A stretch of DNA of 42,358 nucleotides from Deltaproteobacteria bacterium (lineage in GTDB: Bacteria; Desulfobacterota; Syntrophia; Syntrophales; UBA2210). The DNA lies in assembly GCA_019313905.1 (NCBI GenBank), contig JAFDAI010000010.1, forward strand, positions 1-42,358. The letters are read 5' to 3'. Positions within the stretch are counted from its first letter, which is position 1, and each line of letters begins with the position of its first letter. Position numbers and translations under genes: made by a program. Shown here one piece after another: positions 1 to 42,358 of this stretch. The notes below the pieces were generated by a model. The model saw nothing but the letters and a program-made list of their open reading frames with translations, had not been told where the DNA came from and did not search any database.

Positions 1-302
1 ATTGTTTCAAAGAAACAAGTCGGTTGTTTCGCGGCATATTTCTAATGTCTTCAGAACAGGGGAATTATCAAAGGGGGCAACTGTTGCAAAATTTGCAACA
101 GTTCAAATTGAAGGTGACAGGGAGATAACTCGTAATATTGAATACTATAACCTGGATATGATCATTTCTGTCGGTTATCGCGTGAATTCATTACGAGGCA
201 CCCAATTCCGTATCTGGGCCAATAAAATATTGAAGGATTATCTTGTCACTGGTTACGCGCTGAATGAAAAGAGATTACAATCACAGATTGAAAAATATGA
301 GG

Positions 303-318
303 CGCTGAAACGCTGAAA
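303..318. repeat. 8-bp exact tandem duplication that frameshifts rhuM
   Basis: CGCTGAAA occurs twice head to tail (303-310 and 311-318). The second copy brings a TGA into frame at 314-316. Deleting one copy gives EALKQSISL, which joins the family sequence without a break. Confidence 0.9.
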
Positions 319-542
319 CAATCAATCAGTCTTATCGATAAGATAGTTGATCATAAGCTGCTTTCCACGTCTGAGTCCGAAGGTCTCCTGAGAGTTATTG
401 GTGATTTCAGTTATGCTCTGGACACGCTTGATCGATATGATTACGGCAAGCTGGAACTGGCTCGCGTATCTGAACGTACAGCGAAACGAATTTCATATGA
501 AGAAGCTAAAGGCGCGATTAAGAAAATGCTGGGAAAGTTTGG

Positions 543-562
543 TGATTCCGCCTGATTCCGCC
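543..562. repeat. 10-bp exact tandem duplication that frameshifts rhuM
   Basis: TGATTCCGCC occurs twice head to tail (543-552 and 553-562). With one copy removed the reading is KFGDSALFGREKD. With both, the middle frame ends at a TGA and the downstream part returns to the original frame, because 8+10 is divisible by three. Confidence 0.9.
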
Positions 563-840
563 CTGTTTGGACGTGAAAAGGATAACTCGTTCAGAAGTTC
601 GCTGGATACGATTTACCAGACTTTCGACGGCAAGGATCTCTACCCCAGCATTGAAGAAAAAGCAGCACACCTTCTGTATTTTATTGTGAAAAATCATTCA
701 CTCTATAAATCTGACGGGATGAAACGCATAGCAGATAACGCTTTAGTTGCATTGACGCTGATGATTGCCATGAGTGATCCGAAGGAAAAAGACGTCATAA
801 CAAAAATAATTGTTAATCTTATAAATAAGGATAACTGACT

Positions 841-1394
841 GCCGGTATCCCGGCTGAGCAACTGGACAGCATGCAGAAAGAAATTTTGGAATTAGGCTAT
901 AAAATTACGCCGCACTACCATCCGGTGATAGTGCCTTGTGTGATCGAGGAGATCGTTGTCAAACACCCTGACCGGGCCGAGGCGGATCGTTTTTTCAATT
1001 ATCCCTTTGATGCCTTGGAATAAATGCCGTGTATCATCGCAGTTATGAAATCCGTGAATTTGTGAGTTATTTTCCTGCTCATCCCCTTGCAGTTTTGAAA
1101 GAGATCGCACAAGTCGGGACCAAGTCGGGACCAAGTCGGAACCAAGTCCCCGCACAAGTCACCGCACAAGTCACCGCACAAGATGAAAGGGTACAGAGAA
1201 TCCTTGAGTTTTGCCAGATCCCCCGGGCCAGGGAAGAAATCCAAGGCTTTATCAAGATAAAGGATAGGGAGTATTTTAGGAAAAACTTTCTCCAGCCTTT
1301 ATTGCAACAAGGTCTTTTGAAGCTGACAATTCCAGATAAACCGACAAGCTCAAGACAAAAATACTATGCAACCAAAGAGAAAAAAACAGGATGA
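841..1394 (+). pseudogene. Remnant of an AlbA_2-type ATP-binding regulator with Fic-like C-terminal winged helix
   Basis: Pieces of one family appear in the right order with the parts between them missing. First comes GIPAEQLDSMQKEILELGYKI, joined to IEEIVVKHPDRAEADRFFNYPFDALE, ending in TAA at 1021-1023. In another frame follows NAVYHRSYEIRE, joined to SYFPAHPLAVLKEIAQ. Last is the Q-rich linker and the C-terminal winged helix (LEFCQIPRAREEIQGFIKIKDREYFRKNFLQPLLQQGLLKLTIPDKPTSSRQKYYATKEK). Intact relatives are roughly 450-500 residues; about 175 remain. At 1021 the expected EEALV before NAVYHR is missing about 10 bases, which causes the frame change. The final segment from 1029 could still be translated as a 121-residue winged-helix fragment, but no convincing ribosome binding site precedes it. 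Confidence 0.7.
1107..1182 (+). repeat. 11-bp then 12-bp tandem repeats in the remnant's linker
   Basis: Three near-identical 11-bp units (CAAGTCGGGAC type) are followed by three 12-bp units (CAAGTCACCGCA type). The 11-bp units are read in all three frames in succession, giving QVGTKSGPSRNQV. The 12-bp units stay in one frame, giving PAQVTAQVTAQ. Confidence 0.85.
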
Positions 1395-1497
1395 CCAACA
1401 CCGTTAAATCCACCGTATTTATAATTTTCTATCATGCCTAATAGCAGGCAATCTGACAGGAGCCGGGATTCAGTTATCAAATAAAAAGTGAAATACC

Positions 1498-1522
1498 CCC
1501 TCTCCCACACATGGGGAGAGGG
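1498..1522. other. Short perfect stem-loop upstream of the serine dehydratase
   Basis: CCCTCTCCC (1498-1506) pairs with GGGAGAGGG (1514-1522) over a 7-nt loop. No T-run follows in either direction, so a terminator is unlikely. It lies in the leader just ahead of the AAGGAG ribosome binding site of the next gene. A leader hairpin or a dispersed palindromic repeat are both possible. Nothing else is recognisable between 1395 and 1542. Confidence 0.6.
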
Positions 1523-1542
1523 AATTAAAAGGAGTATCGGCT

Positions 1543-2775
1543 ATGCAATCTCTTCGTGAGCTTTATCGGATCGGAATGGGGCCATCGAGCAGCCATACCA
1601 TGGGGCCGCGTTACGCTGCTCTTATATGGAAGAAGTTCAAACAGAATGCCGCGTCGCATCGCGTAACTCTTTACGGTTCGCTGGGAGCGACAGGCAGAGG
1701 ACACCTGACCGATAAAGCAATCATAGAGGCTCTGGCTCCCGTTCCCGTTAAAATCATCTGGAAAGGCGATGTTGTTCTCTCCCGGCATTCCAATGGCATG
1801 CTGTTTGAGGCCCTTGATTCTAACGGAAATGTCATAGATAACTGGACGGTCTTCAGTGTGGGCGGGGGTGTCTTGCAGGAAGATAGCCGGTTTTCACTTT
1901 TGGGAACGGAAGCGGAAAACAATCAAACCTATAATCTCAACTCAATGGATCAAATCCTCAAATGGTCGAATAATTCCGGTCAGCCCCTGTGGAAATATGT
2001 CGATGAACAGGAAAATGAGAGTATATGGGATTATTTGGCCGAGATCTGGGAAACCATGCAGAACGCCATTGGCAGAGGACTGATCTGCGAAGATGTACTC
2101 CCCGGATCGCTTCATCTGGCGCGAAAAGCGGGGGTTATCTATCAGCAGTCCGAGAACCGCGCGGAAAAACGAACCGGCCTTCTGGCCGCTTATGCCCTGG
2201 CTGTCAGCGAAGAGAACGCTTCGGGCGGAATCGTTGTAACCGCTCCTACATGCGGTTCGTCGGGAGTTTTGCCTGCCGTATTGCGATATCTCCAGGAAAC
2301 CATGTCTATTTCTGAAACCATGATATTGAAAGCTATCGCTGTTGCCGGTCTGGTGGGCAATCTTGCCAAGACCAATGCTTCAATTTCCGGCGCGGAAGCA
2401 GGATGCCAGGCTGAGATTGGCGTTGCGTGTGCCATGGCGGCTGCGGCTGCCGCCCGCCTGCTCGGGGCCACTCCTTTCCAGATAGAATACGCCGCGGAAA
2501 TGGGCCTTGAGCATCATCTCGGCCTTACCTGTGATCCTGTTGCCGGTCTGGTGCAGATTCCATGTATCGAACGTAATGTTATGGCCGCTCTCCGCGCCCT
2601 CGATTGTGCCAGATATGCCCTCTTTTCCGATGGCCGCCATCATGTTACACTCGACCAGGTAATTGAAACGATGTATAAGACCGGCCGTGATCTTCTGCCG
2701 CTGTATCGCGAAACCGCGGGCGGAGGCCTTGCTCTGCATATCGGCGCCATCGGTAACGCAGGCAAAAATGATTGA
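1543..2775 (+). CDS. sdaA: L-serine ammonia-lyase, iron-sulfur-dependent, single chain
   Basis: Deaminates L-serine to pyruvate and ammonia in the cytosol. At 410 residues it is the single-chain form, with the beta-type domain (GPSSSHTMGP at residues 13-22) fused ahead of the alpha-type catalytic domain. Cysteines that can hold the [4Fe-4S] cluster are in APTCGSSG (C237), EAGCQAE (C288), LTCDP (C330) and IPCIERN (C341). The C-terminal GGGLALHIGAIG is typical. The ATG at 1543 has AAGGAG upstream at a sensible distance. A hairpin sits in the leader. Era begins 80 bp downstream on the same strand, but co-transcription is not shown. The family call is very secure. Synthesis versus catabolism cannot be judged from sequence. 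Confidence 0.93.
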   Translation: MQSLRELYRIGMGPSSSHTMGPRYAALIWKKFKQNAASHRVTLYGSLGATGRGHLTDKAIIEALAPVPVKIIWKGDVVLSRHSNGMLFEALDSNGNVIDNWTVFSVGGGVLQEDSRFSLLGTEAENNQTYNLNSMDQILKWSNNSGQPLWKYVDEQENESIWDYLAEIWETMQNAIGRGLICEDVLPGSLHLARKAGVIYQQSENRAEKRTGLLAAYALAVSEENASGGIVVTAPTCGSSGVLPAVLRYLQETMSISETMILKAIAVAGLVGNLAKTNASISGAEAGCQAEIGVACAMAAAAAARLLGATPFQIEYAAEMGLEHHLGLTCDPVAGLVQIPCIERNVMAALRALDCARYALFSDGRHHVTLDQVIETMYKTGRDLLPLYRETAGGGLALHIGAIGNAGKND

Positions 2776-2855
2776 CCGATTAATGCGCATCGGGTTTAAT
2801 GCGAAGTTATTCCACCTCGCACGCGTTAAGTTGAAGATAATATAAGGAGTTCATT

Positions 2856-3746
2856 TTGTTTAAATCAGGTTTTATAGGAATCATAGGAAAGCCGAACGCG
2901 GGAAAGTCCACTCTCATGAATTTCGTGGTGGGTGAAAAGATAGCGATAACCACGCGTAAGCCCCAGACAACCAGAAACAGGATTATGGGGATCAGGAATA
3001 CCGAGGCAGGCCAGTTCATCTTTCTGGACACCCCGGGGATACACAACGCGAGGACGCCGCTCAACCGCCAGATGGTATCAGCCGCGATGAGCGTTTTTAG
3101 TGATGTGAATATGCTGCTTCTGATTACCGATGCGGAAACGCCTGTCAATGAAAGTGATAATCTTATACTGAGATCACTCAGGAATACGAATCTGCCGGTT
3201 GTGCTGGTGATTAACAAGATTGACCTGATCGCCAGGGAAAAGCTGCTGATTTTGATTGATAATATCAGGCATCTCCACACCTTTAAAGAGATTGTGCCCA
3301 TCTGCGCGCTGAAGGGATTCAATGTTGACAGGCTCCTGGATATAATATGGGATATCCTGCCGGAGGGACCGCAATATTTCCCGGATGACATGATAACGGA
3401 CCGTTCCGAAAGATTTCTCGCGGCTGAAATAATCAGGGAAAAGATAACCATATTAACACACAAGGAAGTGCCCTATTCAACTGCCATCGTGATCGAGTCT
3501 TTCAAGGAAGGCGAGACAAAGGGTTTGATACATATACAGGCAACTGTAAATGTGGAGAAAGACTCACAGAAAGGCATTATCATCGGCAAAAGGGGCAGCA
3601 TGCTGAAAAAAATAGGAACCGCCGCGCGGCTGGAGATGGAAAAGTTTTTCGGTACCAGGATATACCTCGAGCTGTTTGTCAAAGTGCAGAAAGATTGGAC
3701 ACAGAATTCGAGAATGCTTGGAGAATTAGGATATCAGGATGAATAG
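2856..3746 (+). CDS. era: GTPase Era
   Basis: Membrane-associated GTPase that binds 16S rRNA and assists 30S subunit maturation. The G domain shows G1 GKPNAGKS (residues 11-18), G3 DTPG (58-61) and G4 NKID (120-123). A C-terminal type-II KH domain has IIIGKRGSMLKKIG (from about residue 241). The 296-residue length is normal. The start is TTG at 2856, chosen because AAGGAG (2844-2849) is correctly spaced and MFKSGFIGIIG is the expected N-terminus. The gene for Der follows after 13 bp, so the two GTPases are probably one transcription unit. Confidence 0.96.
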   Translation: MFKSGFIGIIGKPNAGKSTLMNFVVGEKIAITTRKPQTTRNRIMGIRNTEAGQFIFLDTPGIHNARTPLNRQMVSAAMSVFSDVNMLLLITDAETPVNESDNLILRSLRNTNLPVVLVINKIDLIAREKLLILIDNIRHLHTFKEIVPICALKGFNVDRLLDIIWDILPEGPQYFPDDMITDRSERFLAAEIIREKITILTHKEVPYSTAIVIESFKEGETKGLIHIQATVNVEKDSQKGIIIGKRGSMLKKIGTAARLEMEKFFGTRIYLELFVKVQKDWTQNSRMLGELGYQDE

Positions 3747-3759
3747 GGGGCGTACATAA

Positions 3760-5079
3760 ATGAAACCAGTAGTAGCAATCGTAGGCAGGCCGAATGTCGG
3801 AAAATCGACACTGTTCAACCGGCTGTCTGAAACCAGAAAGGTTATCGTTATAGACCAGCCTGGCGCCACAAGAGACAGAAATTACGCGGATTCCAACTGG
3901 AACGGCAAGACATTCATGATCATCGATACGGGAGGCTTTGAACCCGCGACCAGTGAAAGAATGTTTATACAGATGCGCGAGCAGACAAACCTGGCCATCG
4001 AGGAAGCTGATGTCATCATTTTCCTTATGGATGGGCAGGAGGGCCTCACCCCTGCGGACACGGAGATTACAGCTCTGCTCAGGAAAACAAAAAAGCCCGT
4101 CTTCTACGTTGCAAACAAGATAGACAACCTCAGGCAGGAGGATCTGGCATTCGATTTTTATAGACTGGGTGTAGATCGGATCTATTCCATATCATCCCAG
4201 CACGGGCTCGGGGTGGGCGATCTGCTGGACGACGTCGTAGAGCACCTTCCGGAAATCCCCGTTGAAGAAGAGAAAGAGGAAAGGATAAGAATAGCCGTAA
4301 TCGGAAAACCCAATGTCGGGAAATCCTCACTGATAAACAAGATCCTCGGCTATGAGCGTACGATAGTCAACCCCATCCCCGGAACCACTAGGGATTCGGT
4401 GGACACCGCCTTTGATCTGGATGACAGAAAATATCTCCTGATAGACACCGCCGGAATCAGAAAAAAGAGCAAGATCAGCCTGAAACTGGAGAGATACAGT
4501 GTTATAGAAGCAATAAAAACGCTTGACCGGTGTGACATAGCTCTTATTATGATAGACGCGCAGGAGGGTGTCACTGAGCAGGATACAAAAATAGCAGGTC
4601 TGGCTTATGAAAGGGGCGCGGCCTGTATTATAATCCTGAATAAATGGGACCTTATTGAAAAAGACAATTCCACGATCGGCACGCATGTAATGCATGTAAA
4701 AGACAGCCTGAAATATCTGGATTTTGCACCCATAATCACAGTATCGGCGCTCTCCGGGCAGAGACTGAAAAAGGTATTCGACCTTATTGACAACGTTTAT
4801 GATCAGTATACAAAAAGAGTTTCCACATCTCTCTTAAACACAAAACTTGCGGAATTTACTGAAAGACTTTCTCCCCCACGCTACAGAAACAGGCCCAATA
4901 AAATAAACTATGCAACCCAGATATCTGTAAAGCCCCCTACCTTTGTGTTTTTTGTTCGCGAATCAAAGGCTGTATATTTTTCCTATGAGCGTTATCTGGC
5001 CAACAGGATACATGAAGAACTGGGTTTCGAAAATACGCCGGTAAGGCTGATCTTTAGAAAGAAGGGGTCGCAACGCTAA
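3760..5079 (+). CDS. der: Ribosome-associated GTPase Der (EngA)
   Basis: Double-GTPase protein required for 50S subunit assembly. The first G domain has GRPNVGKST (residues 9-17), DTGG and NKID. The second has GKPNVGKSS (182-190), DTAG and NKWD. A C-terminal KH-like domain (from about residue 350) ends LIFRKKGSQR. The length of 439 residues is typical. It lies immediately downstream of era with GGGGG-rich sequence before the ATG. Nothing unusual is seen in its motifs. Confidence 0.97.
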   Translation: MKPVVAIVGRPNVGKSTLFNRLSETRKVIVIDQPGATRDRNYADSNWNGKTFMIIDTGGFEPATSERMFIQMREQTNLAIEEADVIIFLMDGQEGLTPADTEITALLRKTKKPVFYVANKIDNLRQEDLAFDFYRLGVDRIYSISSQHGLGVGDLLDDVVEHLPEIPVEEEKEERIRIAVIGKPNVGKSSLINKILGYERTIVNPIPGTTRDSVDTAFDLDDRKYLLIDTAGIRKKSKISLKLERYSVIEAIKTLDRCDIALIMIDAQEGVTEQDTKIAGLAYERGAACIIILNKWDLIEKDNSTIGTHVMHVKDSLKYLDFAPIITVSALSGQRLKKVFDLIDNVYDQYTKRVSTSLLNTKLAEFTERLSPPRYRNRPNKINYATQISVKPPTFVFFVRESKAVYFSYERYLANRIHEELGFENTPVRLIFRKKGSQR

Positions 5080-5121
5080 AAGAAAAATTTGGATCATCTC
5101 CCGATTAGTTGCAGTTACCAG

Positions 5122-5287
5122 AAGGGTTCAAGGATTCGAGGATTCGAGGGGTCGAGTGAAATGCTAAAAAACTACAAAGAGCTGAAAGTCTGGCAAAAGT
5201 TATACAAACTATGTTTAGAGATATGCTGATAAAGTCTTTAGAGAACAAACCCTCGAATCCCTGACCCCTGGAAGCCTTGGACCCTTT
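5122..5287. repeat. Degenerate mini-element with imperfect inverted ends around an S23/IVS-protein remnant
   Basis: The left side contains GGGTTCAAGGATTC (from 5125) and repeated GATTCGAGG units. The right side, reverse-complemented, begins GGGTCCAAGGCTTC, a 12/14 match. Between them are the first 22 codons of a four-helix-bundle gene. A separate small palindrome, TCTCCAAT / ATTGGAGA (5288-5306, loop TAA), lies just to the right. It has no T-run on the livF (-) strand. Confidence 0.5.
5161..5229 (+). pseudogene. N-terminal fragment of a four-helix-bundle (S23 / 23S rRNA-IVS) protein
   Basis: The 22 codons read MLKNYKELKVWQKLYKLCLEIC and then stop. This is the characteristic N-terminus of the four-helix-bundle family encoded inside 23S rRNA intervening sequences and often found as stand-alone genes of about 120 residues. 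The rest of the protein (normally continuing with the SSQIRRAAVSIPSNIAEG-like block) is absent here. It is a truncated relic. Confidence 0.6.
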
Positions 5288-5318
5288 TCTCCAATTAAAT
5301 TGGAGAAAAACCAAAAAA

Positions 5319-6029
5319 TTAAAGGCCGAGATATGCCTTCTTTACCTCTTCATTGGCAAGGAGATTCTTTGAGGAATCTGTAAGCGTTATACGGCCATTC
5401 TCCATGACGTAACCTCTGGCGGCTACCTTGAGCGCAAGGTTCGCGTTCTGCTCCACGAGAAAGATGGTCGTATTATTTTCCGCGTTTATCTTGCTTATTA
5501 TCTCAAATATCTGTTTGACAATAAGTGGGGCAAGTCCCAGCGAAGGCTCATCAAGGAGAAGGAGCCTGGGTCTGGCCATAAGCGCCCTTGATATGGCAAG
5601 CATCTGTTGTTCTCCTCCACTCAATGTACCTCCCGCCTGATGACGTCTCTCCGCGAGAATGGGGAAAAGATCATACACATATTGCATATCCCTTTTTATT
5701 TCCGCCTTGTCATTTCTCAAGAATGCCCCCATATCAAGATTTTCAGCGACCGACAGATAGGGAAAGATACGGCGGCCTTCGGGTACCTGGCAGATGCCTA
5801 ACGATACGATCTTGTCCGGCTCCATAGCGGTTATCGGTTCACCCATAAAAGATATTTCACCCGATCTCGGCGGAACTATGCCGCAGACAGCCATAAGCGT
5901 CGTGGTCTTTCCGGCCCCGTTCGCGCCTATAAGGGTGATTATTTCCCCTTCTGAAATTTCTATGGTAACATCCTTCAACGCCTGAATATTTCCGTAGAAA
6001 GTCTGTACGTTCTTAAGCTTGAGCATCAA
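5319..6029 (-). CDS. livF: Branched-chain amino-acid ABC transporter ATPase LivF
   Basis: One of two nucleotide-binding subunits energising the Liv importer at the inner face of the cytoplasmic membrane. It shows Walker A GANGAGKTT (residues 35-43), signature LSGGEQQM (136-143), Walker B LLLLDEPS (157-164) and the switch histidine region replaced by LVEQN, which is usual for LivF. Length 236 is typical. The start overlaps the 3' end of livG by 17 bp, indicating translational coupling. It is the last gene of the liv operon. Substrate range could extend to other amino acids or aromatic acids, since HAAT-family transporters are broad. Confidence 0.95.
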   Translation of the reverse strand: MMLKLKNVQTFYGNIQALKDVTIEISEGEIITLIGANGAGKTTTLMAVCGIVPPRSGEISFMGEPITAMEPDKIVSLGICQVPEGRRIFPYLSVAENLDMGAFLRNDKAEIKRDMQYVYDLFPILAERRHQAGGTLSGGEQQMLAISRALMARPRLLLLDEPSLGLAPLIVKQIFEIISKINAENNTTIFLVEQNANLALKVAARGYVMENGRITLTDSSKNLLANEEVKKAYLGL

Positions 6030-6810
6030 CCTCTTCTCCGAGATAGGCTTTTATTACAACAGGGTTATGCCTTATCTCCTCCGGGGTACCCTGTGCGATT
6101 TTTTTTCCATAATCAACGACAAATATCCTGTCGGACAGGCTCATAACGAGTTTCATGTCATGCTCTATCAAGAGTATGGAAATCCCCTCTTCGTCTCGAA
6201 TCTGTTTTATTAATTCGTCAAGTTCCAGGGTCTCATGGGGATTCATACCTGCGGCGGGCTCATCCAGGAGAAGCAAAAAAGGCTCTGTGGCCATTGCCCT
6301 GGCTATCTCAAGGCGTCTCTGCGCCCCATATGGGAGGTTCTTGGCAAACTCATCCACAAACTGGGCAAGTCCTATCTTTTCCAGGATGGCATAGCTGTCT
6401 TCCACCGCCTTCTTTTCTTCCTTTATCGTTGATCTGCCTCTCAATATGGCGCCCAGCACACCCGCGTGCATGCGACAGTGACGCCCGATCATTACATTCT
6501 CAAGAACTGTCATGTTGGGAAATAAACGAATGTTCTGAAAGGTTCTGGCCAGACCTTTTTCGGTAACCTTGTTCGGTTTTATACCATTTATTCTCTCCGG
6601 CCTGTCCCTACCCTGCGCGAATATGAACACATCACCATCTGTGGGAGGGTATATCCCCGTTATACAGTTAAAGAAGGTGGTCTTCCCGGCACCGTTGGGG
6701 CCGATAAGCGCGACTATTTCATCTTTGCAGACGTCCAGGTCCAGATCATCAAGCGCTCTCAGGCCCCCGAAATTCATACCGAGGTTTTGAACTTTTAATA
6801 CAGGTTTCAT
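6013..6810 (-). CDS. livG: Branched-chain amino-acid ABC transporter ATPase LivG
   Basis: The second nucleotide-binding subunit of the Liv importer. It has Walker A GPNGAGKTT near residue 38, the LivG-type signature YGAQRRLEIARA, Walker B LLLLDEPAAGMN and the conserved LIEHDMKLVMSLSDR. The 265-residue length fits. It sits between livM (6-bp gap upstream) and livF (17-bp overlap downstream), giving a tightly packed operon. Confidence 0.95.
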   Translation of the reverse strand: MKPVLKVQNLGMNFGGLRALDDLDLDVCKDEIVALIGPNGAGKTTFFNCITGIYPPTDGDVFIFAQGRDRPERINGIKPNKVTEKGLARTFQNIRLFPNMTVLENVMIGRHCRMHAGVLGAILRGRSTIKEEKKAVEDSYAILEKIGLAQFVDEFAKNLPYGAQRRLEIARAMATEPFLLLLDEPAAGMNPHETLELDELIKQIRDEEGISILLIEHDMKLVMSLSDRIFVVDYGKKIAQGTPEEIRHNPVVIKAYLGEEVDAQA

Positions 6811-6816
6811 ATCTTA

Positions 6817-8043
6817 TCAGCTCTTGTCAGCGCTCTTCACGCCCTCAAATTTATATACGCGGCGCACATTGGGTATAATCCCGCCGGGACGAAAGATCAT
6901 CATCACAACAAGCAGTGTGCCAAACGCCAGCATCCTGTATTCAGAAAACGCGCGCAGATATTCAGGCGTAAGTATCAGCACAAGAGCTCCGGCGATAACC
7001 CCAACGATAGATCCCATGCCACCCAGCACAACAATACACAGTACTATGATAGACTCCCAGATGGTAAAACTCGCGGGATTTACAAAGGTGGTTTTTGCCG
7101 CAAACACAACCCCGGCCATACTCGCCCACGTCGCTCCAAGAGAAAATGCCGTCAATTTGGTTTTTGCCTTGTCAATCCCCATGGCCTGACAGGCAATCTC
7201 GTCCTCCCTGAGCGCGATCCACGCCCTGCCGACCCTGGAGTCCTGCAGACGGTTCACCACAAAAATAGTAAAAAGGCACAGGGCAATCATAATGTAATAG
7301 ATATATATCGTAGAGTCGTGAACAGACAGATCCATTCCGAACAGGGAAGGTCTCGGGATATTTGCTATACCGCTGGGTCCGAAGGAAAATTCATTCCAGT
7401 TTTCCAGGATAATGCGTATGATTTCGCCAAATCCCAGCGTAACGATGGCAAGATAATCCCCTCGGAGCCGGAGCACTGGAAAACCCAGTATTATTCCGGC
7501 GATAGCTCCCAAAGCCCCTCCTATTGGAAGCACCATCCAGAAACTGAGTCCGAAGTGGTAATTCAACAGGGCATAGGCATAAGCGCCCACCGCGTAAAAG
7601 GCAACATATCCCAGGTCAAGAAGACCCGCGAGGCCGACAACAATGTTAAGCCCCAGACCAAGCATAACGTAGATCAGCGCCGTTACCATGATAGTGGTCT
7701 GATACATTGAAAAAATGAGAGGGAAAGCCATTGTGAATATCCCAATGGCAACCAGCCCGGGTATATATATCCTTTTCTCTCCCAGGATTCTCTGGGCCAG
7801 GAGAATCGTGCCCGTTTCTTCTCCAGCCTCGGCTTTCTTAAAGCCAAGCTCCTTTCGCTTCATGAGATAATTCCAGACAAACGAAAGAAAAAAACTTCCG
7901 ATACCCACCAGCACCATGTTCTTCCAGCGCCATTCCACGATCTGTTCCACAGGATTGACGCGGATCACCATAATAGGAAATGTCAGAAACATGAACCATA
8001 CAGAAACCAGAAAGGCTCTTCTTATCTGATCAAATGTAATCAA
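6817..8043 (-). CDS. livM: Branched-chain amino-acid ABC transporter permease LivM
   Basis: Integral membrane permease. The C-terminal part carries the LivM hallmarks GLNIVVGLAGLLDLGYVAFYAVGAY and GDYLAIVTLGFGEIIRI, the EAA-like loop around ALREDEIACQAMGID, and the terminal GGMGSIVGVIAGA. At 408 residues it is longer than the minimal form. It has an extra N-terminal region of about 100 residues with two hydrophobic segments separated by a charged stretch (MKRKELGFKKAEAGEE), as in the longer proteobacterial LivM. It is paired with LivH, encoded 33 bp upstream in the operon. Confidence 0.95.
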   Translation of the reverse strand: MITFDQIRRAFLVSVWFMFLTFPIMVIRVNPVEQIVEWRWKNMVLVGIGSFFLSFVWNYLMKRKELGFKKAEAGEETGTILLAQRILGEKRIYIPGLVAIGIFTMAFPLIFSMYQTTIMVTALIYVMLGLGLNIVVGLAGLLDLGYVAFYAVGAYAYALLNYHFGLSFWMVLPIGGALGAIAGIILGFPVLRLRGDYLAIVTLGFGEIIRIILENWNEFSFGPSGIANIPRPSLFGMDLSVHDSTIYIYYIMIALCLFTIFVVNRLQDSRVGRAWIALREDEIACQAMGIDKAKTKLTAFSLGATWASMAGVVFAAKTTFVNPASFTIWESIIVLCIVVLGGMGSIVGVIAGALVLILTPEYLRAFSEYRMLAFGTLLVVMMIFRPGGIIPNVRRVYKFEGVKSADKS

Positions 8044-8076
8044 TTCTCAAAATCCTGTTCACAATAGATTTTTGCG

Positions 8077-8979
8077 TTATACCTTGTGTTTCTCAGATCG
8101 CCCCAGAATGCCCGCGGGCCTGAAGATCAGAATAAGCACAAGAAACAGGAAGGCGAAGACGTCTTCATAATCACTCGAGACATATCCGGTAGCAAAACTC
8201 TCTGTCCAGCCCAGGACAAAACTGCCGAGAACGGCCCCGGGAATGCTTCCTATCCCACCAAGCACCGCGGCAACAAATGCCTTTATTCCCGCTATGAAAC
8301 CGATATAGAAATTAATCATGCCGACATGAGAAGCTATAAGCACTCCTCCTATTGCAGCCGTCGCCGAGCCCACGATAAATGTGACGGAAATAACGCGATT
8401 TACATTAATACCCACCAGCATCGCCATCGTCTTATCCTGGGATGTCGCCCGCATCGCCTTGCCGATCTTCGTAAACTTTATCATGATGGTAAGAAGAACC
8501 ATAACAACAGCCGTCGTTATGAGGATAACGATCTCCGTCGAACCGATGATGTGTGCGTACGGCTCCATAAACTCAAAGTCAGGAATCAGGCTCGGAAAGG
8601 GCAGGAAATCGGATGTCTGCGCCAGGAGTACATAATTCTGTAGAAACAGAGACATCCCGATGGCGCTGATGAGGGCCGAAAGACGGGGCGCGTTGCGCAG
8701 CGGTTTATAGGCTATCTTTTCAACAGTATAGCCATAGGCGCTCGAATATATGACAGCAATCACTCCGGCTATCACAAGTATGGCAATCGTGTTCATACCC
8801 ATAAGGGTAAGAACGGATATCACGATCAGCGCGGTAAATGCGCCGATCATGTAGATCTCACCATGGGCAAAATTTATCAGCTCAATAATGCCATATACCA
8901 TGGTATAGCCGAGGGCAATAAGGGCGTAAATACTCCCGCGGGTAAGCCCGCCCAGAAACAGCTCCAGAAAATAATCCAT
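8077..8979 (-). CDS. livH: Branched-chain amino-acid ABC transporter permease LivH
   Basis: The partner permease, 300 residues and almost entirely hydrophobic. Family blocks are GLTRGSIYALIALGYTMVYGIIELINFAHGEIYMIGAF at the N-terminus, KAMRATSQDKTMAMLVGINVNRV in the cytoplasmic loop, and AAVLGGIGSIPGAVLGSFVLG near the C-terminus. The gene follows livK, from which it is separated by a 121-bp spacer containing a strong hairpin. Confidence 0.95.
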   Translation of the reverse strand: MDYFLELFLGGLTRGSIYALIALGYTMVYGIIELINFAHGEIYMIGAFTALIVISVLTLMGMNTIAILVIAGVIAVIYSSAYGYTVEKIAYKPLRNAPRLSALISAIGMSLFLQNYVLLAQTSDFLPFPSLIPDFEFMEPYAHIIGSTEIVILITTAVVMVLLTIMIKFTKIGKAMRATSQDKTMAMLVGINVNRVISVTFIVGSATAAIGGVLIASHVGMINFYIGFIAGIKAFVAAVLGGIGSIPGAVLGSFVLGWTESFATGYVSSDYEDVFAFLFLVLILIFRPAGILGRSEKHKV

Positions 8980-9030
8980 CTTAAATAAATCTATCCCCTA
9001 ACCTTACCTATTCCAGGTTATTAGATATCA

Positions 9031-9072
9031 ATAAATCAGGGGTCAGGCTTTTACACCTGCCCCCTGATTTAT
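9031..9072. terminator. Strong stem-loop between livK and livH (partial terminator or processing signal)
   Basis: ATAAATCAGGGG (9031-9042) pairs with CCCCTGATTTAT (9061-9072). After one mismatch CAGG/CCTG extends the stem, leaving an 8-nt loop. On the minus strand it lies 29 bp after the livK stop and before livH. The 3' side is AT-rich rather than a clean T-run. Such a hairpin would allow more livK than permease mRNA. Confidence 0.6.
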
Positions 9073-9100
9073 TTTAATATGTACTTTTGTACTCTTTGCG

Positions 9101-10234
9101 TTAATTCAGTTCGACATACTTGCCGTCCTGCACCTGATATATAGAAAAGCCGATTCCTATGGCATCTCCCTTATCATCAAACTTGATCTTTCCAAGAGGT
9201 GTCTCAACATATTCGGTCTTCAGGGCCTTTGATACCGCATTGTAATCGGTCGATCCCGCTTTCTCAATCGCGTTCAGCAGGGCCTGTGTCGCGGCATACG
9301 CATTGAGGAAAAATGCACCAGGATCAGCGCCATATGCTTTTTTATGCGCTTCGACAGCAGCAATCGCCAGAGGATTCGAAGATGTGTCTCTCGGACCGGT
9401 GGCATAGACACCTTCCGCGTATTTGCCAGCAACCTTGATAAAGGTATCGTCCTTAACACCATCATCAGAAATAAAGGCCGTCTTCATCCTTTTTTTGCGC
9501 ATCTGCATGATAATCTTCGACGCCTCAGGATGATAACCACCGAATATTACCGCATCCGCTTTTGAACGCCTTATCTTCTGAACAACCGCTGAATAATCGA
9601 CAGCGCCCGGTGTGACACCTTCATACAGCACCACTTTGGCTCTGGGGTCTTTCTCAATAAAGTCCTTCGCGAACTCCGCCAATCCCTTGCCGTAATCGCC
9701 CTTGTCATGCAGTACGGCAATCTTCTTGGCTTTCAATACATCAAGCGCGTAATCCACCTCAAGCCGTGCCTGGGCATCATCCGAGGCAATAGTCCTGTAA
9801 AAATTGGGGTAGTCACCGCTCTGTGTCAGGGGCGGATTGGTCGCAGATGGCGACATACAAATAACGTTCTCACCTCTGTATATGCCGAGAGCGGCCTTGG
9901 TGGCGCCGCTGCAGATGTGTCCCATCACAACATCAACACCCTGAGACAGCAACTTTGTGGCCGTGTTTGTGGCAACTTCCGGTTTGCATACGTCATCTTC
10001 CACGAGGAGAACGACCTTCTTACCCAGGATTCCCCCCTTCGCGTTGACATCTTTGACCACAAGCTCAGCAGCCTTTATGGAAGGTATACCATAGGATGCA
10101 AGGTCACCACTGTGGGCACCGGCGACACCCAGTTTTATCGTATCATCAGCTGCGAGTCCGGCTCCCGGTATCATGGATACTGCAAATGCCAAGACAATTG
10201 CAGCGATAAAAACTTTCCCGAAATAGTTTTTCAT
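9101..10234 (-). CDS. livK: Branched-chain amino-acid-binding periplasmic protein LivK/LivJ
   Basis: Periplasmic solute-binding protein of the leucine/isoleucine/valine-binding (type I) family, delivering ligand to LivHM. A Sec signal peptide is visible: MKNYFGKVFIAAIVLAFAVSMIPGAGLA, likely cleaved before ADDTIKLG (about residue 29). Family blocks include KLGVAGAHSGDLASYGIPSIKAAELVVKDVNAKGGILGKKVVLLVEDD and the hinge-region stretch around NFYRTIASDDAQA. Length 377 is typical. RBS AAGGGGAG precedes the ATG. It is the first gene of the operon with a recognisable promoter upstream. Ligand cannot be fixed from sequence. Confidence 0.94.
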   Translation of the reverse strand: MKNYFGKVFIAAIVLAFAVSMIPGAGLAADDTIKLGVAGAHSGDLASYGIPSIKAAELVVKDVNAKGGILGKKVVLLVEDDVCKPEVATNTATKLLSQGVDVVMGHICSGATKAALGIYRGENVICMSPSATNPPLTQSGDYPNFYRTIASDDAQARLEVDYALDVLKAKKIAVLHDKGDYGKGLAEFAKDFIEKDPRAKVVLYEGVTPGAVDYSAVVQKIRRSKADAVIFGGYHPEASKIIMQMRKKRMKTAFISDDGVKDDTFIKVAGKYAEGVYATGPRDTSSNPLAIAAVEAHKKAYGADPGAFFLNAYAATQALLNAIEKAGSTDYNAVSKALKTEYVETPLGKIKFDDKGDAIGIGFSIYQVQDGKYVELN

Positions 10235-10287
10235 AATTTTTTCTCCCCTTCTTATTGTTTTATAATCATAAATCTTGAAAACTCCTC

Positions 10288-10316
10288 CTTATAGTGGGAT
10301 AAAAAAGTCAAGTCAA
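10288..10316 (-). promoter_or_regulatory. Predicted sigma-70 promoter of the liv operon
   Basis: On the minus strand a -35 TTGACT (10311-10316) is followed by a 17-nt spacer and -10 TATAAG (10288-10293). The -35 lies within three overlapping tandem TTGAC copies. The leader then contains GGAGGAG and a five-codon ORF (MIIKQ, 10269-10252) before the livK RBS. Whether that mini-ORF is translated is unknown. Confidence 0.6.
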
Positions 10317-10439
10317 GTCAAAAACATATAAATATCAGATAAGAATCAAAAATGTGCTATCTTTTTACGATTTAAAGATCAAAAGTGTGTGTTGAATGGG
10401 TTTAGATTATGGCAGAACGGTTGTGCAGGTGATTCACCA

Positions 10440-10565
10440 ATGAACAGGGTCAAATTCATATCGGATTCTGACGGACAAGTCACTGTTGCAACTGAACTCC
10501 AAATGATATATGTTCCACAACAACAAAGACAATGGCACATCCGTACCTCGAAACAGAAAGAGTAA
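10440..10565 (+). CDS. Possible small protein, 41 residues, unknown
   Basis: An ATG at 10440 is preceded by AGGTGA at a 7-nt spacing and opens a 41-codon frame (MNRVKFISDSDGQVTVATELQ...). It ends 5 bp before the internal ATG of the next small ORF. I do not recognise it. Support is only the ribosome binding site and the packed arrangement with the genes downstream. It overlaps the longer version of the next ORF in another frame. Confidence 0.25.
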   Translation: MNRVKFISDSDGQVTVATELQMIYVPQQQRQWHIRTSKQKE

Positions 10566-10570
10566 TCGAT

Positions 10571-10777
10571 ATGGCCGACTCCGAGTTTTTAAGGGAATTC
10601 CAAAAGAAAGTTGAAACCAAGATAAGGGAAAACGAAATATCTGTGGTCCAGTACTGGCACGAGCGGCTCGGCAGATTGGTGTCCATGAAACCTGACGGTA
10701 TTGCATCTCTCCAGCTGGAGATAAGAAGGGTGTACGATATGATGGAGAACAGGATCAAGACACTTAAGAAGGGTTAA
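10571..10777 (+). CDS. Small helical protein of unknown function, upstream of HD hydrolase
   Basis: Begins MADSEFLREFQKKVETKIRENE and continues as a mainly helical, charged 68-residue protein rich in K, R and E, including VQYWHERLGRLVSMKPDGIASLQLEIRRVYDMM. An upstream ATG at 10532 in the same frame would add 13 residues. Neither start has a strong ribosome binding site, and the shorter one is preferred because the 41-codon ORF would end just ahead of it. It stops 1 bp before the HD-hydrolase start, so the two are likely co-translated. Not recognised as a known family. Confidence 0.55.
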   Translation: MADSEFLREFQKKVETKIRENEISVVQYWHERLGRLVSMKPDGIASLQLEIRRVYDMMENRIKTLKKG

Positions 10778-10778
10778 T

Positions 10779-11357
10779 ATGAAAGATATAGCAAATTTTC
10801 TGTTCGAGGCGGGAATGCTGCAAAAGACACCGAGGTCTGGTTTCCAGTTCCTGGGGTCTGGCTGCGAATCGGTAGCGGAACACGTACTGCGGACGATCTT
10901 CATCGGCTATACCCTGTGCAAGCTGGAACCCGAAGTGGATGAATCAAGAGTCCTGAAATTGTGTCTGGTTCACGACCTTCCGGAGGCAAGGACCGGCGAC
11001 ATGAACTACGTCAACAAAAAATATGTAGATGTGGATGAAAAAAAAGCAGTTGACGAACTTGCGGAAACCCTCTTTTTCGGAGATGAAATAAGATGCGCTA
11101 TAAACGAGTTCAATGAAAAAAAGACCAGAGAATCTATTATAGCACATGACGCCGATCAACTGGCGCTGATCCTTCAGTTGAAGGAATATGATGATCTGGG
11201 CAACAAGTACAGCAAAGACTGGATAGGCTTTGCCATCAAAAGACTTTGCACAGATACCGCAAAAAAGCTGGCGAAGGCTATAACCGAGACAGATTCGTCC
11301 GAGTGGTGGTTCAAGGATAAAGGTGACTGGTGGGTAAATGCAAACAATAACCGGTAG
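10779..11357 (+). CDS. HD-domain hydrolase (YfbR/HDDC2-like nucleotidase family)
   Basis: A 192-residue protein of the HD_3 type, a family that includes 5'-deoxynucleotidases acting on dNMPs. The metal-binding pattern is visible as SVAEHVLR (H35), LVHDLPEA (H65, D66, E69) and a later IAHDADQLA (D124/D126). The RBS AAGAAGGG overlaps the end of the preceding small ORF. A lipoprotein gene follows after 10 bp. The nucleotide substrate is inferred from the family only. Confidence 0.82.
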   Translation: MKDIANFLFEAGMLQKTPRSGFQFLGSGCESVAEHVLRTIFIGYTLCKLEPEVDESRVLKLCLVHDLPEARTGDMNYVNKKYVDVDEKKAVDELAETLFFGDEIRCAINEFNEKKTRESIIAHDADQLALILQLKEYDDLGNKYSKDWIGFAIKRLCTDTAKKLAKAITETDSSEWWFKDKGDWWVNANNNR

Positions 11358-11367
11358 TGGCTATATT

Positions 11368-12141
11368 ATGAAAAATAAAACATTTAAATATTTGATTCTC
11401 CTGTCAATGATAACCGGCATGATATTTCTCACAGGCTGCGCCACAAACCACCAAAGCAGAGCGAAGGCAGCCAACCATGTCAATATGGGCAACGCCTATC
11501 TTAAATCGGGACAATTCCCCCCGGCCCTCAGGGAATTTCTTGCGGCACAGCGTCTTTCACCGGATGATCCGGAAATACGCTACTATACCGGACTTTCATA
11601 TTACGGAAACGGCATGAGGGAAGAGGCAAAGAGGGAATTCAAAAAGGCCCTGTCCATAAAACCCGATTATTCGGAGGCACACAACTATCTGGGAACCATT
11701 TATCTGGGAGCTGGTCTTTACGACAGTGCAATAGAAGAATTTGACCTGGCTCTCTCGAATATGCTTTACGAAACCCCGGCCATAGCGCTGAACAATATCG
11801 GCTGGGCATATTACAAAAAGGGAGATTACAAGACAGCGCTGACAAAATACAAATCAGCGCTTAAAAGAGAACCCAACACGATGATATTTCCACTAATCCA
11901 GAAAAACATGGGGATCGCATATCTTGCCGGGCATAATATCACCGGGGCAATACACTGCCTGAAAAAATCCATCGATATGGCGCCCGGCATGATCGAATCG
12001 CGATACTGGCTGGGAATAAGCTACTTGGAAGTGGGAAACAAGAAAAAGGCAGTTGAAGAATTGCGATCCGTTATTGCGGCCAATCCGGAATCAGTGTTCG
12101 GATTAAAAGCAAAGGAAAAACTGGACTGTATTTCACCGTAA
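11368..12141 (+). CDS. TPR-repeat lipoprotein (PilF/NlpI-like)
   Basis: The start at 11368 (MKNKTFKYLILLSMITGMIFLTGC) gives a clean lipoprotein signal with lipobox LTGC and lipidated C24. An upstream ATG at 11338 overlaps the HD gene and would spoil the signal. The mature part consists of about five to six tetratricopeptide repeats, for example HVNMGNAYLKSGQFPPALREFLAAQRLSPDDPEIRYYTG and AHNYLGTIYLGAGLYDSAIEEFDLAL. It ends with a YfiO-like ANPESVFGLKAKEKL. Such proteins are outer-membrane-anchored scaffolds, e.g. for type IV pilus secretin assembly. No pilus genes are nearby, so the role here is open. Confidence 0.85.
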   Translation: MKNKTFKYLILLSMITGMIFLTGCATNHQSRAKAANHVNMGNAYLKSGQFPPALREFLAAQRLSPDDPEIRYYTGLSYYGNGMREEAKREFKKALSIKPDYSEAHNYLGTIYLGAGLYDSAIEEFDLALSNMLYETPAIALNNIGWAYYKKGDYKTALTKYKSALKREPNTMIFPLIQKNMGIAYLAGHNITGAIHCLKKSIDMAPGMIESRYWLGISYLEVGNKKKAVEELRSVIAANPESVFGLKAKEKLDCISP

Positions 12142-12322
12142 GGGTCTGTCATGAAATAAGCATTGCAATTAGGCGCTCAGATTTAGGTCAGGTTTAGTCG
12201 ATACGAGTGAGCAAAACCGCAAGAATAGCAGGGCTCTTTTGAGGATTTTGCGATTAAGAATCGGCTAAAAATGGCCTGAAGATGAGATGCATAAATGTGA
12301 TACTTATTTCATGACAGACCCT
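12141..12322. mobile_element. 182-bp MITE-like palindromic element
   Basis: Perfect 20-bp terminal inverted repeats, 12141-12160 (AGGGTCTGTCAT...) and 12303-12322, bound the element. The interior continues as an imperfect palindrome (for example GGTTTAGTCGAT against TTTTTAGCCGAT, and GCAAAACC against GGATTTTGC). The whole element could therefore fold into one long hairpin. It has no coding capacity. Its left end abuts the stop codon of the TPR lipoprotein gene. Direct target duplications are not obvious beyond two or three bases. Confidence 0.75.
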
Positions 12323-12460
12323 AAACCTGCGCCAGAGTAAAATTCCAAATTAGAAGTATGTTGTGAACCGTCGCAGTTGAAATCATTGTTTCCATATTGT
12401 CTCAATACAGACAAGCTATCAATAATTCGACATGCCACGACGGTTTCTGGTCTTCTTGTC

Positions 12461-12489
12461 TTGACAGGACATGAAAATTGCCTTAGATT
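12461..12489 (+). promoter_or_regulatory. Predicted sigma-70 promoter for the GerMN / EF-G / activator operon
   Basis: A perfect -35 TTGACA (12461-12466), a 17-nt spacer and -10 TAGATT (12484-12489) precede AGAGGA (12505-12510). It lies inside the longest open frame of the next gene, which supports the later start at 12522. The 138 bp between the MITE and this promoter (12323-12460) show nothing recognisable. Confidence 0.65.
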
Positions 12490-12521
12490 TGGCGCGCTTT
12501 TCACAGAGGAATAAACTTATT

Positions 12522-13151
12522 ATGGGATCAAAGAAAAAGTCAAAATCCAAACAGATAAAGGCAAAACAGAAGAAGAAGAAGATCCAGATATTTTATCTTT
12601 CACTAATCACCCTGATTGGCGTGGGATTTCTTGTCTTCTTTTTTCTTTCACTGTTTGATTATATATATCCTCCCGCCGATGGCAAAAGAGCCGCGATAGT
12701 CCCAATGGTAAAAAAAGAAAAACAAAAGGTAAAATTGTATTTCTCCGATCCTAACGAGCGATTCCTCATTCCTGAAGACAGGTATATTCCAGACGTAGAA
12801 TCCTCTAACGATAAGGTCAGAAAGTTGGTAAAGGCCTTAATCAGCGGTCCCGGTACCGCCGATCTGGCAAAAACACTTCCAGGAAAAACATCTCTCAGAG
12901 AAGTTAAGATAAAGGATGGAATAGCCTATATAGACTTCGACAGGAACCTGATTGACTTTCATCCCGGAGGAAGCGCCAGTGAAATGTTAACCATATACTC
13001 TCTGACTAATACCATCATCATTAATGTGCCATCCGTCAAAGAAGTAAAAATACTGGTAGACGGCAAGAGCCTGAAAACAATAAAAGGCCACATAGACACC
13101 AGTAAGCCATTCACTATAAACAGGGAATTAATAGTAGGAAATCACTCTTAA
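12522..13151 (+). CDS. GerMN-domain membrane-anchored protein
   Basis: The 209-residue product starts MGSKKKSKSKQIKAKQKKKK, a strongly basic cytoplasmic tail. A single transmembrane segment follows (about residues 25-47, FYLSLITLIGVGFLVFFFLSLF). The exterior GerMN (Germane) domain comprises VKLYFSDPNERFLIPEDR, LVKALISGPG, LREVKIKDGIAYIDFDRNLIDFHPGG and ILVDGKSLKTIKGHIDTSKPF. GerMN domains occur in spore-germination proteins but also in non-sporulating bacteria as cell-envelope proteins of unknown role. No sporulation genes are seen here. The ATG at 12522 is preferred over 12471 because the predicted promoter overlaps the earlier start. EF-G follows 12 bp later. Confidence 0.8.
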   Translation: MGSKKKSKSKQIKAKQKKKKIQIFYLSLITLIGVGFLVFFFLSLFDYIYPPADGKRAAIVPMVKKEKQKVKLYFSDPNERFLIPEDRYIPDVESSNDKVRKLVKALISGPGTADLAKTLPGKTSLREVKIKDGIAYIDFDRNLIDFHPGGSASEMLTIYSLTNTIIINVPSVKEVKILVDGKSLKTIKGHIDTSKPFTINRELIVGNHS

Positions 13152-13163
13152 GAACATAACAAT

Positions 13164-15194
13164 ATGGCTATCACAAAACTTTCAAAAATAAGAAATATAG
13201 GGATAGTTGCCCATATCGACGCGGGGAAGACAACCGTCACGGAGAGAATTCTCTACTACACCGGCAAGACCCACAAGCTGGGCGAAGTGCATGACGGTGA
13301 GGCGGTTATGGACTGGATGGCGCAGGAACAGGAAAGGGGGATAACCATTACCTCCGCAGTCACTACCTGCCACTGGAAAGACAACGAGATACATATAATT
13401 GACACCCCCGGACATGTAGACTTCACCATAGAGGTTGAACGATCTCTTAGAGTACTGGATGGAGTACTGGCAGTATTCTGCGCCGTTGGAGGAGTGGAAC
13501 CACAATCGGAGACCGTGTGGCACCAGGCAGATAAATATGGCGTTCCCAAGATAGCATTCATCAACAAGATGGACAGGGTGGGTGCGGATTATTACGGCAC
13601 GATAAAAATGATGGGAGAAAGATTCAACTCCACACCTCTTCCGGTTCAGATACCCTATATGAAAAATGAGGCATTCCAGGGAGTAATTGACCTTATCGGA
13701 CAGAAAATGATTACATGGGATGAAGACAATCTAGGGTTGTCATATGATATTTCTGACATTCCTGTCGGTATGCTGCCCGAAACAGAAAAATACCGCGAAA
13801 AACTCATTGAAACACTCGCAGAGATTGACGATGCTATCGCCGAAAAATATTTAGAGGGAAGCGAGATTACCGAAAAGGAGATCATCGAATCGATCAGGAA
13901 TGCGACACTTCTACTAAAAATAGTACCTGTAATGTGCGGTACAGCCCTGCGAAATAAGGGGATTCAACTAATCCTTGATTCCATCGCCAATTTTCTGCCA
14001 TCCCCTGAAGACATACCACCCGTTGAAGGCATTAATCCTGAAACTAAAACTATTGAAAAGCGTCGCAGCAATGTGAAAGATCCGCTCGCAGCACTCGCAT
14101 TCAAGGTCATGCTCGATGAGGGAAGAAAAATCACCTATATGAGAATCTATTCCGGCAAAATAAAGGCTGGGGAAGATATATATAACGCAAGTAAGGGGGA
14201 AAAAGAAAAGGTCTCCAGGCTTCTGAAAATGCACTCAAATAAGAGAGAACGTGTCGCTGAAGCCGTAGCCGGAGATATAATAGCGGTGATAGGTCTGAAA
14301 GATACCTCTACCGGGGATACTATATGTGATGAATCTGATCCGATTATTCTGGAACCGATAGAATTCTACGAACCGGTAATCAGCCAGGCAATCGAGGCTA
14401 AAACACCCGGAGACCAGGAGAGACTCTCATCCGCCCTTACAAAACTGGCAAGCGAAGACCCCACTCTCAAGATCAAATATGACAACGAAACGGCACAGAC
14501 TATCATCTCTGGAATGGGCGAACTCCATCTTGAAATCATCACCGATAGACTCATAAGAGAGTTTCACACCAATGTGAATATAGGCAAACCCAAGGTCGTC
14601 TACAGAGAAACTATAGAAGAAGAAACAGACGTCGAAGAGATATTCGACAGGAAACTTGGTGACAAAAAACATTTCGGCCATGTTACCCTGCATCTGGAAC
14701 CCAATGAACGGGGCAGTGGACTGGAACTAATCGATGAAATCAAAGATGAAGTGATCCCGGAAGAGTTTCACTCTACTATAGAGAAAGGTGTCCGGGATGC
14801 CGCTCTCAGCGGTATTGTAGCGGGCTACCCGGTTGTTGATGTTATTATAAGAATCACCGGGGGCTCTTTCAGGGAAGCAGACTCAACGGAATTAGGCTAC
14901 AAAATAGCCGCTTCAACAGCCTTCTCAAACGGGTGCTCGCGCGCAAAGCCCATCCTGCTGGAACCCATGGTTGAGGTGAATATAATAACACCAGGTGAGT
15001 TTATGGGCGAAGTCATCGGAAATATCAACTCGAGAAAAGGGGAAGTCAAAAGCATAAACCACAAGGGTTCCGTCAGCGAGATAAGTGCCCACGTTCCCCT
15101 GAAACAAATGTTTGGATATTCGACAGACCTGCGTTCAGTTACCCAGGGAAGGGGAACCTTTTCAATGCAATTCTTGAGATATGATAAAGCATAA
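13164..15194 (+). CDS. fusA: Elongation factor G paralogue (EF-G2-like)
   Basis: A translational GTPase with all five EF-G domains: G1 [10 protein letters not shown]2 around [21 protein letters not shown], domain III ([10 protein letters not shown]), domain IV and the C-terminal domain V ([31 protein letters not shown]). It has 676 residues against about 690-700 for the canonical factor. At the start of domain IV the usual SGGRGQYGHV is replaced by [13 protein letters not shown], and the gene is not next to rpsL, rpsG or tuf. Both points suggest a second, specialised EF-G. Deltaproteobacteria are known to carry split spdEFG1/spdEFG2 types, one for translocation and one for ribosome recycling. 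Which applies here needs a tree. Confidence 0.88.
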
Positions 15195-15212
15195 ATACCC
15201 CGAGGCAGTCTT

Positions 15213-17327
15213 ATGAGTCCTGATTTCTTTTACTCCACCGGACGCATCCTTAGATGTTTTTACCGCATAAGCACCCTGATCACAACTCCACTCCGGGATG
15301 ACGACATCCTTCAGAAAATCTTAGATGAAGCGGTAGATACAATGGGGTTTCACATGGGGGTAGTATGTCTGTTGGATGAAAAGAAAGAGAAACTGGTCAC
15401 TAAAGCAGTTAAAAATTACAATCCAGAGGAAACTAAAATAGCATTTTCGGAAAGTCTAAACCTGAAAAGGCACGACTGTCTCATGACAAAAGTTGCAAAA
15501 ACCGGCAACTATATCGTCCTTGAAAATTCGAGAACAGATCCCAGGATTACTCTCACAGACCACAAGATAACAAACCGCTACAAGATAGGGGATGACTTTT
15601 ACTCGGCCTTTTGCGGTCCACTCAAGATAAAAGACGATATTATCGGCATCATAGCCATGTGGTACGAGAAGAAGACCAAATTTCCACCGGAAGTAGTAAA
15701 TACCCTGCTGGCCTTTGCAAATCATGCAAGCATAGTAATACATAATTTGAGATTATTTGAAGACAATCGTCAGAAAATCAAAAGACTGCAGGTATTACAG
15801 GAAGCGGTATCCCAGCTGAATTCAACTTACGCCCTAGATAAGATACACGAAATCGTGATAGACAATGCCCTCAGGATAGGAGACGCGGACAGGGCGTTGA
15901 TGTATTTTCTGGACACAGAAAAAAACAAATGCCTGATAAGCACCGGGGAACAGGTATTCCTGGATGAAGAAAACATATACTATCCGAAGATAGGACAAAG
16001 CATCATCAAGAAAACCCTGGATACCGAAACTATTATAGTTCAAACTCCTCTTCAGGATCAGGACACAACACCCATATTTAACGGTTATCCTTCGGAGATA
16101 GCTGTTCCACTGAAAATAAAAGACAAATTTAAGGGTGTACTCTATCTTGGTAAAAAACACGGAGGTTACTCAAAAGACCAGAAAGACACTCTGGATATAT
16201 TCATCATAAACGCCGCCGTTTCATATGATAGCGCGATTATGCATTCCCGGCTTTCCATCGAAGCAAAATCCTTGAAAACAGAAGTTGAAATACTCAAGGA
16301 AAAGGAAAATGAGTTGTTGGGTTTTCATAATATCATAGGAAATTCCAAGAAGATGGTAGACATATTTCACATGATAAGCGATGTGGCCAAACATGACACG
16401 AGCGTACTCATACAGGGTGAAAGCGGTACCGGAAAAGAATTGATAGCCAGAGCGATTCACAGGCAGAGCGCTAGAAAATCAAAGCGCTTTGTGGAGATAA
16501 ATTGCGCGGCGATACCAGGAACTCTGCTGGAAAGTGAACTATTCGGTTATGAAGCCGGCGCTTTCACCGATGCCAGAAAGAGAAAGTTGGGCCTTCTTGA
16601 ACACGCAAACGAAGGAACGTTTCTCCTGGACGAGATAGGCGAAATGAATCCTTCGATACAGGCAAAGTTTCTCAGAATGCTCGAAGACAACCATATCCGC
16701 CGGCTTGGAGGCATACAAGATATCCCTATCGATGTCCGATTTCTATTTTCCACAAACAAAGATCTGTGGCATATGGTGGATGAAGGTACCTTCCGGGAAG
16801 ATCTTTTCTACAGGATAAACGTTATTCCGATTATCATACCCCCCCTTAAAGACAGAATTGAAGATATTATGCCCCTCGCATATCACTACATTGAAGAGTT
16901 CAACACAAAACTGAACAAGAGCGTAAAAGGTTTCACAACCGGCGCGGAGAAAATTTTAAAAAGATACCCATGGCCTGGAAATGTGCGGGAGCTGAGAAAC
17001 ATTATCGAAAGGATTATGATATTTCAGAGTATAAGCACCCTTATTACATCTGATAATATTCCCGCGGAGATCAGGGTCGCGGCGCCCCGGACACCGGAAA
17101 TAGATACCAGCAAATTATCTTCTCTGAGTTCATCTTACCCGATAGACTACAGGAGCACGATAGCTGGATTGACAAACAAAATCAAAAAAGAGATCCTTAA
17201 AAAGGCGCTCCAAGTCAGCCGCGGCAATAAGGCAGCAGCCGCAAGACAACTTGGTATCTCACGCTATACCCTTATACGCGAACTGAAGAAACTGGAAAAT
17301 AATCTTTTAAATAATGCCACTCCATAA
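15213..17327 (+). CDS. GAF-GAF sigma-54-dependent transcriptional activator
   Basis: A 704-residue bacterial enhancer-binding protein. Two N-terminal GAF-type sensor regions (about residues 25-180 and 205-345) are joined by helical linkers to an AAA+ domain. That domain has Walker A GESGTGKE (402-409), Walker B LLDEIGE (471-477) and a distal GNVRELRN. A Fis-type helix-turn-helix ends the protein (GNKAAAARQLGISRYTLIRELKKL). The sigma-54-contacting GAFTGA loop reads GAFTDA (449-454), with Asp in place of the second Gly. It follows the EF-G paralogue by 18 bp. Downstream lies a palindrome and a -24/-12 promoter in front of a universal stress gene, a likely target. The signal sensed is unknown. 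Confidence 0.9.
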   Translation: MSPDFFYSTGRILRCFYRISTLITTPLRDDDILQKILDEAVDTMGFHMGVVCLLDEKKEKLVTKAVKNYNPEETKIAFSESLNLKRHDCLMTKVAKTGNYIVLENSRTDPRITLTDHKITNRYKIGDDFYSAFCGPLKIKDDIIGIIAMWYEKKTKFPPEVVNTLLAFANHASIVIHNLRLFEDNRQKIKRLQVLQEAVSQLNSTYALDKIHEIVIDNALRIGDADRALMYFLDTEKNKCLISTGEQVFLDEENIYYPKIGQSIIKKTLDTETIIVQTPLQDQDTTPIFNGYPSEIAVPLKIKDKFKGVLYLGKKHGGYSKDQKDTLDIFIINAAVSYDSAIMHSRLSIEAKSLKTEVEILKEKENELLGFHNIIGNSKKMVDIFHMISDVAKHDTSVLIQGESGTGKELIARAIHRQSARKSKRFVEINCAAIPGTLLESELFGYEAGAFTDARKRKLGLLEHANEGTFLLDEIGEMNPSIQAKFLRMLEDNHIRRLGGIQDIPIDVRFLFSTNKDLWHMVDEGTFREDLFYRINVIPIIIPPLKDRIEDIMPLAYHYIEEFNTKLNKSVKGFTTGAEKILKRYPWPGNVRELRNIIERIMIFQSISTLITSDNIPAEIRVAAPRTPEIDTSKLSSLSSSYPIDYRSTIAGLTNKIKKEILKKALQVSRGNKAAAARQLGISRYTLIRELKKLENNLLNNATP

Positions 17328-17342
17328 AAGTGCGATACACGC

Positions 17343-17373
17343 ACAAGCTGTTCTATATTCGCACAGTTTGTGT
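17343..17373. promoter_or_regulatory. Candidate enhancer (UAS) palindrome for the sigma-54 activator
   Basis: CACAAGCTGT (17343-17352) and ACAGTTTGTG (17364-17373) form a 9/10 inverted repeat with an 11-nt centre. It lies about 200 bp upstream of the -24/-12 promoter, the range expected for an enhancer site. It starts 16 bp after the activator stop codon. It could also act as a weak terminator, but no T-run follows. Confidence 0.5.
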
Positions 17374-17571
17374 GTTTTCGCCACTTCCAACAGTTCTATA
17401 ATCAAGTTTCTGTGCTAAAATAGCACTCTTCATGCGGGTTGTTGCTTCGAATAATAATACAATCCTTATAACCAATGTTGCGCCGAGTTCAATCCTCTCA
17501 AACCAATTTCATAACCAGCTTGATTTCCTAAACAATTTAAGGGCGTGAATTTTATCTGACTGATATTGTTT

Positions 17572-17587
17572 TGGCATTGTTTTTGCG
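17572..17587 (+). promoter_or_regulatory. Predicted sigma-54 (-24/-12) promoter of the usp gene
   Basis: TGGCATTGTTTTTGCG matches the consensus TGGCACG-N4-TTGCW at the key positions: GG at -24, GC at -12, and exactly 10 bp between them. Transcription would start about 12 bp after the GC, leaving a leader of roughly 75 nt to the usp ATG. The remainder of 17374-17571 shows no gene. Confidence 0.7.
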
Positions 17588-17673
17588 TATATATCTTAGT
17601 GAGTCTTTTAAAGAGTTCCTGTACGGGGAAAAAGTAAGAAGATTTTTATTAAAGCAAAGAAAGGAGAATAAAA

Positions 17674-18195
17674 ATGATAGAATATCCTAAATACAAGAAG
17701 GTTCTTTTTTGCACAGATTTCTCTGAAAATGCAGATTATGCCTTTGAGTTCGCTTTTGGTGTTGCCAAGAGAGATGGAGGCCTTCTCTACATCCTACACG
17801 TGAAAACTGATATTGCAGACCAGGCATATCTTGAGGGGACAGGGGATCAAGGGTCGTACCCGGAGATAACGGAGGCCATAAGGGAAACCGCTCAAAGAGA
17901 GCTGGATAATAATTTTCAAGAGCACTATGCAAAAAAGATAGAGGGCATCCCGTTTGAAATCGTTACAAAATCCGGCAGGGAGTATCAGGAAACAATTGGG
18001 TTTGCTGAAGAGAATGATGTGGATCTTATTGTTATAGGCACTCACGGAAGAACAGGAATGAAACATACCTTCTTCGGGAGTGTTGCCGAGATGATCATCC
18101 GGCATAGCCCGGTTCCTGTTTTTGTAATTCCGTCCAAGGAAAGAGCCTGGCCCACTTATCCGGATGAAAAACCCTCCTCCCACACCCCTATGTAG
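17674..18195 (+). CDS. Universal stress protein, UspA family
   Basis: A 173-residue cytosolic UspA-fold protein. The N-terminal YKKVLFCTDFSENADYAFEFAF and C-terminal IGTHGRTGMKHTFFGSVAEMIIRHSPVPVFVIP are diagnostic. The latter carries the ATP-binding G-x2-G-x9-G-S pattern, so it likely belongs to the ATP-binding subgroup. AAGGAG precedes the ATG at good spacing. The gene sits alone behind a predicted sigma-54 promoter and next to a sigma-54 activator, suggesting inducible expression under stress or nitrogen/energy limitation. Exact role unknown. Confidence 0.93.
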   Translation: MIEYPKYKKVLFCTDFSENADYAFEFAFGVAKRDGGLLYILHVKTDIADQAYLEGTGDQGSYPEITEAIRETAQRELDNNFQEHYAKKIEGIPFEIVTKSGREYQETIGFAEENDVDLIVIGTHGRTGMKHTFFGSVAEMIIRHSPVPVFVIPSKERAWPTYPDEKPSSHTPM

Positions 18196-18262
18196 ACCTG
18201 TTGCCGGAGGCGTGTAAGTTGGGTAGATAAGATTTTACCGTTGGAATAAGCAGACAAAAAAA

Positions 18263-18299
18263 GTGCCTCTCTGAATGGTAGCCCCTATCGGGGAGGCAC
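18263..18299. other. Stem-loop downstream of the usp gene
   Basis: GTGCCTC (18263-18269) pairs with GAGGCAC (18293-18299). An alternative inner helix, CCCC/GGGG (18282-18285 with 18290-18293), overlaps it. No T-run follows on the plus strand. It could be a processing site or weak terminator. Confidence 0.4.
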
Positions 18300-18372
18300 G
18301 CAAAAGAGGTTAACATGGTTTTTCACATATGCAATTAGCCATTAAGTATGGAGCAGGTTTAATCAAAATCTT

Positions 18373-18576
18373 ATGTATGTAAAAGCGAAGAAAAGTAAAT
18401 CAATACATACTATTGAGAATAGCCGGGCAGTTTCCCGGGAATCTGAGAAAGATCAGCAGGAAACGGCTATTTTAACGCCATCGGCCAACAGCGAAGATGA
18501 AGACTCCGTAGAAAAGAAACCAAAAGATGGCAGCTTGAGTGAAAAATTTTTCCTTTCGAATCCTCCTGAAGATTAA
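18373..18576 (+). CDS. Possible small acidic, disordered protein, 67 residues
   Basis: Begins MYVKAKKSKSIHTIENSR and becomes acidic and low in hydrophobic residues (PSANSEDEDSVEKKPKDGSLSEK). No domain or signal is recognisable. There is no good ribosome binding site upstream of 18373. It ends 7 bp before the first of three tandem stem-loops. Codon composition is unremarkable. It may be a chance frame in a non-coding region; the call is weak. Confidence 0.3.
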   Translation: MYVKAKKSKSIHTIENSRAVSRESEKDQQETAILTPSANSEDEDSVEKKPKDGSLSEKFFLSNPPED

Positions 18577-18583
18577 AGCAGTT

Positions 18584-18795
18584 GCCGGTGAGTGGTTTTT
18601 GTTGTTCTCTCCTTTCCACTCACCGGCCCCCCCCAAATCCGGAGGTTAAAATAACGGTTATCGGTTTATACGTCGGTGGGTGGTTCTATTGTTCCCTCCT
18701 TTCCACTCACCGACACCCCCCTGTGAATCTGAGAGATCTATTGTCTCTCTGTTTACATATCGGGTGGCTGGGGTTTTTGAAATCTTCCGCCACCC
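18584..18795 (-). ncRNA. Three tandem stem-loops, candidate structured RNA (3' UTR of ychF or separate sRNA)
   Basis: Hairpin 1 has a perfect 12-bp stem (18584-18595 with 18616-18627) and hairpin 2 a 12-position stem (18672-18683 with 18703-18714). These two are homologous, with a compensated C/G to T/A pair and one G-T change, so stem pairing is kept while sequence drifts. Hairpin 3 has a 7-bp stem (18762-18768 with 18789-18795). On the minus strand the loops of 1 and 2 read AAAGGAGAGAACAA and AAAGGAGGGAACAA, and loop 3 also begins with GGA. A smaller hairpin (18731-18749) lies between 2 and 3. The strand is uncertain; minus is chosen because the loops carry GGA motifs and ychF ends 41 bp away. 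Confidence 0.45.
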
Positions 18796-18836
18796 ACCAT
18801 ATCATTCTCTACAAAAACACCCGTCTTCTTCTGCCA

Positions 18837-19931
18837 TCAGACATTAAACCTGAAGTACACTATATCTCCATCAAGGATAACATGGTCCTTTCCCTCTATC
18901 CTGACAAGACCCTTTTCCTTTGCGGCGGATATGCTTCCCGTCCTTATAAAATCGTCGTAATTAAGAACCTCCGCCCTTATAAAGCCCCTTTCCATGTCAG
19001 TGTGTATCTTTCCTGCAGCCTGAAACGCCCTGGTGCCCTCCGGAATCGTCCAGGCACGAAGCTCCGCGCCAGCCGCAGTATAAAAGGTGATCAGATCCAA
19101 CAGACGGTAACCAGCTCTAATCAGCTTCTGTAAGCCTGACTCATTCAAACCAAGATCTTCAAGAAACTCCCGTCTGTCATCCTCCGGAAGATCCGCTATC
19201 TCTGCCTCCATATCACCACAGATAATAATCGCCTCCGATCCATCCGATTTTGCTGTCTTCTCTACCGTGTCTGTATATTCTCCCCTCTCTTTCAGTTCAA
19301 ATTCACTGACATTGGCAACATACAGAACTTTCTTGGCCGTAATAAGGTTGAGTTCACTCAGGATTGTTTCATCCTCGGAACTAAGCTCGATATTTCTTAC
19401 AGATATATTTCTCCCCAGAGATTCCCGTATCATGTGATAAAGTTCCCTTTCACCATGATGCGACTTATCCCCCCCCTTTGCCGATTTCTCCATCTTTTCT
19501 ATTCTCTTTTCAACGGTCTCAAGATCCGCCAAGATCAGTTCCATCTTGACGACCTCAATGTCATCGGCAGGAACCACAGCACCGTGGACATGTGACACAT
19601 TGGGGTCATCGAAACAACGTACGATATGTACGATCGCATCAACATCCCTTATATTTCCGAGGAATCGGTTTCCTAATCCTTCTCCCCTGCTTGCCCCTTT
19701 CACCAGGCCAGCAATGTCAACGAACTCCATCGTGGTAAATGTAAATTTGGGGGGATTTATGATTCTCGCAATATTTTCAAGTCTTGGATCAGGAACAGGA
19801 ACAACGCCAACATTGGGATTGATTGTACAGAAGGGATAATTCGCCACCTCGGCACCAGCAGCGGTGAGGGCATTAAAGATGGTGGATTTGCCGACATTCG
19901 GAAGACCTATGATGCCACATCTGAAACCCAT
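18837..19931 (-). CDS. ychF: Redox-regulated ATPase / ribosome-binding YchF
   Basis: An Obg-family P-loop NTPase of 364 residues, the usual length. YchF proteins prefer ATP over GTP and bind ribosomes. G1 GLPNVGKST (residues 9-17), the switch region TINPNVGVVPVPDPRL, G3 DIAGLVKGAS and a G4 segment YVANVSE are visible. That degenerate G4 (no NKxD) agrees with ATP use. The C-terminal TGS domain ends GDIVYFRFNV. In relatives ychF sits near pth, rplY and prs, as here with the pyrophosphatase between. The ATG at 19931 has GGAGTGAG upstream. Confidence 0.95.
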   Translation of the reverse strand: MGFRCGIIGLPNVGKSTIFNALTAAGAEVANYPFCTINPNVGVVPVPDPRLENIARIINPPKFTFTTMEFVDIAGLVKGASRGEGLGNRFLGNIRDVDAIVHIVRCFDDPNVSHVHGAVVPADDIEVVKMELILADLETVEKRIEKMEKSAKGGDKSHHGERELYHMIRESLGRNISVRNIELSSEDETILSELNLITAKKVLYVANVSEFELKERGEYTDTVEKTAKSDGSEAIIICGDMEAEIADLPEDDRREFLEDLGLNESGLQKLIRAGYRLLDLITFYTAAGAELRAWTIPEGTRAFQAAGKIHTDMERGFIRAEVLNYDDFIRTGSISAAKEKGLVRIEGKDHVILDGDIVYFRFNV

Positions 19932-20032
19932 AGCTCACTCCTTCCAGAAAAAAGGGGAATGGATACATCCATCCCCCTTTTCCCGTATCCCGGCTTTTTT
20001 TAACAGATCATTCGACAGAAAGCAATAACAGG

Positions 20033-20065
20033 AAGAAAAGCGCCCAGAATATGGGCGCTTTTCTT
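20033..20065 (-). terminator. Rho-independent terminator of the membrane pyrophosphatase gene
   Basis: A perfect 14-bp stem, AAGAAAAGCGCCCA (20033-20046) with TGGGCGCTTTTCTT (20052-20065), has a 5-nt loop. On the minus strand it lies 26 bp after the hppA stop and its descending arm ends in CTTTTCTT. Being symmetric it could work in both directions. A second weaker hairpin (about 19953-19980) follows before ychF. Confidence 0.85.
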
Positions 20066-20091
20066 GTGCTTGTGGCTATAGACAGTTCGTC

Positions 20092-22524
20092 TTATATTTC
20101 TTCTTCGGAGATCCTTGATGAGTAGAATGAGCGATATACAAAGACCAGCGCGACTAGGAAGAACAAACAGGCAATACCCACCTTCAGCCCGGCGCTCTGC
20201 ATTGTCACTGCTATCTCAACGGCCAACAGGCCGAACAGTGTCGTGAACTTGATGACCGGGTTCAGGGATACGGAAGACGTGTCTTTGTAGGGATCGCCAA
20301 CCGTATCGCCGACAACGGCCGCCTCATGCAAGGGCGTACCCGCTTCACCCATATCGACCTCGACTATCTTCTTGGCATTATCCCATGCGCCACCTCCGTT
20401 GGCCATGAATATCGCCTGAAACAGGCCAAAGAACGCGATGCCGATAAGATACCCTATGAAGAAATGGGCATTAAAGAAGGCAAGGCTGAGGGTCATAGAG
20501 AAGATCACGATAAAGATATTGATCATACCTTTTTGTGCGGCGAGTGTACAGATTTTGACCACCTCTCTGCTGCTTTCTATTGACGCGGCCTCTGACTTCA
20601 GGTCCGTATTGTTTTTAATAAAAACAACTGCGCTGTAGGAGCCGGTTACAACCGCCTGGATCGATGCCCCCGTAAACCAGTAAATCACAGCGCCACCCAT
20701 AATCAGGCCGAGGATTATCTCCGGCTGGACGAGGCTCAGGCTGGCAACAACATCCCCGTACACATGTTCCAGCAGGATAATGATACCAAATATCATGGTA
20801 GTGGCGCCCACTACCGCAGTCCCGATGAGAACCGGTTTTGCGGTTGCCTTGAATGTGTTTCCCGCGCCGTCAGTGGCCTCAAGGTAGTGCTTTGCCTTTT
20901 TCCATTCAGGAGTAAAACCAAAGGTCTTCTTGATATCTTCATCGATATCGGGTTGTTTTTCGATCCTTGAAAGCTCATAGATGGACTGTGCGTTATCCGC
21001 CACCGGGCCAAAACTGTCCACGGCAATAGTGATCGGTCCCATGCCCAGAAAACCGAATGCGACCAGGCCGAATGCGAACACAGGAGCGGCAAAGGTAAAC
21101 TCAGGGGGCATGAGGGCTATAATCCCCGGATTCTTAGATACCATGTACGCGACAAACATCAGAATCATGATGACCAGGCCTTCCCAGAATGCGGAGAAGT
21201 TGCCGGCAACGAGACCCGAAAGGATATTCAGGGAAGCGCCGCCCTGCTTGCTGCTGGTTACAATCTCCTTAACGTGACGTGAATTGGTGCTGGTAAATAC
21301 CTTCGTCATCTCCGGAATGATGGCTCCCGCAACGGTACCACAGCTTATTATGATGGACAGCGCCCACCACACTGAAGACAATTCTCCGGGAAGAGACGAG
21401 AGGAGAAGATAACTGGCAGCAAAAGTGACAATGATGGCAATTGTGGACGTCATCCAGATCAGGTGTGTCATGGGGGCTTCGAAGTTGAAATCTGTTTTAT
21501 CGCCATACAGGGACCGGTTCAGTTTGCCGGTTATGAAATATGATGCCAGCGCTGTAAGAATCATGAGGACACGCATGGCGAATATCCAGATAATAAGCTG
21601 TCCGCAGAGGGCCGGCGCAAAAGCCATGGAAAGCGCCAGAAATGCTATCAGCGCGACACCGGTTACACCGTATGTCTCGAAACCGTCCGCGGTAGGACCT
21701 ACACTGTCACCCGCATTGTCGCCTGTACAGTCCGCGATAACACCCGGGTTTCTCGGGTCATCCTCAGGAAGTTTCATAAAGATCTTCATAAGGTCAGAGC
21801 CCAGATCGGCGATTTTGGTGAAGATGCCTCCGCAGATCCTCAATGCCATCGCGCCCAGGGATTCACCGATTGCAAATCCCACAAAAGAGGGACCCGCAAG
21901 TTCTTTGGGAATAAAGCACAGGATGCAAATCATAAAGAAAAGCTCAACACTGACGAGGAGAAGTCCAACGCTCATCCCTGATCTTAAGGGGATGGATATA
22001 ACATTCATGGGATTGCCGCGAAGTGATTCAAATGCGGTTCTGGAATTGGCCACCGTGTTGATCCTGATACCGAACCAGGCAACGCCGTAAGAACCGAGGA
22101 TTCCAAGAATTGAGCAGACCAGTATGGTGAGAACTCCTCCAATTGCCATATGCTGCAGACCAGCAAAATAATACGTCATACAAATCCCGATAAGGATCCA
22201 TAGGGCGATAAGGAATTTGCCCTGTTGAAAGAGATAAGTCTTACATGTCTGCCAGATTATCTCTGAGACATCAAGCATTGACTTGTGGGCAGACAGGTTT
22301 TTTGTTTGGACATATTGGACGGCACCGAAGATCGCCCCAATTACACAAACTAATAAACCCCAGTACATCAGCGAGAGACCACTGACCATACTGCCTAAGA
22401 CATTAAACGTAACCTGAGACAAATCAGGCAGGTTAATGTCCGCTTCTCCTGCCAGCGCCACAGGCGCAAACACAAAGAGCGTTGTAAAGATGATTGATAA
22501 AAGATACCAGAATTTCTTAAACAT
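20092..22524 (-). CDS. hppA: Membrane-bound ion-translocating pyrophosphatase, divergent type
   Basis: Couples pyrophosphate hydrolysis to H+ (or Na+) pumping across the cytoplasmic membrane. It has 810 residues with about 16 hydrophobic helices. The N-terminus (MFKKFWYLLSIIFTTLFVFAPVALA) looks like a cleavable signal sequence. Catalytic blocks are recognisable but altered: GGIFTKIADLGSDLMKIF (canonical ...AADVGADLVGKVE), EDDPRNPGVIADCTGDNAGDSVG (254-276), AVDSFGPVADNAQ (501-513) and GAWDNAKKIVE...GDTVGDPYKDTSSVS. GNTFKA (555-560) has Lys where K+-independent enzymes have Lys. A loop of about 45 residues before GNT is longer than usual. These changes resemble the evolutionarily divergent subfamily described from Chlorobium-like anaerobes. 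RBS AGAGGAGG precedes the ATG. Confidence 0.9.
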   Translation of the reverse strand: MFKKFWYLLSIIFTTLFVFAPVALAGEADINLPDLSQVTFNVLGSMVSGLSLMYWGLLVCVIGAIFGAVQYVQTKNLSAHKSMLDVSEIIWQTCKTYLFQQGKFLIALWILIGICMTYYFAGLQHMAIGGVLTILVCSILGILGSYGVAWFGIRINTVANSRTAFESLRGNPMNVISIPLRSGMSVGLLLVSVELFFMICILCFIPKELAGPSFVGFAIGESLGAMALRICGGIFTKIADLGSDLMKIFMKLPEDDPRNPGVIADCTGDNAGDSVGPTADGFETYGVTGVALIAFLALSMAFAPALCGQLIIWIFAMRVLMILTALASYFITGKLNRSLYGDKTDFNFEAPMTHLIWMTSTIAIIVTFAASYLLLSSLPGELSSVWWALSIIISCGTVAGAIIPEMTKVFTSTNSRHVKEIVTSSKQGGASLNILSGLVAGNFSAFWEGLVIMILMFVAYMVSKNPGIIALMPPEFTFAAPVFAFGLVAFGFLGMGPITIAVDSFGPVADNAQSIYELSRIEKQPDIDEDIKKTFGFTPEWKKAKHYLEATDGAGNTFKATAKPVLIGTAVVGATTMIFGIIILLEHVYGDVVASLSLVQPEIILGLIMGGAVIYWFTGASIQAVVTGSYSAVVFIKNNTDLKSEAASIESSREVVKICTLAAQKGMINIFIVIFSMTLSLAFFNAHFFIGYLIGIAFFGLFQAIFMANGGGAWDNAKKIVEVDMGEAGTPLHEAAVVGDTVGDPYKDTSSVSLNPVIKFTTLFGLLAVEIAVTMQSAGLKVGIACLFFLVALVFVYRSFYSSRISEEEI

Positions 22525-22732
22525 TTTGTCTAAACCTCCTCTTTAAAATTACTACTGTCCCAACATTACTCAAATAAGTCTAAATAAAGTTAACCATATA
22601 GAAGGGGCAGTGTTAGGTTTTGTATAACCGTTATCCATAACCGCCTGTACATCAGTTCTTTTTCAAAAAGCGTGACGCTCAAAAGATGAGACCTTGACCA
22701 GGCATAATCCACCATAATTCTTATAGTCCTGT

Positions 22733-23323
22733 TTACACCTCCCCGTTCAATTCTTTTGTAATCCTTACATTAAATTTGTTCATGGCCGGATGAAGACCGG
22801 ATGAAATGACTTCAATCACAGCATCACATGCCCTTTCAACGGCATGGGGCAAGGCCTGCATTTCACGTTTGGAAAACCGTTCAAGCACATAATCCTCTGC
22901 CATTCTTCCCGCAACCGGTCTGCCTATGCCCAACCGAATCCTGATAAACTCCGGTCCTCCGAGATGATTAACAATAGAGATCAAACCCTTGTGCCCTGCA
23001 GTGCCACCGCCCATCTTTATACGGATATCGCCGATCGAAAAATCCATATCATCATGAACAACTATTATATCTTCGGTGTTTATCCCAAAATACTCGGCAA
23101 GTTTACCTACTGCAACTCCGCTGAGATTCATAAAGGTTTGAGGCTTCGCAAGGATAACCGGAACCCTGGAAACCAACCCTCTGCCGATACAGGAATCAAA
23201 CTTCCCGCGGCTAATCTCTATGTCTTCCATCCGAGCCAGAGCATCCAGAACCAGAAACCCTATATTATGCCTGCTGTAAGAGTATCTGACACCGGGATTC
23301 CCGAGTCCAGCTATAAGTTTCAC
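22733..23323 (-). CDS. pth: Peptidyl-tRNA hydrolase
   Basis: Releases tRNA from peptidyl-tRNA that has dropped off the ribosome. The chosen start is GTG at 23323 (VKLIAGLGNPG, 196 residues) with AGAGGG upstream. A longer frame to 23419 would add 32 non-conserved basic residues overlapping rplY. Active-site elements are GLGNPG, SRHNIGF (catalytic His), KPQTFMNLSG, VVHDDMDF and GGGTAGHKGL. It lies 25 bp after rplY in the prs-rplY-pth unit. Confidence 0.95.
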   Translation of the reverse strand: MKLIAGLGNPGVRYSYSRHNIGFLVLDALARMEDIEISRGKFDSCIGRGLVSRVPVILAKPQTFMNLSGVAVGKLAEYFGINTEDIIVVHDDMDFSIGDIRIKMGGGTAGHKGLISIVNHLGGPEFIRIRLGIGRPVAGRMAEDYVLERFSKREMQALPHAVERACDAVIEVISSGLHPAMNKFNVRITKELNGEV

Positions 23324-23348
23324 ACGTCCCTCTGTTGGAGAACCACTA

Positions 23349-24017
23349 TTATTCGGCCTGTTCCTCTTCACCTTCTGATGCGGAAGCTGCCTCTTCTGTA
23401 ACTGCTTCTTCCTCTTCACCGCCCTCTTCCGTCATCAGGCTTGTCCTTGTAGGCACCACAGACACAACTGCCACATCATCGAAGTCAAGAATCTGGACCC
23501 CATCTTTAATGGCAATATCTTTAACCTTAATGGAATCACCTATATTAAGACTGCTGATATCTACCTCGACAGATTCGGGAAGGTCAGAGGGAAGCCCCGA
23601 CACCTTCAGGGCCCTCTTTATCTGTTGCAGTTCGCCACCTTCCTCTACACCAACAGGGTTACCCGAAAAGATAACGGGAACATCCACAGCGAGAGTTCTA
23701 TCCATTCTGATTTCATAAAAATCTACATGTACCGGTTTTCTGTTTATCGTGTCGATCTGCAGCTCCTTGATAACCGATAGTTTTTCAACCTTACGGCCCT
23801 TGCCGGATTTTATTCCGAGCTTTACAAAGGCTGTCTCTCCCTTTTCCCCGACCAGGGCTCTGATCAGTTCGGAAGAATTCACTTTAACCGCTACAGACTC
23901 AGTCTCATAACCATAAAATATCGCGGGCACGAAACCTTCCGACCGCAATCTTCTTGAATTACCTTTTCCGAGTCCTTCACGCACCTGAGCACTTAATGCA
24001 ATTGTTTTCATTCGCAA
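23349..24017 (-). CDS. rplY: Large ribosomal subunit protein bL25, CTC form
   Basis: A 5S rRNA-binding ribosomal protein with a C-terminal TL5/CTC beta domain; 222 residues, the long form. N-terminal part: LSAQVREGLGKGNSRRLRSEGFVPAIFYG. The middle part includes PVHVDFYEIRMDRTLAVDVPVIFSGNPVGVEEGG. The C-terminal tail is very acidic (EEGGEEEEAVTEEAASASEGEEEQAE), common in this family. It starts 3 bp after the prs stop codon, so translation is likely coupled. Confidence 0.95.
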   Translation of the reverse strand: MRMKTIALSAQVREGLGKGNSRRLRSEGFVPAIFYGYETESVAVKVNSSELIRALVGEKGETAFVKLGIKSGKGRKVEKLSVIKELQIDTINRKPVHVDFYEIRMDRTLAVDVPVIFSGNPVGVEEGGELQQIKRALKVSGLPSDLPESVEVDISSLNIGDSIKVKDIAIKDGVQILDFDDVAVVSVVPTRTSLMTEEGGEEEEAVTEEAASASEGEEEQAE

Positions 24018-24020
24018 CTC

Positions 24021-24965
24021 CTAAATAAAAAGTGAGCTTATAGATTCATTATAATATATTCTTTTTATCGCTTCGCTCAACACGCCTGCTATCGAAAGGA
24101 TTTTTATTTTTTCGCAAGACTTCGCTTTTTCATGCAGGGAGATTGTGTCCGTCACAATAACCTCTTTTACAATGGAAGATTTTATCCTGTCTATTGCTGG
24201 CCCCGACAGCACGGGATGAGTGCAGCAAACAGAAACATCTATTGCTCCTTCATTTTTTATGGCATCGGCAGCCTGAACCACTGTACCTGCCGTATCAATC
24301 ATATCATCAAGAATGAGTGCTCTCTTATCTTTCACATTACCGATAACATTCATCACCTGTGATTCATTGGGAGTGTCTCTTCGCTTGTCGACAATCGCCA
24401 GCGTGGCACCCAACCTCTTCGCAAAAGCCCTCGCCCTCACAACACCACCTGTATCCGGGGAAACTATAATAAGATCAGTGATATCATAATTACGTTTTAC
24501 ATATTCAAGGAGGATAGGGGTTGCGTAAAGATTGTCGACGGGAATATTGAAGAATCCCTGTATCTGACCGGCATGAAGATCCACCGACATAACGCGGTTT
24601 GCGCCGGCCGCAGTAAGCAGATCCGCCACCAGTTTTGCCGTGATAGGCGCCCTGGGAGAAGCCTTTCTGTCCTGCCTGGCATAACCATAGTAAGGTATAA
24701 CAGGGGTTATCCTGTCAGCAGACGCCCTCTTCAAAGCATCTACCATTATGAGGAGTTCCATCAGACTGTTATTCACCGGCGTGGAAGTGGACTGCACAAT
24801 AAATACATCCATCCCCCTCACATTTTCATCGATTTCAACCCTCGTTTCGCCGTCACTGAATGTGGAAACATTGGCTTTACCCGGAGATATCCCCAGTTTT
24901 CGGCAGATATCCCCCGCAAGAACCAGGCTGGAATTCCCCGAAAATATTCTTATCCTTTCTAACAT
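24021..24965 (-). CDS. prs: Ribose-phosphate pyrophosphokinase (PRPP synthase)
   Basis: Makes PRPP from ribose-5-phosphate and ATP for nucleotide, His and Trp synthesis. The 314-residue class I enzyme has the N-terminal FSGNSSLVLAGDICRKLGI, the catalytic flexible-loop residues in PYYGYARQDRK, the metal/ribose site SVDLHAGQIQGFFNIPVDNL and the PRPP-binding loop ALILDDMIDTAGT. It is preceded on its strand by tRNA-Gln and ispE, the arrangement found in Geobacter-like genomes. Confidence 0.96.
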   Translation of the reverse strand: MLERIRIFSGNSSLVLAGDICRKLGISPGKANVSTFSDGETRVEIDENVRGMDVFIVQSTSTPVNNSLMELLIMVDALKRASADRITPVIPYYGYARQDRKASPRAPITAKLVADLLTAAGANRVMSVDLHAGQIQGFFNIPVDNLYATPILLEYVKRNYDITDLIIVSPDTGGVVRARAFAKRLGATLAIVDKRRDTPNESQVMNVIGNVKDKRALILDDMIDTAGTVVQAADAIKNEGAIDVSVCCTHPVLSGPAIDRIKSSIVKEVIVTDTISLHEKAKSCEKIKILSIAGVLSEAIKRIYYNESISSLFI

Positions 24966-24988
24966 CTGTGTTCTTCTTTCTTACAAAC

Positions 24989-25063
24989 TGGTTGGGGCGG
25001 GAGGATTCGAACCTCCGGATGCAGGAATCAAAGTCCTGTGTCTTACCGCTTGACGACGCCCCA
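24989..25063 (-). tRNA. tRNA-Gln (anticodon TTG), CCA encoded
   Basis: The reverse complement folds as a full cloverleaf. The acceptor TGGGGCG pairs with CGCCCCA, followed by discriminator A and an encoded CCA. The anticodon stem CAGGA/TCCTG encloses loop CTTTGAT with TTG at 34-36, and the T-arm reads GGAGG-TTCGAAT-CCTCC. The first base directly follows the ispE stop codon (25066-25064), so the tRNA must be cut from a shared transcript with ispE and prs or have a promoter inside ispE. Confidence 0.96.
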
Positions 25064-25900
25064 TTATATTGAACACGCTCGGAATACCGATCCGATTCGA
25101 GCTTCCCTTAAATTAGATTCGGCTCTTTTCGCGTCCGTCTCGCTCCTGAAAATACCAAAGACCGTGGGACCACTTCCCGACATCAAAGAACCCAGGGCCC
25201 CGTTTGCCGTCAAAAGTTTCTTAATATCCGACAATACAGGGTAAAATCGCAGGGATACCTTCTCTAAATCGTTGTAAAGTCCTTTTGCAACATGGGACAT
25301 CGTCACAAATCGAAGCATACTATATTTTATTGGTTCTTTTGTCAATCCTAATTTTAAATTTTCATAGATATCTCCGGTGGAAACTCCAAAACCAGGATTA
25401 ACCAATATAAACCATAGCTTAGGGACACCATCCACTGGTTTGAGACGATCACCTATCCCTGAAGCCAGGGATGTCTTTCCAAAGACAAAAAAGGGGACAT
25501 CCGCCCCAAGTCTGGCCCCTATTTGCATAAGTTCTTCTGTGCTGTACTTTGTTCCCGTTATTTCGTTAAGAGTAACAAGGGTAGTCGCGGCGTTCGAGCT
25601 CCCGCCACCAAGTCCCGCCGCCACAGGGATCTTTTTGTTTATTGTGATTTCCACACCAGAATGACAGGAAACATTAGAAAGAATAGCTTCAGCCGCCCTG
25701 TAGGCTATATTGTTTTTGTTTTCCGGGACCAGTCCCCCCGGACATATCACTTTTACTCCATTGCCTTTTAGATCAAAACTCATCTCATCACAAAGACTTA
25801 TCCTTTGCATAAGACTCAGGATATCGTGATAACCGTCACTTCTCTTTCCCAAGACCCTGAGAAAAAGATTCACCTTCGCGGGAGACTGTCTGACAATCAT
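25064..25900 (-). CDS. ispE: 4-(cytidine 5'-diphospho)-2-C-methyl-D-erythritol kinase
   Basis: A GHMP kinase of the MEP isoprenoid pathway that phosphorylates CDP-ME at the 2-position. The 278-residue protein starts MIVRQSPAKVNLFLRVLGKRSDGYHDI, has the ATP-binding PVAAGLGGGSSNAATTL and the C-terminal GSLMSGSGPTVFGIF. Its start overlaps the end of the DUF1844 gene by 4 bp (coupling). Its TAA ends one base before the tRNA-Gln 5' end. Confidence 0.95.
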   Translation of the reverse strand: MIVRQSPAKVNLFLRVLGKRSDGYHDILSLMQRISLCDEMSFDLKGNGVKVICPGGLVPENKNNIAYRAAEAILSNVSCHSGVEITINKKIPVAAGLGGGSSNAATTLVTLNEITGTKYSTEELMQIGARLGADVPFFVFGKTSLASGIGDRLKPVDGVPKLWFILVNPGFGVSTGDIYENLKLGLTKEPIKYSMLRFVTMSHVAKGLYNDLEKVSLRFYPVLSDIKKLLTANGALGSLMSGSGPTVFGIFRSETDAKRAESNLREARIGSVFRACSI

Positions 25901-26340
25901 GGGTTCTCCGATTCCTTTACATATTTCATTCTTGATTCAGACAGTACGCCATCCAATAGTTCCTTCTCACTGCTATCAAGATTCCCCGCTGTCTTTTCCC
26001 TCAGCATCCCCAGAATATCTATCGTCTGCTTCGCCGCGTTGAGGTCCTTTTCCTTTTTATCCGACACAGGATCGGCCAATTCTCCAAGGTTAAAAAGCAC
26101 CGAAGTATACAGGGAAAGTACAAAGTTATGAAAATTCATCTCGGGAAACTGATATTTTTCCTCCTCCCTTTCCACCGTTTCCTCTCTCTCTACCTTTTCA
26201 TTCCCCGTTTCAGGCTTCTGCACCGGCTCTTTTTTTTCATCCTCCCTCACCGCATCTGCATCTGCGCGAGTTCCCCCATCTTCATCAAACATCCTTTTGT
26301 CTTTTATAACAAATCCTTTTCCACTACTATTTTCAGTCAT
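25897..26340 (-). CDS. DUF1844 family protein
   Basis: Start at 26340 (MTENSSGKGFVIKDKRMFDEDG, 147 residues), chosen for the GGAGG at proper spacing. The longer frame adds 17 repetitive residues. The centre is a highly charged, probably disordered E/K/R stretch. The C-terminal half is the conserved DUF1844 block (FPEMNFHNFVLSLYTSVLFNLGELADP...LNAAKQTIDILGMLREKTAGNLDSSEKELLDGVL). Function is unknown. The family is often encoded beside ispE in Deltaproteobacteria and here overlaps it by 4 bp. Confidence 0.85.
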   Translation of the reverse strand: MTENSSGKGFVIKDKRMFDEDGGTRADADAVREDEKKEPVQKPETGNEKVEREETVEREEEKYQFPEMNFHNFVLSLYTSVLFNLGELADPVSDKKEKDLNAAKQTIDILGMLREKTAGNLDSSEKELLDGVLSESRMKYVKESENP

Positions 26341-26489
26341 TTTGTCCTCCAGAATGTTAATATTAATGTTAATTCCACTCCGACGCGACAACTAGCACAA
26401 ATACCTTAAAATGTCCAAGTCCCGATCCGGGCGGGTAATGGGGAGAAGATAATGGGGGCATGGTGATGTGTCCCCCTGACTCACCACAT

Positions 26490-28259
26490 TTATTCTTCCT
26501 TCTTCGGCCTGTCAAGTCCCTTCACGATCTGGGATCTAATGAGCCTCGGAAGCATCATGTGATGCCGGGGACATATTGACCTCGGATTCTGATAGACACT
26601 GTCGGTAAATGCCACCATGTACCTGCGAATGTCTTCAAAACGCACTACCTCGTCCACCAGTCCCGCTTTCGCGCAATATGCCGGCTGAGAAGTGTCATGA
26701 TAATGCTTAAGCATTTCATTCATCTTTTCAATCACGGGTTTAAGGGAATGTCCGGCGTCCTTTTCCTTGACAAGCCGTCTCGAATAACTTGCCGCGGCAG
26801 CCGTCTCGCCATGCATCACATAAATCTCTGTGGCGGGAGTACCGAGGGTGAATGCATTGTTGTTGTTGGATGTGGGACCTCCCAGCACATAATGGGCAGC
26901 GGCTGCTCCCTTGCGCAGGACAACCAGCATCATCGGCAGTTTAGTCTGCTCGATAGAGTAGATCAGCGACTGTCCCAGACCGAGAAGCTCCGCCTTCTCC
27001 GCGGTGTCGCCAACATCTATGCCCGATGTATCCTGAAACCAGATGATGGGAATCCTGTCACGGCCGCATTGTGTCACAAATTCATTCATCTTGATCAAAC
27101 CCTGGCGGTAAAGTCTGCCACCCACACCAATATATTCATTCGTATACTCAGGATAGTCAGGAAGCAGGCCCTGGCGGTTGCCTATGGCACCCATCAGAAA
27201 ACCATCTATCATGACCAGCCCCGTGTAAATCTCCGGGCCGTATCCGGGCCTGAATTCAAGGTGCTGGCTGTTGTCAACCAGCCGGGCAAGGGCATTGTCA
27301 AAATCGTAAACTGCTTTCTGGTTCATGTTTATGATGTATGGCAGTTCCGATGGTGAATATTTGGGTTCGGCCGGTACCGCAAGGCGGAAAAATCTTGGAT
27401 CATATGCGGGAAGCCCCATCATATATTCCTTCAAGGCGTCGAGAACCTGTGTTTCTTCCTCGAAAACAGCCCGGAAAAAACCTGTCTCATCGTAATGAAT
27501 CTTCACGCTTCCGGGGGGAACCGACTTGAAATGACGTGTGGCAGTGATCAGCTCCTCCGCGCTCTCTTCATCAAAAAAACCTTTGGGGCTCATGCCACCT
27601 ACTATGCCGCCACCGCCCACAGCTATGTTGCAGTTCTTGTGGGCCAGTAGTATAGTCGGGCTTATCCCCTGATAACCCCCACCGGCAGGATTTGTGCCGT
27701 AAATACCTGCCAAAACGGGGATGCCCAACTGCTCCAGCTCCGCGTGACGGGAGAAACATGTCCCCTGGCCGCGGCGGTCAGCATAGACCTTCTCCTGCTC
27801 AGTCAATTTCACGCCGGAACAGTTCACCAGCCAGACAAGGGGCAGGTTCATTATTTTCGCTATGTCAGTAACCCGGAGGTTGTTGTTGGCCTGCCCCGCT
27901 ATCCACGCGCCAGCTATCCACTTGTTGTTGAATCCAATCAACATGCACCATCTGCCGTTAATCCTGGCAAGGCCATCAACGACTCCGGTGCTTCCCGATT
28001 CTTCATGTTCGGGGTCAAAAATGGTGTGGAGGGGACAGAAGGTTCCGGGATCAACGATATACTCAATCCTCTCCCACACGGTCATCTGACCGCGCTCGTG
28101 AATCTTTTCGGCCGGGAGACCAACTTTTTTTATTCTGTCAACCTCTTTGTCAACCTCCCCCATAACCTCTTCCGCCAGGGCTGCGCTCTCTTCCATTCTC
28201 TTTACCTGAGAATCTTTCAGAGGCCTGCCAAATTCCTCCATTTTTAAATAAGGTATCAT
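26490..28259 (-). CDS. gcdA: Glutaconyl-CoA decarboxylase alpha subunit-type carboxyltransferase
   Basis: A 589-residue biotin-dependent carboxyltransferase. Its length and N-terminus (MIPYLKMEEFGRPLKD) are those of the glutaconyl-CoA decarboxylase alpha subunit, which moves the carboxyl group of glutaconyl-CoA to biotin. Two crotonase-fold halves are seen. The first contains GIYGTNPAGGGYQGISPTILL and GGGGIVGGMSPKGFFD; the second contains QDTSGIDVGDTAEKAELLGLGQSLI and VLRKGAAAAHYVLGGP. In syntrophs and clostridia this enzyme serves glutamate or aromatic-acid breakdown and pumps Na+. The membrane (beta) and biotin-carrier subunits are not in this window. RBS AGGAGG. A GGGGG/CCCCC hairpin (26454-26476) follows the gene. 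Confidence 0.88.
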   Translation of the reverse strand: MIPYLKMEEFGRPLKDSQVKRMEESAALAEEVMGEVDKEVDRIKKVGLPAEKIHERGQMTVWERIEYIVDPGTFCPLHTIFDPEHEESGSTGVVDGLARINGRWCMLIGFNNKWIAGAWIAGQANNNLRVTDIAKIMNLPLVWLVNCSGVKLTEQEKVYADRRGQGTCFSRHAELEQLGIPVLAGIYGTNPAGGGYQGISPTILLAHKNCNIAVGGGGIVGGMSPKGFFDEESAEELITATRHFKSVPPGSVKIHYDETGFFRAVFEEETQVLDALKEYMMGLPAYDPRFFRLAVPAEPKYSPSELPYIINMNQKAVYDFDNALARLVDNSQHLEFRPGYGPEIYTGLVMIDGFLMGAIGNRQGLLPDYPEYTNEYIGVGGRLYRQGLIKMNEFVTQCGRDRIPIIWFQDTSGIDVGDTAEKAELLGLGQSLIYSIEQTKLPMMLVVLRKGAAAAHYVLGGPTSNNNNAFTLGTPATEIYVMHGETAAAASYSRRLVKEKDAGHSLKPVIEKMNEMLKHYHDTSQPAYCAKAGLVDEVVRFEDIRRYMVAFTDSVYQNPRSICPRHHMMLPRLIRSQIVKGLDRPKKEE

Positions 28260-28421
28260 CTTCTAATCCTCCTCTATGTAAATAACATAATTATAACATA
28301 TTCTCGCGTATCATTGCCAAAGAAGTTTAATTTTTATTTTTCAATCCCTGCAATAAATATTTCTGTTTCGTGATTAATCCGGGGGTCTTATCTTTCACCC
28401 GATTTTTGTTTTTCTTCTATT

Positions 28422-30986
28422 CTATGAATCCCATTTCCTGATCGATGATTCTGTTGATTTATAATTCTCAGTTTCTATCTTTTCTCCATCTGTCTGTATT
28501 GTAACTGCCCCGCACTTGTCTATTCTAAGCACCCTTGTTCCCGCTTTCCTGTATCTGTCGAGTACGTCGGAATGTGGAAACCCGAAGACATTGCCCGGGC
28601 CGCAGCTTACAATCACAATTTCGGGCCGGACCGCCTTGAGGAAGGGCGTGGAGCTGGATGAGCGCGCTCCATGATGGGGCGCCATGAGAATATCCGCTTT
28701 TAAATCACTTCCGGATGCGATAAGTTCGGCCTCGGCAGATTCCGATATATCCGCGGGGAGAAGTATGCTCATGTTGCCGAAGGTTATTTTCATTACCACC
28801 CCGTTGTTGTTGTAATCAGAGTCCGGAAAGTGAAGACCCCTCCCCGATACTGATTTTGCCGGATTCAATATCCTGATGGAGGCACCTCCGATTGTCTGCT
28901 CCTCTGTATCTTTATCCACAATCCTGTGATGGATGGCTTTCCCCATGATGATTTTCTTCAACTTCCGGCAGGACTCATTCTTCGATTCACAACCGTTTGA
29001 CCAGACTTCGCCAACTTTAAAATTGTCAGCTATATAGGGAAGACCGCCGATATGATCCTGGTCGGGATGCGTAAGTACCATGACGTCCACCTTTTTTATC
29101 TTTTCGTGCCACAGATAAGGCGCCACCACATATTTTCCCAGATCGAAGCTCCTGTCATAGAACCCGCCGCCATCCACCAGCATAGTAACCCCTCCGGGAA
29201 ACTTTATCAGCGTAGAACTGCCCTGTCCCACATCTATGAACGTTACCTCCAGATATTTCTGCCGGGCTGCCTTTATGTTCGTATAGAAGGCATCAACGGT
29301 AAAGAACAGCAGAATTGAACCCAGAAACAGCGCCAATACCCTGCTTCTATTGGCCCTGTACAGCTTTCCGAGATGCGTGGCAGCAACCGGAAAAAAGCAG
29401 CTCTCGGTGACGGCGCCGGGTGTATGATCTGTCCCTCCCTCTTTCGATCTCCACACATCCAGCAGTTTCAGCGCTGTAATAATCAGAAGATAGTAGAGGA
29501 TAATTTCAGGAACTGTCGGTGTTGTTACGTGGAAATTCGAAAAGGAGAATGATGACAAAAAATCGATGATGGAAACGGATATACGAATAAAAAAAGAGGC
29601 GATCTGTATAAGTGCTGTCGCGATCGGCGCGAAGGGAGCCGTAATGATGAACAATATTCCCAGGGGGAGGACAATGAATCCTATTATCGGTATAATAAAC
29701 AGGTTGGAGAGAAGCGCGATGCTTGAGACACGGTTGAAATAGAGCGCGATAAGTGGATATGTGCCGATCATGGCGCTGAGACTTACCATCATGAAGAGAA
29801 TGATGCTGATAATTCCTTTCCTGAGAATCCCATCTCCGGTTCTCCTCGGAATCATGCTGCCCAGTGTCGGGGTTATGAGAATAATGGAGGCAACTGCCAT
29901 GAAAGAGAGCTGGAACGAGATGTCGAAGAGAGACGCTGGACTTATGATAAGGATGGCAAATGCCGCGAATGCCAGTATGTTCAAGAGATCACGCCCCCTC
30001 CCGGCAAGGAGCGCAATCAGGAAGCAGAGTATCATAATGGTAGCCCTTATCGTTGATATGCGAAGACCGGCAATGAAGGCATAGCTTATTATGGGTATGA
30101 CGGCGAACAGGGCAGATACCTTGAAGATATTAAATCTCAGCAGGAGGTATTCGGAAGATTTCATGATAGTTCTGATGATAATGAGAGAGATAAAGGCTAT
30201 TATCCCCACATGCAGCCCCGATATGGCAAGGATGTGAGAAACCCCCGCCCTGTTGAATCCTTCGATGATATCTTCCGGAATGCCCTCCTTTTCTCCCAAG
30301 ACAAGAGCCCGCAGTATACTACCCTCAGGAAAGGGGGCATTTTCCAGAATAAGCTCCCTGAGATGGGAGCGATATCTCTCTATTCGCGTCCTGAAATAAT
30401 CCCCCGCGCTTTCCCTCATGATGACGATGTCTGAAGGGCTGCTTATGTACCCGCGCAGGCGGATACCCCTGTAGAGAAGGTATCTCTTATAGTCAAACCC
30501 GCCGGGATTGTTGAAGTTGTGCGGCTCTTTAAATTTGACCTTCGCCCTGATATAGTTGCCATATTTGAATAGCCTGTTGTTATCTTTGACGGAGAGAAAT
30601 ATCTTCCCATGTACCGGGATGACATTCTCATCTCTGATGATCCTCGTGGAGTTGACAACAAGGCTGGTTTTATTGCGCAGCACCCGGGGAGGATTGCACA
30701 CCAGCCCTTCAACGGTCAGTTTATCTTTGCCTGCGTGCAGTGTTATATCGTCTCTACCACAGTATGGATGAAGATAGAGATTTATATTGAGGATACCCAG
30801 CAGGAACAGGGATATAAGCAGGCAGAAGGCAATAGAACCTTTCCTCCCTGCAACAACCGGGAAGAGCAGCGCTGCAATGGTTGCCAGGAGCGCCGCAAGA
30901 GCCGGAATGTCGGGTATATTTACAAGGCTCCCAACAGTTATTCCCAGGATGAGCGCTGTGAGCAGAGGGATTACAGGTCTTCGCAT
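28422..30986 (-). CDS. comEC: ComEC/Rec2-family DNA uptake channel protein
   Basis: Inner-membrane protein that carries single-stranded DNA into the cell in natural competence. Its 854 residues have the full domain order. N-terminal helices and a DUF4131 region come first (to about 200). The competence membrane core follows (GVSHILAISGLHVGII to about 500). Last is a metallo-beta-lactamase domain with TFIDVGQGSSTLIKF, THPDQDHIGGL and MAPHHGARSSSS. The metal-binding motif is intact, suggesting nuclease capacity. A heptamer-repeat insertion sits directly upstream of the start. No other competence genes are nearby. Confidence 0.92.
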   Translation of the reverse strand: MRRPVIPLLTALILGITVGSLVNIPDIPALAALLATIAALLFPVVAGRKGSIAFCLLISLFLLGILNINLYLHPYCGRDDITLHAGKDKLTVEGLVCNPPRVLRNKTSLVVNSTRIIRDENVIPVHGKIFLSVKDNNRLFKYGNYIRAKVKFKEPHNFNNPGGFDYKRYLLYRGIRLRGYISSPSDIVIMRESAGDYFRTRIERYRSHLRELILENAPFPEGSILRALVLGEKEGIPEDIIEGFNRAGVSHILAISGLHVGIIAFISLIIIRTIMKSSEYLLLRFNIFKVSALFAVIPIISYAFIAGLRISTIRATIMILCFLIALLAGRGRDLLNILAFAAFAILIISPASLFDISFQLSFMAVASIILITPTLGSMIPRRTGDGILRKGIISIILFMMVSLSAMIGTYPLIALYFNRVSSIALLSNLFIIPIIGFIVLPLGILFIITAPFAPIATALIQIASFFIRISVSIIDFLSSFSFSNFHVTTPTVPEIILYYLLIITALKLLDVWRSKEGGTDHTPGAVTESCFFPVAATHLGKLYRANRSRVLALFLGSILLFFTVDAFYTNIKAARQKYLEVTFIDVGQGSSTLIKFPGGVTMLVDGGGFYDRSFDLGKYVVAPYLWHEKIKKVDVMVLTHPDQDHIGGLPYIADNFKVGEVWSNGCESKNESCRKLKKIIMGKAIHHRIVDKDTEEQTIGGASIRILNPAKSVSGRGLHFPDSDYNNNGVVMKITFGNMSILLPADISESAEAELIASGSDLKADILMAPHHGARSSSSTPFLKAVRPEIVIVSCGPGNVFGFPHSDVLDRYRKAGTRVLRIDKCGAVTIQTDGEKIETENYKSTESSIRKWDS

Positions 30987-31051
30987 AAAGGTAACGGTTT
31001 ACAGTTTACGGTTATCGGTTATCGGTTATCGGTTCACGGTTATGCATAAAG
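30983..31051. repeat. Heptamer repeat tract flanked by 8-bp direct repeats at the comEC start
   Basis: GCATAAAG occurs at 30983-30990 and again at 31044-31051. Between them lies an array of related heptamers (TAACGGT, TTACGGT, three TATCGGT copies, TCACGGT). The left copy of the direct repeat contains the comEC start codon. The arrangement looks like a small insertion with target duplication or an expanded repeat. Confidence 0.65.
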
Positions 31052-31093
31052 ATTGTTCGCTATTTAATTAATGACCTTGACTGGAACAGCGGC

Positions 31094-32266
31094 TTATTTC
31101 TTTTTTACAAGAAAATACAGTTCTCCTTCTTCTTTCAGGTGTCCGGCCATGATCTCCGCATTATTCCCTCTGCCGCAGAACAGATCCACCCTTCCAGGGC
31201 CTTTGATCGCCCCTCCGGCATCCTGATTAAGGACAAACCGGGAAAAGGGCACCCATGACACAATGTTACCATATTTGTCTATAACAGGCTTTTTCACTCT
31301 GATAAAAGCAAGCGCGCCCCTGGGAAACATTCTCGCATCCGTGGCTATCGACCTGCCCGGTGTAACTGGCACATTAAGACTCCCCATAGGACCCTCTTCA
31401 ACGATACGGAAAAACACATAGCTTTCATTACAGCTTAATATATCAAGCATTTCTTCAGGATGTTCCCTCAGATACTTTTTGATGCCCTTGAGTGATACCT
31501 CTCCCAGAGACATTTTCCCCTGCTCCACAAGCATTCTTCCCACACTACGGTAGGGATGCCCGTTACACTGGTCATAGCTTATCTGGACAAGGTCTCCATC
31601 GGGGAGATTTACAACTCCAGACCCCTGAATCTGCAGGAAAAAGATATCAACGGGATCAGAAAGCCAGAGGAGCTCAAGCCCCCTCCCCTCAAGAGATCTC
31701 TTTATGTCGATATCCTTGCGCGTGTAGTAGGGAACAGCCTTTCCCTCTTCAATTCTCGCGATAATACGTTCTCCTCTGTATTTTTCCTTGAATTTTCCAA
31801 GATCTACCACAACGTGATCGTCAGGTGTGCGATAGATGGGATAGCGATACTGTGGTGTCCTGTCAAATGACCCTGCAAGAACCGGTTCATAATATCCCGT
31901 AAACAGGACATCTCCGCCGCACCTTCCAACACTCCTGTATATATCAAAGGTCTGTTTTATCCTTTTTGTTCTATCATCGACTGACCCCGGCATCCTGATA
32001 AGTTTCAGAAACTCGCTAAGAGAATCCTTTAACTCTCCCGCCGTACATACGCGGTCTCCGATCCGGAACTCCCTTGTCTCCGGCAGCCTGTTGTAGTATT
32101 TCACGCTTCTGTATATTGCGAGTTCCAGAGATTTCTGGTCAAGGTCATCCGCCAGTGTGGACAACTCGCACGAATCAACCGGGACAAGGGGCACAACCCT
32201 CTCCGGCTCTATTGTCGCGCAACCCGCCAGGAAAAATATAAACAGACAAAGCAGTTTTGTTCTCAT
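31094..32266 (-). CDS. mltA: MltA-type membrane-bound lytic transglycosylase (lipoprotein)
   Basis: Cleaves peptidoglycan glycan strands to 1,6-anhydro products from the outer membrane. The 390-residue protein starts MRTKLLCLFIFFLAGCATIEP, a lipoprotein signal with lipobox LAGC (lipidated C16). The MltA domain is marked by LFTGYYEPVLAGS and IFFLQIQGSGVVNLPDG. The C-terminal 3D domain contains SIATDARMFPRGALAFI and LNQDAGGAIKGPGRVDLFCG, with the catalytic and structural aspartates. It stops 108 bp upstream of comEC on the same strand. Confidence 0.92.
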   Translation of the reverse strand: MRTKLLCLFIFFLAGCATIEPERVVPLVPVDSCELSTLADDLDQKSLELAIYRSVKYYNRLPETREFRIGDRVCTAGELKDSLSEFLKLIRMPGSVDDRTKRIKQTFDIYRSVGRCGGDVLFTGYYEPVLAGSFDRTPQYRYPIYRTPDDHVVVDLGKFKEKYRGERIIARIEEGKAVPYYTRKDIDIKRSLEGRGLELLWLSDPVDIFFLQIQGSGVVNLPDGDLVQISYDQCNGHPYRSVGRMLVEQGKMSLGEVSLKGIKKYLREHPEEMLDILSCNESYVFFRIVEEGPMGSLNVPVTPGRSIATDARMFPRGALAFIRVKKPVIDKYGNIVSWVPFSRFVLNQDAGGAIKGPGRVDLFCGRGNNAEIMAGHLKEEGELYFLVKKK

Positions 32267-32692
32267 ATTAACAGGCCATCAAATAATCTATTTTTTTGAA
32301 ATTTACATGTACCAGATGAGCGAAGAAACATCAACGGCATTCGGGGGACAACGGACCGATCTGTATGCCGTCGCGGACAGGCAAACCCGGTATAACTTAC
32401 GGGGCTGAAACAAGATTGATACACTAACCCCGGTATTGTAGAACGAATTGCCGGACGCCGGATGAACTGACAATCAGAAAATCCAGGCACCGGATGTTTA
32501 TTCTGATGAAAATATTAATGCAAAATGTATTGAAAAGAAGTAGCATCATAACTCAGCAATTTCCGGTTAGGTTTTTGCGTGCGAATAAATTATAAGATCA
32601 GCATATTAAGCGAAGAAGTCGGGAATTTCCGCACAGCTGAAAAACTCGGACAGGATAAGATCAAGGATATCAGAGGCGTAAGAAAGGAACAT
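32267..32692. other. Gene-free spacer between mltA and the VIT-like gene
   Basis: Divergent promoter region of about 426 bp. I see no convincing gene, RNA or terminator. A short imperfect duplication around ACGCCGGATG and GCACCGGATG (about 32454-32492) and an open but uncharacteristic frame from 32579 are the only structure. That frame has no ribosome binding site until 32693. Confidence 0.5.
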
Positions 32693-33169
32693 ATGAAACA
32701 TTCGCTAAAAACAGGGTTCAGCTTCGGGTTAACCTCTGCAATAATCACGACACTCGGATTGATGATAGGCCTGTATTCCGGCACAGGTTCAAAGCTTGTC
32801 GTTGTCGGCGGTATAATCACTATAGCGATAGCGGATGCATTTTCAGATGCGCTGGGCATTCACATTGCTGAAGAATCCAAGAATAAAAACACCCCCCGAG
32901 AGATATGGGAAGCGACAATCTCCACTTTTTTATTCAAATTTGTTTTTGCGCTGACATTTGTTGTTCCTGTCCTGTTGTGCTCGCTCGCAACAGCGATCAT
33001 CGTAAGTGTGGTCTGGGGATTGTCTCTATTGGGGATTCTCAGTTTTTACATGGCTAAAGAGCAAAAGGTAAAATCCTGGAAAGTAATCTCGGAACACTTG
33101 CTTATCGCGTCACTTGTCATAGTTTTAACATATTATGTCGGCATCTGGGTTGGATCAACATTCGGGTAG
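32693..33169 (+). CDS. VIT1/CCC1-like small membrane protein
   Basis: Start at 32693 is chosen for AAAGGAA at good spacing; a 38-residue longer frame lacks support. The 158-residue product begins MKHSLKTGFSFGLTSAIITTLGLMIGLYSG and has about five membrane segments. It contains GIITIAIADAFSDALGIHIAEESKNK and FALTFVVPVLL. This resembles the vacuolar iron transporter (VIT1/CCC1) fold, in which acidic residues at membrane ends bind Fe2+ or Mn2+. It is shorter than typical transporters (about 220-250) and lacks the extended cytoplasmic metal-binding helix. A metal transport role is therefore only inferred. Confidence 0.7.
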   Translation: MKHSLKTGFSFGLTSAIITTLGLMIGLYSGTGSKLVVVGGIITIAIADAFSDALGIHIAEESKNKNTPREIWEATISTFLFKFVFALTFVVPVLLCSLATAIIVSVVWGLSLLGILSFYMAKEQKVKSWKVISEHLLIASLVIVLTYYVGIWVGSTFG

Positions 33170-33376
33170 GCAATGGACAGATCATACTACAGAGATCGTA
33201 CCTGCTTTCAGATTTGCCCCTTGTCAGAGAGCAAGAACGGGCATTTTCTGGGCGGTCCATCAGGCGGTCTATACCGTCACATCGAGAAGTCCGTCAATCC
33301 ATGGCCGCTCCCGCCGTTCGGATTCAAGGTGACCTGCTTTCTGCTGAAGATCAAAAGGAGAAGACCGGAGAAAACA

Positions 33377-33405
33377 CAGTCCCCCTTTTTGATAAAGGGG
33401 GACTG
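33377..33405 (-). terminator. Palindrome / terminator downstream of the carboxyltransferase gene
   Basis: CAGTCCCCCTTT (33377-33388) pairs perfectly with AAAGGGGGACTG (33394-33405) over a 5-nt loop. It is 33 bp past the minus-strand gene's stop. This palindrome type is common as a dispersed repeat. No strong T-run follows, so its terminator role is moderate. The rest of 33170-33437 holds nothing recognisable. Confidence 0.6.
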
Positions 33406-33437
33406 AAGAACTTCTACGGCAATACTGGTCGGACTCA

Positions 33438-34979
33438 CTAAAATTTTGTCGGCCAATTTGCAAGCCGATGTTTTCCGATACCCTTATCTTTTGAATCGCG
33501 AATAATACTCAACACATTAACCAGATAATCACGGGTATCAAGGGGATGTATAACATCCTGCACACCATAGCCTTTCGCTGCGGCATAAGCAGTCGTGTCA
33601 GCTCTCAATTGTTCAATCAATTTTTCCCTTTCTTCTGCCAGGAGATTTCCAAATACAACATCTGCTCCAATCTCAGGATCCATAAACCCGATTTCAGCTG
33701 TGGGCCACGCCACCATAAAGTCACATCCTGAGCCCAGAGCGCACATGTTTATAAGCGCCTGTCCGTATCCCTTTCGTATAATCATGACGATTCTCGGAAC
33801 CGTTATCTGAAAAAGGCATTGCAGGTTATTGACAACTTTGGCGCCCACTTTCTTAAGTTCCGCATCCTTACCGGTAAGATGGCCGGGGGAATCAACAAGG
33901 AATATAAGGGGGATATTGAAAGAATCACAGAGACACTGAAAACTTGTCTGCTTGTTCAGAGCATCTGTATCCGTAGCGCCGGCATTAAACAGCGGATTAC
34001 TCGCGATAAATCCGACCACCTCTCCATTGATTCTGGCAAGACAGGTAATGAGCATCTTTCCAAAATCGGGCTTTAGTTCAAGATATTCTCCACCATCTAC
34101 AATACAACCTATAATCCTGCGCATATCGTAACCACGCTTTCGATTATCGGGAAAAATTTTGAGAATCTGCTCTACACGCTCGTCCGAGCCATCGGGAACA
34201 GGTCGTTTGGGCGGCAGTTCCTGATTGTTGGCTGGCATATAATCAAGATATTTTTTTATGATTCTGAAACAATCTTCTTCATCTTCAGCAACCTGATCAT
34301 TCATGCCCGTCAGTTTCGCGTGAACTTCCCAGCCTCCCATCTCTTCAGCCGTATAAGTCTGCCCTATGGCCTTTTCAAGAGCCCTGGGTCCTGAAACGCA
34401 AATGGCGCTTCCCTTCACCTGAACAACAAAATCTGCCGTACACGCCTCAAAATCAGCTACGCCATAGCACTCTCCCATTGCCGCCATCACAAAAGGGCAT
34501 TCCCGAAAATTGGTATATTCAGCCCAGTGCATGTCAGAACCAGCTCCACCACTCATGATTTTCTCAGCACCCTGCACGTCGGGCATTCTTGCCCCTCCGG
34601 CTTCTCCCAGCCAGATCAGGGGTATTCCATATTCACGCACCTGAGCCTTGAAAAGAAGCATCTTTTTCAGATTTACCAATGCGTTAGTAGATGCCAACAC
34701 TGTAAAGTCATTGACTATAACAGCAACCCTGCGCCCATTCACGTAGCCATAACCGCAAATCAGGCTATCCGCGGGAGTTTTATCCTCCATACCCGGCATA
34801 TCCGATGTACAAAAAGCGCCCAATTCCATAAATGTGCCGGGATCGAGCAGTTTGTCTATACGCTCCCTCGCAGTTAATCTGCCCTTGTCATGCTGCCGCT
34901 GAATCTTTTGCGGCCCGCCCTGTGCAAGTGTTTTCTTCTTTCGTATCTCAAGCTCTTCAAATATTTTTTCAAAAGCCAT
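33438..34979 (-). CDS. Acyl-CoA carboxylase carboxyltransferase subunit (PccB/MmdA family)
   Basis: A 513-residue biotin-dependent carboxyltransferase with two crotonase-fold halves. Family marks are KGRLTARERIDKLLDPGTFMELG, LGEAGGARMPDVQG, PLIFLVDSPGHLTGKDAE and RKGYGQALINMCALGSGCDFMVAWPTAEIGFMDPEIGADVVFG. This length and C-terminus fit propionyl-/methylmalonyl-CoA carboxyltransferases. Substrate cannot be set, since no biotin carboxylase, biotin carrier or decarboxylase membrane subunit is encoded nearby. AAGGG precedes the ATG. A terminator-like hairpin separates it from the CoA-ligase gene upstream. Confidence 0.88.
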   Translation of the reverse strand: MAFEKIFEELEIRKKKTLAQGGPQKIQRQHDKGRLTARERIDKLLDPGTFMELGAFCTSDMPGMEDKTPADSLICGYGYVNGRRVAVIVNDFTVLASTNALVNLKKMLLFKAQVREYGIPLIWLGEAGGARMPDVQGAEKIMSGGAGSDMHWAEYTNFRECPFVMAAMGECYGVADFEACTADFVVQVKGSAICVSGPRALEKAIGQTYTAEEMGGWEVHAKLTGMNDQVAEDEEDCFRIIKKYLDYMPANNQELPPKRPVPDGSDERVEQILKIFPDNRKRGYDMRRIIGCIVDGGEYLELKPDFGKMLITCLARINGEVVGFIASNPLFNAGATDTDALNKQTSFQCLCDSFNIPLIFLVDSPGHLTGKDAELKKVGAKVVNNLQCLFQITVPRIVMIIRKGYGQALINMCALGSGCDFMVAWPTAEIGFMDPEIGADVVFGNLLAEEREKLIEQLRADTTAYAAAKGYGVQDVIHPLDTRDYLVNVLSIIRDSKDKGIGKHRLANWPTKF

Positions 34980-35010
34980 TACTAATATCCCTTCTTTAAA
35001 ATAGCTAAAA

Positions 35011-35055
35011 GAAGGCCAACTGTATGAATAACTTCAGATCAACAAGTTGGCCTTC
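35011..35055 (-). terminator. Rho-independent terminator of the PaaK-like gene
   Basis: GAAGGCCAACT (35011-35021) pairs perfectly with AGTTGGCCTTC (35045-35055) across a 23-nt loop. On the minus strand the stem is followed by CTTTTAG, so transcription from the ligase gene should end before the carboxyltransferase gene. Confidence 0.7.
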
Positions 35056-35103
35056 CGTCTGAGAAACAAGAATATGGTGCCGGTTTTCCTGCTATGTCAC
35101 GGG

Positions 35104-36465
35104 TTAATATTTCTTTTCAAACAGTATAGGTTTCCTTACCGGTCTTTCAAGTGTTTCCGGTGGTACCCACTCGAAGGTTGGACTTATTCTCAGTTCCGTT
35201 TTCATTGCATTTTTTATTTCCTTACCCAGCTCTTCGAGCTTATCCTTTATGCCTTCACCGTATTCAAGTTTTATTATCAATTTGGTTATTCTCGGCGACG
35301 GATCTTCTCTGATTACTCTCATATGTCCTGTTACCCTGGGCACAAATTGCTGCAATTTTTTATGTATCGCCCCGGCAAATACATTGACCCCCTTTACAGT
35401 GATCATATCGTCCGCGCGCCCGACAGGTTTGACTCTGTATCCCTTGAAGCCACATCCGGGACATTCAGAGGTGAAAACTTCCACGATATCGCCAGTTGCG
35501 TATCTCAGATACGGCGCAGCCTTCTTTCTAAGATGGGTACCGACAATCTCTCCGACCGCTCCATCCTTGATCTCAATCGGTTCCTTCGTCACAGGATCAA
35601 CCAGATCTTCTCCCGTTAGATCCCAATCCTCAGCGAAATTGTGAAGGCCGTGATATTCATCCGAATTGCAGGAGATCGCGATATTGAGGAGCGAAGGTCC
35701 CCACCAGTCATACCACCGACATCCGTAGGCATCTTCTACCTTTTTTTTCAACTCAGGAATTCCACAGCCCATTTCCCCCGTAAGAAGCAGACACTTAAAC
35801 CCAAGATCCCTAGGATCCATGCCGAGATGATTTTTCAGCAAATCAGCATAAAAATCGACAATCGCTGCACCAGTGTACCAGAAGGTAGGTTTTGTCCATT
35901 TCACCATCTCAAATGCCGGCTCCGGTCCAAGCCTTATGTCAATGGGAAGCGGGAGAATACCTGACTTCTCAACCCCGGGAAGTATCGCTGAAGTCGCATA
36001 AACACCAAGTGGATATAAGAAAAAAGCCCTGTCCCCTTTTCCCAGCCCTACAAGTTTATGCATAAATACGACAGAATCGGTGACAAAGTCCTGATCCTCT
36101 TTAGTCTGGGTGTACGGATAGGTCGGATGTCCCGTGGTTCCTGAAGTGCCTCCAGTGGAAACTACATCCGCCGGGTCACAGCAAAGATGCAGCCCAAAAG
36201 GATGCCCATATTTTTCCAAGGATGCTTCCATGCTCTGCCGTTCCCGGTCTTTATCCATAAAGATGGGCAGTTTCCGCAGATCCTCAATAGTCTTTATATC
36301 TCCGGGCTCCGCGCCACATTCCTTGAAACGCAACTGATAATATTCGGGTGAGTTATCATACATGTACGCGATTGATTGCCGAAGCAGTTTCTCTTTACGA
36401 ACTTTTCTTTCATCAAAACTCATGTCGTTTAATTCTTCCGGATATAATCTTATCTTGCCTACCAT
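35104..36465 (-). CDS. Phenylacetate-CoA ligase family (PaaK-like) AMP-forming enzyme
   Basis: An adenylate-forming ligase of 453 residues, typical for the PaaK branch, activating an aromatic or other carboxylic acid with ATP and CoA. Motifs are the phosphate-binding STGGTSGTTGHPTY, WWGPSL, RYATGDIVEVF and RADDMITVKGVNVFAGAIHKKL. A CxxC-containing segment (SECPGCGFKGYRVKP) lies in the C-terminal region. An excellent AAGGAGG precedes the ATG. Its neighbour is a carboxyltransferase rather than the aerobic paa genes, consistent with anaerobic aromatic or dicarboxylic acid use. The substrate is not predictable. Confidence 0.88.
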   Translation of the reverse strand: MVGKIRLYPEELNDMSFDERKVRKEKLLRQSIAYMYDNSPEYYQLRFKECGAEPGDIKTIEDLRKLPIFMDKDRERQSMEASLEKYGHPFGLHLCCDPADVVSTGGTSGTTGHPTYPYTQTKEDQDFVTDSVVFMHKLVGLGKGDRAFFLYPLGVYATSAILPGVEKSGILPLPIDIRLGPEPAFEMVKWTKPTFWYTGAAIVDFYADLLKNHLGMDPRDLGFKCLLLTGEMGCGIPELKKKVEDAYGCRWYDWWGPSLLNIAISCNSDEYHGLHNFAEDWDLTGEDLVDPVTKEPIEIKDGAVGEIVGTHLRKKAAPYLRYATGDIVEVFTSECPGCGFKGYRVKPVGRADDMITVKGVNVFAGAIHKKLQQFVPRVTGHMRVIREDPSPRITKLIIKLEYGEGIKDKLEELGKEIKNAMKTELRISPTFEWVPPETLERPVRKPILFEKKY

Positions 36466-36479
36466 TTCTAACCTCCTTA

Positions 36480-36942
36480 GTTTAGTGTCCCTTTCGGGAA
36501 TGGTTGAAACTCCTCACCTTATGGTCGAGGATAGGTCGGTTTAAACAGATTTTAAAGCAAACATACACTACTTTCTGCCTTTCAGAAAGTTTTTTCCGTA
36601 ACCGGCAACATGTCTGCAAAATCCCTGCTCCGATTTCGGCCTCAGCAATCCTTTATCCATATACCGCTTGACAAAATCAGGATTCCTCGTCGCCTGAGGA
36701 TTATTATTCTCCTTCGCCCAGTACTCGGAAATGATCTATACGGTACTCAGACCGGCCGTGGCCCCGGTTCATGGGGTATTATAAAAAATCAATATTGATT
36801 TCATTGCTAGAAAGTCGCGAGAAATCACTTTTATGTACCCCCCTGACGATAATCATACGTCAAAAAGAGCAAGTTGTGGTATAGTCCGCCGCGTGACTCC
36901 TGATACAGGAAAAAAACCATCACACAGAGAAGGATGACGTGC
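36480..36942. other. Intergenic region with a possible C-terminal gene fragment
   Basis: On the minus strand 36735-36568 reads IISEYWAKENNNPQATRNPDFVKRYMDKGLLRPKSEQGF...FLKGRK and stops, with no start codon or RBS. It looks more protein-like than chance and may be the tail of a lost gene; I do not recognise the family. The leader of the PaaK-like gene (36480-36530) holds a small TCCC-GAAA-GGGA hairpin. Confidence 0.35.
36877..36885 (+). promoter_or_regulatory. Predicted extended -10 promoter of the DEAD-box helicase gene
   Basis: TGGTATAGT is an extended -10 (TG-N-TATAGT) 57 bp before the start codon. The -35 region at the right distance is weak. A small CCTGATACAGG hairpin lies in the leader. 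Confidence 0.45.
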
Positions 36943-38319
36943 ATGAAATTTGACATATTAAAAGGCCTGAAATTTCTTATAACTTCCATTTCAGGAAAGA
37001 AAGGGCAACAGCGCCTAGCAGAGAAGAAAAAAATACACCCAGTCGAGAAAAGGAAAAAGGGATCAGCAGGAAAAAAGAGAGGAGATTCGGAAGAGAAAGA
37101 GAGGGGGCGCACACAGTTCCGTGAACTTGGACTTCCTTCACAAGTCCTCAATGCAATCGAGAAGATTGGGTATGAGGAAATGACCCCAATTCAGGAGGCT
37201 ACCTATTCTATTATTACCTCGGGACAGGATCTCTGCGCCCTCGCGGAAACGGGATCGGGGAAGACAGCCGCATGCTCGATTCCCCTTGTTCAGAAAATCA
37301 ATATCTCGGAAAACACCATCCAGGGTCTGGTAATTGTTCCTACCCGTGAATTATGCCTTCAGTATGTGGATGAAATCGAAAAGATCGGTGCCGGGGCTGG
37401 GGTGGTCTCATTCGCCGTTTTCGGCGGATTCAGCAAGGAGATTCAGGTCGCCAAGATAAAACACAAGGTACATATCCTCGTCGCGACGCCGGGACGACTC
37501 ATCGATCTTTTGTATGACGGAGCTGTTAGCCTGTCAAATGTGAAATGCGTCGTCCTCGATGAAGCGGACGAACTCTTAAAGGAAGGGTTCCTCGAAGACA
37601 TCGAGTTTATTATGTCCTGCATGATAAATAAGCATCAGACGCTTCTCTTCGCCGCGACAATGGATGATGACATCACAAAGCTCTCTCATGATTATCTACG
37701 GGATCCCGAATATATCTCTCTTATAAAAAAGAGGTCGGCGCCGGTAAGCATCGAACACTATTTCGCCTATCTCCAACCGTATCGCAAGGAAGCGGAACTC
37801 ATAAAATATCTTGAGTCAGAAGATGTAAATCAGGTGATCATTTTCTGCAACGCCCGCCACAGGGTTGACAAGTTATTCCGCGATATGCGGAAACACTATA
37901 AAGATATCGAGTACATACACGCCGGGCTCAGTCAGAACAAGCGTTCTTCCATATTCAGGCAGTTCAAAACAAAGAAACTTCGCTACCTCATTGCCACAGA
38001 TGTCGCCGGAAGAGGACTTGATTTTACACATGTATCCCATGTGGTAAACTGGGATTTACCATGGGATGGAACACAATATACTCACCGTACCGGTCGTTCC
38101 GGACGAATGGGGAGAAGAGGCCAGGCTTTTACCCTTGTGACCAAGCGTGACCTTCCCAAGCTTCGTGAAATTATCCGCAAGAAGAAGATTACCCCCCGCT
38201 GGATCGGGAAAGACCCGCTTAAGGAAGATAAATTAATCCCGAAGGAAAACCCTAAAACGAAAAAAAGGCCCTATCGGAACTACAGAGGGAAAAAAGAAAA
38301 GATGGTGAACCGGAAATAA
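36943..38319 (+). CDS. DEAD-box ATP-dependent RNA helicase
   Basis: Start at 36943 is preferred over 36934, whose ATG overlaps the AAGGA ribosome binding site. The 458-residue protein has a very basic N-terminal extension (about residues 15-55, K/R/E-rich). The helicase core follows: Q motif region FRELGLPSQVLNAIEKIGYEEMTPIQ, motif I AETGSGKT, PTREL, TPGR, DEAD, motif III as AAT instead of SAT, and motifs IV-VI ending HRTGRSGRMGRRG. The tail is again basic (KKRPYRNYRGKKEKMVNRK). Such enzymes remodel rRNA or mRNA, often in the cold. It resembles the RhlB/RhlE class but cannot be assigned further. Confidence 0.92.
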   Translation: MKFDILKGLKFLITSISGKKGQQRLAEKKKIHPVEKRKKGSAGKKRGDSEEKERGRTQFRELGLPSQVLNAIEKIGYEEMTPIQEATYSIITSGQDLCALAETGSGKTAACSIPLVQKINISENTIQGLVIVPTRELCLQYVDEIEKIGAGAGVVSFAVFGGFSKEIQVAKIKHKVHILVATPGRLIDLLYDGAVSLSNVKCVVLDEADELLKEGFLEDIEFIMSCMINKHQTLLFAATMDDDITKLSHDYLRDPEYISLIKKRSAPVSIEHYFAYLQPYRKEAELIKYLESEDVNQVIIFCNARHRVDKLFRDMRKHYKDIEYIHAGLSQNKRSSIFRQFKTKKLRYLIATDVAGRGLDFTHVSHVVNWDLPWDGTQYTHRTGRSGRMGRRGQAFTLVTKRDLPKLREIIRKKKITPRWIGKDPLKEDKLIPKENPKTKKRPYRNYRGKKEKMVNRK

Positions 38320-38404
38320 TGAATCTGGTGCGAGGTCAGGTCTGCGTTTGATCCTTCCCCGGAATCACAGTTTCTGCTTATCAAACCAGGATCCCTTTGT
38401 TTTC

Positions 38405-38433
38405 TTGACATTACGACATTTAACTGGTATGAC
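38405..38433 (+). promoter_or_regulatory. Predicted sigma-70 promoter of the fadR-type operon
   Basis: A perfect -35 TTGACA (38405-38410), a 17-nt spacer and -10 TATGAC (38428-38433). AGAGGAG (38442-38448) then leads to the ATG at 38458. The -10 lies inside the predicted FadR operator. Confidence 0.65.
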
Positions 38434-38443
38434 CTCTTACCAG
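38422..38443 (+). promoter_or_regulatory. Predicted FadR operator overlapping the promoter
   Basis: AACTGGTATGACCTCTT (38422-38438) matches the E. coli FadR box AGCTGGTCCGAYNTGTT at 13 of 17 positions, counting Y and N as matches. It also forms an outer inverted repeat, CTGGTA / TACCAG (38424-38429 with 38438-38443). Binding here would block the -10, implying negative autoregulation. Confidence 0.6.
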
Positions 38444-38457
38444 AGGAGTTCTGCGCG

Positions 38458-39165
38458 ATGAAATCAAAAAAACCCTTTCACCCTGCCAGGCACACGGAAT
38501 ACAGACTGGTCACGTCCATACTTGACGGCACTTATCCGCCGGGGTCAAGTCTTCCGAATGAAAGATCGTTTGCGAAGCAGATCGGGGTAACGAGACCAAC
38601 TCTCAGGGAAACTCTCCAGCGTCTCGCGGCCGAGGGATGGGTTACTATCCGGCACGGAAAGTCCACCGTGGTTAACGATTACTGGAAGGAAGGCGGCTTG
38701 GGTCTGCTCAGTTCCCTTGCAAAGTATGGAGAATCTCTTCCCAATGGATTTATCACCCGCCTCCTTGAGTTCAGGGTCGTCCTGATTCCCCCCATTGCCC
38801 GTCTTGCCATCGCCAGTTCACCCGGGGTCTTCCGGGAATATCTCAATCTTTTCAGTAACCTGGGGGACGATGCGCCGGCTTTCGCAGACTATGACTGGAA
38901 TTTGCAGATATTATTCGTCAGGCATTCCGGAAACCCGATATATCCCCTGATTCTCAACGATTTCTCCTCCATTTTTAAGGTCATGGCGCTTCGCTACTTC
39001 AGCCTGGAAGAGGGAAGAGAGTCATCCCGCGATTACTATCTTCAACTTCTGCGTTCGATCGAGCAGGAAAAAGGAGACGCCGAGCAAATTGTCCGCTCGG
39101 TTCTGGAAAAGAGTATCAACATCTGGAAAAATGTAAGTAAATACAATAAACAAGTTGAGGGTTAA
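38458..39165 (+). CDS. fadR: FadR-type GntR-family transcriptional regulator
   Basis: A 235-residue protein that aligns along its length with E. coli FadR (239 residues). The GntR winged helix includes DGTYPPGSSLPNERSFAKQIGVTRPTLRETLQRLAAEGWVTIRHGKSTVVNDYW, keeping the R, T-R, R and H residues that contact DNA. The FadR_C ligand domain follows (DYDWNLQILFVRHSGNPIYPLILNDF...SINIWKNVSK), with the acyl-CoA-site Ser and Trp of the last helix retained. E. coli FadR releases DNA on binding long-chain acyl-CoA. Here the genes behind it are glycerol-3-phosphate dehydrogenase and an FGGY kinase, so it may tie glycerolipid or glycerol use to acyl-CoA level. The ligand is inferred. Confidence 0.88.
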   Translation: MKSKKPFHPARHTEYRLVTSILDGTYPPGSSLPNERSFAKQIGVTRPTLRETLQRLAAEGWVTIRHGKSTVVNDYWKEGGLGLLSSLAKYGESLPNGFITRLLEFRVVLIPPIARLAIASSPGVFREYLNLFSNLGDDAPAFADYDWNLQILFVRHSGNPIYPLILNDFSSIFKVMALRYFSLEEGRESSRDYYLQLLRSIEQEKGDAEQIVRSVLEKSINIWKNVSKYNKQVEG

Positions 39166-39169
39166 GAAA

Positions 39170-40634
39170 ATGGGAATAGAAAATTTAAGAGAAGATTGGG
39201 ATCTGATCATAATAGGAGGAGGCATAACGGGGGCCGGCGTCTTCAGAGAAGCCACCCGCATGGGTCTTAACGTGCTCCTTGTGGAACGGATGGATTTCGC
39301 ATGGGGGACATCGAGCCGTTCCACAAAACTGGTCCACGGCGGCCTGCGCTACCTCAAGGATGGCCACCCACTCCTGACAAAGACGTCCGTTGAAGAACGT
39401 GAGCGCATGCTCAAAGAAGCGCCCGGACTGGTTGAGCAGATAGGCTTTCTCCTGCCCGTTTACAGGGGCATATCACCCGGCAAATGGACACTTGATATCG
39501 GCCTTATCCTCTACGATCTCATGGCGCATGAAAAACAACACCGGTTTTACGACACCAAAGAGTTCTCCGCCCTTACACCCCATCTTAAAAGAAAGGGACT
39601 TGCGGGAGGCTTCCGCTTTTTTGACGCCCAGGTTGACGATGCAAGACTTGTTAGTGATAGAAGATACAGAAACTCTGGAGGAAAAGACTCTCTCTACGGG
39701 TACTGTTATCAACGCAACCGGCGCCTGGGGAGAAGAACTGCATCCCTCACCTGATCGAAAGCGGCACCTCCGCCCCCTGCGGGGAAGTCATCTTGTCTTT
39801 CCTCATTCCGTTATTCCCATCGACAAGGCAGTAACTATTGTTCATCCCGCCGATAACAGACCTGTATTCGCAATCCCGTGGGAAGGGGCAGTGCTCGTCG
39901 GAACCACCGATGTAGACCACAGGGAAGACATACAAAAAGAGCCTTCTATTACAGAAGAAGAAATATCATACCTGCTGGAAGCCATTCAGCTGTTTTTCCC
40001 CTCCCTTGATGTATCGGTGGATAATTGCATATCAACATTTGCCGGCATCAGACCCGTGCTCAGCGAAGGCATCCTTTCTCCCTCGGAAGAATCACGCGAT
40101 TATGTTGTCTGGAAGGATAAGGGCCTCGTTACCGTAACGGGTGGAAAACTGACAACATTTCGAAAGATGGCATGGGATACCCTTAAGGCAGCCAAATCGT
40201 TCCTGCCGCCGGTTCGATTTATCGGGAGAAGCGATCCGGTCTTTTCCCCCGTGCCCGACACAATCCCGGAAGAAGATTTCGGGCTGTCCGCAGAAACCTG
40301 GCGGCGACTCTACGGCCGGTATGGAGAAGCCGCGAACGAACTTGTAAAAACGGCCGCAATCGACGACCTCACACTCATTCCGGGCACTTTTACACTATGG
40401 GCGGAATTACCCTTCACGGCAAGGCATGAACAGGTAAAACACCTTTCCGATCTTCTCCTGAGGAGAGTGCGCATAGGGCTCTTGACGCCCATGGGAGGTA
40501 AAGAGTATATTAAACGCGTGCAGAAACTGTGTGAATCGTCGCTACCGTGGGATAGAAAACGCTGGAAACAGGAAATAAGGGATTATCTTGACCTGTGGAG
40601 ACAAGCCTATTCGCTCCCGGACAAGAAAAAATAG
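39170..40634 (+). pseudogene. glpD: Glycerol-3-phosphate dehydrogenase (GlpD), broken by an out-of-frame internal deletion
   Basis: An FAD enzyme oxidising glycerol-3-phosphate to dihydroxyacetone phosphate at the membrane. The 5' frame (start 39170, GAGGG upstream) carries the dinucleotide fold DLIIIGGGITGAGVFREATRMGLNVLLVE, TSSRSTKLVHGGLRYL and FFDAQVDDARLV, then leaves the family and stops at 39754. The rest continues one frame over, from VIEDTETLEEKTLSTGTVINATGAW to 40634. It includes PLRGSHLVF, GTTDVDH, STFAGIRPVL, VTVTGGKLTTFR and a DAO_C-type C-terminus. Against intact GlpD the join near 39645-39656 lacks about 35-40 residues that normally follow DDARLV. Neither half should be active alone. 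The 3' half has an ATG at 39492, but without family sequence until after the junction. Confidence 0.8.
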
Positions 40635-40672
40635 GGATCATAACAAGAAACCAGCACCGGGGGGTATATACC

Positions 40673-42229
40673 ATGGAAAATAAGGATCTACTTCTCTCCA
40701 TTGATAACGGCACACAGAGTCTGAAAGCCCTGATATTTGACCTGAAGGGCAACCTTATCGCAAAGGAACAGGTTGTATTTGAACCCTATTACTCAGAAAA
40801 CCCGGGGTGGGCGGAACAGGATCCCACTGTCTTCTGGCAGGCATTGTGTCAGGCATGTCAGGGGGTATGGAGGCAGGGAAACTACAAAGAGCGTATTGCC
40901 GGCGTATCCATCACCACACAGAGAAGCACAGTAATAAATGTTGACAGGAACGGCAAACCCCTCCGTCCGGCCATGATATGGCTGGATCAGCGTAAAACAT
41001 ACGGGCAGACCCCCCTTGGAGGAATATGGGGCCTGCTGTTTAAACTTGCTCGCGTCAGCGATACGATATCCTATCTTCAAACCGAGGCGGAGGTAAACTG
41101 GATCCGCACATATCAACCCGATATCTGGGAAAAGACACACAAATATCTCCTCCTCTCCGGTTATCTTACCTATCTGCTGACGGGGGAATTCGTGGATTCC
41201 ATAGGCTGCCAGGTGGCCATGATACCCTTTGATTACAAGGGGCTGCGCTGGGCTCCCGGCCGGGACTGGAAATGGAAGGTCCTTCCCGTGGCGCGTGAAT
41301 TACTTCCCGAACTCATTCCCCCGGGACAGCCGCTGGGAAGCATCAACCGGAAAGCCTCCGAAGAAACGGGGATTCCGGAAGGTCTTCCCCTGATAGCGGC
41401 CGCCGCGGACAAGGCGTGCGAGGTTATAGGCTCGGGAAGCCTTGAACCTTCCATAGGCTGTCTCAGTTACGGCACAACCGCCACCATTAATGTCACGAGC
41501 AAGAAGTATGTGGAAGCAGTACCGCTGCTGCCCCCCTACCCTTCCGCGGTACCGGATTACTACACCATAGAGGTTCAGATCTACCGCGGGTTCTGGATGG
41601 TAAGCTGGTTCAAAAAGGAATTCGGCTATCTGGAAGAGCAGGAAGCGTCGCTGCAGGGAGTGACACCAGAGACACTGTTTGACAAACTTGTTGACGATAT
41701 TCCTCCGGGCTCCATGGGACTGGTGCTGCAACCCTACTGGACCCCCGGCGTAAAGTTCCCCGGACCGGAGGCCAAGGGCGCAATAATCGGCTTCGGCGAC
41801 GTGCATACGAGGGCACACATCTACAGGGCTATCCTGGAAGGCCTTGGCTACGCTCTCAGAGAGGGAAAGGAGCGGATAGAAAAACGGACCCATATTCCCA
41901 TAACGAGTCTCCGCGTGTCCGGAGGCGGTTCACAGAGCAAAAACGCCATGCAGCTGACGGCGGACATCTTCGGATTGCCGACTGCCAGGCCGCATATCTA
42001 CGAAACATCAGGACTCGGCGCGGCAATAGATACCGCTGTGGGACTCGGCCTGCACAGTGATTTTGAATCAGCGGTGAAGACCATGACTCGTGTGGGCGAA
42101 GTATTCGAACCTGATCAGAAAAATCAGGAGCTTTACGAACAGATCTACAACGATGTCTATCAAAAGATGTACAAGCGTTTGAAACCACTCTACGAACGTA
42201 TCAGGGAGATTACAGGCTATCCCAAATGA
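40673..42229 (+). CDS. FGGY-family carbohydrate kinase (glycerol/xylulose kinase-like)
   Basis: Start at 40673 ([23 protein letters not shown], 518 residues) follows a G-rich SD; a longer frame to 40595 overlaps glpD. The N-terminal FGGY domain has the phosphate-binding [18 protein letters not shown] and SITTQRST. The C-terminal domain has [20 protein letters not shown] and the adenosine-site [22 protein letters not shown] with [14 protein letters not shown]. It is ATP-dependent, most probably acting on a polyol or ketose. Its place after fadR and glpD suggests glycerol. However, the substrate-loop residues differ from true GlpK, so another sugar alcohol is possible. Confidence 0.85.
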
Positions 42230-42245
42230 CATATGAGGGTCTGTC

Positions 42246-42358
42246 ATGAATAAAAAACGAGAGGTAATATTTTCTGACACGAACATGGGCATTACCTCCG
42301 CGGTGAGGGAGGTTTTCGAGCACTTCGGTGGAGCCGGCTCACTCCTGAAATCCAGTGG
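42246..42358 (+). CDS. Probable DUF362-family protein, 3'-partial
   Basis: ATG at 42246 with GAGGG six bases upstream opens MNKKREVIFSDTNMGITSAVREVFEHFGGAGSLLKSS and runs off the window. The pattern of an N-terminal strand, then AVREVFEHFGG, then a strand expected to begin at the end of the window, is what DUF362 iron-sulfur proteins show before their IKPN motif. That motif would lie just outside. It is 16 bp after the FGGY kinase, likely the same operon. Confidence 0.4.
   Translation, partial: MNKKREVIFSDTNMGITSAVREVFEHFGGAGSLLKSS

Follow-up and report, generated by a model that had tools for sequence, protein, structure and literature searches.

A conserved C-rich-loop RNA and linked small protein in Syntrophales-like Desulfobacterota: a putative sigma-54-dependent operon

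The tandem hairpins at 18560-18836 of the window (the whole analysed stretch of 42,358 nt, contig JAFDAI010000010.1) are part of a regulatory RNA family that had not been catalogued before and is confined essentially to one order within its phylum; we refer to it as the C-loop RNA. Small RNAs of this kind, with C-rich loops resembling the anti-Shine-Dalgarno (anti-SD) sequence, are already known, but this family, its small protein partner (the FFLS protein) and its sigma-54 wiring are undescribed in the sources searched. With a probability of roughly 0.7, we consider the locus to be a sigma-54-activated operon that encodes the small protein and an anti-SD C-rich-loop sRNA, the C-loops of which pair with Shine-Dalgarno (SD) sequences.

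Four hairpins follow each other on the plus strand. Hairpin 1 (H1, 18584-18627) has a stem of 12 perfect pairs (18584-18595/18616-18627) and the loop UUUUUGUUGUUCUCUCCUUU, and hairpin 2 (H1', 18672-18714) has 12 pairs of which one is G-U (18672-18683/18703-18714) and the loop UUCUAUUGUUCCCUCCUUU. As the first-pass annotation had stated, the two are diverged copies: they lie 87 nt apart, are 87% alike over 38 nt, and differ by a compensatory change from C-G to U-A at the second pair and by a one-sided change from A-U to G-U. Each copy is followed by a single-stranded C-run, the first at 18628-18635 (kept in alignment A1) and the second, ACCCCCCU, at 18715-18722 (kept in alignments A1 and A2). 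Next comes H2 (18722-18757), with the stem AAUCUGAGAGA...UCUCUCUGUUU, a conserved AUA box behind it, a fold z of -3.6 and covarying columns 67-73/98-104 in A2, and then H3 (18762-18795), a hairpin at the terminator position that lacks a U-run here. The same annotation had counted three tandem stem-loops; hairpins are indeed present at all three of its sites, but it overlooked H2, which is also kept in relatives, and its third hairpin (H3) is not a copy of the first two. Compared with shuffled sequences, the stems of hairpins 1 and 2 fold with z values of -7.1 and -5.4. The region 18560-18836 as a whole reaches -5.7 on the plus and -5.1 on the minus strand, better-than-shuffle folding on both strands being what palindromic DNA would generally give.

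A 311-base query retrieved related sequence throughout the window's order (Syntrophales-like Desulfobacterota), and 40 distinct hairpins could be aligned as GNCGGTGGGTGG-TTTTnnGTTCCCTCCTTT-CCACCCACCGNC-CCCCC. In this alignment standard pairs make up 96% of the pair cells, and double changes occur in 59 cells, compared with 17.3 after shuffling; the covariation signal disappears once the partner column is shifted by one to three positions. Kinship alone can lift sequences above shuffles without any structure, but here the shifted controls and the double changes concur. The loop motif is near-invariant while the stems vary (UUCCCUCCUUU loops, 40 hairpins), and the loop UUCCCUCCUUUCC is the most conserved part of the RNA. 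A covariance model built from the 40 aligned hairpins (R1) found the family in 86 of the order's 155 genomes, which between them represent 42 of its 53 genera; together with the covariation this strongly supports the earlier view of a regulatory RNA selected at the RNA level. Hairpins 1 and 2 (E 5.9e-11 and 4.9e-11) form the single R1 locus of the window's genome. In 395 genomes sampled from the phylum outside the order, R1 gave a single weak match (G323); inspection showed it to be low-complexity sequence, and it was rejected as chance, as was a hairpin at an 'Aquificota' locus (L056).

Across relatives the transcript is laid out as H1 in one or two copies with the C-rich loop, the C-run, H2 (CUGARAGG...CCUYUCAG, then UUUAUAUA) and H3, and both H1 and H2 show covariation. 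H3 is an intrinsic terminator with a U-run in most relatives, often with the same CCCUCCUUU loop (e.g., GGCGGATGGTTTAAGTCCCTCCTTTTCCATCCGCCTTTTTTT), so that one to three near-identical C-rich loops occur per RNA, the terminator loop included in many loci. The window's genus has kept the H3 hairpin but lost the U-run. A 183-aa plus-strand ORF that starts at 18582 and would make the hairpins protein-coding was rejected, since loop lengths vary from 14 to 22 nt and the frame is not kept. In Rfam, neither a scan of the window nor a permissive one of the region (up to E 5) yielded a family for the hairpins; all that turned up was a tRNA and one miRNA match due to chance. The literature, searched with partial coverage, held nothing on the C-loop RNA or the FFLS protein.

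Some loci deviate from this arrangement. In genus g3 (L094, L096, L105, L089) the C-loop RNA occurs in another context, where activator, FFLS ORF and sigma-54 site were not found; three of the four loci have two RNA copies about 300 nt apart. The sequence upstream is similar among the g3 loci (TAAGG...AAATCAGATACACTCCCATTG...TTACACC) and therefore perhaps represents a second promoter type. In genus g11 (L130, L149; same contigs in G040, G054 and G124) the C-loop RNA is encoded at two loci separated by about 11 kb; in the loci read, the sigma-54 promoter is present and the FFLS ORF absent, and the second locus lacks H2 and a recognisable terminator. Genome G144 (L180; C135, C187) has seven R1 matches, some of them in odd or decaying contexts, hinting at a local expansion of the hairpin.

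On the evidence of the sequences, the plus strand is the transcribed one. Across the family, the nine inner pairs of the conserved stem contain 18 G-U and no A-C cells in the plus reading, and every one of these wobbles would be an A-C mismatch on the minus strand, which argues for plus. Hairpin 2 is likewise perfect on the plus strand only, as its G-U turns into an A-C mismatch on minus (-21.7 vs -17.3 kcal/mol). Of 49 loci, 32 have a terminator with a U-run downstream on the plus strand and two have one on the minus side, against 3.7% of random windows. The promoter evidence concurs with the wobbles and terminators. An exact sigma-54 consensus (TGGCAY-N5-TTGC) is present within 450 nt upstream on plus in 34 of 56 loci, compared with 2.8% of random windows, and with one mismatch allowed it is found in 32 of 50 loci on plus and in none of the 50 on the minus side (control 4.2%). 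For all three lines of evidence, kinship among the loci makes formal p-values too favourable, but the strand contrast is unaffected. In about 40% of the loci, among them those of a genus whose upstream context is different, no sigma-54 site is recognisable within 450 nt.

The window itself contains a single match to TGGC[AG][CT]N5TTGC on either strand, the -24/-12 promoter TGGCATTGTTTTTGC (17572-17586, plus). It lies upstream of the universal stress protein gene usp and at the same distance from the hairpin as in a relative (1,016 nt in L002), while in most other loci the promoter is 50-360 nt before the hairpin. The genome encodes rpoN. Further upstream on the same strand is a gene for a sigma-54-dependent enhancer-binding protein of 704 aa (15213-17327), with a Sigma54_activat domain (Pfam, E 1e-66), GAF_2 in two stretches, an AAA+ domain and a Fis-type HTH_8; it did not reach the cut-off of any named NCBIfam equivalog among those listed. 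Orthologues with at least 50% identity are located upstream on the same strand in at least 37 of 56 RNA loci, the number being capped by how much flanking DNA was examined. This adjacency suggests activation by a specific enhancer-binding protein, and the 15213-17327 product is likely the activator of the operon.

The first-pass annotation saw no convincing gene in this region, but an ORF for an acidic protein of 67 aa with the C-terminal SEKFFLSNPPED (18373-18576, plus), here called the FFLS protein, has homologues in the same place in relatives. Its stop is 7 nt before hairpin 1. The homologues (58-78 aa) are encoded between promoter and hairpin in most loci and share the C-terminal S-x-x-FFLS/P-D/E, often a second FFLS or FFIS mid-protein, and little else. 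In six of the seven ORF pairs tested dN was below dS, which supports that the ORF is protein-coding. No Pfam or NCBIfam family matches the protein. AlphaFold2 modelled it with a mean pLDDT of 63, mostly at low confidence and with one short helix at FFLS, and outside this motif helix it is predicted to be largely disordered. Since it is acidic and mostly disordered in the prediction, a docking peptide seems likelier than an RNA-binding domain.

Between promoter and FFLS ORF, the window carries usp (17674-18195, plus; Pfam Usp). By tblastn this arrangement was found in the window's genome and its nearest relative only (L002/L082 only). In other loci the promoter stands directly 5' of the FFLS ORF, which suggests that usp is a recent insertion. 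A further plus-strand hairpin at 18263-18300, between usp and the FFLS ORF (GUGCCUCUCUGA...UCGGGGAGGCAC, -23 kcal/mol, z -4), is possibly a processing or stabilising element.

In most loci the hairpins come immediately after the FFLS ORF, with a terminator closing the array, so they could act mainly in cis, as the 3' UTR of the FFLS mRNA, protecting its 3' end, terminating transcription or autoregulating the operon, with no targets in trans. The loop of hairpin 1 can also pair over about 9 bp with the SD of usp in its own operon. We nevertheless think this unlikely, since a mere stabiliser would not need a loop that is far more conserved than stems and ORF, and since stand-alone RNAs exist in which no FFLS ORF was found and whose own sigma-54 promoter lies 52-169 nt ahead of the hairpin (e.g., L101, L125, L126 and L130). 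Such loci indicate that the RNA is an independent unit. The idea that the usp SD covaries with the loop of hairpin 1 found no support, as L002 has the same usp SD but a different loop.

In the preferred reading, an operon for a small protein and an SD-pairing sRNA, the element would be the 3' portion of a transcript made from the plus strand under sigma-54 control, comprising H1 with its C-rich loop in one or two copies, the unpaired C-run, H2 and the terminator hairpin. The adjacent GAF/AAA+ activator would switch on the promoter upon a signal, and the RNA would be made jointly with, or processed from, the message for the FFLS protein of about 70 aa, and alone in some relatives. The 3' end of bacterial 16S rRNA is CCUCCUUU. 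The invariant plus-strand loops GUUCCCUCCUUUCC match its anti-SD end, a resemblance that had already been pointed out; the 16S gene is absent from the window's assembly, so this identity is with the general bacterial sequence. As UUCCCUCCUUUCC is a copy of that end, the most likely action is pairing with the SD regions (AAGGAGGG) of several mRNAs, and such pairing would block ribosome loading. Hfq (PF17209) was detected in none of 60 genomes of the order, the window's genome lacks hfq as well, and an Hfq-dependent sRNA was ruled out on these grounds; the pairing would thus be Hfq-independent or involve another helper. A search of the genome for complements of the loop gave 24 places with at most one mismatch and 32 for a reversed-pattern control, and hence no excess, and the few located at start codons (L158, the fmt-like L166 and L156) were unconvincing. 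For the SDs of genes in the window, predicted pairing with ychF (-17.4) and hppA (-14.9) was among the strongest, values that are ordinary for SD sequences.

The C-rich loops and C-runs might instead bind an RNA-binding protein, so that the plus-strand RNA would serve as a protein sponge with CsrB-like logic and C-rich sites. One to three near-identical loops per RNA are reminiscent of multivalent sponge RNAs, and this would suit an order without detectable Hfq. We found no candidate C-binding protein, and SD pairing explains the anti-SD match of the loop more simply, which makes such a sponge highly doubtful.

The first-pass annotation had favoured sequestration of CsrA/RsmA by the GGA loops of an RNA from the minus strand. 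GGA is indeed present in loops 1 and 2 on that strand (AAAGGAGAG and AAAGGAGGG), but in hairpin 3, for which the same had been claimed, the GGA is partly within the stem. CsrA (PF02599) is absent from the window's genome, which is 98.83% complete; the annotation itself had named such an absence as refuting its proposal. Among 60 relatives csrA is present, patchily, in 19 and absent from 30 of the 47 RNA-bearing genomes, with no significant association between RNA and csrA (Fisher p 0.19); a metagenome-assembled genome may miss a gene, and a single absence is weak evidence, but absence over many near-complete genomes is not. As csrA is missing and wobbles, terminators and sigma-54 promoters all place the transcript on plus, where the loops have no GGA, a CsrA sponge is very unlikely. 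Chance hairpins or DNA-level repeats, such as terminator clusters or mobile palindromes between convergent genes, are hardly credible either: although the operon and ychF converge around the hairpins in 28 of 56 loci, the hairpins also occur away from ychF, the loop is conserved order-wide with a G-U bias in the stems, and the element has a single locus in its own genome and a constant position behind activator and FFLS gene.

A speculative extension, which we regard as possible though on the whole unlikely, is that the FFLS protein and the C-loop RNA under one sigma-54 activator are the order's main post-transcriptional control in Hfq-less, mostly CsrA-less syntrophs, that the FFLS motif anchors the RNA or its targets to a partner associated with the ribosome or an RNase, and that the system arose independently of the alphaproteobacterial CcaF1-CcsR operon. 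The RNA has no Rfam family and the linked protein no Pfam or NCBIfam family. The RNA occurs in most genera of a syntrophic order that is important in anaerobic degradation and in which Hfq was not detected, and it provides a tangible candidate for post-transcriptional regulation in these bacteria. The single-contig genome G052 has the locus at C1:~584,300-584,800, and the RNA is probably present in a cultivated species, which makes the proposal testable.

Compared with known systems, the RNA resembles CsrB and RsmZ in its repeated hairpins that share a loop motif, but differs from CsrB, RsmY and RsmZ in that its GGA loops are found on the non-transcribed strand only and its genome has no csrA; the CsrB/Rsm models of Rfam gave no match up to E 5. 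The Qrr sRNAs are Hfq-dependent and are not known to have a linked small ORF. In Vibrio the sigma-54-dependent sRNA gene qrr1 adjoins the gene of its activator LuxO (PMC8043402). The -24/-12 promoter upstream (34/56 loci vs 2.8% in the control) and the adjacent activator gene are similar here, but qrr1 is divergent from luxO, the RNA and the input domain of the activator are different, and no Hfq was detected in the window's order.

Analogues are also found in Alphaproteobacteria. The rhizobial NfeR1 (alpha-r14) has three hairpins with an identical anti-SD motif unpaired in each and stems that vary, and its loop motifs silence mRNAs redundantly at the ribosome-binding site (PMC10746234). Both carry a C-rich anti-SD motif that is conserved and left unpaired in the loops, whereas the motif is CCUCCUCCC there and UUCCCUCCUUUCC here, the stems are also alike here, and promoter and gene context are different. 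The loop motif of the CcsR RNAs is C-rich as well. In Rhodobacter sphaeroides, the CIN1 locus (CcaF1-CcsR) has a gene for a protein of about 70 aa followed by tandem sRNA hairpins (CcsR1-4, the cuckoo RNAs), the whole being preceded by one alternative-sigma promoter and closed by a Rho-independent terminator (PMC10253847). The exact CCUCCUCCC of the cuckoo, CcsR and alpha-r14 RNAs is absent here, where the motif is CCCUCCUUU, and no Rfam match was obtained up to E 5, Rfam possibly not including every alpha-r model; the C-loop RNA thus appears analogous to CcsR and alpha-r14, with no homology found. The CcaF1-CcsR operon also differs in using RpoHI/HII instead of sigma-54 with an adjacent activator, in encoding a DUF1127 protein where the operon here encodes the acidic FFLS protein (DUF1127 is not among the matches), in lacking any sequence-family match and in belonging to another phylum. 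Both share a gene of about 70 aa followed by tandem hairpins, a single alternative-sigma promoter, a terminator and C-rich loops. The C-loop RNA locus is a second case in which a small protein is combined with tandem anti-SD hairpins and an alternative sigma factor is in control, and its occurrence here and in Alphaproteobacteria looks like convergent evolution.
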